A DNA stretch of 64,000 bases from Enoplolaimus lenunculus (lineage: Eukaryota; Nematoda; Enoplea; Enoplida; Thoracostomopsidae): the NCBI GenBank assembly GCA_030248215.1, contig JASANG010002631.1, positions 293,432 to 357,431 of the forward strand. Direction: 5' to 3'. Shown one piece after another: positions 1 through 64,000 of the stretch. Every line of letters begins with the position of its first letter. The first letter of the stretch is position 1. Made by a program: the position numbers and the translations under genes. Under the pieces are notes generated by a model. The model ran no database searches and had not been told where the DNA came from. It saw only the letters and a list, made by a program, of their open reading frames with translations.

Positions 1-1090
1 GTCTGAATAATGAACAACTTAGCGCGGATTTGGCGGCGACAACCCTGTCCTGGTTAGTGTGTTTTCAAAATGCAGAAGTTTCAAGGAAGCCGCAGCCTCC
101 TCCCTGAGAGAGAAAAAGCACAGAATTGATTCAAAAAGTTTAGTTGTTACAGACAAATTTTCCTCCTTCGTGTCGTGAAATTTATAGCAAATTAGGTGCG
201 CTAAATCAGCCTAAGTTTAAGCCTCCCCAGTATAACAAACACAAGTCTAAGCCAAAACTTAGACTAAAAGCCCAATCATAAAATTAGTCTAAAATTTAAG
301 CTTAGTCTATTTCGGTCTGTTGATAAGGCGGGCACTAGCGGATCCAGAAGGGGGCGGGCGGGCGTACGCCCCCGTCAGGATTTTTTTGTAATAAAATGAT
401 AAGGTCCTCTCTACCTTGCAATTCCCCCCTTCAGAATGCTTTCAGCAATCTTCTAAACCGAATATCCGGCACTATTGAAACAGTTGCATAATAAAAACTA
501 TTTTTAGAGAGACGTTTACTGTCCAATATTATACACAACAAACTTGATCCTGAAATACCATTCCATCTTCAAATTATTGATTTCAATATATTACATACAC
601 CACATTATTTTTTGCTTGAATTCTATGAACAAAAAAACAAAAACGCCAGCCCATTCGGCTAATTAGAGTTAATTCGACAACCGAAATTCCATGACATTAT
701 CACTACGAACTATAATACTTTCGAAGACATTAAACAAACTACACGAATACAAACGTATTCTAAGACGACACAACGAGCGGAAAACATTCTTCCTAAAAAT
801 ATCCATGGGATCATAGTAGATTTGATCCAAATTTAACTTACATCTAGCTTTCCATCTTGTAAATTGCGCATGTTAGAATAACAAAATTGAAAACAGCTTG
901 TGTATTCCTATTCCCACCACAAGGCGATTTTCCATATAAAAATTTGGAACATGCAGCAATTTTACCTGTCGTTTCGTCACATATTCCACTCGTCTGTAAA
1001 AACAATGAAAACCTCTATTCAACTATAAAACCTTGTGCAAAAGCACGCGAATGTATATTAAACGGCTAACTTTAATCCGTATATCTAAAT
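1..1090. other. Gene-free AT-rich flank with repeat remnants
   Basis: I see no convincing exon here. Around 190-330 there are repeated CCTAAG/CTTAGG-type words (AAGTTTAAGC, TAGTCTAAA) like those near 2740-3190, 31660-31740 and 40141-40220, so this is probably a decayed copy of a dispersed repeat. Positions 330-380 hold a G-rich stretch (GGGGGCGGGCGGGC) that resembles the end of a DNA transposon. The 60-residue open frame at 887-1069 has no recognisable feature. Confidence 0.5.
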
Positions 1091-1345
1091 CTGGAAACCC
1101 GACGCACCCTGGTTGGGCTCAAGTTTTACGACCATAGCTATCACCTTGTGATTCAGGGTACTTGCCTTAGAGCAACAAGTTAAAACAAGTGCTTGAGAAT
1201 AGAAAGGTGAGGTTCGGACACCAAAAAACCGTAAAATCGAGTTTCGGTTATTCGAAATAGAAAATTTTTTTCGGATATCCAGAAAATATCCGGCAAAAAT
1301 TCCGAATATCCTGATATGAAAAAATATCCGCTGCCCATTACTAGC
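1091..1345 (-). repeat. Dispersed repeat copy (GGATATCCGG family) with one 46-bp-like unit
   Basis: Read on the minus strand, about 1109-1163 resembles the 46-bp unit that is tandemly tripled at 41451-41588 (shared words AAGTACCCTGA, CACAAGGTGAT). The neighbouring 1229-1345 shares the GGATATCC/ATATCCGGCA words seen at 41300-41380. The two loci therefore carry diverged copies of one repeat family in opposite orientation. Confidence 0.55.
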
Positions 1346-1416
1346 GGAATCTGCAACCAAAAATATTCTCTGCGTTCCAGTATGGGTAAATGCACTGTTA
1401 CAAATGGTGCAGCTGT

Positions 1417-2144
1417 GTCACGTTTTGTCACGTTCTATATATTGGATAACATTTTGTCTGCGATGTAACCCAATATATTATTCCAAAAACAGTGGCTATC
1501 TGCTAACATCACGTATCGGTCACGTTTTGTCTTTCAATATATGATATTCACTAAATTGTCGGTCAACATCATATGATCATTCTAAAAATGTCTACTGAGT
1601 CAGTTGCATAACTAGGTTAGCGTATGGTGGAATATTATATGATACTAATAGACGTATGCCGCTAGTATCATATACTAAAGACAATGTAAATTACAATACT
1701 AATAATATGGCGGGAAATTTAAATTTTGGCAGAAAAATTTATAATTTGGCGGCAAATTTATATTTTTGGCGGGAAAATTCAAATTTTAACGGAAAACTTA
1801 AATTTTGGCGCGAAAATTCAAAATTTGGCGGGAAAATTCAAATTTTGGCAGGAAAATTCAAATTTTGGCGGGAATATTCAAATTTTGGCGGATTGTCTCA
1901 TGATACGTCTTTAATTACATAATGGAATATCATATGATACTCCAAATTTGCTTTGCTGAAATATCATATCATACTTGCTGTTAATTTGGAATATCATATG
2001 ATATTCACCAATATGTCTGATAGTGTCACGTGACATTCGAACACTTGTATGTTGAGATAACCTATTCCACTTTTGTTTGTCTGTATCATATGATGGTAGC
2101 AAAAAGTTATGTTGATGTCGAATCAACATGTGACAAAACGTGAC
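1417..2144. mobile_element. Putative inverted-repeat element rich in CATATG/CACGTG palindromes
   Basis: The word GTCACGTTTTGTCAC at 1417 is mirrored by GTGACAAAACGTGAC ending at 2144, as expected for terminal inverted repeats. Between them are many copies of the palindromic words ATCATATGAT and TCACGTGA. No transposase frame is visible, so this would be a non-autonomous element. Target duplications were not identified. A related block at about 2475-2730 repeats the right half (shared ATCATATGATATTC, TCACGTGAC, GTCGAATCAA). Confidence 0.45.
1708..1892 (+). repeat. Minisatellite, ~18-21 bp unit
   Basis: About nine imperfect tandem copies of a unit close to TTTTGGCGGGAAAATTCAAA are visible. Unit length and sequence drift toward the left end, so the right half is the most homogeneous and probably the youngest. 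The array lies inside the palindrome-rich element at 1417-2144. The 88- and 62-residue frames across it are repetitive translations, not genes. Confidence 0.8.
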
Positions 2145-3276
2145 CAGACTGCCCAGTTATAACGTGAACCTCACATTAGCGTTTAGTTTCGAACGTTTAT
2201 ATTAACATCAAACTTTGGTCTTCCTAGTTGAACCACTTTTATCAAGAATTAGAAAAAGTACTTTTGAGTTTTCACTACAACTCACAATCATTTTTTGTGG
2301 GTGCAAACGATCACTGTTAGATTTGATCAATAATTTCGAAGTTATACGAGTCTATTAAATGCAAATGGACAGACATATCACTAATGAAAATGAAAAACTA
2401 TGCATAAATATTGCTTCCAATAGGCTAGCACTTTTACGTGATTTTATTAGTACCCAACAGTAACACTGTCTCGTTGAATATCATGTTATTCGCTGAAATT
2501 TTTTGGAAATCATATGATATTCGCATAAATGTCCCATAGTATCACGTGACCTATCGTCTCTTGTACACACTGATCATTTTACAGCGGCGGTTTGTACTAT
2601 TGTCATATGACATTCAAGTTTTGCCTGTTGACCCGATATAAGATTCCGAATTTTAACGTTGACGTCGAATCAAAATGGGACAAACAGTGTCCAGCCTGTT
2701 TCGGTTATACCGTGAACCCCGCATCAGTATTAGGTATAAGCCATTCTTACGATTAGGCTTATGAATATGCTTATCCAACTATTATACGGCCCTATTCTAT
2801 ACATTGGTTCTGATTTGCAACGTCTTTCGTATGTGGGGGCAACATTCGACCTGCCATACACAGTATAACATGGATGCGACATAGTTTTATACTGCTCCAA
2901 AAAGAAATAATAAACTTTACTATCGGAACAGAATGTAAAATCAATCTTTGTAAAAATATTGAGCAAACTCGCTGAATAATAAGTAAATAAAGGCGGAAGC
3001 AATGTTTGCGCACCAAAATAATTTGTCTAATTATTTTTATCATACCAGACAACCATCGTTTCATATAGCTAACTATACTGGACTTTTTTGCACGCACTAT
3101 CCTACTCTCTGACAGAATTGCAAAAAAGTATATTTATATTTTAAACGTTTTCTTAGCCTTAGGATCACACATTTTTCAACACTTAGGCTTTTGGCTTATG
3201 GATATGTTTAATCTACAATGGTGTTAAAAGTAACATTGGCAGACGACGATATATAAATAATTTAAAAACCAATAAG
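2145..3276. other. Intergenic/3' flank of the ACAD10-like gene
   Basis: This stretch holds the diverged second copy of the palindromic block (about 2475-2730) and, from about 2735, AT-rich sequence with TTAGGCTTATG-type words shared with 40141-40290. The last part is the 3' untranslated region of the minus-strand ACAD10-like gene. A possible polyadenylation hexamer ATTAAA reads on the minus strand at 3212-3207. No gene is supported. Confidence 0.4.
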
Positions 3277-6200
3277 CTAAATTTTCGATTTCAACTCCGA
3301 CTTGGCAACCGCTTGAATATGTACTTCGTCAGGTCCATCAGCCAATCGTAAAACGCGAGTCCAAATGGCCATTGCTGCAAGGGGCAAATCCTGACTCACT
3401 CCCAATGCACCGTGGGCCTGTAAAAAACTTCTACGCAAATGTTATCCGAAACAAATGTTGAAAAAGAAATCAATTTATCTTGGCTTAGAGCGTGTAATAT
3501 AATTTCAATTGATACACAAAATCTACAGTCACCATGCTACACCATGCTGAAAACTATTTTGATAAAGAAAAACGTCATGTAATTATTGCCAATGCCGAAG
3601 TTCAGGTCCGCCTGAAAGACGTCACTCTTTCGGGGAGCCCTAATTAGATACACTCAATAAAATTTTACACAAAATCGAAAAGAATAGGCCAAATTGAACA
3701 TTATAAAATCGTCGGACCAACTCTTAGCAACAAATCTCAAGCAACAATCAAATTGTTTCTTTCAGGACTTGGAATGTTGTAGATGTAAATGATTTTTAAC
3801 CCTTTGTCACATGTATATTTGCAATTTCACATTATATCATGTAATTTCAAAGTGAGGTTCAAACACCAGTCTCACGGGTGGGAGGCGTTTACGATGACCA
3901 CTGAGCTATAGTAGCTTGACGGTCGAGCCCAAGGGTGTTCTCCAGTCTTGTGGAGATTTTACACTGCGCATATATGCTATGTGTTAAATACTGCTCGCAG
4001 TGCATGTATTGCTCGTACATTATTGTATTTAGTTGCTCATAGTATACTCTATGAGTGAAAGGGTTAAAGATCGATTACCTGAATTGCACGGTCAACCACT
4101 CGCGCCGCCATATTGGGAACGATAACTTTAATCATTGCAATTTCGCGCGCTGCAACTTTGTTGCCCACAGTATCCATCATATGCGCCGCTTTGAGCACTA
4201 ACAGTCGTGCTTGTTCAATTTCTATTCGCGACTGTGCAATATTATCTCTGATGATCCCTTGAGCAACTAACGGCTTACCAAATGCTACACGCTGCGTTAC
4301 CTAAAACAAAAACTCAAAAATTCTGCTGAGTATTTTTCGCAAAATATAAACCAGATATTAAAATAAAGATGTTTCTAATTGCCATTTATTTCAGATATTC
4401 ATTAAAGACCATATTCTAGCCGTATACAATAACACGACTGAAACACTAGTTATGGTCAAATATATTGAGATATGAAAGTATACTCAATGTTTTCAAATTA
4501 AAAATTTTGTTTACCCTCCGGACCATAAGGTCTAATGCACGCTCAGCCATACCGATAGACCGCATACAATGATGAATCCTGCCTGGCCCCAGTCGACCTT
4601 GAGCAATTTCAAATCCACGACCTTCGCCAAGGATTAAATTAGAGGCAGGAACTTGAACATTGTTAAATATAATTTCAGCATGGCCGGCTAGAACAAAACA
4701 CAGTGATAAAATCAGAATTCGTTGGCCACAAAAGTACGCGGGTTTATTTGACTGGCATCATCGTAAGGTTGACACTATTTTGCCGTGTGGCTCCGTCCAT
4801 CACCATGCGGCGTCGTTACGCGAGTCATTCGCGACCATACCGCATAGCGAAGGACGGTAACATACAGCGACGGACGACAACGGACGGCGCTGGATGACAT
4901 AAAACTTTCAAAAAACATAGCGAATATCATTGAATACTAAAGTTGAATGTTCCTCAAGATACAACATCTCATATTAACTAAATAAATTCAACTTTGTCAA
5001 ATAGATATATAATTAAATACCTAACCAGCTTGAAATGTGTTAACTTAAACGACTTGGGAGCATAACAACGACAGTTAAAACTCCTCGTATATGGAGAGCC
5101 CAACAGTCAATGTGTCCAATACATAAAACTATACATTTATAACTCGAGCAGGTGAGTGTTATCAGTATTAGGTCCGGATACGTCATCATTTTGCCGGACA
5201 GTATATACCAACTCTTACCTAGTCATCAGCAAAGCACGATGAAATTTACCTAATGTACAAGAGTCAAATAAAATGTCTATATATGTAAAAACAAGGCAAA
5301 TCACACATCGGTCGCAAACCTGGTGGATCTTCATATCCAAAGGCTTTCATAGGACGCACGACTTTAACGCCTTTCGCATTCATTGGTATTAAAATCATTG
5401 ACTGTTGCTTATGACGCGCTGCGTTCTGATCGGTTTTACCCATAAAAATGCAAATTTCGCAGCGTGGATCACACGCTCCTAAAATGCAACACATATATAT
5501 TGTTTTTCAAAACAATCTATCATTATTGTTATTGTTGACTCAGGGACAGAATGCCGAAAGTACATAACGCACCTGTTCTTTGTTAAGTCACCTCGTGTTA
5601 AGAGAAGCTAAACAAATTTTTACCCATATTACTTCAAATATAGTATACAAACCAGAAATGAAAGTGGAGCGGTTTGTGGCGGCCCGGCCCACGACAGTTT
5701 TTTCTTAACCGCGACAACAGGCCTTCATAAAAAAATCATGCGGCATCTGCCCCACGAAAATAGCAGTTTTATACAACAAAAAATTAACAGCATTGTATCC
5801 ATAGTTTTATACAATTAATCAATCTTCTCGCGACTTTTACTGTTCACAACACCTGCAAACTGAATCTAGTAAGCGGCGAACTCGAAAAATTTAATGGACG
5901 ATAAAAATCTAAATATGCAGTCTCCGAAATAGTTTTCAATTTACTTTTGAGCTACATTTGTAAAACCGAGAGGATACTTCTCGTTCAATTTTCGCCCCAT
6001 TTTTCGGAGCTGCCCCATGAAGCGGCCAAATCCGCCCACCCCACACCTCACCCATAGCCCGCTTCCGTCTATGAGACAAACCATTCTTTAGTGCGAAAAA
6101 GCCATAATATACGATCACCAAGACACCTTTTTCTTCCAGTACAAAACAGAATCTACAAATATGAGATTATTTCTTTTCAAAGCTTACCGCTAATATACCA

Positions 6201-9200
6201 TTTATGTCCATTTACAACATAGCTATCACCATCTTTAACGATTGAACCTTGGATGTTAGTTGCATCCGATGATGCCACCTGAAACAGCCGATGATCACAA
6301 TCAATAATTTGTAAGACTAATAACGGTTCACATCACCAATTCGATGTACACTTTCAACTGTATCCATTTAAATTCTATAAAATAAAATGGATGTTTGTTC
6401 TTAGATTTAATATAATTTGCGAAATAAAAATACTAACTCCAGGCTCAGTCATTGCAAAACATGATCGAATCTTCCCGTCTAATAGCGGTTGAAGCCATTG
6501 CTTTTGCTGTTTTGGTGATGCGTATTTCAACAACACTTCCATATTGCCAGTGTCTGGCGCTGAGCAATTAAATACCTTAAAAATAAAATGAACCCCGCTT
6601 AGTTATTGAGTAAAGTAAATTAACGCAAAAATAAAAAAACCAACCTACCTGTAACCTTTAAAAACCATAGTCGTGCTAGCAATTGCTTTGTGTACAGATC
6701 TTTAAAAAGACTATATATTGCGTGTCCAAGAATTTCCGATTCATAGCCGATATTTTTTAACTTAACAGTGAGTTGAAATGCTATCAATTTCACTTGTTGG
6801 CATATATCAGTGGGCCTGGTCAGGGAATCTGTTATATCACTTGCATTTGTGTTTGAAAAAATTAATCGCGCATTTAATGACATAATGTAGTGTCCTATTA
6901 GTTATTTAAGCATAGTGTATTAAAACTGAAACCAGCACCAGTATCGGCATTGTCAAAGTTTGAAAATAAGAATCGGCATCGGAGTCGGCGACAGCAAACT
7001 TTTTGGTATCGGCACATCAGTAGTCTAAATCATAGCAGACAGCTGTGAGACAGTGTTCATGAATTTCCCATTAGAACAGGAACAGTAGAAACAAACAAAT
7101 GTCTACTTGGCTGACAAGTTTCTGATACTTCCTCCCTGGAAATCTCTAACAGGACATTAGAAAGTTCTTTTTATAGGTACCATAAGTAAAACTTTAACAT
7201 GAAAATATCCTCCTTGAAATGAAATTTTGGCTACACTACTGATGAAAACGCACCTCGGGCGCGAAAGCACAGCGACCCATTTGCTCACAAATATGCGCGT
7301 ACTCGACGTTGGTCAGCCATGGTGCTGCGTTCGGAGATCGTTGTAAGCCAACCAAAGACACAGGTACGAACAAATTCCACAAACCTTCTGATTTTGCCTT
7401 CTCCTAAAAGAATTAAAGCTGTGGTATGTTTAAAATTCAAGTGATGTTCAAACCGATCAGGAACAGACTTCCCCTGAACCTTAGTTGTACTTTTAATAAT
7501 ATTATACAAACAAGATATCTGCCTGATAGGCAATTATGAGGTCACTGCGAGTAAGAGGAACAGCTTCATGTGTTGATTTGAGCCATTTCAGGTATTTTAA
7601 TTTCAAGTTAATAATTGTTGCAGAATTAATTACATTTTGCTAATACATACAAATTTAAAACATTGTTGCCCATTCAGCATCACATTATGAGAAGTATTAG
7701 AATTTTTCCTGCTGTATCAGAAGAATTTCTGCCATATTATGCCAAAATACAGAGATACTTTTGCTCAAGTTGCTATTTAGTTGCGTGTTACATCACGGCA
7801 TCTAATTTTTTACTCGTGATTACTAAAATCCGTTTTGGATAAGAAACATAAAAAATTTGACAACAGTTTATATACTTATTCTTAAAAGGAAGCTCCACAT
7901 TATTTTAAGTTGTTTGCTGCGTGGCAAGTGAACCTAGTTTACATGCGCAAATTTCAAGCGGCAAAATTTGTCATTTCGTGCAGTTAATTGGTAGCTCCGC
8001 TAAAGTAAATAAACCTGAAGGCACTGTGCTACCCACTGCGCCGAGAGTACGAATGCAGTTTTGGCCGTTCTTGGAAGCATTACTTGTTGCTTCGCTTGCC
8101 ATAGGCCGCAACGAAGGTCACTTTTGAGACTTGGGAGGGCAAACTTTTTGGCTACCTAGCATATAAACAGTTGTAGCAATAATAAGATTATTTGCACCAA
8201 TATGATTTTATTTTGCCCCAGTGACAGTCAGTCACTTGCAAAGAAAATCAAATTTTCTTAAATAATACATGACAAAATACCTCTGTGTATTAAACAACAC
8301 GTTTGTTACTCAAAACGTCTTATAAGCTTGGCTGGGAAAATGCAGGCTTTTGATGACCGATTATTGTTCAGATAAAGTATTCTTGTTCAATCTTTAAACA
8401 CTTTTTAGGAAACAACACTGAAATCTGTTTAATTCACAAATAATGTCCCTACTGCAAGTTCAAAATGGCGATAAACTGCGATCAGAAGGTTGAAAGCGTT
8501 GTAACTTTGCGACGCTGTTCTACCACAACTAGTTCACCTTAAGCTTTTCAATCTCTGGATTAGGCGTCCATTGCCGTTTGGTATCAGCAGCATACGCTGT
8601 AAATTCCTGTTCTCTGGGCAAAATTTTGTCGTCAATGAACTTTAACACTTTACCATATAGTGATCGTGCACGAGGCGACATGGCATCAGGTGTAACCGGG
8701 AACAATTTAGGGGCATTGGGTTCAGAATCACAAGAGTTTAAGGTAGCGGAAGAAGAATCCTGGGAACCACAAGTTACGGGATATGAAACTTCCGTAAGCT
8801 GCTGGGTTTGTTCGTATCCAATAGAAGCAAACGTTTCGACTAACGCGCCCGCGAATTTGGCATTAGGTGCACTCGCTTGTCCTAAAACTATAATTATATT
8901 AAAAGAAAAAGGTACATATTTATGTGTACAATATTCAATTATCTTTGCATCTATTATAAACTTAGCAATTTATTAACCACACAATTAAGACGGCTAAAAG
9001 GTAAAACTTCTAGGTAACTGAATTTATACTATGCATACGTCCAGAAAACACTTTACAAGTGCCGAAAGATATTGATTGGTTTCTCACCCTCCCTTAAATC
9101 ATCTATGAAACGGTTTTGTTCACACCGCTTATACCATTGTCTGTAATAACGAATAAAAGTTCAACCTGTCAAATCCGCAGCCAATAAGAATAACAGACCA

Positions 9201-12200
9201 CCGTATCTATGAAATTCACACCATATAATACACCAATTGATTGTATTAATCGCTATGCATTACCAATAACCTTAAAACACCGAACTAAGAGTGTTATATT
9301 ACAATAGCTTCGAAATAATGTAGACCTAAAAATGTAGTTTCGCAGAAATTTAAAATATTTTTAGTTATGTACCTTGTAATGCCCGTTTATATACGCCCTG
9401 AAGTATCGCCGCCATGCGAAAACATACAAACGCAAGATAGTATCGGAACACATGCATATTGATTGCAGGTTCAATTTTAGTTATACGGCAATAATTGTCA
9501 ACAATAGTGGGAATGTCTGGTATACCAGGAACGTTATTGTTACGAAGGCCTATATGAAATCAAAATAAAGACAGTGACTTTGAGAATGTTATTTTATAGC
9601 AGCGCGATACATTACAAACAAAAGTTTTAGCATGATCCTTATATTACTTGAAAGCTGTTTGATCCTTATATTACTTGAAAGCTGTTTGCTATCTCAACAT
9701 TAGTTATATGTTATATATCTGAACACCAACAATACGCCACCGAAAAGTTCCAGACGAAAACCAGCCATAAATAAGACCTTTGTCCTAAAAAATTTGTCAT
9801 CCATTTTCAAAATTTGTCAAAAGAATAGACAGGTTCAAAATAAACTATAGCTAAAATAAAATGTGGAAAATTTCCTACGTCTTCCTTTTAATTTTGATGT
9901 TAATCTTTAAACAAACCTAGCATTTGGAAATTTTCTACAGGAAATACAGAATGATAAAACTTTTCAAGCCAAAATACGTAACTTTATGTATCATTTTTGT
10001 GCTGCAAGATAGCGGTTAAAACGACTAATAGCAGGCAGTATAGCGTACTTGTCACTAATCTGTACTCAGCAGAGAATTATCAATCACCTTTCATCAATGG
10101 AATATTTGCTGGCATGAGCAAAGTCAAGCAAAATACAGCCAAATCTGTTAGCGGATCACCAAGTGTTGACAGCTCCCAGTCGATAATTGCTCGCACACTG
10201 AGATCTCCGAAGTCAAAAATTACGTTGTCTACTCTAAAAGTCGAAAAATAGCACCAGAGATACGCCGGCACAAAGTGCCAAAACTAAACTCATATTTGAT
10301 CAGCCCGAACCAAATACTAACATTCAAGGGCAGTGCTACAACAATTGTACACAATGACTGTAAAGAAACATAATAACGGCGCTATATCCACACCTAAAAT
10401 CACCGTGAACCAATGTGGTTCTAGTGTTTTGCGGCACATTTGCATTCAACCATTCGATAAGTCGGTTCATTGAACTTATTTCATCTGTTTTGCTGAACTC
10501 ATACTGTTTGGTCCACCGAGCTAACTGGCGCTCAATATAATTGCCTAAAATTACAAAAAATCTAGCGAGCATAAGCAATTTTTAAATGTTACTAAGCTAA
10601 AATTTAGCTTTGAATGCAATGCGAAAGTTGTTATACAAGCAAAACAAGAGAGAACCGGTAGTATTTCAACTGTTAACGACACATAAAATGTCACCATGCT
10701 CCAGGTAATAGTTTGCTTTGAGTACCGTATTTTACAGAGGCGCCGCAATTTCCTTGGTCTGTAATAATATATCCCATAGAGCCACATTAGTGAACGTGTT
10801 TGAATAGAAATATTAAATTTTAACGAGAAATATACAAGAGAATATTTAACAAAACGTGAAAAATATACGAAAAAATAACAGATGGTATTCAGAACATGGT
10901 ACATGACAACCAGTTTTAACCAGACACATTAAATTGACATTGTGAGATAATCTTACCTGTTTTGCCAAAACCAGTCAAGCCAGCTAAATCTATATCAACC
11001 GAATGAATCTGTGCTAAAGCCCTGATGGTTTCATCATAGACACGGGTCCTTTGTGTGGGACTCAAACCAGGTAAAGCCGGCTCAGTGAAAATTTGGCCAT
11101 CCACGTAAGACATGACATAAAACGGCGTTCCAATGACATCGGAATCAAGACATAGGCAAACCATTGGTGGAACAGTCACGCCATGGCATCTAATTGCTCG
11201 CATTACTTCATATTCACGTTCGATTGCGTGCGCTGATGGTAGTAGTTTGCCTGGCTGAATCCAAACAAAACGTTACTATCCACGTGATTCTACTTTCCAA
11301 CTTGAGAAAATAATTCGTGCTCGCGTACTCAAAACGCAAATAACGACTAGATTACATACGTTCCTATTATTTCGCCAATATATATTAAAATAAATACTTA
11401 CAGGTTTCTTCCGCAACACTAACTGCCTATCACCATATCTAATATAATACGTTGGATTCGATTGACCGTGTTTATACTGTCGTATATATGATGGTCCAGT
11501 TGGTGGTCTGCCAATTTCTGATGTCAAATAAGGCCTAAGACAATCAAGACTTCTGTAAATGCTAAGTTAATTAATATAATACAACATTGTTTGAAAACAA
11601 CCTTCCAATAATACCAGATCGTTATAAACACATTGACTGGATTTCTAAAACCCTACATTAGTAAGACTTCATATTTAGTTATGTTCTAAGTATTTACTTA
11701 GACAATTTGTTGTTTGAGAAACGTATTTAAGTTAAGTAAATACTCAAGTTACTAACGAAATTTGATGTTTTATAGATCGAAATTGCAGCCTCATTGTAGT
11801 TTCTTTATAAAAAGTAACACTATGAGTTCCTTGTTACGGCAATGGATCAAAATTGGCGCTTATTTGTTTTGTTCAAATAGCTAAATATTCACTTTAGACA
11901 GTAGATAGTAGTTTGGTTACTTACGTTAAACTTAAGTCGCGAATTTAAGCATATACTTAACCTTTAGCAAAAAACGCCAGATGTGAGCGACTATCATAAC
12001 AAGACATACCAAAGAGGCATGCATAATCAGCGTATTATTTCAATTAGACCAAAGTTAATACGCCTGAACTGTTAGCCTGCAATATATCAAATTTAGTCAG
12101 TGACTTACGTAAGTGTTTACTTAAATACGCTTTTCAAAACGACAAAATAAATTGAAAAGCAGCAAATTGCAAAAATCTCACAAGCAAACTAACAAGCTTG

Positions 12201-14267
12201 AATAGAAAAAAGAGTTATGTATTTCTGAAACAAGTATATAATTCCAAACATTTACGAACATTAATTTATCCATCGGTATTTCCATGCCTCTACGAACATG
12301 TGTTGTCCCTGGAACAAATCCTCGAATGGTAAAACCTAAAACCTGCTCCAAATCAGCGATAGCTTGCGCGGGATGATCTACCTAAAACCACAGAAAATAC
12401 ACTAAATTCTTTAACACGGTTTATCTCACAATGCAACTTGATATTCTGGGACCGATACAAGCAAAACCAATCTGGAAATTTGCAATAAAAATCAGTCTGC
12501 TGTAATAAAATTTCTGAACAACTAATTACTTGTTTGTATGATTTCGTGCTGACGCAAGCTATAAATTCAGTTGCGTTTTCTGGGCTACATGAATACTTTT
12601 GTCACCTCGTACCAAAACAGCTTGGTATATAGTTTTATTAATGTTATACTTTTCCGTTCTGCGATAACTTTCGCACACTGGTGCCAACGTTTGCTGATTG
12701 TTTCAATTTCAAGTACACATAGCTTAGATTCCAATCCATAAATTGCTCACTAGAAAAGACAATATAACTTTACAACACGAAAAAGCACCTTTATGGCCTT
12801 CATGCCAAGTTCTTCTGCTGCACTAACATTCCACTTAAGGTCATCAAGAAAGATTGCTTGTGACGGCTGACACGACAATTCTTTAAGCGCTTCCTCATAA
12901 ATTTCTCTATCGGGTTTGCGCAATTTCATATAACAAGATTGGAACACCTATAAATTGCAGCCAGGCAGATGTTCGTTATGGGGTTAAACGATACAGATAA
13001 AGCACCAGATGTTTAATTCTTTTAGATTCAGGATCATTTAATACTGAAAAGTTTAACGCTTTGCCCGAAAATACTACTGTATAACCTTTAAATTTCGAAT
13101 ACTTGGATTTTAGTTTCCGCGCAAAACTTTCTCTATACTTTCAATACGAGCAGACAATCTGAAACCACAATAATATCAGAACCGGGATAAAATTAATTAT
13201 AAAACTCACATAATCGAACACATTGCTTTGTGGAATTAACATAGACTGTCTTTTTTCGTGATCCAGAAAAAAGTTATTAGTTAACAACGCAACCGTTATG
13301 CCTTCTGCCTGTATACATTTCACAGCATCAATCATTTGGACGTACACAACTGGATCCAGGCAGAGTTCACTAAATATGGGAACGATGTCCAACGGGCAAC
13401 GCGAGTTCTTTTTGTTCTAAAATTTCGTAATACAGTGCTGACAGAAATAAATAAAGCTAGAATTAAGTATTACGCAGAATCAGTAAACAATACGGAAAAT
13501 AGTGAGGCTAAATGAACCAATGTAAATAAATCAAGCCTGTAACAATTTGAACCTTCATAATGGTTAAAATTTTGAAACTTGCATGTCAAGCTATTCTAAC
13601 AACAAATGTTAAATGTATATATCACTCACAGGAAATTAAAATAACGCCTTTTCTATAAGTTCATGCAAAAGCAGCTTTATAGTAGCCCACCAAAACGTCA
13701 TAACGCTTAGCTTACACCGCTTTACGTTTCACCTGATTCCAGTAAACACGACTGTAAGATTCTTCAAATTCAGGTACTGATATCACACCAATTTCTAAGT
13801 CCTTAAACTGCTTGGACACATCATCATCGAACAGAGCTTCAATGATACTGTTTTTGCGAAGATTATAGCGCGTTTCCATCGCTGAAATTAAATTTTTATA
13901 ACTATAAAATCATAGAAGGCTCAGACAACCCAAGTGCAACGTACAAAATTTAATGAATTCAGAATCAATGTACAGTATGCAAATTGAACGGCCAATCGAA
14001 AAGGTCACATCCGAAAAAAGTTCACAATAAATTTTCACCTTCCCATAATGGTCTCGGCGGAGGAGTTAGCACGCCGCCCATATCGAAGATAACACACTGC
14101 ACGCCTGCAGTATTATAATGACTAGATCTTGTGGATGTAGTACATGGCATGATAACATTGCCGCCAAAAACGGAAGACATATTACGCATACATAATAAAC
14201 TACGGGTCGCAGCCATAGGTTGTGATCGCGCAGCTTGCATTGACAAGCGTCTGGCTATTGTTCCCAT
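3277..14267 (-). CDS. ACAD10: Acyl-CoA dehydrogenase family member 10-like (HAD + APH kinase-like + ACAD), 18 exons
   Basis: Exons: 14039-14267, 13733-13881, 13210-13416, 12789-12947, 12260-12381, 11402-11534, 10957-11254, 10394-10544, 10088-10233, 9373-9549, 8538-8881, 7254-7403, 6438-6575, 6188-6278, 5320-5478, 4515-4687, 4079-4300, 3277-3417. They sum to 3189 nt (1062 residues; human ACAD10 is about 1059). An in-frame stop lies just upstream of the chosen ATG. The first ~55 residues are basic and Ser/Thr-rich, like a mitochondrial presequence. A HAD domain follows (DMGGV with D62, LLTNN, LDD). Next is an APH-type domain with the HGDFR-x-DN loop and [12 protein letters not shown]. The ACAD domain has [31 protein letters not shown] and a C-terminal [10 protein letters not shown]. 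In mammals ACAD10/11 act in 4-hydroxyacid breakdown through a phosphorylated acyl-CoA; the same role is inferred. The exon 5/6 junction needs a weak donor (AT|GTTCGT); all other junctions are GT-AG. Confidence 0.93.
3852..3915 (-). repeat. tRNA-like fragment in ACAD10 intron
   Basis: On the minus strand this reads with an A-box-like TAGCTCAGTGG and a B-box-like GTTTGAACC about 40 nt apart, the internal promoter layout of a tRNA. It lies in the intron between exons 17 and 18 and I could not close a clean cloverleaf. A tRNA pseudogene or the head of a tRNA-derived SINE is more likely than a working tRNA. Confidence 0.45.
9634..9687. repeat. Perfect tandem duplication, 27 bp x 2
   Basis: The 27-bp unit starting GATCCTTATATTACTTG occurs twice head to tail without mismatch in the ACAD10 intron between exons 9 and 10. 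Its perfection suggests a recent replication-slippage event. Confidence 0.9.
11639..12145. mobile_element. Putative MITE (ACTTAAGTA-rich family), copy 1
   Basis: The left edge (TTCTAAAACCCTAC, then AAGACTTCATA and TTTACTTAG) matches, in inverted orientation, the edge at about 44742 (TTCTGAAACCCTAC, GACTTCATACTTAAG). The interior is filled with words such as TACTTAAGT and AAGTAAATAC. The copy lies in the ACAD10 intron between exons 5 and 6, next to the only weak splice donor of that gene. Ends and target duplications are not fixed. Confidence 0.45.
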
Positions 14268-14873
14268 ATCTAGTACGCTGAGTTAATAGCAACAAACAGT
14301 TATTTAGCAATAGTCTTTCGGTTTACGTATATAGACTACCACAACCAGATACCAATCGCATAGGGTAAGATATAGAAAATCTCTCCTGGTGCTAGTATAT
14401 GCATTTACTTAACGCGAATTTAAGAACAAACGGACACTTTTGTCAGCTGAGCTATTGTCCAACCGCAAATAAATAAATTTTTTTGCAAAATTTAAATGGG
14501 CCAGCTGCCTATGAAATCTGAAAGTTGTTGAAAGATTCGCTGACCTACATGTAGGCTATTTGTGCATGCACTATAGCTTTAACAATTCAGCTGCGAATGA
14601 CTCTATCCAGGTTGCTGGCATGAAAAAAAGTAACACGTTTGTGTGCAGAAACCATGGTCATCTTAGAAACACTGTAGTGTTTTCTAAATATGATTCCAAC
14701 ACCTATAGTGCGGATTTTGTAAAAGTTAAATGACCCACCCCTGTACGAAATCTAGAACTTTTTCTGAAACACCATAACCAAATCGTAGGTCCGTTGTGTA
14801 CGCACCATAATTTGAGTAATCCAGCTGCTAAGGACTGGAATTTGATTGCTAGCATGCAAAAACATAATCCGAT

Positions 14874-15588
14874 ACTAGGTAACAGTGCCCCTAGAAGGGA
14901 CAGATTGTGATATGTTTCGCTTGAAGCATGTAATAGAGTTTAAACAAGGGTTAGTTAGACCATACATAGATCAGTAGGTAATGCTTATAATATTAGGTCC
15001 ATAACTTCTATGAAAATAATTGTCATCTATATCTTTGACGGCTGTCTTTCAGTGTTAACACGCTTGCGGTCAGTGTAACAAGAAACATATGGGCCCAGCG
15101 GACATCACCTATCAGCTTAATTTTATCGTTTGTTGGGTTTTACAATGTTCAGTTTATAAGTGATCTAATCTAGCATTCTGCATTGAAAGAGGATATCTTT
15201 GAGTTTTAAAATATTATGTATCTAAAAGTTGATTAGCAAATATTTCAATATTGCAAAATTACAAATTGCGTCTATTGATTATCGAATAAAAAATGTCACG
15301 CATAAGTGCTCGACTATTTTAGCTATCTTTACCATGACAATTTGATGATGTGAAATCGGGAAACTTTTCCAAATTGTGTTCTGTGCCGTGACATATTTAG
15401 GCTATTCATCTAGAAATTACAATTCAAACGTTGCTAAATTAGATGACAACTATTTTCATAGAAGTTATGGAGCTAATATAAGAATTATCTACTGATCTAT
15501 AATCTAACTAACCCTTGTTTAAACTCTTTTACATGCTTCAAGCGAAACATATCACAATCTGTCCCTTCTAGGGGCACTTTTACCTAGT
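14874..15588. mobile_element. Foldback/MITE-like element with ~170-bp inverted arms
   Basis: The left arm (from 14874, ACTAGGTAACAGTGCCCCTAG) returns as its reverse complement in the right arm ending at 15588. The match continues through GGGACAGATTGTGATATGTT, TTTAAACAAGGGTTAG and TCTATGAAAATA on both sides to about 15045 and 15420. The spacer is about 370 bp with no open frame of note. Target duplications were not seen. The single-stranded form would make a long hairpin. Confidence 0.8.
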
Positions 15589-16252
15589 TTCTTTCTTTTA
15601 CATGGGATACGGTGAGGTTTAGCTATAATGCATGGAAGGTTATTACAAAATATTACTGTCTTAGTTAGCAATTTCAGTAGAACAACCATCGCAGGGACAC
15701 GTAATCTATTCCACGGTGTCATTAGCATCACACAATAATATCAACTAGCTATGGTAACATATTTGTAATACACTTTTTTCGAAAAATTAGAAAAATCAAA
15801 CTTTTAATAACTTAAATGAGACGTTTAGCTGTCCAATTTGTGTATGGTGTCGAAGCGGCTAATTAGGATATTCTATACGTAAGTTACCACATTCAAGCTC
15901 TGCTTTCCTGCAGAGAACATTCTGCAAAACTTTCAAAAAGCATGCATTCTCGATGCTTGAAACATATATTGTAAACACTAGCGTGTTTCAATGATTGTGC
16001 AAAAACCTTTCCACTTTTCTTCCACTTTTGCACCGTTAGCTATGTAATATACGCTCTTTTGTTTTCGTTACATATATAAATAAAATTTTAAAATCGTCTA
16101 GATTTTGGCTTTAACGTGGCATGGTTTAAACCTTAAAGCGTGTGAGACATACCCGTCCTAGTGCATGACAATAAATGCAATGCAGATTGAGTTATATGCT
16201 TTCTTGCTGCATACGGTCGACACATACAGTCGACGAAAAATGCAGTAGGAGA

Positions 16253-16390
16253 GGCGGGCTACGTAGCGCAGTGGTAGCAGCGTCTCCCCGACACGCAGTG
16301 GATCGTTAGTTCGAAACCATCCATTATGGCCCATCCACGATACAGTGCGTGCGCTAGTGTAAAGAGTTGTCCATTAACCCGGTAAAAAAC
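16253..16390 (+). repeat. tRNA-derived SINE, partial (copy A)
   Basis: The head contains the A box TAGCGCAGTGG and a B box close to GTTCGAAACC. It is preceded by a tail-like stretch (ACAGTCGACG...TGCAGTAGGAG) that also precedes copy E at 58260-58290, so this is probably the junction of two tandem SINE units. Confidence 0.6.
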
Positions 16391-17403
16391 TATGCCAAAA
16401 CAGTACTGCTGTTGGGGTGTACGGACATTTCACGGGTGTTCTGAGGCAATGTATGTTTTCCACACACTGTCGGATTGGTGTCTGGACAACGTTACGTACA
16501 ATGTATAACGAGTTGAAAAAACAGCGCCCTTGCAATAGCATGCGCGTAAAATATGTACAAAGTTAGCGGTAAATATGACATGTGCGTATGTAGCCCAACC
16601 TAGAGTGTATGGACAAATCACTAGTGTACGCAGGCTATTGTGCCAATAATATGCTGCAGGAAGGAGGCATGGTTTGTCATAAGGCTCTTTTAAGGCACTG
16701 GTCCTATTTATGACATTCTATATAGGTAGTCTGTCTGAGCGATGTTGTTCCCTCCTCAGACTAGGACATTTTTTACATACCCATTAATGAAATTGTTTTA
16801 GTAGGGGAAACGCTAAGGCGAATACAACACTTGCAGCGTGCAAACCTTACAGTTCAGTGGTGTATTCGGTATGACATAGCGTGGATTTGTTACCATACAC
16901 TCTGACAGCAAGATAGTTGGCGTGCTCCTTGACATTGAGTGCGATCGCGAAATATGGCGACTGCAAGCTAATATAAAGAAGAAAGTACCTAAAATTCGTT
17001 GTACGCTAAGTGCTTAATAGCACTGATTACATTTTTAGTACACCATATTTGCTTGTTTGGTCATCATATTTACAAAACGAAAACAATGAATCGTAAGTTT
17101 ATTAGCTTCAACTATCGGTTTTCTTAAATACGATACGCATTCTTAGCTAGTTTCACTTTTGTCCTAGTTTAGGACTTAGTGATTCCAATAACATAACGAA
17201 TACAAATTAAGTGATTGGAACTTATGCGGCCAGTTGTTAATTTACAACACACAAAGTTATCGGTAGAATGCGGCGAGTAGACATTTAAGCATAGTAACTA
17301 AGCGTAGAATGTTCGCATGTTGTTCGAAATCCTGACTGAAAAAATTTACTTACATTCTTTTATTCTAGCTCACTTGTTATTCAATTTTAGTTATATAATA
17401 GAG

Positions 17404-20400
17404 ATGGCATCAGCTGATGACCCAGTTTCCGATTTTCTTTCGCGGGAACAAGAGAATTTGGCTGGCATTGACGATGATTTTATCGCCAACGGCCAGAATG
17501 CTGGTAAGACTAAAATCATTTTGCAAGATGTGGTTCACCACGTAGCAAAATTCGAAATCCAAAATTAAATTATAACGTTAAAGTAGAATGTTGAAGAGGT
17601 GGGCTACGTGGCGCAGTGGTAGTGCGCTTGCCTCACAATTCGAAGGGCGTTAGTTCGATGCCCCACTCTGTAGGCCCCCTGTTCCTGGTGCTTAATTAAA
17701 AAGGTCAGGTCAGAAGTCCCAGTTCCTACTTAAACTGAGGTCGGGGCTACGCCGTCAGCGCAATACTACGTAAATTACCGTGCTTTGAATACGGCGTCCA
17801 GTCAAAAATAGGATGGACGGTGAAGGGACGACCTTGTTAAAAATTGGGGCATGTACGTACGTAAACATGTGAGACAATGCACATTGTTATATGTATGCTA
17901 GGCGGCGGCGTTCGGTTGTCGTATAGTCGACGATTTAATTGAAAAGGCGGGCCACGTGTCGCAGTAGTAGACCGCTTGCTTAAAAATAGTTAAGCCGCTA
18001 GTTCGAGTCACCTCTGTATGCCTGCTTTTCCAGATGGTTAATAAGGCGCTCAGGCAAGAAATTTCAAGTACCTATATATTTAGTTAGAATCTTATATATA
18101 TATGTTTTGAAACGGTGTGTGAATGTCTTGGTTTTAAAATACAGGCCGTGATCCTGATACTTTTTCTCGTCAATTTGATGTTTTATTTGTGCGTATCGCA
18201 AATTTTATAAACTGAATAAGCGCAAACGCAGGCCGCAAGCATGCAATCATTTATTCTTCCGCATTTTGATTATTTCTGTTGAGATTGTTTATTTTGGTAG
18301 CAAATGGAGCGATACAGAATGGATTCGATGTATCAGGTGGTTTGAACGATTTTGATCAATTTAATGGACAGCCTAATGGACTAACAACTGAACCAGGAGG
18401 AGAAGATGCCGGATTTCCTTCTGAATTGGCGGTGAGTTTGTATGGTAGAACTTGAAGTTGTTTAAATCTACGGCAATACTAACTTCTAGCAACATTGATT
18501 AAAATTAAAGCTTCAAAATTCAGATTCCTATTGATTGTGGAGAACTCGTTTTGAGACGGAATTCTAGTCGGAATCGGAATTCCGTTTGCACCCCGCCTTT
18601 CTGATCGTCACTCCGTACGTTGGTCCGTCAGACGAGACTCACGATCTCTGAACAGATTTTGATAAACTATTAATTTCTTTGCTAGTTTATTATCCTGGAC
18701 TGTTATTTAAAATCTACAATGTCAAAAACCTATATATAAAGCTTCAGCTGAATATCTCCATCTTGAAATAGAGACAGACTCATCGGTTGCAATTTGGAGT
18801 TGCTTGGAAATGCAGTACCAGCAAAATGTGTGGCATTTAAACATGTAAAAAGCAGTTTTATGAACGATAGTCCGGATCACAACCCCATAAACCGGATATG
18901 GAAGCCAGTTGTTTGCCAGATGTTGAATCGGAACCCCGAATGTCCGATGTTGTTGTGATAGGTGGGTTGGATCATCATGTTATGCGTGGCCTTGCTCCAG
19001 ACCGAGAAATTCGGCTACTTTCTTCGGTTGCTTCCATAAGTCGATCGGTTGCAGAGTTGTAGGGTTAGAAGGGCACTTGAACACGTGCTGCACATCGTGG
19101 GGGCGTGTCTTGCAGCTCGGACACTTGTTTTCGACGGACGAATCTATTTTGCACATGTACGAGTTCAGCATCTTGCTATGGCCCGACCGTAGTTGTGCCA
19201 TTGTGCATCTTGCTTCTCTGCTGAATTCTTTCTCCGACTTTTCGATGTCAGGCGGAGGCCTGCAGAGAACTGCATTGGCGGTGTAATTACTCAGCACGCG
19301 GTTGACGGTGTCGGTGTGAATCGTTTCAAGTCCCTTCTTGTAGTTTCGCGGGTCCATAGAAACATCTGCCCCTTCTTGTATTCGTCGGATTGCTCTGTCG
19401 TATTTTCTGAACGTGCCCTTCATGTTGCGAGGTGGTAGACGCCACTTAGTCAGGTGGTGGCATGGATGAGACTCGCGGCGGCAGCTGAGTAGATACTGTT
19501 TCGAGAGCATCTCCGTGTGTGGTTTGACTGGCAGCATTAAAGTTTCCTGGTGTAGGTGATCGACGTTGGCTGTTTGATGACAGCCGGTGGCTACACGCAG
19601 AGCTTGGTTTTGGGCGAGTTGCAGAGTTTTCCAATTCCGATCGCTGATGACCGGTGACCAGACCGGTTAGCCCCTGCAAGGGCCTTCAGGACATTTGTAC
19701 GCTGTTTGACTTTGGTCGCTTGCTTCGTACAATGTGCTGTGAACGTATACATGGTATCATGGGTGACACCGAGAATTTTGGGAGCCTTCTCCAGCGAAAC
19801 GACAGTGTTGTTTAGCACTACTTGCGGGTGGCGTTGTGCTTCCTTCGTGCTTGGTGTGAAAAGCGTGACGGTCGATTTTTCAGCTGATACAGGTAGGTAT
19901 CTGTCTTCCAGAAACCGGGTAAGTAGAGGAGAATAGTCATTCAACCTGTCCGTCAGCTCATCGATGTTACTCCCATTCGTGTAAATTGAAATATCGTCGG
20001 CGTACATGACCATGTTGACATTCGGAGGCGGTTGAGGTATCGAGTTGAGGTAGAACGTGAATAGCTGCGGTGACGTAACTGCGCCTTGTGGAACCCCCGT
20101 GTGGACGTTGTTAGCTTTTGACAGGATGTTGCGGAAGTTGACTCGAGACTGACGGCCACGTAGGTAGTTGCTGAACCAACGGACGATGGCTCTGGGCATG
20201 GTTGAGCCACAGAGATCCCCTATGAGGGTTTCATGGTCCACCATGTCAAAGGCTTTGGATAGATCGAGTTGAAGAACCACTGTGCGATCTGGGGGAGCGC
20301 GTTGATTGAAGCCATGGCTGATGCTGTGGTTGAGTTCCATTAATGCAGATGTAGTTGAGTGCAGCTTTTTGAAGCCGTGCTGTTTGGGATCTGATGGCAG

Positions 20401-23400
20401 ATGTTGAACTAGCAATGGAAGGAGCAATCGTTCCAGTATTTTGATTGACGGGCATAATAACGACACTGGCCGGTATGACTTTGATGACGACGGGTCCTTG
20501 CCAGGCTTGAGCAGCGGAAGAATTGTGGACATCTTCCATATGCGTGGGATTGCACACCTTTGAAGCGACAGGTTGAAAATGCACGTCAGGTAGTTGATAC
20601 CATGCGGGCCAAGATACTTGAGATGTACTGTTGATATCCCGTCAGGACCGATGGCTTTTGAGGCTTTGGCCAACCCAATTGCGGCTGCGGTTTGGGCTGC
20701 GTTGAACGTTGGTGCATCTTCCAGCGGCATGCGTTTCACTTCTCAGATGAGGGTAAGGTAGGACCTTGAAGACTTGTGTTCCCGTACTTGAGTGAACTGC
20801 TTGTTGAAGAGCATTGCGATCTGTTTGGAACAATTTACACTTTTGCCATTGAACACGATTGCTTGCGTGCCGGTGGTGGAGTCGGCTCCTCTTGTCAGCG
20901 ATTTAATTGTTTTCCACAACTTGTTGGTTGATGTGTGGCAGTCATATGTGCTTAGGTGTTCACGCCACTTCGTTTGCTTGTAACTTTGAACGATGCCTCG
21001 GATTTCGGAGTTCAGCTCGAAGATTCGCTTAGAGTTCGGTTCCCGTTCTCTGAGGCTGTCCCTTTCTTTGGCTAGAGCGGCTGCTTCTTGTGGGTAGTTC
21101 GGCTTGATCTTAGGTATTCTACCCGTAGGAATATGGTGACCCGAAGCCTTGTTGACAATTCTTCTGAATTTCTTTTCTGCTTTTAGCAGCGAGGTCGGGG
21201 GGCTCAGGGCACTGAACTTCTCTTCTGTTTCCGCACAGAAACCATCCCAATCGGCCTTGTTGAGATTTAGGTAGGTTTTACGTTCTGACCATACGAAGCC
21301 AGAATCTTGAGCAAGGGAGATGATCACAGGCAGGTGATCAGAGCTGAGCTTCTTCTCAACGGACCATTCGGTGCACGGCAGCAGGGAATGCGATGCCAGC
21401 GATATGTCCGGCGCTTCTCGGCTAGTAGCTATTGCCAGGTATTAAATCGGAACAGACTGTCCGGTCGATCTCCGGCTAGTAGCTACCAAATTTCCTGAAA
21501 TTGACGAGAATATTGGAATGCGCAATATCCCGAATCGAACCGGGACAATTTAACATGGTATACGTACTCATCAACTTTCGTAATTAATACTTCTCGATTA
21601 AAATTTGGTGGTATCTTTATATATTTGTACTGTTCATTAGAATTTATTGTGATCCATACGGAATTTCAGCAATAAAACTAAGTATATAATATCTAAATTA
21701 CGTATTTATATAATGACCCTAAGAAACTTTTTTGACAAAGTTTTTTATGGTCGTTTTTGTGTTTTTAGTTTGTTGCTTTCGTGACAATCATACTAAAATA
21801 TCCTATAAAAATTGAAAACGGCTGTAACTCCACCGGTTATTCCAATGTACAAATCAATAGCACCAACATAAAGAGCTAACGATTTTGCTTTAGAAAAGTT
21901 GCTAAACTGTTGTATACTAGGCTAGATATAACATTTTTAGCTTGATCAAAATAGTGTTCTGCAAACTAACAAACATTGTGATTTTTGAAAATGCTAGCGG
22001 GTTTTTCAACGGTACCAAATTTTTTATGATCCAGTTATCGTGAAAGTCGTCAAGACTCTTTTCAGTATTTTGTGGACATTTGAAAATGTTCAATTTTCGT
22101 AGGACATTGCTGTGTATATATAATATAGTATTTTGAAAACAAATTACTCAAAGAGGAAGATGTGCATAGCTTTAGTCTTCAGACCAGGGTTCAACAGGTT
22201 GCCAAGAAATACCGAAACTGCATATTTAGGTGTATAGTGCAACAAAAGTTAAAAATTAATCTCCGAGAATGTAGAATACCGGAGGAGGATGTCGTTTCTC
22301 TCAGCTTTCATTTCGTATCATGGCATGGAAATTACCGTGAAAACATGAATAACATGCACTCTGCAACAGATATGTTGAAATACTGATATTACGCATACTA
22401 ATTACAAAGACTCGGCATCAGGGTGCAACCGGAATTACAATTTACCGGAACCGGAACCGGAATTTAAAAATTTTACCGGAACCGGAAACGGAACCGGAAA
22501 GTGAAAAATGCATTTCACCAAAAATTTCATTTTATTCTTATTTTTTGCTCTATTATTTGTGAAATAACCTTAGTCGAACATAGGTATTTATTTTATTTGT
22601 TGTATTTTAGATTTTCGTCGTCGACTGAAGTGAAATCCACCATCATTGGCTTATATTTGGAGTACAAGTGGCTTTCAAAAGAGATTCTTAAAAATTAGCA
22701 AAGTTAAGAAAACGGCCCAATTATAACACCGGAATTTTTAAATCCGGTAAAAATTTACCGGAACCGGAACCGGAAGGTGAAAAAATGCCGGAACCGGAAC
22801 GGGAATTCCGATTGCACCCTGCTCGGCATGTAAATTGTATAATCTCTGAACATTTACTGTTGCGATTCCGGAAAAGTATTTTCTATTTCAATTCTGATTC
22901 CGGTATCATTCCGTTCCCCTTGCACCCTTTTAATATGTTAATTTTAAGGCACCTAGCGACGATGATGTCGGTCAACCTTCAGCAACTGCGATGTCGGCGG
23001 AGAATGACACATCGCGGACGACACCAGTTACCGCAGGTAGCGTAGCTCCCCCGAAAGTTGAAGCCGAAAAAATTCGCATTTGGCGAGAAGAACAAAAGCA
23101 ACGTTTGGAAACAAAAGGTATATACGTTTCTATTAAAAAAGTTTTAACTAGGACTAGTGAGAATACGGGTTGAGTTAAGAGCCAATTGGTGTTATATAGA
23201 ATCCATTTCCGTGTTTGACTTACCTCTTCTGAAAAAGAACATTTATGTGTTACAGGTATCAATAAGAACATAAAATTCAGACGAAATTAAAATTCGTGTT
23301 ATATTGGGTACATTGTTCACTTTTCATATTTGTAGATGCTAATGAGGAAGTCGACAAAGCAAAACTTCGGGATGTTGCAAAGAAAGATCTTCAAGAATGG

Positions 23401-26400
23401 TATGCGAAGCGTGCTGAGCAATTGGAGAAAACGAAAAAGAATAACAGGTATACATACATTATCGGAACGTTAGGCATAAGTGGGTACATTGCCTACCGCA
23501 GCTGTTTTTCTAGAGCTTGTTTAAACTTTGAACTCAAAACATGAAGAAAGCGTGCACTAACTTTTACATTTGGCCTTTAAGATGAAGACCAGGTTTCGGC
23601 CAAAACTGAATTTTAATTTCTTCAAACTCAACAACAGCTTGTGTTCAAAAGTAGCATTTATTAAAATAGTTGGATAAATGTGAAACTTTTCAAAACTGTT
23701 TTGAGCGTTTTCTAGTGTTTCGGCCACCAACTAGAATAAAATTTGATTTACGCTCTCTTCCTAACTTTTGAAAACTTTTATTTCGCTCGCTACCCGGGAT
23801 GGGCGGTCTCGGTTAAAAACTGAGACCGGCCATGAAAAGTCTCGGTCAAATTTTGGTCTTCATCAAAAAATAAATTTTTCAAAATAAATTGTTTCTAATG
23901 CCTTTTTCGTAACTTTTGTGTTTTTCCTAGTTATTTTTGTGTGTTTCAAAATATCTACTCATAATCATTGCGTAGCAAATTTTATTTATCAGGCATCACT
24001 TACCTCATCACCAATACAACCATACATTTGTTGGATCCTCGACCTTTTTGATCTCGGCTCCAAAACCACCCAGGCTCAAAAAACGAGACTGAGACATGCC
24101 AAATATTGATATTTGCCGAGACTGAGACACCCATCCCTGCTCAATTCCTACTTATTTTTACCCTAACTATTTCGCACTTACGTAGTTGTTGCTGCCGTTT
24201 GTCATTTAAAAGTGCGATTTGTGTGTGCTTTGAGGCAAATATTAAGTAAATGGGTAACAAACAAAAATGTCAGTTACTCGCGGTTTGCATTATGTCATTA
24301 TACAATAAGCCGCCTGTCAGATAAAGCTGTAGTCATGTGTAGGGTTCAAAATGTAACTTAATTATCCCGGAATAGGAACATGAAATTTATAACCGAACCG
24401 GAAATAGAATTTTTCAAAGTATATATCTTTATGCACCGTATCTTATTATTATTATGTGCCAAATAAATAAATGTATCTGTTTCAAAGTGTTCTATCGGTT
24501 CGTATGCATATGTTATTCATGCTTCATGCCATAAGCACTGGATGTCATATGCTTAACAGAACTGCAAGTCAAATTCGATTCATAGTCGCAAATAATACAG
24601 GTTGAAACCAATACAAAATTATTCCGATTCAGATTATATCTGCAGTCGAAATAGGAATTTTGTTTCCACCATGGGCACAAGTTCCCGTTAACCTTAGCTT
24701 ATACTCTATGAATTGTATATACAATTTTCAGGGAACAAAATGCGTGAGTGGTAAACGCGCTGTATATTTATGTGTGTTGTATGTACGTATGTATATAACG
24801 TGTTTGTGTGTAGTCAGTTCGCGTCTTAGTTTTAGTTGGTAGGACATTATTTGTTTGTACTATGTGTAGCAGAAATCATAATTATGGTGCGTATACAATG
24901 TTTTGGTTCAATTTATTTCAAAGTTTTTGTTGTTGAATGAATTAGAATTGGAGGTTGTGTTTTATACAGCGAAATTGTCATTTATTTTAGGCTATATATT
25001 GAGCTGACCTGAAAAATCAAACTGACGTTTCTTCGGCATTTGTTTTTTAAAAACATTCAAAATATAAAGGGTGTTTATATTAAATTAACATTTCTTTTCT
25101 GTGTCTGTTTTGGTCGTTTTCCTGACAGCGCTAGACCTACAAAATGTTAGCAATTATTTCATTGAGAGCGGTGTCTATCAGGGTGGCAACAAAGGTTCGG
25201 ATATGGATTCGGCAAAAATTTGTGGTTCGGAATCGGGATTCGATTGTGAAAAAGCCAAATCCAACAATGTTCGGCACTATGTTTTTTCATTTTTAACGGT
25301 TAAAATTTTTTAAATACTTGTTATATAAATCAATTTTTTCTTTCAAGTCGCAAATCTCAGAACTGAGGTCGGTCACAAAATTATATATTATCGTTTAAAA
25401 GTTATGCGGCTGCCATTGCGTTGATAAACATGCAAGATTCGGATTTGGCAAATTAGCGTTGGATTTGGATTCGGTCAAATTGTGGATTCGGTGCCACCCT
25501 GGTGTCTATGCATTGCTCTATGGCATGAATTCCCTTTGATTAGCGGCATGGTTCTGTATAATTATGTGATGTTCGCAAATTCAGAACTGTTTTGGTCAGG
25601 GTATGCTCGTATAAGTTTCTTGAGCAAGTTAACTTGTGACCTGATAACGATTTTGGTGCTTTCCAAAGTTTTGATTTAGATGATGTATGATTTCATCGGT
25701 TTCAAAAATTGCATATAATAACGGTAATATCTTGGTTTTCAATTATTTATAATAATATATTACGGAATTAATTTGTCCTCGCTAATATTGTCGGTTACTT
25801 GTGTGGACTTTTAGTTTATGCAATTTTTTGGGACTGCCGCTGTCACATTTATTTTGGTTATTTCAAAAATTCCCGTCAGAAATTTAAGTGGTCTCATAAG
25901 CGCCAAGTAAGATGTTCCTGTTGTGTAATCTACTGATAGTCTTCAGAGGTATCTGTTACACTAAAATTTAGTTTTTTGAGCATTGAATTCGTCACCTGCA
26001 TGGTTGCCATGTTAGTTGTTTAGTTGACGTAATACATTTGTACCGTTTGGTTGTCGTAAAATAAAGATTGAATTAATATAAAATTTCCACAGTTTTGTCT
26101 TATGTGTTTGGCTTCATGATCATCTATCCTCTTGGGAAGCAATGGTTTAAACTTTCATAAAAAGATAGGAGGTCGTCTGTTTTTGTTTTTATGTAATTGT
26201 GCGTTGCCATATTGATTGATTTAAAAGAATTTTCCGTTAATTTCAATTGAAGTGGAATGCAAATTGAATTAGAACGTAGTGCAAATTTTGCTTTATTTTG
26301 CAAAAACGAGAGTGAAGTTAGTCCCCACAACTGAAATTGTTGTACTTTAGCGCTTTTGATGATTTGGAAAGCGCTACGCAAGTAAGGTTGCATATATTAC

Positions 26401-26596
26401 AGACTATTATTTGTTTGTTTGTAGGATCGCTGAAGCTGAGCTCGTCCGCGAGCGGGAGTCGGATCAACCCGGCCAAGAATGGGAACGCATTACCCGGCTG
26501 TGTGATTTTAATCCTAAATCTGCGAAAAACAATAAAGACGTCACTCGGCTTCGGTCGATACTATTACAGTTGAAACAAGCCAAAGGAGATGAGTAG
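17404..26596 (+). CDS. Clathrin light chain, 5 exons
   Basis: Exons: 17404-17503, 18301-18431, 22949-23117, 23336-23447, 26425-26596; phases close to 684 nt (227 residues). The light chain binds the clathrin heavy chain leg and regulates coat assembly in endocytosis and at the trans-Golgi. The N-terminus has the light-chain signature region (DPVSDFLSREQENLAGIDDDF). Exons 3-4 encode the charged helical heavy-chain-binding segment (IRIWREEQKQRLETK, then LQEWYAKRAEQLEKTKKNNR). Exon 5 ends with EWERITRLCDFNPKSAKN, the most conserved light-chain motif. I chose the ATG at 17404 because upstream residues in the same frame are hydrophobic and unlike the family. The splice from KKNNR to the last exon matches the short (non-neuronal) vertebrate isoform. 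A possible ATTAAA signal lies at 26757-26762. Confidence 0.93.
17600..18065 (+). repeat. tRNA-derived SINE, two units in tandem (copies B and C)
   Basis: Copy B starts at 17600 with GGGCTACGTGGCGCAGTGGT (A box) and has a B box GTTCGATGCC, then a ~250-bp body. The body contains CAGCGCAATACTACG, ATGGACGGTGAAGGGACGACC and GGGGCATGTACG. Copy C begins near 17946 (GGGCCACGTGTCGCAGTAG, B box GTTCGAGTC). The same body, about 75-80 percent similar by eye, recurs at 57951-58290. The pair lies in clathrin light chain intron 1. Confidence 0.75.
18955..21400 (-). mobile_element. 5'-truncated, broken non-LTR retrotransposon (LINE, jockey-like RT)
   Basis: The minus strand carries a LINE fragment in clathrin light chain intron 2. 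At 21330 it begins inside the endonuclease end (SSDHLPVIISL). The RT core follows, with SKAFDMVDH, TGVPQGAVTSP and the YADD box. The C-terminal tail has a Cys/His cluster (CPSC...HDVQHVFKCPS) and ends at 18980. The frame is broken by an in-frame TGA at 20743-20745 and by a frameshift with apparent loss of residues near 19600-19680, so it is dead. The tail style resembles jockey/CR1-like elements; clade assignment is inference. No poly-A tail or target duplication was identified. Confidence 0.88.
22419..22821 (+). mobile_element. hAT-type MITE (family CAGGGTGCAACCGG), copy 1, 403 bp
   Basis: The ends are CAGGGTGCAACCGGAATTAC and its near-reverse complement finishing in TTGCACCCTG, and the insertion is flanked by the perfect 8-bp duplication CTCGGCAT (22411-22418 and 22822-22829). 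Eight-bp duplications and CAGGG-type ends are typical of hAT transposons. No transposase is present. Inner sub-ends are arrays of GGAACC words. It lies in clathrin light chain intron 2, 128 bp before exon 3. Confidence 0.93.
23794..24139 (+). mobile_element. Putative hAT-type MITE (family GGGATGGGCGGTCTCGG)
   Basis: The left edge GGGATGGGCGGTCTCGG and the right edge GAGACTGAGACACCCATCCC are inverted copies. Flanking 8-mers (CTCGCTAC, CTCAATTC) match only partly, so the insertion is old. A second left edge is at 31149. It lies in clathrin light chain intron 4. Confidence 0.6.
25179..25501 (+). mobile_element. hAT-type MITE (family CAGGGTGGCA), 323 bp
   Basis: Ends CAGGGTGGCA and TGCCACCCTG are exact inverted repeats, and a perfect 8-bp target duplication GTGTCTAT flanks the element (25171-25178, 25502-25509). 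The interior repeats GGATTCGG/GGATTTGG words and has no coding frame. It lies in clathrin light chain intron 4. Confidence 0.93.
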
Positions 26597-28279
26597 CTTA
26601 TTGTTCGTTTGTTCCGTTGGTATCACTCGCCGCAGGACCTTGCGCTTATTGTCAGATATCTGATGGGAGTTACCACATGTTACTAAGGAGGGTTTTGACG
26701 CTAGGTTTTTTTATGTAAAAGTTAACCCACATAATTTGCTGCCTTTTATATGGTTAATTAAAGGATTGGAACCATGTATTTAACGTGTGGTAACTCTGTT
26801 CCATCGAGTGTTAAAGTTTGCCTAACGTGTATGTAAAACTGCGAAAATTCATGTTGGTTTTAAAAAATAATACTTTCACTCATAGACGTGCAAACTGCAA
26901 AGTACATATATATTGCTGTTATAAATATTAGGAACCCATAGGTGTTGTTGGCTTGTCCCTGTCTAATTGATTATTAAGCGTTAGAAATTTACACGAGATA
27001 CAGATGTTTTGTATACGCTTATTATCATAACATTGTGATCTTTTACTATTGGATTTTTGGCCACAGAATTGGATATTGAGTCGGGGAAACCACTTTTAGC
27101 ATGGTTTGGACGAAACCAAAAATTTAATAATATATACTTGAATCTTACGGCCTCTTACCAGCAGTCTTGTTGAAGTTTTGTTGCCTGTATTGTATAGTTG
27201 TGGTAATGATTACAAGAACAATACAAGGTCAACATGATTGTTCAGTTAAATTTTATGCCGTGCTTATAAATATTGAATTTTTCGCATTATTACAATTATT
27301 AGATTAAATACAACGATACTAAAACTGGCACTTATTGTATGCCATTTCAAATTTTGAGTGATTTCAAAAATTGTGATATCGTTCTTTGCTTTGCGCACTA
27401 TACCTGATTTATCTTGTTGATATGTGATAAACATGATGTGACGTTACAGCAATTTGTTCACCTTCAAAGTGAGCGTAAAGAATAATTTTGTAAGTATTCA
27501 TGTGTGAAAAGTACTTTAATCATCCTTTCTCGTAGATGTGTTTCTTCATGTTAGAAGGTGAATGGCGAACGTGCATACGGATCGCTGAAAAAAGATTGAG
27601 CAAGACGAGACGGTATTTTTAATTCATACTAAGTATGATGCTGTTCCCAAAAATTTAAGGAATGTAAAATTAACCGGGGGGGTTGTGAAATCTTGAGAGT
27701 GGGGGTGCTGAACCGGAATTTTGAAAGTGGGGTCTGAACCGGAGTAATATTTTAAGGTGGGGAACTGGGGAGGGGCGTTTGGTAAGTGTAATTACCGAAC
27801 ATCCAGTAGGGGTGTTTATCAAAAACTATTCACTTGACGTTTTGCAGCTCGTGCATTCTAAACTTTCCATTAATTCAGCGCAAGGACATGAATTTTGGAA
27901 TTTTTCATTTGACAGTCGTTTGTTGGAAGTTCATTGCTTTCAATATTAGGAAACGAAACAGTGTCGGTTTCAGTCATTGGAATTCTGCAATATAAGCATT
28001 GGTTTAAATATTCCCATCTCATGTAATTAATACAACATTTTACTATGTTTTAAAGCAAGAATATGATGTAATTGTTACCAATATTTAGAAGCCGTATCAT
28101 TCCTTTTACGTATTTAACATACTTACGTAGTAACTGTTATTTTTCGTGCTATTTTGTAGGTACATCGCGATCAGTCTTGAAACCTTTTAATTTAGTGGTA
28201 TCTCTGAATTTTGAGTTATTAACTTGTTAACGAGGTTTCATTTATTTAATTTTAGTACGCGAAACGTTTCTAAGTCAGG

Positions 28280-28582
28280 GGAGCCGCAAATGATTGCACA
28301 AGCTAAGTATTCGTGAAACTGGAAAGCCAAGTCGTTGGGTAGCTGAGTTGAAATTTTTATTTCGCTCGGTGTTAATCAACAGACATCGTATATTGTATAT
28401 ACGTACAAAGTAAGCGTAATTTTTCTTTGGAGCCACAGATGATTTCACAACCTAAGTACTCGTGAAACATGGAAAGCCAAATCGTTGGGTAGCTGAGTCG
28501 AAATTTTTATTTCGCTCGGTGTTAATCAACTGACGTCACATATTGTACCTATACGTTCAAAGTAAGCGTAATTTTTCCTTCG
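28280..28582. repeat. Tandem duplication, ~149 bp x 2
   Basis: The unit beginning GGAGCCGCAAATGATT at 28280 is repeated at 28429 (GGAGCCACAGATGATT). Both units share CGTTGGGTAGCTGAGT, ATTTCGCTCGGTGTTAATCAA and AAAGTAAGCGTAATTTTTC. About a dozen differences separate them, so the duplication is not recent. No coding potential is evident. Confidence 0.85.
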
Positions 28583-29974
28583 GTTTTTTCACTGTCGCAT
28601 AGCCTTGATATATAAACATTTTATTCCAGTAAACCCTGAGCATTGTTTGATTAATACTATAATGCTATAACCGAGCGTTTGATATTAGGAACCACTTGTA
28701 TGTCTTAGCTTATGGTGTTACTAGCACTTATTCGCAAGCTACTTGAACTCCATTCGGCGATTTGTTTACAACCTGCTACCGCTATTGGGGGAAAATAATT
28801 ACAAATCTTTGTTGAACGGAGACTTAAGTTCAAACACTGATTTCTTACAATTTAAATTTCTTTTCCGGCAATTTGAAACCAGTGTGTAAAACCGATAGTC
28901 ACAATACCGAAAACCAATTTGAAGTGTACGTACAAGTTTCAACGGTGTTTTCTTTTTGTGCCACTATATATAATTGAGACGTGCAAGTATTCACTTAATT
29001 TTTTGCGAGTTATACGTGATTTTGAGCGCAAGAATAGTGCACTTTTCGGCATTTCTTTAACGGAAGGGGAACCGGATACCAATTTTTACTGGGAAAGAAT
29101 ATACAATAGCACCCTATTTAAAACCGTTTATGCGAGTTTGCCTGGCCATGGGTCAGCCCGCCTCATGGCTGAAACAGAGTGGAACTTTTTTGTTTTTATC
29201 GTTCATCAGCATTTTCTGGTTCACTTCTTACTATCAGTAGAAAATTGCATCGAATAAGTAAAGGTCGCACGAAGATTTTTGTGCGATATAAAAAAGTTAT
29301 CGTGTTATATAACTAGTACTTGGCGGAAAATATTTTAGGGGGTCTTTAGTCTAAACTGGAGAAAGGATCGTGAGGTGGGTTGACCCGTCTCGCCCCATTT
29401 CCATTTCTTGCGTGAAATTTTGCTACGCTGTGAGATTATCGTTCACTAGCAACACATATAACGTCATTTGCATATGCATTTAGTTTTACATGATCTGCAG
29501 TGCATGTCAAGCTGCCAATTCTTTAGCTACCTACACTGCGTTAAAATTAACTTGCCTGCTGATGTCAGTCAAATTTTTCGTTTTACCGTAAGTACGACAG
29601 AAAATTCGGTGTTTTCATTATTCGGTTCCTTTTGCTGTGTTTTTAAGTTGAGCTACATCATGACCTGTCTAAGAAGAAGAGTTCACACAAGTGGTTAAAA
29701 TATCACAACTAGCTCGTACGGCTTGCGTAAAATCCAATCAGTACAGTTGCATAACCGCTTATCCTTGCCCTGATAGTCCTGCTTGATTGTGGACGAGGTT
29801 GAAATTATTTTGATTTTGGTAAACCAAATAGCCAAAAATATGTCCAATTCACCCTCGCCAGAAAATTTTGCCGTGCTTGTATTTAACATTTCCCATACAG
29901 GTTTAGTCTCATTCCGAAACCTATGCCTGAGCCTAAAACGTTGCGTATACTTCGAAGAATAGCGTGAAAATCGC

Positions 29975-30275
29975 ATGAAACTGCAGCACGTCGAGTCAGA
30001 GAAGCCTCTTAAGCAGTTGGTCGCAGTGAGCAATATGAAGCCTTATATATCGCAAGATAATAAAGTGATGATAATCGATGACAGTAATATTACAGATGAA
30101 GCTAATTTGGCAATATTTAAACCGGTTGATGCTGAATGGCAAAAAGTGACGGCCTTCAAATTTGGTATTAAAGTCGCAGGTCAAATACATGTGGAACGAA
30201 ATTGCTGACATGTCGAGATTGAATAATAGAGACGCGATGGATTACATTAAACAGATTGATATTGTGGAGTTAGGT
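29975..30275 (+). pseudogene. Degraded coding-like fragment of unknown origin
   Basis: The plus strand has a 77-codon frame (29975-30208) with coding-like composition (segments such as AIFKPVDAEWQKVTAFKFG). From about 30187 the coding-like signal moves to another frame (NEIADMSRLNNRDAMDYIKQ) and then ends. One frameshift in a once longer gene, perhaps from a mobile element, would explain this. I do not recognise the family. Confidence 0.3.
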
Positions 30276-30982
30276 ATATACTTGGACCACTGAGTGCGAA
30301 ATTTTGGCCACTGCGGCATTTATTCCCGCTATAATTTTTGTGTATTCGACGGTCACAGTAGGATTCCCTGGATGTAGCGGTAACTGTCTGAAATTTCGAT
30401 CCACAACATTAGGAGGGTCCGATTGTTTTGAAAGAAAAACCTGCACTTGATTAATCCGGTGTACGTATATCACTCCGAAGTTGTAATCAGTGGTTAAAAC
30501 GTAAATTGCTGTAAAATAGTTTTGGAATTCTGGCAAATGTACATCTGTTTCTGAAGATGTCGGTTCGAAGGGGTGGAATTCAACGAGGAAAAATTGGCAG
30601 GTGTCAGGAAAACACACGGAGGGAAAAATTATATCGTGAGCAGGGAAAAATTAAACAAGTCTGATTTAGTCCATTTTATTCGGGGGGAAGAATTATGTGG
30701 CGGGTGGAAGAATTATGCGGTGGAGGGGGAAGAATTATATCGTGAGCGGGGAGAGAATTTAACTAGTTTAATTCTTCCGGAGGGAAGAATTAAACGAGTA
30801 AATAATTATACCGTGACACACGAACGTTATATACTTTCAGTGGCTTTTGCACTCGTGACAACCGCGAGCATTTCGCAATTCATATCGCTTGACGTAAACA
30901 TTCCAAGTTTACGAAAATTTTAATAGTTAAATACAAATTTTTATTGTAACCGATACGGTAACCATTCCACGCTGTATGCGAA

Positions 30983-33900
30983 ATGGCTGATATGGAAGCA
31001 AATGGGTATCATTGTCCTGATGCAGCGAAATTACAAGGATTGGACGATATTGCAAACAAATTGCGTTTGCATTCGATCAATGCGACTACTGCAGCAAACT
31101 CTGGGTAAGTTTTGGCATGGTTCGTGTTGTAAGTGTGGCGTTGATAAGCAGGGATGGGCGGTCTCGGTCAAAAAAGCGAGACCGAGACCGAGACCCAACC
31201 TACGGAGACCGAAACTTTGGTCTCGGTTAATTTTTAACCGTTACCGAAACTAAAAAGATTTTTTGAACAAAAAGTTTTGAATATTTTTATCTGCTTTGAA
31301 TTTCTATTTCATGCCATTAAACTAGTAAATCGCATCCAAAATGTATTTCTTTATTTTTCACTTGGCTACTGTCGCCATGCCCTTCGAACAGGCTCGGAAC
31401 AAATGCAGTTTAGACTAATTTTCTTAAATGTGTCGCTCATGTTGTTTTTGTTCGGTTTCAGTCATCCAACATCATGTTGCAGTGCCGCGGAAATTGCTTC
31501 TGTCTTGTTTTTTGATGCGATGAAGTTTGATGCCACCCAGCCGCGAGATCCGAACTCGGATCGTTTTGTGTTGTCAAAGGTACATATGATGATAACCATA
31601 ATACCGCATAGGCGCTTACGGTCTCTTGTACATTTCCCCCGCACACTTAATGTTAAGGCTTTGACTCAGGCCCAAATTTAGGCTTAGCGCTTAGGTAACC
31701 TTTTTTCTCAGCCTAGGCCTCTGCCTTGTGTACGCCTCTACAGGGACGGTAGTCTCAATGGAAAAGTGAACAGGAATTGAATTTTTGCAGGAATTTCGGT
31801 GAAACTCTGGAAATTGGGTAGTGAATGTGCACGTCAGAAAGTTAAAAACCATAAATTCTAACGATTGTTTGAGTGTGATTCACAAGTTTTATGAACAAAT
31901 TTATTTAAATTAGCTAAATTAGCGTGTATTATGCAAAAATGTATACATTGCCAGTATGTAACTTTATCACTTAGTGGCCCTCGATTGCTGCTGTGAAGTG
32001 GGCATCTGGCTTCTAAACTTTTGGTGCGCAACCGTATTTCCGATTCCAATTACAGTTCTGATTGAAATTCCATTGCTATTCTGATTGCAAATTGCAATTT
32101 TTTTCAACGTTTCTAACTCGTATTATTGCGAGAAATTTGAGTGCAGTTCTGCTAAGTTTCTTAATTAATGCTTATATATCCAGGGTGGAACCGGAATTTC
32201 GGTGCCGGGATTTTTTCACCTTTCGAATCCGGTAAATTTTGACCTGAAGTCTAAATTCCGGTATTAAATTAGGTCGGTGGGATAATGAAAATGTAATCTC
32301 CCCACGCACTCAGGCACCTCCTCTCCCACTTTTTTGGACACCAGGTAAAAATTGGCTGCGTAAAACATGTTATATTTTAAACTTACATTTTCTGTTTGTC
32401 GCTGCTGTTAACTGTTTTTTGTTGTTGTAAAGCAGCGTTAAATACACTATGGCTGCAGTCGGAGAGGAAAATGGTAATTTTTCGTCGTAAACATTTTTTG
32501 ACCTTCACTCCACTTTTCGGCTCCCCCACCTTCTCTCCATAGTTAGTTTGGGTTGCCCCTCTCACTCGCTGGCGGCCTAGGGAAAGTCCAGTAGTATCTT
32601 CAACTAAGGTTATTTCACCAATAATCTAGCAAAAATGAAAATGAATTTTCTGATGGGATGTATTTTTCACTTTCAAGTTCGGTTTCAGGTATTTTTTCAA
32701 ATTCTGGTTCCGGTAAATTGTAATTCCGGTTGCACTCTGCTTATATTCGTTGTACACTCATTTCGTACGATACGGCATGGAAATTATTGTAGAAACAAGA
32801 ATTACTTGCACTTTGAAACCGATATATTTATTTTGCGCAGTTACGTAATAAAAACTCGTGTATATAGAATGAACGTACTCTGAAACTATACAGTTACGAA
32901 TCCGGCATTATAAATTTTATATACGTAATGATTCCAATCCAGATTATGGTATTTTTGCTTTGCACCCTGGTAGTCAATTCATACTTCTGCTGGAACAAGT
33001 ACCGCGTCACACGTTTTCAACGGGAGACTTTTTAAAAGCTGAGGCCGAGATTGAGACCAGGCGAGTCTAGTCTTAGAAATTTTTAAGACTTGAGACTGCG
33101 ATTGATATTCAGATCTCTGAGCTTCCGGGAGTAAGTTAAGTGCACAATTACCGTCGTATTCGGTGTCATTCCAAACATATGGTTGTTATTGTTGATACCA
33201 TGTTCTTGGGAATTTATTGTCAGTTTTACTTGTTTAAAAATATGGCAACAAAATCTGTTTTCTGAACACTTTTTTGCGTAGTTTTAACCTTAAAGTTTTT
33301 GCATATCAACGCTTCACGCTATTTTCCCTTTAATAGGAAATAAATACTGTATCTTTTCAGGGTCATGCTGCACCGCTCTTATACGCAATGTGGGCTGAAG
33401 CTGGATACGTGAAAAAAGAGCAGTTGGTGAATTTGCGTAAATTCGACTGCGAACTTGAAGGACATCCACTTCCGGTACGTATGAATATATAGGTGCTGCA
33501 AACAAAAGTAGCAGTTGGGGTTTAGAGTATTACTTTAGCACTGAAATAATGTGATTGACGAAATGTTTTTGTTGCGTTTTTATGGCACTGTGTTTCAACA
33601 GTCATCACTCAAAGTGAACAAGAAATTATCAAACCTGGTAGGAAACATTAACATTGAATAATACGTATATATACTAGTCTGGTTGGCGTAGTCAGTACTT
33701 GGGGTACACTAGTGTTTTGCAGCTGGGTTTGCTAGCATATTGACAGACAACGTAAAGTACGAAACTAGTTTGCGTTGCGAAATACTGAACCAAATAGATC
33801 TTTGGTGGCGACCAGGGTGCAACCGGAATTACAATTTACCGGAACCGGAACCGGAATTTCAAAATTTTACCGGAACCGGAACCGGAAAGTGAAAAATGCA

Positions 33901-36900
33901 TTTCACCAAAAATTTCATTTTAATCTTATTTTTTGCTCTATTATTTGTGAAATAACCTTAGTCGAACATAGGTATTGATTTTATTTGTTGTATTTTAGAT
34001 TTTCATCGTCGACTGAAGTGAAATCCACCATCAATGGCTTATATTCGGAGTACAAATGGCTTTCAAAAGTGATTCTTAAAAATTAGTAAAGTTAAGAAAA
34101 CGGCCAAATTATAACACGGGAATTTTTAAATCCGGTAAAAATTTACCGGAACCGGAACCGGAAGGTGAAAAAATGCCGGAACCGGAATTCCGGTTGCACC
34201 CTGGTGGCGACCTCATATTATGGACGAGCTGAACCTTGATCTAGCGCTGGTAGTTCGAGTTCATGCAAATGTTTATTCATCAGTGTGAATTCTTGATTTA
34301 ATGTACGTAAAATGCTAAATTTATTATCAGATGTGCGGAAATGTAAAACCTAAAGACAGTTTTGTTTGTTTATGAGATACTTTCCTGTTTCTTTTTAGCC
34401 GTATAATTGAACGGGTTATTGTAATATTTACCCGGTATATTTTTAAGGGGCAGTTTACTGAAGGAGTTTTTGTAATGTTTTTAGCGTTTGCCGTTTGTTG
34501 ATGTAGCAACAGGTTCACTGGGTCAAGGGTTAAGTTGTGCTGCTGGTATGGCGTATGTCGGCAAGTATTTCGATAAAGCAAGGTACGGGATAGTATTTGG
34601 TAACGCTATTAATGCACATATTGGGCTAGCTGTTGATTGAACGAACACTAGTCTGTAAGCTGAGGTAGAATACATGTTAGTAGGTGGCACTGTAAGGTTG
34701 AAAATCGGTTATGGTTTTTGAAATCTTTACTTGCCGAAAATTTTTCTGGCGTCGAGTTGATTTACTATTTATTTTCTTCAAAAAGGTAATTATTATACGC
34801 CATAATGTGTCTCGTACGGATAAACAGACGTGTAATATAGTGTGCGACCATGTATGCGGCTCTGGCAAAATATTCACCAAAGTGCGGTGTTCCAGTCCGC
34901 TTTGTTGCTGAAATAATAAAAATGCTTTATATGGTTCCGGTAAAAAATCGCTATCCTGTTAGTATCCGGTAAATTAATATACGGTCGCAACCTGGTCAGA
35001 ATAAGAATGTATTTAATAAAGTACTAGGATATCACTATTGTAAGGAATTAGAGCATACAGTCACAGAACCGCGACTGCGTCCACTGCGGCAATTTTAACC
35101 GTAACCCCAATTTTAACTGCTTCTGTTACCGCGATTTTAGCCGCGTCTGTAACAGTTTTGACCCTGTCTGTGGTAGCAATTTTAACCGCTTCTGTAACAG
35201 CAATTTTAGCCGCTTCTGTAACCACAATTTTAATCGCGTCTAGCGTCTGTAACCCCAATTTTAATCGCGTTTGTAAGCACAGTTTTAGTCGCGCCCGTAA
35301 CCGCACTCGCGGTTGCACTTAATTTTGTCATTCACTGTACGTCATTGTTAATTTTTGAGCGGCTATGCGCAACTGAGTTTTACTTTGTAAGAAATATACG
35401 CTTAATATATGACCTAGGTCCTACTATCTGGCTACATTGTGTAGTTTTCAGTATTCGGTCGCACCTCACAGTTGTTTCTAAATTGCAGTTATCGTGTCTA
35501 TTGTCTATTGGGCGATGGTGAGAGCGCCGAAGGCTCAGTTTGGGAGGCGGCTCATTTTGCGTCTTACTATAAACTGGATAATTTGGTCGCAATATTTGAC
35601 ATTAATCGCTTAGGCCAAAGCCAGCCAACATCATTGCAACACGATATTGAGACGTACAAAAAGCGGTTGGATGCATTTGGGTAAACACAAACATGAAAAG
35701 ATGCTTTAATTCGGAGCGCTTTTGATTTTTTGGTGTAAAAGTTTGATGCGCCGCTGATTAGAACTTTCACTAATATAAATATTTTGCATACGGTTCAAAT
35801 CAACTTTGTATGCTTTGGTGATCAGTGTATCTAAAGTTTTTCAACGTTTGACGCTAGATCGTTGCCGCACTATTGAACATATTTTTTAATTTTTCGTCGC
35901 ATAAGTAGAGTTTTCGTATTCGTCGTTTTCTGCATATTTTGAATTTCTGCAATACAAATCAAATTCTGACTAGTGTAGCAGAATGTGGTTTATTTTTGAG
36001 TTAAAGGTTTCACACTTTGTTAGTTGACGGCCACAGCGTCGAAAAGTTATGTCGAGCATTTGGTGACGCTGCGATGACCAAAGGCAAACCTACTGCGATT
36101 ATTGCGAAAACTTTCAAAGGTCACGGATGCCCAGGTAGGTGCTATGTGTATGTCTTTCAAGTACATGCCAGGCTTCTAAAGCTGTCATTGAACTTATAAT
36201 AAGTAGACGACACGTATATACGTATATGCATAGCGTGTACGGGTTGTTATTATGTGTGGAATAGCAGTTAGATTGCAGCTTTTGTATACCTTCACCGGCA
36301 CTGGATAACTACCAGGTTTAGCACTTTGATTTTGTGCCATACATAATTCCATTACATACGTATGTGTCAATTTCTTGTGTACATTGTTCAAACAGACAAT
36401 TGTACGATGGACATGTGTTCATAACATAGTCGGTGTTTTCGCTACTTTTATTAAACAATTGTTGTGTTCCCTTTCTGACGCTACTTTTTTCAATAATTAT
36501 TAGCGTAGGTACTAGAATATTAACACTTTACATTGTATTTTATTTAGGAGTTGCTGATCTGGAAAACTGGCACGGCAAACCGTTAGGTGATAAAGCTGCT
36601 GTTGCAATTGAAGCAATTTCTGATCGTATATCAAATAAACAGGGACATAAGTGTTGCATTGCATCACCTGTCAAAGATCTACCAGCAATTTCTGTGGATT
36701 TTTCAAAGGTTACGCTGGCGTTACCGCCAGAATACAATGTTGGTGATAAGGTAAGAGGCCGTGTTAGCAGACATGACGCATTGCTAGAAATTCGTAATCA
36801 ATTTCGCAGTGCATTATAAACTATTAGTTTTTCGTAGCTTGTACAAAGGGTTGGGGCCAACTATTAAAAATCTTCCGTGGCCACATTGTGAGCCGATTGA

Positions 36901-39900
36901 CAAGACTCTAATTCCAATTTTGGTGCTATTATTGATTGATATTGCCAGATATTAGCTAGATCTTGACCTAAGTAGTCGTAGATTAGTCTTAGTGAAAAAA
37001 ATTTCGGATAAGCACCTTGTAATTACGTATGTGTAGTTGAAAAAGCGGAAGTTCAGTATCTTCGGTGCATACTTTGTAAGAGACGATAATGGGCAAAAGC
37101 ATAATATAGACCAGTCGTAGTGGGTTTACATTTATTGAGCGAAGCTCGAACACACGAAAGCAATTAAGGTAATATGCAAATCAGTTATTAACTAACTATG
37201 AATTTATCGGTTTTGGAGGTTTGTAAGCAATTTCCTCAGATTCCGCGCACCCAAAAACCCTTCAGCCACCCTAATAATTTTTGGAATAATTTCAAAAGTC
37301 CTAATTTTGTCTTGTCAATTAAGCTAATATGCAAATTAGCTATTAGCTAACTATTCAATTATCGGTTTTGGATGTTTGTAAACTATTTATTAAAATTCCT
37401 CGCACCTAAAACCCCTTTAGGGCTGAAATTATATTGCTTTTAACGTGAATAATTAGTGAAATATTGTAAAAAGTCGTAATTTAGGCTTATAAACTATGCT
37501 AATATGCAAGTTATCTATTAGCTAACTGCTCAATAATCGATTTTGGAGGTTTGTAAACAGTCTACGCAGATTCCTCGCACCCAAAAACCCTTTAATGCTA
37601 AAATTAGATTGCTTCTAACTGTAATAATTAGTGAAATGTTGTGGAAAGTCCTAATTTAGGCTTAATTAACAATGCAAATTAGCCTGTAGCTAATAAACGG
37701 CTTAAAGTTTTAAAACCCCAATGCGAGGATAACACCCCAGGATAATTGGCTTTCGAACAACCCCCAAGTACAAAACATAAAACGCTTCGCGAAACTCAGA
37801 GCTTCGCTTGGAGTTTCGCTTCGCTCAATAACATGGCTGATGGTATGCATTAGAAATATTTGCCATTTCATATTACTTGTGCATAATTTTGTTTTAGGTG
37901 GCTACTCGTTTGGCATACGGCACCGCGTTAGCTAAATTAGCTGCATCATGCCCACAAGTGATTGCTCTTGACGGAGATGTAAAAAATTCAACATTCTCCG
38001 ACAAACTGAACAAAGCGTTCCCGGATAGATTTATCGAATGCTTCATTGCTGAACAAAATATGGTATAAGCTGTGTTTATGGTATAAGCTGTGTTTGTGTT
38101 ATAGCATTAGTTGTGGCGTGTGTGAATAAGCGCTTGAGCGCTGGTCGTAACTTAGCTACATTGCGGCGATACCTCAATGCCAGGTTAAGAAGATCATCTC
38201 ATTTCAGCTTGAGGAGATATTTGGTTGTACCTTTTAATGATAGCGTTCTCATATTGGTTATTTCTGATAAACTAACGTTTCTTGTTTCTTGGATACTCGT
38301 TGCAAGGGCGTTGCCATGGGCGTCATTTTAGACGTCAACCACCTTTGAGGTTTATGTCCAGCTGTTTATAGGGACTTTTTCAGTTGGTGACATGAAACAC
38401 CCCGCTTTGAAATTTTTATAGAACGTGAGCTTCGTTTCAAAATCCTGGTTGCGCCTATGATTTGTAGGAATCGATGGTTTAGAAGAAGTCGAATGCACTC
38501 ATATTAGAAATCTGTGAGTGTAAGGTCCAGGTTTCAAGCTGTTTATTTGGTTTCTTCAGGTTGGTGTTGCCGTTGGATGTAGCACTCGACATCGAACTCT
38601 ACCGTTTGTTTCAACATTCGCAACATTTTTCACACGAGCCGCTGACCAATTGCGTATGGGTGCGTATTCGCAAGCGAATATCAAGTGTTGTGGGTCACAT
38701 GCCGGCATTTCAATTGGTGAGATACGAACGAAATTTTTGAAAATTTTCTTTTTCTTAATTTTTAGTGACTTTATAACGGCTGTTGTATACATCTTGCAAC
38801 TGAATGCCAGATTTGCTCTATTTAAGCTGTAGTTCTATTTAGTTCTATTTACTGCGATTTTAACCATTTGAGTATTAAGGTTGCATCTAGGGCTAGGGAT
38901 ATCGACAATTTGACTCCCGGACGAATAACCGAAACAAGATAGAAGCATTGTACTAAGGGCTTAGTTTAAACAAACTACGTAGTGTTTTATGTAAACGAGA
39001 GCAATTTCTTTTGTGTAATACTTATGCACAATTTACGATTTGTTGTGCGTAGTGCTCTGTACTTTATTTCGGACAGTAACTGTGTATTAAGTTTTTCCTG
39101 CTTGTAGAAACACGGAGTTATCTACACTTTTTTCTTCATAAGTTTATGGTGCGGATTCTTAAGACCATTGGAGCGTTGAACTAATATTTTTCAGGATATG
39201 AGCAACCAACAAATTCCTCGTTCGTTCTCTTGAGCTATTCGGTTATAATGGATCATTGAGTTCGTAGTTTATTTTTTCTTTACAGGCGAAGATGGTCCGA
39301 GCCAAATGGGGTTAGAAGATATAGCGCTATTCCGGTCTTTATTTGGATCCACAGTGTTCTATCCGTCCGATGCAGTTGCTACAGAACGTGCTGTTGAATT
39401 GGCGGCTCAAACCGAAGGAATTTGCTTCATACGTACAGGCCGCCCTGCGACTGCGGTACTGTATGCGAACAACGAACAGTTCTGTGTTGGAAAAGCGAAG
39501 GCAAGCGTCCTATATTTATTTAAAAACGCCTGGCTGGGTGAACTTATCACAGTAATTCCGTGGCATTTCCAGACCAACTTATCATGATAATTGACATGTT
39601 TTCAACACTTAAGGTTTGTCTTTACACAAAATAGAGTCCGTAGCCAAAAGTTTTAACGTTAAAGTGTTTGTAAGCTACCATCGAAAAACGGAACTCTCCA
39701 CCGTGGCTACCATATCTAACCAAAAACTGTTACTGAATTTCAGGTAATTCGACAGTCGTCAAATGATAAGGTACTTCTGATTGGTGCTGGCGTTACTTTG
39801 TACGAAGCAATAAAGGCTGCGGATTCTTTGAAAGCAGCAAGTAAGATTGTTTTTCTTATAAAATCGAATAACTGACCTATTTTGTGGTTGTTTTAATTTG

Positions 39901-40716
39901 AAATATGAGTCATTTAATACGCAGAGGCGAAAATATTGATTTTTAGCATTTTTGAAGTGTGTTTCTAGAATTTTATAATTGTTTAAGATGTAAATTGCAC
40001 AATCATCGATCCATTCACAATCAAACCTTTAGATCGCGACACTATCGTGGAGCATGCGAAACGATGCGGGGGTCGAATTGTCGTAGTAGAAGATCATTAT
40101 CCAGAGGGTAAGTGAACGTTTTCTTGTGGGACTGTAATAGAGTAAGCTTAAGCTTAAGACTAATTTTTTGCTTAAGCTTAGGCTTAGGCTCATCCTTAGG
40201 CTTAGGCTTAGGAATATGCTTATACTACAGTTCCGGCCTGTTCTATACATGGGCCCTGTAAGGCATGTAAAATAGCGATTTATAAGGTTCCTTATCGTAC
40301 TTAATATATTGTGGGTCTGTGCCAAATTGCGTTTCGTGGGTTTTTAATGAACAATACAGCATGCATTTTAAGCATTGTTTCCTAAAGGTGCCATTAGACC
40401 GATAATTTTAAAATGCGGATTGCTTAACCCAAGCACTGCGATATAACTACAACGTGAATAGGTTTCGTATTGGTGCCATTCGCTGACGTTAATAATTGAA
40501 ATAGAAATTTATTTTCCCACTGGTTAAAGTCAAGAATATAGTTTAGGTGGCGTTGGAGAAGCAGTGTCCTCAGCATTGTCTGGTGAAACGAACATCAAAA
40601 TAAGTCATCTTGCAGTTAATGATTTGCCGCGGTCTGGACCTCCTAACAAGCTGATGGAAGCGTACGGTATATCGGCGTCTTCAATTGAAAAGGCTGTGAA
40701 AGCATTCGTCATTTAA
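30983..40716 (+). CDS. Transketolase, 13 exons
   Basis: Exons: 30983-31104, 31462-31579, 33361-33474, 34485-34582, 35489-35680, 36007-36134, 36548-36750, 37898-38062, 38560-38716, 39286-39500, 39744-39840, 39988-40107, 40547-40716; 1899 nt, 632 residues (human TKT 623). The enzyme moves two-carbon ketol units between sugar phosphates in the non-oxidative pentose phosphate pathway, in the cytosol, using thiamine diphosphate. Visible signatures are [22 protein letters not shown], the TPP motif GDG (159-161) ending at N190 in [15 protein letters not shown] with the proton-relay Glu at about 377, [11 protein letters not shown], and the C-terminal GGVGEAVSS. The intron after exon 10 uses a GC donor (AAG|GCAAGC), a known minor class. 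The AATAAA at 40882-40887 is a good polyadenylation signal. Confidence 0.95.
31149..31260 (+). repeat. MITE remnant (GGGATGGGCGGTCTCGG family)
   Basis: CAGGGATGGGCGGTCTCGG at 31149 matches the left edge of the element at 23794, followed by repeated GAGACCGAGACC words. No matching right edge was found nearby, so the copy is truncated. It lies in transketolase intron 1. Confidence 0.6.
32181..32739. mobile_element. hAT-type MITE (CAGGGTGCAACCGG family), diverged copy
   Basis: The left edge CAGGGTGGAACCGGAATTTC and right edge AATTCCGGTTGCACTCTG belong to the same family as 22419 and 33813. Flanking octamers CTTATATA (32171-32178) and CTTATATT (32740-32747) match at 7 of 8 positions, with two extra bases on the left. 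It is older than the other copies and lies in transketolase intron 2. Confidence 0.65.
33813..34203 (+). mobile_element. hAT-type MITE (family CAGGGTGCAACCGG), copy 2, 391 bp
   Basis: This copy is nearly identical to the one at 22419-22821, with the same ends and the same interior (TGAAAAATGCATTTCACC, TTAGTCGAACATAGGTATT). It is flanked by a perfect 8-bp duplication GTGGCGAC (33805-33812, 34204-34211). It lies in transketolase intron 3. High similarity between copies plus intact duplications indicate recent transposition. Confidence 0.94.
35080..35310. repeat. Degenerate minisatellite, ~24-bp unit
   Basis: Nine or so imperfect copies of a unit like CAATTTTAACCGCTTCTGTAAC follow one another in transketolase intron 4. 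Units vary at several positions. The Ala/Val/Thr-rich 85-residue frame on the minus strand (35061-35318) is only the translation of this repeat. Confidence 0.85.
37155..37720 (+). repeat. ~170-bp satellite, three copies plus a partial one
   Basis: Units start near 37155, 37318, 37488 and 37663. Shared words are CTAATATGCAAATTAGC, TATCGGTTTTGGAGGTTTG, CCTCGCACCCAAAAACCC and AAGTCCTAATTTAGGCTTA. It lies in transketolase intron 7. The same satellite occurs in reverse orientation at 60480-60870, so the family is dispersed. Confidence 0.85.
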
Positions 40717-41450
40717 AGAGCATTAATGTTTCGAGCTGTTAGCAATTTCTTCACATCTCACGTTATTGTTGTGATTGCATGCCTTGCAGCAGAGTTTTTT
40801 GCACTTAAGTTTCTATTCCATGGGATTTCCACTGTGTTGATTGTTTATACCGGTATAATTTTTACGCAGTAATTTTTTAGTAATAAAATAGTTTGATGAG
40901 TACCAGTGTGGTTCTTTCCTCTCCGAGCGCAACCGAAAGGGAGAAGCGGGGCGAAATTAGGTAGCTAAAATGTTGAATTTGCTTTATTTTAATAAAAAAT
41001 CTCTAAGGTGTTAAAATTCTTGTTTTACGGAATCTCGGCAATTTGAAATATGTAGTTTAAACCTGACAGATTTTGCAAAAAATTGCAAAATTTAGTTACC
41101 GAAATTTCCGGAACCTCCGGTGGAAATTTTACCGAAGCAGGAGGTAGACCTCCGGCTATCGCAATATGTAGTTTTTACCAAAATGTAACTTTCAATTATG
41201 AACGATATTTCTATATTACAGCTTCAAAACGTCAATTTGATTTGAAAAGGCTATTAAGCTTTAATTCAACTGACCAATAGTGAAGGGCATCAGATATTTT
41301 TTCATATCCGGCAATAACTGCCGGACATTTGAAAGAACATCCGTAATAAAACTTCATATTTCGGATATCCGGAACTCGATTGTGTTTTTTGGATTTGCAA
41401 AACTCAATTTTCATTTCTTAAGCACTTGTTTTAGCTTGGTACTTTGAAGG

Positions 41451-41588
41451 AAGTACCCTGACCCACATGGTGATTGTTATGACCGCAAAACATGCCAAGT
41501 ACCCTGACCCACAAGGTGATTGTTATGACCGCAAAACATGCCAAGTACCCTGACCCACAAGGTGATTGTTATGACCGCAAAACATGCC
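41451..41588 (+). repeat. 46-bp tandem repeat, exactly 3 units
   Basis: The unit AAGTACCCTGACCCACAAGG... (46 bp) starts at 41451, 41497 and 41543; the only difference seen is ACATGG for ACAAGG in unit one. A single diverged, inverted copy lies at about 1109-1163. Confidence 0.93.
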
Positions 41589-41650
41589 ATTTAAAATTAT
41601 GCAACTGCTTTAATCCTTCAAGGTATTCGGTTTAGAAGATTACTACTGAC

Positions 41651-43095
41651 CAGGGTGTAGCCGGATATCCGTTTCCGTTAAAAATCGATGTCCGTTTCCG
41701 TTAAAAATCGGTGTCCCTTTCCGTTATATCCGTTTCCGCCAGGGTACCACCGTAGGTCTGCCTCTTGTTCCGACAGAAAATCGGCCTCCATCTCCGGTAC
41801 AATTTTTGCCGGAGGTTCCGGCACTTTCAGTTCTGAAAGTCCCTAACGACGACGTAAAGACATAATGCACTGTGTTCATATAGCATCGCAAACACATAAC
41901 AACAACACATACACATATATACACTTATTTTGCTTAATTTTTTACCTTTGGTCCCGACTCCCTTCGGACAGTGTCGGGACAATTAATAGTGGCTACGTTA
42001 CGAAATTCATCCAAAATCTTAAAATTTTCGTTGCATCCGCTATTTTTTCTTAAAATTTTAGAATGCCCAATGAATATTTGCATATCTCAAATGTGTTGGC
42101 AGAAAAAATAAAACATCTTTGAAACTTTGATACCTCAATATCCGGGTGCAACCGGAAGTGAAAAATACCGGAGCCGGAGGTCAACGAAACCTGCCGGAGC
42201 CGGAAGGCCGCAGAAATTAATTAGTTAATTTTAGCCAATATCTGTAATATGTTACATTGCTTAGTGTTTAAGCTAATTTTTTAGCGGAATTTCGGAAATT
42301 TTCCTTAAAATTGTGGCAAAAGTAAAACGAAACATGCTAAACAGATAAATTTGCAAAATTATGTAAAATTTTACTGCCGAAATTGCCGGATTCCCCAGCA
42401 AAAAAAACCACTGGAGCCGGAGGCCATTTTCTGCCGAAGCCGGAGGCCAATTTTCTGCCGGAGCCGAGGCAGGCGACCGGTTGTACCCATTTGAATATCC
42501 GTTTTTACGTTCGTTATTTTGATCACTATTCGTTTTCGATATTTTTTATGTAGTGACCCGATAAGAGGAGGGACTGGTATTTATTAGGCGTCTCCAGGTA
42601 CCCCCTGTTATTCGGTTACGGACTGTTATTTATTTTCAACCAGCCCTTCGCCACTCTTCGTTTCTGATATATCCGGTATTGCAACTAACCGTTGAATTAA
42701 ACGTTTATTTGTCTTGTATCAAAAGCTTGAGCGATAATGCAAGGTTGTACTTAGGAACTTTCAAAACTTAATTACGGTTTAAAGCTCCACTACTACTTTT
42801 TGTGTCTTTTGTTTTTTTTGGCTCTTCCTTCTGAGGGGATTGGGGTTTTTTTTGGTTGTTGTTGGTTGTGGTTTTCCCCGTTTGGCCCTTCGCTTTTCAT
42901 GAAGAAAAAATGCAAATATTCACAGGGCTTTCGAAAATTTGAAAGGAAAAACAGCAAATGCACCGAAATTTTAAGACTGAATGAACTTCGTAATTTTTAA
43001 ATAACAGAAATTCCACTATTTCTACATCGGAAACGCCAAACGGATACAGATTTTACTGGAAAGGGAAAGTGAAACGGATATTCCGTTACACCCTG
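41651..43095. mobile_element. Composite hAT-like element with CAGGGTGTA ends
   Basis: CAGGGTGTAGCCGGATATCC at 41651 and the inverted ATATTCCGTTACACCCTG ending at 43095 form terminal inverted repeats. The interior holds edges of other families (CAGGGTACCACC near 41740, CCGGGTGCAACCGG near 42141), indicating nested insertions. The flanking octamers do not match, so either the ends belong to different copies or the duplication has decayed. Confidence 0.45.
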
Positions 43096-43240
43096 TTTAG
43101 TTCATATTTGCTTCAAATTCAAGCTGCTGTCATAGTGATACACCAATGTCACTAGCTCAAAGCCCACCAGCGCAATACATTGATCATTCCTGTTGGGATT
43201 TGTTCTATTATCGAAGTCTAAGGCCCGCATTACGCCATGA

Positions 43241-44196
43241 TCAGTGTTCGGCACCGTTGTAGCACCCCGTATTCGCCAAATATCTATTCGTGAACATTTG
43301 CGATATTGTATAGTTCACACTCAAATTACCAACGTTTAAATGACAATTTGGGCACGACAATGTCACTACATCTGAGATAGGCGACTGACAAGAACAGCCC
43401 GCGTAGCACTGAATTCCCGAAAGCTTGGCACACCCTACAGCATCAACGTTCCGTTTCGAGGTTGGTAACGCCGACGCTTCGCCCAGTGAATTGCATGATA
43501 CATTATAGGACGCCAATCCAACGAAACCGTCGACAGCCGTCTTTCGCACGACTTCTGTCTTTTGAGATGGCAGATGCAGCACTTGTTTTTCTTCTTTTTG
43601 TTCCGGGTATAGCTGACGTCCCGCTGAACTTTCATTCGCTTCAGGCCAATTTTCTACAGAACGTGGCTCTTTCTGTTGCTGGTGTTGGCGTTGCTCGGCT
43701 CGTACTGAATTTTCGTTTACTCCAAGACGATTTCCAGGACAACGTGGTGGTGTCGGCGATCGTATTGTCAATCGCCCAAACCGTGCAATATTCAAAACAT
43801 CGCCAACTGTCTGACAATAGTGTTCATTTTTACCATTCGCGAACTGATTGTCTGTTTTGTTAGTTGCTCCAACCTCGTTTGTTTGTGACGCATTGTCTTG
43901 CGCTAACACTTCCTCAATTTCTGAGCTATGATGCTGTACCTGTTTGCCAGCAGACTGATTAATTCTTGTTCCCGAGCACCAAGGTTTTGTTAGAATTTGC
44001 TTGTCATGTTTCTTCGACCACTATTCGGTTGCTCGTTTTTGCTTATTTTTCTTTCTATTCGTTGCTGCTATGTTCGGCTTTCCTGAACTCGTACTATGGT
44101 CATCTTGTTTCTTTAGAATTGGACGTGGTGCCATTATTTTGCCCAAATTGATTCCATTAGCTGTTGTTTCTTCGTATGGTCCCATTTCATCCACCG
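43241..44196 (-). CDS. Last exon of the RS-rich gene, split by an in-frame TAG
   Basis: A good acceptor (TTAG|CGGTGG) at 44197-44198 lets this exon join the RS-rich exon ending at 44841 with intact phase (one base plus two). The frame runs through MGPYEETTANG and a Lys-rich segment to a TAG at 44021-44023. It then stays open in the same frame for 260 more codons and ends at 43241. The downstream part is Gln/Asn-rich and finishes with a Cys-rich tail (CQSPISDVVTLSCPNCHLN). Either the protein ends at the TAG and the rest is a relic, or the TAG is a recent nonsense change. Family not recognised. Confidence 0.55.
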
Positions 44197-44536
44197 CTAA
44201 ACACAATTTTTAAAATATGAGCGTGTCAGTTAATGATTATTGAGTGTTAATCTTGCTGTTTTCGTGGAACATTATTCCTGCATTTGGTTCAATAATTTAA
44301 GCAAACACAATTTTTGCGTTAATTATGACGCTGCAAGTTTTTGCTACCTTCTATACTTCCAATCACCATGATATTCTGAGTATATAATTGTTTGATTTTG
44401 CAATTCTAGTGATCAGTCAATCTTTTGGCTACTTTGTGATGTTTATCTATGTTTATGCACTTCACGAATAGCTGTTAAAACTTTATGCATTAATATTTCA
44501 ATTGCTTTGTTTTCTGTCTCTTGGTTGTAAAATAAT

Positions 44537-44742
44537 GGCTGCTTTCCGAAATCAAGTAATTACTTAAATAGCCGACTTAAGTAAATATACCAAGGTAAAA
44601 ACATCTAACGTGATCAGTGACATAAGTATTTACCTAACTTAAGTACGCTTTTAGAAATGGTAAATTGGCTAAGTAAATGCTTAGCACATACTTAAGTATG
44701 AAGTCGTACTCAAGTAGGGTTTCAGAAACCCAACCATTGTGC
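44537..44742 (-). mobile_element. Putative MITE (ACTTAAGTA-rich family), copy 2
   Basis: Read in reverse from 44742, the sequence (TTCTGAAACCCTACTTGAG, GACTTCATACTTAAG, TTTACTTAGCCAATTT) parallels the left part of the element at 11639. It lies in the intron between the last two exons of the RS-rich gene. Confidence 0.45.
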
Positions 44743-44840
44743 ATAAAAGTGTTACAGGTTAGCAGTATGTATACATATTGGCACCAAAAATTTTTGATTC
44801 ATGCCGAGAACATTTGATAAGCTGTCGTTGGTTTTGTTAC

Positions 44841-45359
44841 CTTTCTGCTTCTCCTTTATCTTCGTTTTCGATCGACTCCATGCGCGATGCGGTGGGCTGC
44901 ATAGCCGTCCTCGCGATTGTAATACACGACTTTTTGAAATAGCTCTTGATCTAGAGCGAGACCGGAGCTGTCGTGCTTTGAAACCATTATCAGTTGTGCT
45001 CGAATCCAATTTTGACTGACTCCATGAGTGCAGGGATGGGCTTCTCAGCCGTTGGCTATGAAGATCTTTCAAATCGCAATCATGCTCATTCGCATAACTT
45101 ACACGCCCCCCAAACGTTGTAGGTCCGCGGGACTGGGATCTGCCATTTTTTGAAACACTTTTTGAACTATAACGAGATTGCCGCTGCTGTAATACGAAAT
45201 CACTACCAATTGCCCCCGAAGCATTCTTCGGCCCGCTCAGTGAATGTGGTTTAGTAGCTTCTGAGCTATAGCGAAGCTGATCCGCCTCTGATTCAAAACC
45301 ACTACCAGTTGTTGCCGCATCAACTTTCGATCGACCCCATGACTGCGGCGATGGGCTAC
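44841..45359 (-). CDS. RS-rich exon, part downstream of the BEL/Pao insertion
   Basis: On the minus strand this is the 3' part of an exon cut by the retrotransposon. Reading across the insertion site, counting the 5-bp duplication once, the frame continues without a stop from 54164 into 45359. It runs to a donor at 44841|44840 (AAAG|GTAACA). The protein repeats a pattern of GRSQSRG, HDC, and SPSPQSW/SPSLHSW/SPPHRAW blocks, with an RSRSRSR tract. The strong GTGTAAGT word inside could act as a cryptic donor. Function unknown; RS-rich tails occur in RNA-binding and splicing proteins, which is inference only. Confidence 0.6.
45355..45359. repeat. Target-site duplication GCTAC (left)
   Basis: GCTAC at 45355-45359 is repeated at 54164-54168 immediately outside the second LTR, the 5-bp duplication expected for BEL/Pao integration. 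Confidence 0.95.
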
Positions 45360-45505
45360 TGTCAGAAAATTGAATTCTGAATCGGAACTAAAAATACCGA
45401 TATGAAAATATAATAAAATAGTTAGTTTGACTTTTCGTTTTGACGAAATATAGTAAAATAAAATTATTGTTGTATACAACAAATAAAGTCAACAAATTTA
45501 TCACA
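45360..45505 (+). repeat. 5' LTR (146 bp)
   Basis: Begins TGTCAGAAAATTG and ends TTTATCACA. It has several TATA/AATAAA-like words (AATAAAATAG, AATAAAATT, AATAAAGTC) that could serve promoter and polyadenylation roles. Matches 54018-54163 base for base by eye. Confidence 0.95.
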
Positions 45506-45525
45506 TGGTCCTTCGGACTGGCCGG
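45506..45525 (+). other. Primer-binding site region
   Basis: TGGTCCTTCGGACTGGCCGG begins directly after the LTR with TGG, the complement of the tRNA CCA end. The cognate tRNA could not be assigned because the later bases do not fit a simple 18-nt match to a standard acceptor and T-arm. Confidence 0.6.
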
Positions 45526-45641
45526 ATTCAGTCGTGTATTTAATGAATTTGCACCAATTTAGCATGTCGACCGTTGTTGTGGTCAAATAAGAAAATTTTA
45601 TATTTGGCGTTATTCGTTAAAGTGTTATTTTATTGTGATAT

Positions 45642-45652
45642 AAAAGGTAAGT
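45642..45652 (+). promoter_or_regulatory. Strong splice donor in the retrotransposon leader
   Basis: AAAAG|GTAAGT at 45642-45652 is a near-perfect 5' splice site. It sits between the primer-binding site and the first gag ATG (45707), the position of the major donor in retroviruses that make spliced env RNA. Its natural partner here is the acceptor at 52821-52822. Confidence 0.65.
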
Positions 45653-45706
45653 GTGAATTTTATTTCAATAAATCTGTTGTTTGAAAACGTTGAAAGCTTT
45701 CGGAAA

Positions 45707-46948
45707 ATGTTCGAAAAACAAATTTTGGTTCGAAAACAACAGAGAAATGCTGTTCAACTAAATGCAAACAAAGAGATTGCAAAAACAGAAACATGTTCTG
45801 ATTGTAAAAATGTTACAGAGGATAGCATTTTAAAACTGAAAATATGTCTGAAAAAACTAGAAGAATATCGTGAACGATTAAAAGAATTGAATGAGGAAAT
45901 ATTAATGAAGGCGGAGCCAGAAGATATAGAAGGCGAAATCCAAAAGTCCGAGGATTTCGATGAAATTATTTTCGATAAAATAAATTATTTGAAGCTAAAA
46001 ATAACACAGTGGGAGACGCAAAAAGATACTGAAAATATGTGCGATTTGAAATCAGTGATATCGGAGACAGCTGAATTTTCAGCTGTGAAATTACCGAAAC
46101 TGAATATGCAGAAATTTAATGGCGACGCGATTGAATGGCAAAGTTTTTGGGACAGCTATGAGTCAACAATACATTGTAACAATAATTTAATACCAGTTGA
46201 AAAATTTCAATATTTGCGTGGTCTATTAGATAACGAAGTATTACGTGTAATTGATGGTTACAGAGTTACAGGAGCGAATTACGAAGTAGTTATAGACATT
46301 TTGAAAGAACGGTATGCAGATCCACAAATAGCAATTTTCGCGCATTTTGAAGCAATGTTAAATCTCCAAGTAGCAAATCATGAAGTTTCGCAATTGCAAA
46401 AAGTTTGCGATGAATGCGAAAAACACATTCGCAGTTTAGTTGCTCTGGGATTGCCAGAGAACACATTTGGTCAGGTTTTCACGCCGATATTGCTTTCAAA
46501 ATTGCCAAAGTTTGTCAGAATGGAGTTGCATAGGCGCAACGGATCTGAAAAATGGAGCTTGAGTAAGCTACGAGAGTTACTGAAGGACGAAATTCACGCT
46601 AGAGATATGTCGGAACGTTCTTTTGCTTCCCAGAAAAGAGAAAAACAAAATTCTAAAGATGGCAACAATGAGGACAAATCTGCGAACAAAAATAGGTTTA
46701 AGGCAACAACGTCCGCATTATTGACATCTGAAAGTAAAAGACGATGCGCATATTGCAGAGAACAACATTTTTCTGATGAGTGCAGTAAGTTTAAAACAGT
46801 GAAAGAGCGCAAGATTGAAATGAAAGGGAATTGTTTTTCTTGCTTGAGAAAGGTCACAATGCTCGTGAATGCAAGAAAAAGAAACAATGCTACCACTGTA
46901 AAGCGGAAGGCCATCACAGAAGTTTGTGTTTTCAAAAATTTGGAATAA
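45707..46948 (+). CDS. BEL/Pao gag (DUF1759-like, zinc knuckle), frame change at the end
   Basis: The frame is open from 45653, but 45707 is its first ATG. A coiled, Lys/Glu-rich N-terminus precedes a DUF1759-type capsid-like core (LPKLNMQKFNGD, WQSFWDSYESTI, KFQYLRGLL, LSKLPKFVRMEL). A Cys-rich zinc segment starts at CAYCREQHFSDEC. The second half of the zinc cluster (GHNAREC, CYHCKAEGHHRSLC) is in the -1 frame starting near 46845. The switch falls inside the zinc-binding cluster. It could be a programmed -1 shift making gag-pol or a one-base deletion in this copy. Confidence 0.88.
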   Translation: MFEKQILVRKQQRNAVQLNANKEIAKTETCSDCKNVTEDSILKLKICLKKLEEYRERLKELNEEILMKAEPEDIEGEIQKSEDFDEIIFDKINYLKLKITQWETQKDTENMCDLKSVISETAEFSAVKLPKLNMQKFNGDAIEWQSFWDSYESTIHCNNNLIPVEKFQYLRGLLDNEVLRVIDGYRVTGANYEVVIDILKERYADPQIAIFAHFEAMLNLQVANHEVSQLQKVCDECEKHIRSLVALGLPENTFGQVFTPILLSKLPKFVRMELHRRNGSEKWSLSKLRELLKDEIHARDMSERSFASQKREKQNSKDGNNEDKSANKNRFKATTSALLTSESKRRCAYCREQHFSDECSKFKTVKERKIEMKGNCFSCLRKVTMLVNARKRNNATTVKRKAITEVCVFKNLE

Positions 46949-47962
46949 AAAATTACAAACAAAAAAGTGAAACACAGCTTAGCACTTCCGAATTAAATAC
47001 CAACGTAGATGAAACCAATATCTCGGTTGATAATTCGTTGCTTTCTCACGGAGAAAAAGCAGTATTGCAAACTGCTGTTACAACTGTTGAAGGTATTTCG
47101 ACAATGAAAGCAAGATTGTTGTTTGATACAGGGGCTTCTAGGTCCTTTATCACTACTAAACTTAGATCAAAAATTAATGCCAAATTTGTTGGCAAAGATA
47201 CTGTATCAATAGCCGGCTTTGGACAAAACAAACGTAAAACGTTGACATATAAATCTTACGAATTTAAAATAAAATTAAGAAATGGAAGTGAACAGACAAT
47301 TGTGGCAAATGAAATTGAAACAATATCTTGCCCAGTGCAAAAAGTTCCTTTAAACGTGGCTGATCACCCTGTTTTAAAAGTGATACCTTTAGCAGAACCT
47401 CTATGTGAAAAGCCACATTTAGTTGACATTGATATTTTAATAGGTAGCGATTATTACTACGATTTCGTTGGTTCAGAACAAATACGGTGTCCTGGAGGAT
47501 TAGTATTTTTATCGTCGACATTAGGATATCTGGCAGCAGGGCGAACTACAGCTAGAAACGATACAGGTAGTATTTTGACTATGTTGTTTCTAGAAACTGA
47601 TGTTACGCCAACATTTGATGTAGAGCGGTTTTGGAAACTTGAAGATATAGGTATAAAAGATACGCCATCTAGGAATGATGATGAAATAGCGATAAAGCAA
47701 TTTAATGAAACGGTGAAGTACGATCAGGGTCGATACGTTGTCAAATGGCCATGGAAAACCGAGCATCCAGAACTGTCGGATAATTATGTTTTGGCCCGAG
47801 GCAGACTTAATTCTCAGGTAAAAAGATTGCAGTCTAACAAAGAATTGTTGCTAAGATATCACGAAACAATACAAAATCAACTAGATAAAAATATTATTGA
47901 ACTAGCACCAGAAAAACCAGACGGTCAAGTAGTACATTATCTGCCACATCATGGTGTCGTTA
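46831..47962 (+). CDS. BEL/Pao pol, 5' part: zinc knuckle end, aspartic protease, start of RT
   Basis: This frame takes over from gag at the zinc cluster. The protease signature is LLFDTGASRSFI. The RT leader (PLSDNYVLARGRL-like spacing, then YLPHHGVV) follows and stops where the DNA transposon begins at 47963. Frames beyond that point to 48057 translate transposon sequence and are not retroviral. Short gaps between enzyme domains match BEL/Pao polyproteins. Confidence 0.85.
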
Positions 47963-49699
47963 TGCGTCATCCATTTTATCGTGTGCCCGCCGTGTGGAAA
48001 ATTGACGCAACCATTTCCAAGTACGGTTTTGAAAAACGGTTCAAGAAGGAAATTTAATTTGAAAAAATTGGTCTAGTGGGAAATTGAGACAATTTACAAA
48101 CCGTACTTGTAAATTGAAATGATATTTTGAGTGTCGATTTCCCAATGGGGAATTTAAATAGGACAGCAGTAGGAAATTGAGACATTTTTAAAACTTAAAT
48201 AGGAAATTGATAAGCTAAATTTGCTGTCAAAAAGGAAATTGAAAAGTCACCAAAACTGCAGTGGGAAATGGGCACCCAAATTTCATTTTCAATTTCCCTC
48301 ACGGTAGTTGAAAATCAGCAGGGCAGTGGGAAATTGAAAAAATCATAAAAGCGGAAACACTGCTGTAGGTACATGACCTTTGAACTAATCGGTGCAATAA
48401 TTCGCTTTCAACTATGACGGCAGGCGTTTTCGACGTCGGAAGTGAAAGAAAGATTTGGGTGGGATAACCGATCACTCAGACAAGGAATGAGTTTTTCCAT
48501 TTTTCCATTTTTTCCGGTCATAATTTTTTTCCGGAAAAAACAATCCAGGGGCGGTAACCGTAGCCCTAAGTCTAAATCTTAGCCTAAGAAGCACTAAGTA
48601 TAGGAAAAAGTGGCTGACGTTTAGGGGGCGTGATGTCTGAAGTAATTGAGCCCAATTCTCGATCATGGTTCTTAGTTCTGTAAACGCCTGTGAAGTCTGT
48701 CTGGTATACATTTACGTAGCAGGGTGCAACCGGAGGTGAAAAATACCGGAGCCGGAGCCGCAGGTGGGGCGAAATTATGTAGTAAAAATGATGGCTAATT
48801 AGTTAATTTTAGCCAATATCTGCAATATGTTGTTAAGTTGTTTGGTTTTATGTTGATTTTTTGAAAAGTGACAGAAGTCAATCGAAACGAACTAAACAGA
48901 TAATTTTTGCTAAATTATGCAAAACTATTAACACTAATAAATCTTCGCTCGTTTCGTCTATATTCTTAATTAGATCGTAGACACGTTCGGACATAGTAAG
49001 TTCAACGTGACTATATGCGGTTTCAGTTTGCGGGGGATACCAATTGCAATCACCAATCCTTGAATCAATATACCGTCGTACTCCATAAAAAGTAACTCCA
49101 ATGTGCGCAAAAAAATTGCTGTTCCAATTTTAAACCCAACCTCAGTAAAACTGGTAGCACAAGAAACTTGACCCCAAGCGTCGAATGACCACTAACGTCA
49201 AGATATTCAAAATTTCAATCGCACAACTTCAACCTTGCGACTTGGGTGGCCCATCAAACATCATTTCTAGAAACTCTCATCCTAACCTTCTATTTGAACT
49301 TTGAGTTGTAAAATTTCATCCTTTTAGGGGACAATATCACAATTGAAATTGTAAACTGTAAATTCAATTTTCGATAAGAGGGACAATATCATTTAATTGC
49401 TAAACGTTATGCTTCTCTTTCAATTTCCACTTTGGTAATTGAAGTGTCAAGGCAAAGCGGAAATTGAATTTGGAAAATGACGCAATTTCCCATTGCCCTT
49501 GTTTAAAAAAGCGCTAGTGGTAAATTGAAGATCAAATAATGCTATCAATTAACTACTTGATTTTGAAAAATCGATAGCTGTGGGAAATTGAAACAGTTTT
49601 GAAATTCCATTTCCTTTTTGAAGCGTTTTTCAAAACCGTACTTGGAAATGGTTGCGTCAATTTTCCACACGGCGAGCACACATTAAAATGGATGACGCA
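47963..49699. mobile_element. Non-autonomous TIR transposon (1737 bp, TTA duplication) nested in RT
   Basis: The ends TGCGTCATCCATTTTA and TAAAATGGATGACGCA open inverted repeats that stay almost identical for about 95 bp (CGCCGTGTGGAAAATTGACG, ACCATTTCCAAGTACGG on both sides). The host site TTA is duplicated at 47960-47962 and 49700-49702. Removing the element and one TTA leaves the RT frame open. Sub-terminal regions carry many GGGAAATTGA words in mirrored orientation. No transposase is visible. A TTA/TWA duplication suggests PIF/Harbinger, which is inference. The middle contains an edge of another family (CAGGGTGCAACCGGAGGTG, 48720). Confidence 0.92.
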
Positions 49700-49701
49700 T
49701 T

Positions 49702-52700
49702 ACTCCAAATAAAACAACTACTAAATTACGCATTGTGTATAATGCATCCGCAAAATCTAACAAAACTGAAAATAGCTTGAATGAAAGTTTGTACCGAGGA
49801 CCAGTAATGTTGGAAGATTTATGCGGACTATTAATTAGATTTAGATTACGAAAAATTGCAGTTGTTAGTGATATTGAAAAAGCGTTTCTACAGGTTGCGC
49901 TACATATAGCAGATCGAGATGCTGCTAGATTTTTATGGCTGAAAGATCCGTTGAGGTCACCAGATAAAACGAATGTAGTATGCTATCGGTTTACAAGAGT
50001 ACTATTTGGTGTTGTGTCTAGTCCATTTTTGCTGGCAGCAACTATTCGGCATCATTTGAAATCTGTTGGTGGGTTCGTTGGCGCACAAATCATGGATAAT
50101 ATGTACGTCGATAATGTTGTTGTGACATTTGATAACGATGATGATTCAGCAGATTTTTATAAAGAAGCAAAACGTTTGTTTGAAATAGCTGGAATGAATC
50201 TTAGAGAATGGTATTCAAATAGCGAACTGTTTGTTTCAAAAGTTTCGTCAGAAGATCGTGGAGTAGATAAAAATGTCAAAATACTAGGCATGGTTTGGAA
50301 TACGCAAACCGATACTTTACATTTTAATGATTGTATTATTGATGGAAATGCTGTCAATACAAAAAGACTATTGTTACAAGCAATCGCCAAGATTTTCGAT
50401 CCGTGTGGATATGCTGCGCCAGTTGTTGTGCGCGGAAAGATGTTGATGCAAGAAGTTTGGCGTAAGAAATACGATTGGGATAGCGAGTTGCCAGAATCGA
50501 TAAAGCAACAATGCAGAAGCTTTTTTGCAGATTATTCGAAACTTAAAGAAGTTGTTATTCCACGAAGAATTCGGGGGTGTGTACAAAACGCCATAACTTT
50601 AGAACTTCACTGTTTTTGTGATGCATCAAGCAAAGCATACTGTGCGGCTGTATATTTACGTGTCGGTATTACCAACAATTTTAAGACTGATTTACTGTTC
50701 TCAAAATGTCGGATTAGTCCGTTAAAAGAACAAACAATTCCGAAATTAGAACTTATTGCAATTGTCATAGGTGTACGAGTACTCAAGTATGTTGAGTCAC
50801 AGTTACGCATGAACGTACAAAAGAAGTATATTTGGTCTGACTCACAGTGTGCGTTACACTGGATTCTAGGAAAACAAGTATCGACAGTTTTCGTAAGGAA
50901 TAGAGTACTAGAAATAAAGTCGTTTAAAGATGTAGAATTTCGTTATGTACCAACTGAAAGTAATCCAGCAGATATTCCAACAAGAGGGATGGATTTTGAC
51001 CAGTATTGCAAGTCGGAATTGTGGTGGTACGGTCCAATTTGGTTGAGCTCAACAGAATCCAGTTGGCCACATGCTTTCGTGCTAAAAAATAAGAAGGTTC
51101 CAAACATAAAGGATTATGAAAACACTAGTGAACAACAGTTGAATATTGACACAACAAATCACGAATGTTTTGTAACAATTTCACAGTTTTCTTCAGTTCA
51201 ACGGCTGTATAGAGTTGTTACTTGGGTACTTCGATTTATTACAAGTTGTAAAAAGCATAACAAAACACTCGGAGTGCTGAAGGCTAGTGAAATAGCTGAA
51301 GCAAAAACAGCTGTCGAAAAAGTAGTTCAGCAACAAGTTTTCGGCGAATTGTTACAAAGTAGTGAACAGAAAGCTCGCAACTTAGTAAATCAATTAGGTT
51401 TGTTTACAGGAAAGGATGGTTTAATTAGATGTTCAGGTCGGATAGAAAATGCTGATATGGGTTTTGATGCGAAGTTTCCGAAGTTATTGCCAACAAATAC
51501 TGATTTCACAAGATTAGTTATAATGCATTTTCATGAACGTACATTTCACAGTGGAGTAGAACATACACTTTCGAAGGTAAGAGAAGAATATTGGATACCA
51601 CAACGTCGCAGTCAAGTAAAAAAGGTGATTAGCCAATGTCGGATATGCAGATTGATAGAAGGTAAATCGTATAAAACTCCACCAGCTCCTCCGTTACCAT
51701 TATTTAGAGTTACACAGGGTAGACCATTTTCATGCACGGGCGTCGATTATTTAGGCCCGTTGTATATTAATACGTCTCATACAGGTCAGAAGTGCTGGCT
51801 TTGTCTGTTCACCTGTGCTCGAGTACGTGCTGTTCACGTTGAAGTTATTTACGATTTATCAAGTGTACAGTTTTTGTTGTGCTTTCGACGATTTGTTTCG
51901 TTTTATGGTTACCCAGAAATTGTAGTTTCTGACAACGCAACTACTTTTCGAAAATCAAAGTTGATATTGGATAAACTGTTTCTTGAAATATACAAAAGTG
52001 ACGAAGTCCGAAACTTCGCAGCTAACTCAAAAATAGAGTGGAAATTTATAACAGAGCTTGCGCCTTGGATGGGCGGGTTTTACGAAAGACTGATTGGTTT
52101 AGTTAAACGAGCGCTTAAGAAATCTTTACTTCGAAGCAAAGTCAACTTGTCGGAACTCCAAACATTAGCTTATGAAATAACTTCTATGTTAAACAGTAGA
52201 CCCTTAACATATGTGCAAACCGAGATTGGCATATCTTCGTTAACACCAGGACATTTTTTGGGCAAGCATGAAGCGAATTATGGTAATATATCCGGTAAAA
52301 CCGTGTCGAATAAACAAGGAAAACATGATGACCTGATTGTGCAGTGGAAACGTATAAATTCATTGCTGAATAAATTTTGGGACATTTGGAAGCGGGAATA
52401 TTTGTTAGCATTAAGAGAATGCACTTCAATTCCTAGTCAGCGTAACAAAACGTCGACTGGTCCAAAACGTGGCGAAATTGTTTTGGTTGATGACAATTGT
52501 TACAGGTCAACATGGAAATTGGCAAGAATTATTGAACTTCATAGTAGTGCAGACGGAAAATGCCGTTCTGCGACTTTGTGTTTGTCGTCTGGTAAAATGA
52601 TTAGACGCCCCATCAAGAAGTTGTTTCCGCTTGAGGTTGATCAAAATACAAATAGTAATTCGTGTATTGCGGAAGATCAAGGATCGTTAACTAACGACAA

Positions 52701-52764
52701 GAGAAAATGTGCAGAAATTGCTGCACAGCGAATTGGTTCTTACTTCAAACGAAAACATAAATAG
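49702..52764 (+). CDS. BEL/Pao pol, 3' part: RT, RNase H, integrase
   Basis: After the nested transposon the frame continues to a stop at 52764. RT motifs are VVSDIEKAFLQV, LFGVVSSPF and MYVDNVVV. The last has Asn where most RTs have the second Asp of YxDD, a variant I recall in some Pao-type elements but cannot verify. RNase H follows (LHCFCDASSKAYCAAVY, ELIAIVIGVRV, WSDSQCALHWI). The integrase has an HHCC zinc region (HFHERTFHSGVEH...CRICR) and a DDE core (CTGVDYLGPLYI, VVSDNATTF, PWMGGFYERLIGLVK). The C-terminal segment (RGEIVLVDDN, RSTWKLARIIEL) is the usual BEL/Pao integrase tail. Confidence 0.93.
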   Translation, partial: TPNKTTTKLRIVYNASAKSNKTENSLNESLYRGPVMLEDLCGLLIRFRLRKIAVVSDIEKAFLQVALHIADRDAARFLWLKDPLRSPDKTNVVCYRFTRVLFGVVSSPFLLAATIRHHLKSVGGFVGAQIMDNMYVDNVVVTFDNDDDSADFYKEAKRLFEIAGMNLREWYSNSELFVSKVSSEDRGVDKNVKILGMVWNTQTDTLHFNDCIIDGNAVNTKRLLLQAIAKIFDPCGYAAPVVVRGKMLMQEVWRKKYDWDSELPESIKQQCRSFFADYSKLKEVVIPRRIRGCVQNAITLELHCFCDASSKAYCAAVYLRVGITNNFKTDLLFSKCRISPLKEQTIPKLELIAIVIGVRVLKYVESQLRMNVQKKYIWSDSQCALHWILGKQVSTVFVRNRVLEIKSFKDVEFRYVPTESNPADIPTRGMDFDQYCKSELWWYGPIWLSSTESSWPHAFVLKNKKVPNIKDYENTSEQQLNIDTTNHECFVTISQFSSVQRLYRVVTWVLRFITSCKKHNKTLGVLKASEIAEAKTAVEKVVQQQVFGELLQSSEQKARNLVNQLGLFTGKDGLIRCSGRIENADMGFDAKFPKLLPTNTDFTRLVIMHFHERTFHSGVEHTLSKVREEYWIPQRRSQVKKVISQCRICRLIEGKSYKTPPAPPLPLFRVTQGRPFSCTGVDYLGPLYINTSHTGQKCWLCLFTCARVRAVHVEVIYDLSSVQFLLCFRRFVSFYGYPEIVVSDNATTFRKSKLILDKLFLEIYKSDEVRNFAANSKIEWKFITELAPWMGGFYERLIGLVKRALKKSLLRSKVNLSELQTLAYEITSMLNSRPLTYVQTEIGISSLTPGHFLGKHEANYGNISGKTVSNKQGKHDDLIVQWKRINSLLNKFWDIWKREYLLALRECTSIPSQRNKTSTGPKRGEIVLVDDNCYRSTWKLARIIELHSSADGKCRSATLCLSSGKMIRRPIKKLFPLEVDQNTNSNSCIAEDQGSLTNDKRKCAEIAAQRIGSYFKRKHK

Positions 52765-52787
52765 CTGCTATTGAGCTAATGGAGTTT

Positions 52788-52822
52788 TTGTTTTGTTTGT
52801 TATTTGTCTAAATTATTTTCAG
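52788..52822 (+). promoter_or_regulatory. Strong splice acceptor upstream of the env-position gene
   Basis: A T-rich tract (TTTTTGTTTTGTTTGTTATTTG) runs into ATTATTTTCAG, with AG at 52821-52822. The first ATG downstream is at 52831, only eight bases later, and starts the NADAR-like frame. Together with the donor at 45646 this would join the leader directly to the extra gene. Confidence 0.65.
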
Positions 52823-52830
52823 ATTTCGGT

Positions 52831-53451
52831 ATGGCTCGAACAATATGTGTGCAAGCAAATCATCCGCTTTCAAGATTTTACGCTTACCCAATTTTACCGT
52901 TGAAAAATATAACAGTAACGTCTATCGAAATGGCATTTTGGTTTATTATGCTTATACAACATAAAAACGAATTGCTGGCTTATGCTATGATAAAAGAACA
53001 GCATTTGCAATGGAATCCGACTATTATTCCGTCTTGGTTAAAAACACGAAACTTCAAATTAAATGCTGATTGGATATGCCAATCAGAAGAAATTTTCAAA
53101 GTAATATTGGCAGAACAAATGTCGCGTTCAGAGAGTGCTTTCCGTACCGAATACATGCGAATTGTCGGAGATGCTTCTGAAGATATACATTTTATTGTAT
53201 GTAGTCGAAAAAACGAAATGGTTTGGTCTTCAGGTTGGCCGTTAAGTAGTAGTGCAAAATATGGTAGGTTTCCCGGTTTCAATTTGTACGGTAATTTGTT
53301 GAGTCAAATGGTGCAAGTGGTACGCGATTCAGTAATGAATGTACATTTTTCACTAAGTTATCTTATGGAAAATGTTTATAATTTTGAGGAAACATCAAAA
53401 CACACAGTGTTGATATTGTCAGACAGTCAGTGTCGTTATTTAGAAAATTGA
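52831..53451 (+). CDS. Env-position gene, part 1: NADAR-like domain and start of an SGNH domain
   Basis: This 206-residue frame resembles NADAR (YbiA/DUF1768) proteins, which act on ADP-ribose/NAD-derived metabolites and on ADP-ribosylated nucleic acid. Matching points in order are LSRFYAYPI (like LSNFYPSPI), TSIEMAFWF with E33 at the family's conserved Glu, IVGDASEDIHFIVCSRKNEMVW (like the TGD...E-S-...-WG segment), and NLYGNLLSQMVQVVRD (like NLLG-x-LLM-x-VRD). After residue 190, TVLILSDSQ looks like GDSL block I with Ser199 as nucleophile. A TGA then ends the frame and the rest of the esterase is in the +1 frame. Not an envelope protein: no signal peptide, Cys pattern or anchor. The NADAR call is by pattern only. 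Confidence 0.65.
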   Translation: MARTICVQANHPLSRFYAYPILPLKNITVTSIEMAFWFIMLIQHKNELLAYAMIKEQHLQWNPTIIPSWLKTRNFKLNADWICQSEEIFKVILAEQMSRSESAFRTEYMRIVGDASEDIHFIVCSRKNEMVWSSGWPLSSSAKYGRFPGFNLYGNLLSQMVQVVRDSVMNVHFSLSYLMENVYNFEETSKHTVLILSDSQCRYLEN

Positions 53452-53989
53452 CGCAGGAAATGTGTACGCAATTTCTGGAGCAAAATTTAGTAGCATTGCT
53501 GATTTAATTGTTACGAAACGTTTGAATTTGGCGGATTACAAGTTTGTTATTATAAACTGCGGAGTTAATGATGCACAACGGAGCAAAAGGTTCCAGGTAC
53601 AATCTTGGAACGCTTTGAAAACAATTTTAGAAAAAGTAAGTTGCAGCGTTGGAGCAAAAATAGTTTTGAGTACAGCAATACCGATGCCTGGAATACGTGG
53701 TGTCAAAGAACATTCTGAATGGATTCGAACTCAAGTTGCTAATATGCCGATTCACTGTATAATGTGGGGCAGCTTAAATTCACCGTTCGTGACAAATGGA
53801 AATATAAACCGTGAGCTGTTTGAAAAAGACAACTTTCATGTCAGTCATGCTGGGTTTAGAAAGCTATGGATTGAATGGTGTAAAGTTGTACCAGAACTAA
53901 AATTGGTTTCATATTCGCTTTCGAAGTACATGTATAGTAAGCAAGAATTTCAACGAAAGCGGCGGTTTAGTCAAATAGATCGCAAATAG
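53449..53989 (+). CDS. Env-position gene, part 2: remainder of SGNH/GDSL esterase-like domain
   Basis: The frame is open across 53440-53989 and its first ATG is 53462. It carries GAKFSSIADLI (block II region), FVIINCGVNDAQ (block III GxND with catalytic Asn) and DNFHVSHAGF (block V DxxH with catalytic Asp and His). With Ser199 of part 1 these complete an SGNH catalytic set. The break between the parts falls at an AAAATTG run after TATTTAG, so a one-base change would split what was a single NADAR-SGNH protein. SGNH esterases are known in ORF1 of CR1-type LINEs; this arrangement in BEL/Pao is what makes it notable. Ends with a basic tail (FQRKRRFSQIDRK). Confidence 0.7.
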
Positions 53990-54017
53990 TTACGTGTTTT
54001 GTTGCTTCCGTCGGGAG

Positions 54018-54163
54018 TGTCAGAAAATTGAATTCTGAATCGGAACTAAAAATACCGATATGAAAATATAATAAAATAGTTAGTTTGACTTTTCGTTTTG
54101 ACGAAATATAGTAAAATAAAATTATTGTTGTATACAACAAATAAAGTCAACAAATTTATCACA
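54018..54163 (+). repeat. 3' LTR (146 bp)
   Basis: Matches the 5' LTR in length and, by eye, at every base. It is preceded by a short purine run (CGGGAG) that may be the polypurine tract and followed by the duplicated GCTAC (54164-54168). Confidence 0.95.
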
Positions 54164-57011
54164 GCTACACAGCCGTTGGCCATAAGTACCATACAAGCCA
54201 TGATCACGCTGTTGTGCCACATTAGCTTGCCCTCGAAACCTAGAAGATCCGCGCGATTGCGATCGGCCACGTTTTGAAGCACCTCTGGTTTTATAGCAAG
54301 AATCTTGCTGATTTAGTTTAACACTACTATCAATAATCCATGACCGTGGCGATGGACTTCTCCTCGACTGTTGGCTATGGGGCCCGTATGAATCACAATC
54401 ATGCTGATTGACCAAGCTACCTCGCCCTCCAATTCGACCAGAAGATACAATCGATGCTGATCTGCCGCTTTTTGGAGTTATCTTTGACCTGGAGCGAGGC
54501 TTACGGTGCTGAGTTGTAGCCCCACCAGTTGCTGAATACAACTGATTACAATCTTCTGTTGATCGATTGTAATCGTGACGTTCAATTTTTCCGTCGTTTT
54601 GCAGAATGTGTACAGGAACATTATTCGTCACAGGAGGCGACAAGTGCCAACTGCTGCGGTCTGTTACAGTTGATTTGTTCCAATGTTCATCATATCGTTT
54701 CGAAGTTGTTACCGCCTTATAATTCGTCCGAAAGTCGTGTTCAGACGTTTTCTCGTCAAATTGATGGTTGTCATTACCTAAATCACATTGGAATGCTTGT
54801 TGTTGTTTTTGTTTACGGCGCATCTTCCGCCGAACGTTTCTACTCAACCTGGTCTTGTATTCGGTACTGTTGCCTATGCTGTTGTTGCTCGAGCATAAGT
54901 TCTGAGTTGTAAGTGACGATATTGATGATGCCGTAGTAAACGAGCGATCTTGATTTATCGAAGATTTATTACCTGTACTGTGTTTAAAATTGTCATCGTA
55001 ATCACTACAATTTGCAACACTGAACTCTTCCTTCAGTAATTCATTGCGACGACTTAAATGTGAAATTGAATTTTGATCAAAAACCTCGGAATACGCGGTG
55101 AAACCACATTTGCTGCCCTGTTGTAAGCGTACACTTTCAAGATATCTGTCGCAAGGCGTAGTTGACTCACTTGCATAAACCGTACTTCTGTCTGAATATG
55201 CCGCCGATGAGATTGAGCTTTTCCCGGCATACAGTTCAACGTTCTTAGCTTCATTCATTCGGTCGTTGCAAACAAACTTTTCTGAACCCGAGGCATCATG
55301 TTTACTCAAACCGCAACGACTGGCACTCCTTGAATTAAACGTTTTCTTTGCAGCAGCCAGTTTTGCATGTGTATATTTATAATCCATGTTATGACACAAT
55401 ATCTCATGATCATAATCGGCACCATAATAAATCTCTTCGCGTTTAACCTGGTTGTCGCTGTTGCGATACTCTGTTTCGGCATTATCTCCAACAATTGAAT
55501 CTATTGCAGAACTATCATTCTTTAGTTTATGGTAATGGTGCGCTGCCATAGCATACTTATAGTTGTCGCCAAATTCGTTCGCCATCCACTGATCGTATTG
55601 ATATGTGCCAGCATTCTGTTCGTTTTGTATATTTGGCTTTTCATTTAGACTTGCCCGTACGTCACTGTTTCTCGCAATTTCTCCGCAGGACCCAGTAATG
55701 CCAACTGAGTTGCCACTTCCTCGCTTCAAATCTCTAGCTATCGCTTTTGATTTTGAAACCAGTTTAGCCCATTCTGTCGTTCTCAAAACGGGTTGTGTCT
55801 GAGCATCACTTCTTACTGCCGAGATCATACCTGTGATTTTCTGGTTTCTTTTGTCGTTTGCTAAAAATTCACCGCTGTCGCTACTGAAACTTGTTCGTCT
55901 TTCATAGCAGTCGCGTTCTTCATCCCAATCATAACCATTACAAACAAACCTAATCTCATTCATAATGCTGAACCTGTTATTTTCTTTTTCACCATGATCG
56001 CTGTCGACGTCATTGTCTTTGGTTTCAATAATCTTGCCCTTCTTGTAACCCGAGTTTTTCTCATGTTCAGCACTAATGTTTCTGTTTGGAGTTTTTTCTT
56101 GATATCGTTCGGTTGATTATCAAAACCGCTGCTTATGTTTTTCGCACAGTTATTGCTAGTTTTCTCAAAATTCCTTTCCTTCATAATGCTGTCAGTTCGT
56201 TCTCTGTCCTTGTCTTACCTCTTACTATCGCTATTTCTGCAATTGTTGCTCTTACTCACACTACTATCAACAGCACCCACTCCGCGATTCAATTCAACCC
56301 TATTGCCTCCGTTGTTCTTTTTGTCATCATTACTTTTGATGTCGCTGCTGCTTCTGTTATTGTTGTTTTTATTGTTGCTGTTGTTGTTACTACTGCTGCT
56401 GTTCTTGTTTATTTTACCTCGCCTTTCGTCTTCTGAGACAGTAAGTGTCAGCAAAGCTTCCGCTTTAGTCGTTGCTGTTTTCGGTTTACCAGAAAATCCT
56501 TTATCATAACTTTGTGCCACATTGTATCGAACTGCATCACTTGATGGCTTTTGTCCCGGTATTTGGTGTTTTTGTTGCTGTTGTTGTTGATGTTGTTGCG
56601 TAACTAGCGTTTCAATACCTTGTACAGTTCCAGGCGTCAAAAGCCACACCATCGATGCGCGATTAATAGTAGCTAGATCAGTTGTTGTTTGAGCAGTATT
56701 ATCAACGAAATCCCCATGGCTTATTCCTGAAGCAAGATCTCGTTCAGTTGTAGGCAAGCGGCTGGATTTGAATAGTAGCGAGCGGTTATAAACACTGCTG
56801 AAGACAGTATCCCTATCACAGCTCTCCAAAAGCAATTGAGACGACCAAGACGACTTGAGAACACAACCGACCTCACGACCAATGAGAACAGTTAAATCTT
56901 GTTTGGCGAATGCTAATCGAGCGTCTGTAATAAAATGTGTTTTTGTGGTACCCTGGTAGCAAACGGAAAACAGAGAACGCGACATATTTCTTAGAATTAA
57001 GCATGATGGTG
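54164..57011 (-). CDS. Long Q/N/S- and RS-rich exon(s) of an unrecognised gene, cut by BEL/Pao
   Basis: Minus strand. A first block (57011-56219) has LLILRN-type ordered sequence, a QQHQQQQQQKHQ run and a long Ser/Asn tract. It ends at a clean donor AG|GTAAGA. If the intron is 56218-56082 (acceptor AAACAG), both the TAA at 56215-56217 and the frame change near 56090 disappear. The second block (56081-54164) is one continuous frame, Ser/Asn/Tyr/Asp-rich, ending in RS repeats (KPRSRSKITPKSGRS, RSPSPRSW, KRGRSQSRGSSR), and is interrupted by the LTR element. The join to the upstream exons is unresolved: 57012-57348 has no phase-compatible exon that I could fix. Function unknown. Confidence 0.6.
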
Positions 57012-57348
57012 CTGTAGTGACCCGAATAATATATGGAGGCAATAAAATGGGGGTGTCCAATACATTTATGTCCAGACCAATAGGAGTTTGTATTCCGAGT
57101 TACGAGTCCGTTCATAGACAGAATCCATCAGTCCTAATTAAAGTCCATAAAATAGACCAAAGCAGAAGAATGGCCCAGGATGTTTAAATATGTAATAACA
57201 CTCAGACAGCCAGCATAAACTTTATTAAATCCGGGAAAAAGAGTAATGGCAAGGCCATCAGTTTTTCTATAATTTGAAAAATTGTTTAAATTACATTACA
57301 TGGTAATTGAAAAATAAAGAGTTCAACAACACAAGCAACACCGCTTAC

Positions 57349-60300
57349 ATTCATTGCTTCGATCCAATCGCGACAACGTGAACGTCGCAAAATTACTCGC
57401 CCCATGTTGGCGTACAGTTTCATTGTTGACGCTTCCATAGCAATCGTTGTCATAAATTGCATGCAACTCAATAAATCCACAATTTGTCGATGTGCGTTGT
57501 GCACAAATTCGGCCGACGAATATCGCCTGTCGATCTAAATTAAACATTGGACAAGTGCAAGTTTCACGACTATTCAGGAAGCAAATCCAAAAAAATTATT
57601 TATAATCTAATGCAAGTTTTAAACTTATAATTATGTACAACTTTTGCGACAAATGATGTCCTCGATATTAGACTTAGAAATGCACCGTTTTGCAGGGTTG
57701 AAAGTAATCAAAATCAAGTATCACAAATTTGTTCTAAATTCTAACTTAAAACGTTGTCAGCTCTGCTCCGCCGTAAACAAATTACGTTACACAGTAAAAA
57801 TGAAACTCTGCAACACCGATTGCAACACGACGACCAATAGTGGCATTACTTACTTCGTTGCACTTCATTTCGAATTTGTTGAGGAATTTGAATTTTTGAT
57901 TCGATTTGTTCCTTCAAATAGAAATTGCGATTCAAACCTAATTTTGGATAGGCGGGCCTTGTGGCGCAGTGGCAGAGTGTAACAGTTCAATTCGCACTAT
58001 GGAGGCGCGCTTTACCTGCTGCTTAGTAAAAAATTTGAAGTCCCGGTTCCTACCTAGACTGACATGGGAGCTACACCGTGAGCGCAGTGGTAAACTGCCG
58101 CGCTAAGAACACGGGGTATCCAGTCAAAACTTGGATGAACGGTCAAGGGACAACCTTAGTGAAAATAGAGGCATGTAAGCATGTGCGACATGCTTGTTCG
58201 TTATGTGCACATGCAATACAGTGCAGTGCACTGTATGTATGCTAGCTGGCAGCATAGCACATACAGTCGACGCGTAATGCAGTTGGAGAAGCGGGCTGCG
58301 TGGCGCAGTAGTAGAGTGTTCGCTTAAGGATCCGTAGGCTGAGAGTTCAATCCCCCCTGTGGAGGCCCGCTTTTCAAGCTGCTTCGTAAAAAGGTATAAA
58401 GACCCAGTTCCAAACTAGACTGACATGCATAACGTTCTTAATATTACATTGACAATGGAATATTGACTGAAAAGTTTCCGCCCACATTTCAGTTGTGTGA
58501 CATCATTAAAGTAAAAAAATGCGAACTACAGTGTCAAAGCAGGCCCGTAACCAATGGGGGGCAGGGAGGCTCAGCACCCCTTTAAAAATTTGGCCCCCCT
58601 AGGAAATTTTCAACCTTGTTTGCAAGTCATTAATAACTCGAATTCCACTCCTGAAAAATTAGCAAGGACAGCTGGCTACGGGCCTGTGTCAAAGGGAGAT
58701 CACAGGATAAGGTACACGATTTCGATTGGTTTCATATTGAATAAAGGTTTCAACTGTCTCATTCAATTTATAAAACAAAAATTTTTGATGCAAAAATTTT
58801 GGAATTTAGCATCTGCAGTTTGGTAAGAGCGGAGAATAATCCATTTGCGTTTAATAGAAAAACAATGAGGTCTGACTGCACGCCTGCTGCAAAAAAAGAA
58901 AACAAATAAACTGACATACCCTGTAATCACTTGTATTCGTTCCGTCTGTTGTGGCATAGGGCAGAACACGTAGAACAATCCAAGAAACTTTAAGTCGCGC
59001 ACGATAACAACGATCAGGAATGTTGGAGCAAGATCCATCAACATTAGTTGCGTGAAATATTGTTTCACGTCCACGAATGTTGTCGTCATGCGTTGTTTTT
59101 CGAGCAGTAAACTGAAATGATCCCATTGAATCATATCTGTGTAAATCTTTGAAATCTACACTGTCAGGAAGCTGTGTTGATAGCGTTATTAGGCATGGTC
59201 CAAACCTAAAATTTAAAACAATCAAAATAACGTGAACTAGCCAGAGCAAGCAAGTCAGATTTTTAACTCAACTTTCAACAATCGGTAATCGCAATTTTGA
59301 AAGCAAAAATCTGCCGTAAAGGCGTAAATTATACTGATTAACTTAGTAGAATAAAAAGATAATATAAATTTACTAACCATATTTAAGCAATTTCTAAACA
59401 ATTTTTGTATTTCTTCTAATTCTCACTTTCGGTAACACTAAGAGTAGTCAGAGTGCGGAGCTGTTTGCGAAACAGAAATTAAAGGTTTGCAAAACAATGT
59501 TGTAAAATCTGCATATTTTGTAAACTCTAAGTGATCGCGTTTCATATTTTAACTTGTCCAAATCCTAAACTATATTTACAACGGTTGTAATCAAGTCAAG
59601 ATTTTGATTTTGAGAGCCACGCTAAATGAACGTTTTTAATACAATATATGTATCAAATGGTCAAATTATCTACAAAATGCCACATTTTGAAATATATAAG
59701 CCAACTAACCTTTCGCCACGAATCATAGCTACTCGAGTTTCTGTATGCATCGATCTCCCAGAAAGCGACGCGATGAATAACTGCCCACAATCAGCGCCCT
59801 CTACAACTTGGATCCGATCCGCTTGAATATTTCCACCTTGATACGCGACTAAGTCGCCGTTGCCCAAAAATTGCGCTGCGTACTCAAATGCGCCCGCTAC
59901 CGTTTTGGGGGATTTGGGAAAATCATGGAATCGATCACGCTCATTATCATCCACCGATGTTGGTACTTTGCGAGCACTGTCGTAAATGCCACCATAGACT
60001 GTTTGCTTGGTAATACGCACCGCGTTTTCTAAAAATAACTAAGTTTAAAAAAATTATATACATAGTAACCAATAAATAATGTAACCTGACACTAGTAGAA
60101 TAGTTGAAATACGGTCTATGAGGTTTCAGATATCTTCGCTTGGCCTTAATGACTGAAAAAATAGTAGCTCGCACAGAATAGTCAGCAATATTAAACCAAG
60201 CGTTATGCTCCGCACCGGAAACGCATATATATTCGCCACGGAAACCTATCGCGCCGGTAATATAAAAATGCGATGTCTGTCCCTCTGTTCGTCCGACGAG

Positions 60301-60351
60301 AATCTCAGGAACCATGAACGCATTTTGATGAACTTTGTTTGAAAGCTTATC
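57349..60351 (-). CDS. Unrecognised conserved-looking protein, four exons (N-terminus missing)
   Basis: Exons 60093-60351, 59710-60028, 58920-59205 and 57349-57534 join in phase (1+2, 2+1, 0/0) with GT-AG borders. They give about 350 residues with ordered, mixed composition (GRTEGQTSHFYITGAIGFRG, ADYSVRATIFSVIKAKRRY, VYGGIYDSARKVPTSVDDNE, VEGADCGQLFIASLSGRS, SAEFVHNAHRQIVDLLSCMQ). The first exon begins at an acceptor (CCTCAG|GAT), so further exons lie upstream. I do not recognise the family. It is on the same strand as, and about 340 bp from, the Q/N/S-rich exons and is probably the folded N-terminal part of the same protein. Confidence 0.65.
57951..58430 (+). repeat. tRNA-derived SINE, two units in tandem (copies D and E)
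   Basis: Copy D starts GGCGGGCCTTGTGGCGCAGTGG and has the same body as copy B (TGAGCGCAGTGGTAAACTGC, TGGATGAACGGTCAAGGGACA, GAGGCATGTAAGCATGTG). Copy E starts at about 58291 (GCGGGCTGCGTGGCGCAGTA; B box GTTCAATCC). The body itself contains a second A-box-like GCGCAGTGGTAA, so the SINE may be built from two tRNA-like parts. It lies in an intron of the unrecognised minus-strand gene. Confidence 0.75.
58540..58686. mobile_element. hAT-type MITE, 147 bp (family CAGGCCCGTA)
   Basis: Ends CAGGCCCGTAACCA and TGGCTACGGGCCTG are inverted repeats with one mismatch. A perfect 8-bp duplication TGTCAAAG flanks the element (58532-58539, 58687-58694). It lies in an intron of the minus-strand gene and has no coding capacity. 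Confidence 0.93.
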
Positions 60352-60371
60352 CTGAGGGTTCACATTGCATT

Positions 60372-60478
60372 GGGGGTTTAATATTCTAAGCCGTTTAGGG
60401 GTCCGTCCGAAAAGAAGCTCATGAGGAACCGCTGAACTTTGTTTGATAGCTTAACCTAGCATTGGGTTTTCAAAATTT
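60372..60478 (-). pseudogene. Decayed partial duplicate of the adjacent exon start
   Basis: On the minus strand this repeats the acceptor and first ~60 bp of the exon at 60093-60351 (shared TTAAGCTATCAAACAAAGTTC versus ATAAGCTTTCAAACAAAGTTC, then GGTTCCT and TCGGACG). It has lost the CAG acceptor and several bases, so it is a dead tandem copy. Confidence 0.65.
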
Positions 60479-60479
60479 C

Positions 60480-60870
60480 AAGCCATTTGCTACAGGTTCA
60501 AGTTGCTTAATTTATATAAGCCTAAATAAATCAGGACTTTTTTGTATTTCACTAATTTTCAGTGTACAAGATATGTAATCTCGGTACTAAAGGGTTTTTG
60601 GGTACAAGACATCTGAATATATTGCTTATAAAACTCCAAAACCGATACTTGAATATTTAGTTAATAGCTAATTTGCATATTAGTTTAATTAGTTAAGCGT
60701 AAATTAGGACTTTCTGACTTATTTCACAGATTATTAGGATTACAAGCAATCAAATTCAGTACTAAAGGGATTTCGGGCTCGAGAAATTTAATAAATTGTT
60801 TATAACACTTCAAAACCGATCAATAAATTGTTAGCTAACACCTAAGTTGCATATTAGATTAATTGGAAAG
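60480..60870 (-). repeat. ~170-bp satellite family, about two units, reverse orientation
   Basis: Words such as CCAAAACCGAT, AGTTAATAGCTAATTTGCATATTA, GGACTTTCTGACT and AGTACTAAAGGG are the reverse complement of the satellite at 37155-37720. Two units start near 60490 and 60690. Confidence 0.75.
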
Positions 60871-63800
60871 AAGGGGGCTCAAGCTATCTGTTGTGCTTAT
60901 AAGTTTGGATTTAACACTAAACCTTGATTTATGACGCTCAACCTTGTCAATTGTTATTTGCCATTTTTTGATTGTACCTTGATTCCTTGAAGCGAGGTTA
61001 AACTCTATGCAATCGTGCAAGTTTCTGTAGCGAGAAGTCGCAGCTGTAATTTGCACGTGCAATTTTTGATAGAAAGAACTTGCAGCTGCAACTTCATCAT
61101 GGAATGTTCGAGTCTTGCACATAATAAAATTTACCACAGCATTATGTATTATTCAACCCACCTAGAGGGGCATCGGCCGAGTTTTAGTGAGCAGGGGCGT
61201 GCGTAACCACTTGTTAAAGTGATAAGCTCATTTGTTTAGTTTCCGTACTGTTCGTTCGTGCAAAGCACGAAAGTTTTGGAAATTCTTGATTTTGTGAACA
61301 ATTTTATCACAATTAAGAAAAATTATAGCACTGAATTTGCAATTGTTAGGTCCGTGTAAGGGGTGGCTTTCTGAACGCAGCTACTGCCCGGATGTGGTGC
61401 TTTCTCTAAACAACTATTGTGTGCAGGCCCTTGAGAATGCCGTAAACTGTTCAACTTGCACTGTATGGTAGTACATAATGTCTGTAAGACATCCGTCAAA
61501 TAACCGATTTGACGCCGTCCCAAATCGCTAATAGCAGGCCAAACGGGTTACTCTATTAGAACGGTGTAATTCCGGCAAATTAGGGCAAAAGTTGGCTGAG
61601 CGGATAGCGGAAAAGACCCACTTATAGAGTAGGTAATTCTAAAGACTAATAAAAGTGTCTTCTTTCCAGGAAATTCCGTAAAACGATATATAGCCTCTGT
61701 CCATCCCCTTGTATACACCTGTAGCTGAGACTTTTCAGTAATCGACTTAAGCGTAGCCTTGCAAAGCACCAAATCAACGTACTTCCGAATGATAGTACCG
61801 CCAAGCTCGGGTCGCCATATCCAGTGTTTGCAACACCAAACAAAACAGGATATCCGTTTGCTTCTGTCGGAAATATGTGATCTTTCGCCGCATAAGCGCT
61901 GTCAGTTAGCATCATGGTTGACCAACGAATATATAAACCCGCAATACCTTTTGATTACTTGCTATAACGTACAAACTCCCAAAGTACTATTCAATCAACC
62001 AATACAACTTGAGTTTCAACAATTAATTTTACATAGGAAATATGCCGACATTAATTCCAAACGCTTACTTTCGCTCGGCCAAGACCTCGTTCGGCTAACA
62101 GTAATCAGTTAACTTTCTGTGATGTTTGCAGAGCGTATACGCAAAAGTTTGGCAAGCAAGAGAAAAATTATTTGACCTGTATTATTCAGCAGTTTTTAAA
62201 AACCTGTCAATACGAGTTTTACTCAAGAAATTTCTAAAACGCTACCCCCTGCAAAAAACTTGTCAAAGCGGGCCGCGGCCGAGTGAGCATACCGCAATTA
62301 TAAATAGTATATTAGAATCCTCGACCAAAACAATTGCTGAGCAAATGTGCGGTTACAGAATCATAACTTGCGTACACCAGGTAACTTTTCAGTTTTACAT
62401 TACCGTAAAAGTACCTCACCTGTAGGTACTATACAAACATTTTCGCGACCTGGGACGGTTTTGCTCACTGTATAATACGAACGCGTTTAGTACAGTACCG
62501 TAGCACCGAAAGTTTCGTTTCGTTAATCATAGGGACACGGTAGTGTCTCCTATAATATGTTTCGTGCAAGTTTATTGCTAGACACTTTTTTGATTTTAAA
62601 ACCATAGCTGTGAGGATTGCAAAAAAATTTTTGCACCTAAATATGTGTAAGGATGCGCCACATACATGCTGAAAGTTTCGTGTCTTTACTTTACTTGCAC
62701 GTCTTGAAATTTAATAAAAACCGACGAACTTTACGCAAAAACTTCGGTGATTTTGAGTCAGAATACGGTTTTTACGCAACACGAAGGAACAGACAAGTAA
62801 AGAGAAACGCTAAATTTAGTATGTATAGGCCGTTTACCTGTTCATGACCCTGCAATAAATTCTTCAATTTTAAGCTGCAACTTCAACCAAAAACTGGTGA
62901 ATCTTTTTTTCCGAAGAAACGTATTTGTGCACGAGTGTTTGAAATAACTACAGAATGCAGCCGCTATATACTTCGGCAGAATAAACAACAGATTACAGTG
63001 TATAGAATAGCTTATTAATTGTTCACAGTTGATTTTTAATTCTAAAATATTTAAAGTGCAATCATTCATGACGATAGCTCAAAATTCGTTATCGTATTGT
63101 AATAATGTAACAACATAGCTAGTATATTGCAAATGGAACAGGAGCACGTGAAAGTTTAAAATCGATGGCCCATGTGTGGTTTCATATATTGATTTATTTT
63201 TGTGACTATGCTTTCCGGCAAAATGAAAGATGCTAAAAACAGTGAATTGTACATCAAAATGGCTAAATATAATACTGTTGTATTTTTGCTGTAACTGCAT
63301 TATGGGCTAATAACATCAGTTTTCCAGCCTGCGTTACATTCAAAAATGTTTTCACTGTTTGTTGTCTAAAAGAGGCAAATGGCAATTCAATCTCTAAAAT
63401 AAAACGTTTAATTAACACTTTTGTGGTGTTAAACGACGGTTAGGCAGGGTGTAAACGGATAGTAATAATAACGGAAACGGAAATAGATAGTGATCGAAAT
63501 AACGTAATGGATATTGAGGTATAAGTTTCAAAGATGTTTTAGTTTTGGCCAACAATACAGAGGCGTGCAAATATGCAGGGGGCTTTCTAAAATTTCAAAA
63601 AAGTATCGGATGCTTCGAAATTTTCTTAGATTTTGGGTGTATTTAGCAATTTTTATTTCATTTCGAACCATTGTAGCATATCTGTAATGAAAATTGACAG
63701 TTATGTTCGTGATTTTTAACTAATTTCGAACGTAAAAACAACAGACCTCTATTATTTCTATAAAGAAACGAACATCGATTTTTGCCGCAAACGGATATCT

Positions 63801-64000
63801 GGTTACACGCTGTGGTTCGCGAGAATATATTCTTCAAAGGCTTGTCGACATTCGTCATGGGCAACAGTTAGCCGACTCTAAGGAAGCGGAAGCTCAAGTG
63901 GGTTTTCCAGTTATGTATTTAACAGTTTTTGTTGTCAATGTCATAAGTTTTAGTGCGTTAACAATGACGTATTATACCGTCTTTTTGCCATAGGGGAATT
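60871..64000. other. Right flank: mostly repeats and unresolved sequence
   Basis: No complete gene is visible. One minus-strand stretch at about 61779-61945 reads with protein-like composition (YAAKDHIFPTEANGYPVLFG, VANTGYGDPSLAVLSFG) and ends at a GTACGT donor. It could be an upstream exon of the minus-strand gene, but its phase does not fit the exon at 60351 directly. A MITE lies at 63445-63812. The rest shows no recognised feature. Confidence 0.35.
63445..63812. mobile_element. Putative hAT-type MITE (family CAGGGTGTAA)
   Basis: The left edge CAGGGTGTAAACGGATA and right edge ATATCTGGTTACACGCTG are inverted copies with a few mismatches, the same family as the ends at 41651 and 43095. Flanking octamers CGGTTAGG and TGGTTCGC match only partly, so the copy is old. 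The interior has GGAAACGGAAAT words and no frame. Confidence 0.6.

What the first reader, a model, noticed from the sequence alone, without database searches (positions are those of the whole stretch)
52831..53989. BEL/Pao retrotransposon with a NADAR-SGNH gene in the env position
Seen: two adjacent frames behind integrase carry, in order, NADAR-like landmarks (LSRFYAYPI, TSIEMAF, IVGDASED...VW, NLYGNLL...VVRD) and a full SGNH set (SDS, GVND, DNFH). Known: NADAR proteins process ADP-ribose/NAD-derived groups and can remove ADP-ribose from nucleic acid; SGNH esterases occur in CR1-type LINE ORF1. Inference: the element has taken up a two-enzyme module, possibly to counter host ADP-ribosylation defence and to act on a lipid or carbohydrate ester. 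I cannot tell from here whether this pairing has already been described.
Basis: partly seen in the sequence, partly recalled or inferred. Interest (0 to 1): 0.93.

Follow-up and report, generated by a model that had tools for sequence, protein, structure and literature searches.

The report
Retrotransposons carrying a captured two-domain gene
A group of jumping genes in an animal genome carries, where a retrovirus would keep its envelope gene, a gene built from an esterase and a worn-down relative of an ADP-ribose-handling domain, and some copies of that gene stand alone like ordinary host genes.

Summary
The window has a complete BEL/Pao element (45360-54163; identical 146-nt LTRs, 5-bp target duplication). 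Behind integrase lies one gene, frame-broken in this copy, with a NADAR-like half and an SGNH-esterase half.

In the host genome 43 of 54 long integrase places are followed by this gene. In 17 intact relatives of distinct families both halves share one frame of 385-414 codons; the SGNH Ser, Asn and His are in 17 of 17. Single-sequence searches miss NADAR; profile-profile comparison supports it (E 1.3e-6; 8.5e-9 with seven NADARs of this genome; best of 200 shuffles 0.023). By that alignment the NADAR catalytic Lys and one catalytic acid are absent in 17 of 17, so ADP-ribose removal is doubtful and a binding role likelier.

The protein does not look like Env. It is probably made from a spliced mRNA (acceptor-like site in 14 of 17 families, donor-like site in 7 of 8 leaders; no RNA seen). 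Six intact copies show no gag, RT or integrase in the sequence held; four of these form a clade with dN/dS 0.12-0.22 and look like host genes.

NADAR alone and GDSL alone are known in retrotransposons. I found no report of the pair.

The parts
45355..45359 (.). target site duplication GCTAC, left copy (right copy 54164-54168)
45360..45505 (+). 5' LTR, 146 nt, TG...CA, identical to the 3' LTR
45506..45525 (+). primer binding site (TGG...), directly behind the LTR; TGGTCCTTC also begins this site in six of seven other families
45647..45652 (+). splice-donor-like GTAAGT (AAAG|GTAAGT) in the leader ahead of gag; proposed donor for the ORF3 mRNA
   Evidence: splicing itself inferred
45707..46948 (+). 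gag (DUF1759, 9.9e-33)
46819..48057 (+). frame with aspartic protease (DUF1758, 8.5e-10) and a weak zinc-knuckle match (0.14)
47959..49703 (.). nested insert with 107-nt inverted arms (92% complementary) that interrupts pol of this copy; not part of the element proper
49696..52764 (+). RT (7.3e-7), Peptidase_A17 (1.9e-52), integrase zinc domain (4e-12), DUF5641 (7.8e-17)
52816..52822 (+). splice-acceptor-like TTTTCAG, 8 nt ahead of the ORF3 start; TTTYAG within 30 nt of the start in 14 of 17 families
   Evidence: splicing itself inferred
52831..53451 (+). ORF3 first frame: NADAR-like half and the SGNH block I (LSDSQ)
53444..53989 (+). ORF3 second frame: rest of the SGNH half (GVND, DNFH), basic tail; same gene, shifted frame in this copy
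54018..54163 (+). 3' LTR

Best explanation
Shown: a lineage of BEL/Pao retrotransposons carries a third gene (ORF3), one reading frame of about 390 codons between integrase and the 3' LTR, made of a NADAR-related half and an SGNH half with its catalytic residues in place. In the window copy this gene is frame-broken. Inferred: ORF3 is made from a spliced mRNA that joins a donor in the leader to an acceptor just ahead of the ORF3 start, as retroviruses do for env. The product is soluble and intracellular. The SGNH half is a working esterase, most likely on lipid or acyl groups met by the particle or its RNA, as proposed for the LINE ORF1 esterase. The NADAR half has lost catalysis and works as a recognition or binding module (ADP-ribose, NAD-type ends or a protein partner) that places the esterase. 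At least one group of copies without pol now seems to be kept as host genes.
For: BEL/Pao anatomy. Linkage: of 54 integrase places of 900 nt or more, 43 are followed by ORF3 on the same strand within 2.5 kb; of 76 places of any size, 53. LTR pairs in 7 of 9 other loci fetched in pieces, 96-100% identical. SGNH Ser, Asn, His 17 of 17, Asp 16 of 17; best solved-structure match is 4c1b 'ORF1-encoded protein', E 2.1e-7. NADAR: hhalign E 1.3e-6 against 0.023 or worse for controls; seven own-genome NADARs alone E 8.5e-9. No Lys and no acid at two catalytic positions, 17 of 17. Acceptor pattern within 30 nt in 14 of 17 families against 12 of 733 other ATGs; donor pattern GTRAGT in 7 of 8 leaders, 0.55 expected. 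No obvious signal or membrane span by hydropathy (borderline values in three of 24). Solo copies; dN/dS 0.12-0.22 in six of six pairs among four of them. Integrase and ORF3 distances correlate over ten element-borne families, r 0.83, reached by 2 of 2000 permutations.
Against: No RNA data: splicing is inferred from sequence only, the acceptor pattern is missing in 3 of 17 families and both patterns were chosen after seeing some sites; a stricter acceptor matrix gave 8 of 17 and a weighted donor score stood out in two of eight leaders only. No structure model could be made. NADAR is seen only by profile-profile comparison and is weak against 112 public, mostly YbiA-like NADARs alone (E 0.0087). 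Pfam GDSL matches are weak (best 1.2e-6). Glu48 is missing in 3 of 17 families, so even ligand binding may vary; the residue assignments depend on one alignment at low identity. The substrate is unknown. The usable dN/dS values come from the solo copies; between element-borne families dS is saturated, and in the three near-identical pairs dN/dS is 0.44-0.89 on few changes.
Confidence: 0.6

Rival explanations
1. Counter-defence hydrolase: the NADAR half removes ADP-ribose put on element RNA, cDNA or proteins by the host, and the esterase is auxiliary.
For: NADAR proteins reverse guanine ADP-ribosylation (PMC11125620, passages). True NADARs are very common in this genome, in Polinton-like loci among other places, which suggests repeated recruitment by mobile elements.
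Against: By the alignment used, the catalytic Lys is absent in 17 of 17 families and so is an acid at Glu125; Glu48 is kept in 14 of 17.
Confidence: 0.12
2. The ORF3 product does the work of an envelope: the esterase opens or fuses membranes so that particles can leave or enter cells.
For: Position behind integrase and an acceptor-like site just ahead of the start resemble env. Such a role was considered for bdelloid GDSL ORF3s (PMC5408684, passages).
Against: A simple hydropathy scan of 24 proteins shows no clear signal or transmembrane segment; three windows lie just over 1.6 (L008 1.71 inside the esterase half, L061 and L062 1.64 at residue 27).
Confidence: 0.12
3. ORF3 began as a host gene family (the solo copies) that BEL/Pao elements captured, rather than solo copies being domesticated ORF3s.
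For: Four solo copies without recognisable BEL genes or LTR pairs in the sequence held, dN/dS 0.12-0.22; two of them share collinear non-coding flanks.
Against: In the tree L051 sits beside a BEL-borne ORF3 (support 100) and the group of four is sister to a BEL-borne clade (95), with BEL-borne ORF3s on the deep branches; but rooting is by midpoint and the deep nodes are weak (9-56).
Confidence: 0.3
4. The NADAR resemblance is chance; the N-terminal half is an unrelated domain with a few shared motifs.
For: No HMMER hit to NADAR in Pfam or the PDB; weak against 112 public NADARs alone.
Against: Profile score 47.9 against at most 21.3 for 200 shuffles and at most 18.0 for seven unrelated alignments; subsets of both sides agree.
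Confidence: 0.05

Closest known systems
Bdelloid rotifer LTR retrotransposons Vesta with GDSL ORF3 (PMC5408684, passages read)
   Same: LTR retrotransposon, third ORF behind pol, GDSL/SGNH enzyme with intact catalytic residues, said to lack transmembrane domains
   Different: Rotifer-specific lineages; the passages name no NADAR domain and describe GDSL alone or with a DEDDy exonuclease
Ectocarpus Gypsy elements with NADAR in N-terminal Pol, and oyster Tx1 LINE ORF1 NADARs (PMC12477816, passages read)
   Same: NADAR domain recruited by retrotransposons
   Different: Other element classes and position, no SGNH partner named in the passages; there described as a highly conserved YbiA-family domain, here two catalytic positions are lost
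Esterase of non-LTR retrotransposon ORF1 proteins, zebrafish ZfL2-1 (PMC3905857, passages read; that 4c1b is this protein is recalled)
   Same: SGNH esterase in a retrotransposon protein; 4c1b is the best solved-structure match of the SGNH half
   Different: Gag-like position ahead of RT, coiled-coil partner, no NADAR mentioned in the passages
Nematode SNA-3, three NADAR domains, trans-splicing (PMC9303266, passages read)
   Same: animal NADAR protein; one of its domains lacks the key residues
   Different: host nuclear protein for SL1 trans-splicing, not in an element, no SGNH mentioned in the passages

Membership tests
BEL/Pao (Belpaoviridae) | gag DUF1759, DUF1758 protease, RT, Peptidase_A17, integrase with H2C2 and DUF5641 | tested here: met
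   window. Other families: six integrase pieces all with DUF5641 (five with H2C2), three gag pieces all with DUF1759; RT of other families not tested
BEL/Pao (Belpaoviridae) | LTRs TG..CA, primer binding site, 4-6 bp target duplication | tested here: met
   window. Other loci: LTR pairs 7 of 9; by eye a 5-bp duplication in C400 and C94, in C189 only if the 3' LTR ends one base further, none seen in C940, C1008, C457, C1044. The window LTR of 146 nt is under the 0.2-1.2 kb quoted in PMC8742986 (passage)
NADAR superfamily (PF08719) | sequence match to the family profile | tested here: not met
   no Pfam NADAR hit in 17 of 17 single proteins at E<=10
NADAR superfamily (PF08719) | profile-level homology over the whole domain | tested here: met
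   only marginal (E 0.0087) against 112 public NADARs alone
NADAR superfamily (PF08719) | catalytic Glu48, Lys55, acid at 125 (YbiA numbering) | tested here: not met
   Glu48 14 of 17; Lys55 0 of 17; acid at 125 0 of 17. A NADAR-derived domain, not a catalytic NADAR by these residues
NADAR superfamily (PF08719) | YbiA fold | not tested
SGNH/GDSL hydrolases | Ser, Gly, Asn, Asp/His blocks in order | tested here: met
   Ser 17, block-II Gly 16, Asn 17, Asp 16, His 17 of 17
SGNH/GDSL hydrolases | profile match above cut-off | tested here: inconclusive
   Lipase_GDSL_2 listed at E<=10 for 14 of 17, best 3.8e-6; window frame b 28.3 bits against a cut-off of 32.9; PDB 4c1b 2.1e-7 with a nine-row profile
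SGNH/GDSL hydrolases | esterase activity | not testable with these tools
   no bench work
retroviral Env | signal peptide, transmembrane segment, fusion glycoprotein | tested here: not met
   only by a simple hydropathy scan of 24 proteins; three windows just over 1.6, highest 1.71. No dedicated signal or membrane predictor was at hand
retroviral Env | spliced subgenomic mRNA | tested here: inconclusive
   site statistics favour it (weaker), no RNA data

The most novel reading that the evidence does not exclude
ORF3 is an ester eraser guided by an ADP-ribose reader: the worn NADAR half keeps an ADP-ribose-type pocket without cleaving N-glycosidic bonds, and brings the SGNH esterase to ester bonds on ADP-ribose (on acidic side chains, acyl-ADP-ribose, or ubiquitin esters on ADP-ribose). 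It would thereby undo a host ADP-ribosylation response against the element. The solo copies would be host versions of the same tool, kept for its own regulation. Nothing here shows this; the pairing and residue pattern do not exclude it.
Probability: 0.08. Interest if true: 0.93.

Novelty: new variant of a known kind. Interest (0 to 1): 0.72.

Why it matters
It adds a recurrent accessory gene type to BEL/Pao elements, for which the function of env-like genes is called unknown (PMC8742986, passage). It joins two domains that retrotransposons had been seen to recruit separately, with the NADAR one kept in families that have lost its catalytic Lys and acid, which points to a binding use. The solo copies offer a route to test the function as ordinary genes. 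The abundance of NADARs in this one genome, in several kinds of locus that look mobile, makes it testable whether ADP-ribose chemistry matters in conflicts between animals and their mobile elements.

Tried and rejected
Single-sequence routes to NADAR (Pfam, PDB, PHROGs) gave nothing. Public search for ORF3 relatives: no hit at E<=1e-3 for either frame (candidates), none in viral contigs for one family. Host identity: the spliced-leader RNA family gave no match, but its controls were silent too, so this says nothing; no RNA family at gathering threshold and no tRNA in the window. 'Nematode' for the host stays a guess from the TTTTCAG acceptors (consensus recalled) and an SR-rich frame with NADAR domains. 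A first acceptor score with a stricter matrix gave 8 of 17 against 26 of 1058 control windows and 15 of 743 other ATGs; the simpler pattern TTTYAG was then used (14 of 17). It was chosen after seeing the sites, so its p value is too good. The donor pattern GTRAGT was also chosen after looking at leaders; the C400 leader was set to 400 nt because no gag frame was found, and the C940 leader was cut at 230. A weighted donor score gave shuffles reaching the observed value in 0 (window), 6 (C94), 29 (C1044), 160, 203, 206, 221 and 497 of 500. A first ORF3 collection by a strict regular expression found 13 frames and was replaced. In some searches the copy L002/C1122 counts as 'solo' or unlinked because its neighbourhood is rearranged; it belongs to the window's own family and is not one of the six solo copies. 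In one search residues were counted on 20 sequences with near-duplicates; the 17-family counts are used here.

Rows dropped before counting (recounted): 13 of 110 integrase rows and 15 of 108 ORF3 rows, all judged by eye to be fragments beside rows kept; of the 83 rows only 14 were entered, the rest lying at places already entered. The integrase search scored 105 of 219 candidates and the ORF3 search 106 of 125, so the counts are lower bounds.

Full report
What is there. The window contains one complete BEL/Pao element on the + strand, 45360-54163. Its LTRs are 146 nt, TG...CA and identical. GCTAC stands at both ends and a primer binding site follows the 5' LTR. The frames match gag DUF1759, DUF1758 protease, RT, Peptidase_A17, integrase H2C2 and DUF5641. 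Rejoining the flanks gives an open frame of 851 codons on the minus strand across the site, so the element lies in what reads as a coding region; that frame has no Pfam match. Identical LTRs suggest a recent insertion. A 1745-bp insert with inverted arms interrupts pol.

The gene in question. Behind integrase, frame a (52831-53451) and frame b (53444-53989) overlap by a few bases. The host genome (296 Mb, 3185 contigs, unnamed) gives 83 matches to frame a, among them copies of the same family with both halves in one frame, and many at about 30% identity in open frames of about 400 codons. A full-length relative finds 108 matches. The window's gene is therefore one gene with a broken frame, not two.

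Linkage to BEL/Pao. With the integrase as query (110 matches), 97 rows were merged into 76 places; 53 are followed by ORF3 on the same strand within 2.5 kb. Among 54 places of 900 nt or more the count is 43. Of 82 merged ORF3 places 53 have an integrase place upstream and 29 have not; the 29 include contig ends, fragments and the solo copies. Of nine other loci taken as separate 5' and 3' pieces, seven show LTR pairs of 96-100% identity, six of the seven followed directly by TGGTCCTTC; the two without LTR pairs are solo copies. By eye a 5-bp duplication is visible at C400 and C94, at C189 only with a one-base shift of the LTR end, and not at the other four. Six integrase pieces and three gag pieces of other families match BEL/Pao domains.

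The SGNH half. In 17 families the nucleophile Ser, the oxyanion Asn and the His are in 17 of 17, the block-II Gly and the catalytic Asp in 16 of 17. A nine-row profile of this half finds 4c1b, named ORF1-encoded protein (recalled: the zebrafish LINE esterase of PMC3905857), at 2.1e-7, ahead of GDSL-family proteins at 2.3e-3 and 0.022. Pfam lists Lipase_GDSL_2 in 14 of 17 at E<=10, best 3.8e-6.

The NADAR half. HMMER misses it. hhalign of 17 ORF3 N-termini against 121 NADARs (nine, E. coli YbiA included, and 112 public of 120 found) gives E 1.3e-6 over 136 collinear columns; 200 column shuffles reach 0.023 at best, the two reversals 0.25 and 0.27. With seven own-genome NADARs alone E is 8.5e-9; with four public ones of 27-32% identity to YbiA 2.2e-6; with the 112 public ones alone only 0.0087; seven unrelated alignments give 0.12 or worse. 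Eleven element-family N-termini and six solo N-termini each find NADAR on their own (8.7e-5, 7.3e-5). By this alignment Glu48 is kept in 14 of 17, Asp130 as Glu or Asp in 17 of 17, Trp133 in 11 of 17, and Gly141, Asn143, Gly146 in 17, 16 and 17; but Lys55 in 0 of 17 and an acid at 125 in 0 of 17. PMC11543638 (passages) names Glu88, Lys95 and Asp171 of E. coli C7 NADAR as catalysing guanine de-ADP-ribosylation; I equate them by spacing and by the paper's own equation of Asp171 with Glu125 to 48, 55 and 125. Loss of two of three argues against that activity, as far as a low-identity alignment can.

Expression. TTTYAG ends within 30 nt of the ORF3 start in 14 of 17 families (9 of 11 element families, 5 of 6 solo copies), against 12 of 733 other ATGs and 52 of 2080 control windows; shuffles of the same stretches give 0.84 of 17 on average and 4 at most. 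GTRAGT lies in 7 of 8 leaders, 0.55 expected from the following sequence. The patterns were chosen after seeing some sites; a stricter acceptor matrix gave 8 of 17, and a weighted donor score stood out in two of eight leaders only. I infer a retrovirus-like spliced mRNA; no RNA was seen. In a trans-splicing host the acceptor might take a spliced leader instead.

The product. A simple hydropathy scan of 24 ORF3 proteins shows no clear signal or membrane segment; three windows lie just over 1.6, the highest 1.71 inside the esterase half of L008, the other two at residue 27 of L061 and L062.

Solo copies. Six intact genes (L018, L051, L061, L062, L063, L065) have no integrase in the 1.3-1.4 kb upstream, no match to BEL gag, RT or integrase anywhere in the sequence held for them (with positive controls) and no flanking LTR pair in what was compared (L018 has one 35-nt repeat). 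Only for L018 and L065 was sequence further upstream, a piece 3.6-7.6 kb ahead of the gene, held. Four of them form one clade; its six pairs have dN/dS 0.12-0.22, and by halves 0.11-0.25 in the pairs where it could be computed. L061 and L062 share collinear non-coding flanks on both sides, as duplicated genes do. L051 sits beside a BEL-borne ORF3 (support 100) and the group of four is sister to a BEL-borne clade (95); the tree is midpoint-rooted and weak at depth. Domestication is the simpler reading, capture from the host remains possible. Over ten element-borne families integrase and ORF3 distances correlate (r 0.83, reached by 2 of 2000 permutations), as expected if ORF3 has travelled with pol.

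How it most likely works. An esterase acting inside the cell, made from a spliced mRNA and guided by a NADAR-derived binding domain. The esterase of ZfL2-1 ORF1p has hydrolytic activity and binds negatively charged phospholipids (PMC3905857, abstract and passages), and for bdelloid GDSL ORF3s help with passage through membranes was considered (PMC5408684, passages). Which ester is cut here is open.

What is known. NADAR in retrotransposons: Ectocarpus Gypsy Pol and oyster Tx1 LINE ORF1 (PMC12477816, passages). GDSL in LTR elements: bdelloid Vesta (PMC5408684, passages). NADARs in viruses: PMC9503650 (passages), which names phages, large DNA viruses, nidoviruses, hepe-like viruses and picornaviruses. 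BEL/Pao papers mention env genes in few elements, function unknown (PMC8742986, PMC3118150, passages). LTR elements without Env but with another transmission protein: PMC11952523 (abstract). I saw no paper with the NADAR-SGNH pair in nine answered searches. Listings were capped (20 of 104, 20 of 27, 10 of 36 and 12 of 10,506 papers); only open-licence papers are held, and subscription papers, Repbase reports and supplements were not searched.

Noticed in passing
own genome; L022-L033: True NADAR domains (PF08719) are very many: 151 matches counted, 150 of 335 candidates scored. Six loci (L027-L031, L033) look like Polinton/Maverick elements (Pox_A32-like ATPase and TBP domain shown by Pfam for L027 only, the others by similar frames); six others (L022-L026, L032) have the NADAR gene behind an SF1-helicase-like frame (AAA_12 shown for L022 only). 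The latter repeated unit is unidentified.
   Followed up: partly
L082 (G000:C122:3400-5200): An SR-rich frame, 2853 codons long, with two NADAR stretches (Pfam 1.2e-25); resembles the description of nematode SNA-3 and would fit a nematode host.
   Followed up: partly
public proteins P0018 and P0041: NADAR domain at the end of proteins whose first part looks by eye like LINE ORF1; Pfam names only the NADAR part.
   Followed up: no
47959-49703: 1745-bp insert with 107-nt inverted arms, 92% complementary, inside pol; no reading frame over 100 codons on either strand listed within it; perhaps a non-autonomous DNA transposon.
   Followed up: no
44752-45387 and 54122-56116, minus strand: The element interrupts one long serine/arginine-rich frame (851 codons when the flanks are rejoined); no Pfam match.
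   Followed up: partly
19591-20742, minus strand: Another reverse transcriptase frame (RVT_1 7.5e-31), separate from this element.
   Followed up: no
L061, L062, L063, about 20 to 40 nt ahead of the start: CACCAATCCGTAT is conserved ahead of three diverged solo copies; possible promoter or leader motif of a host gene family.
   Followed up: no
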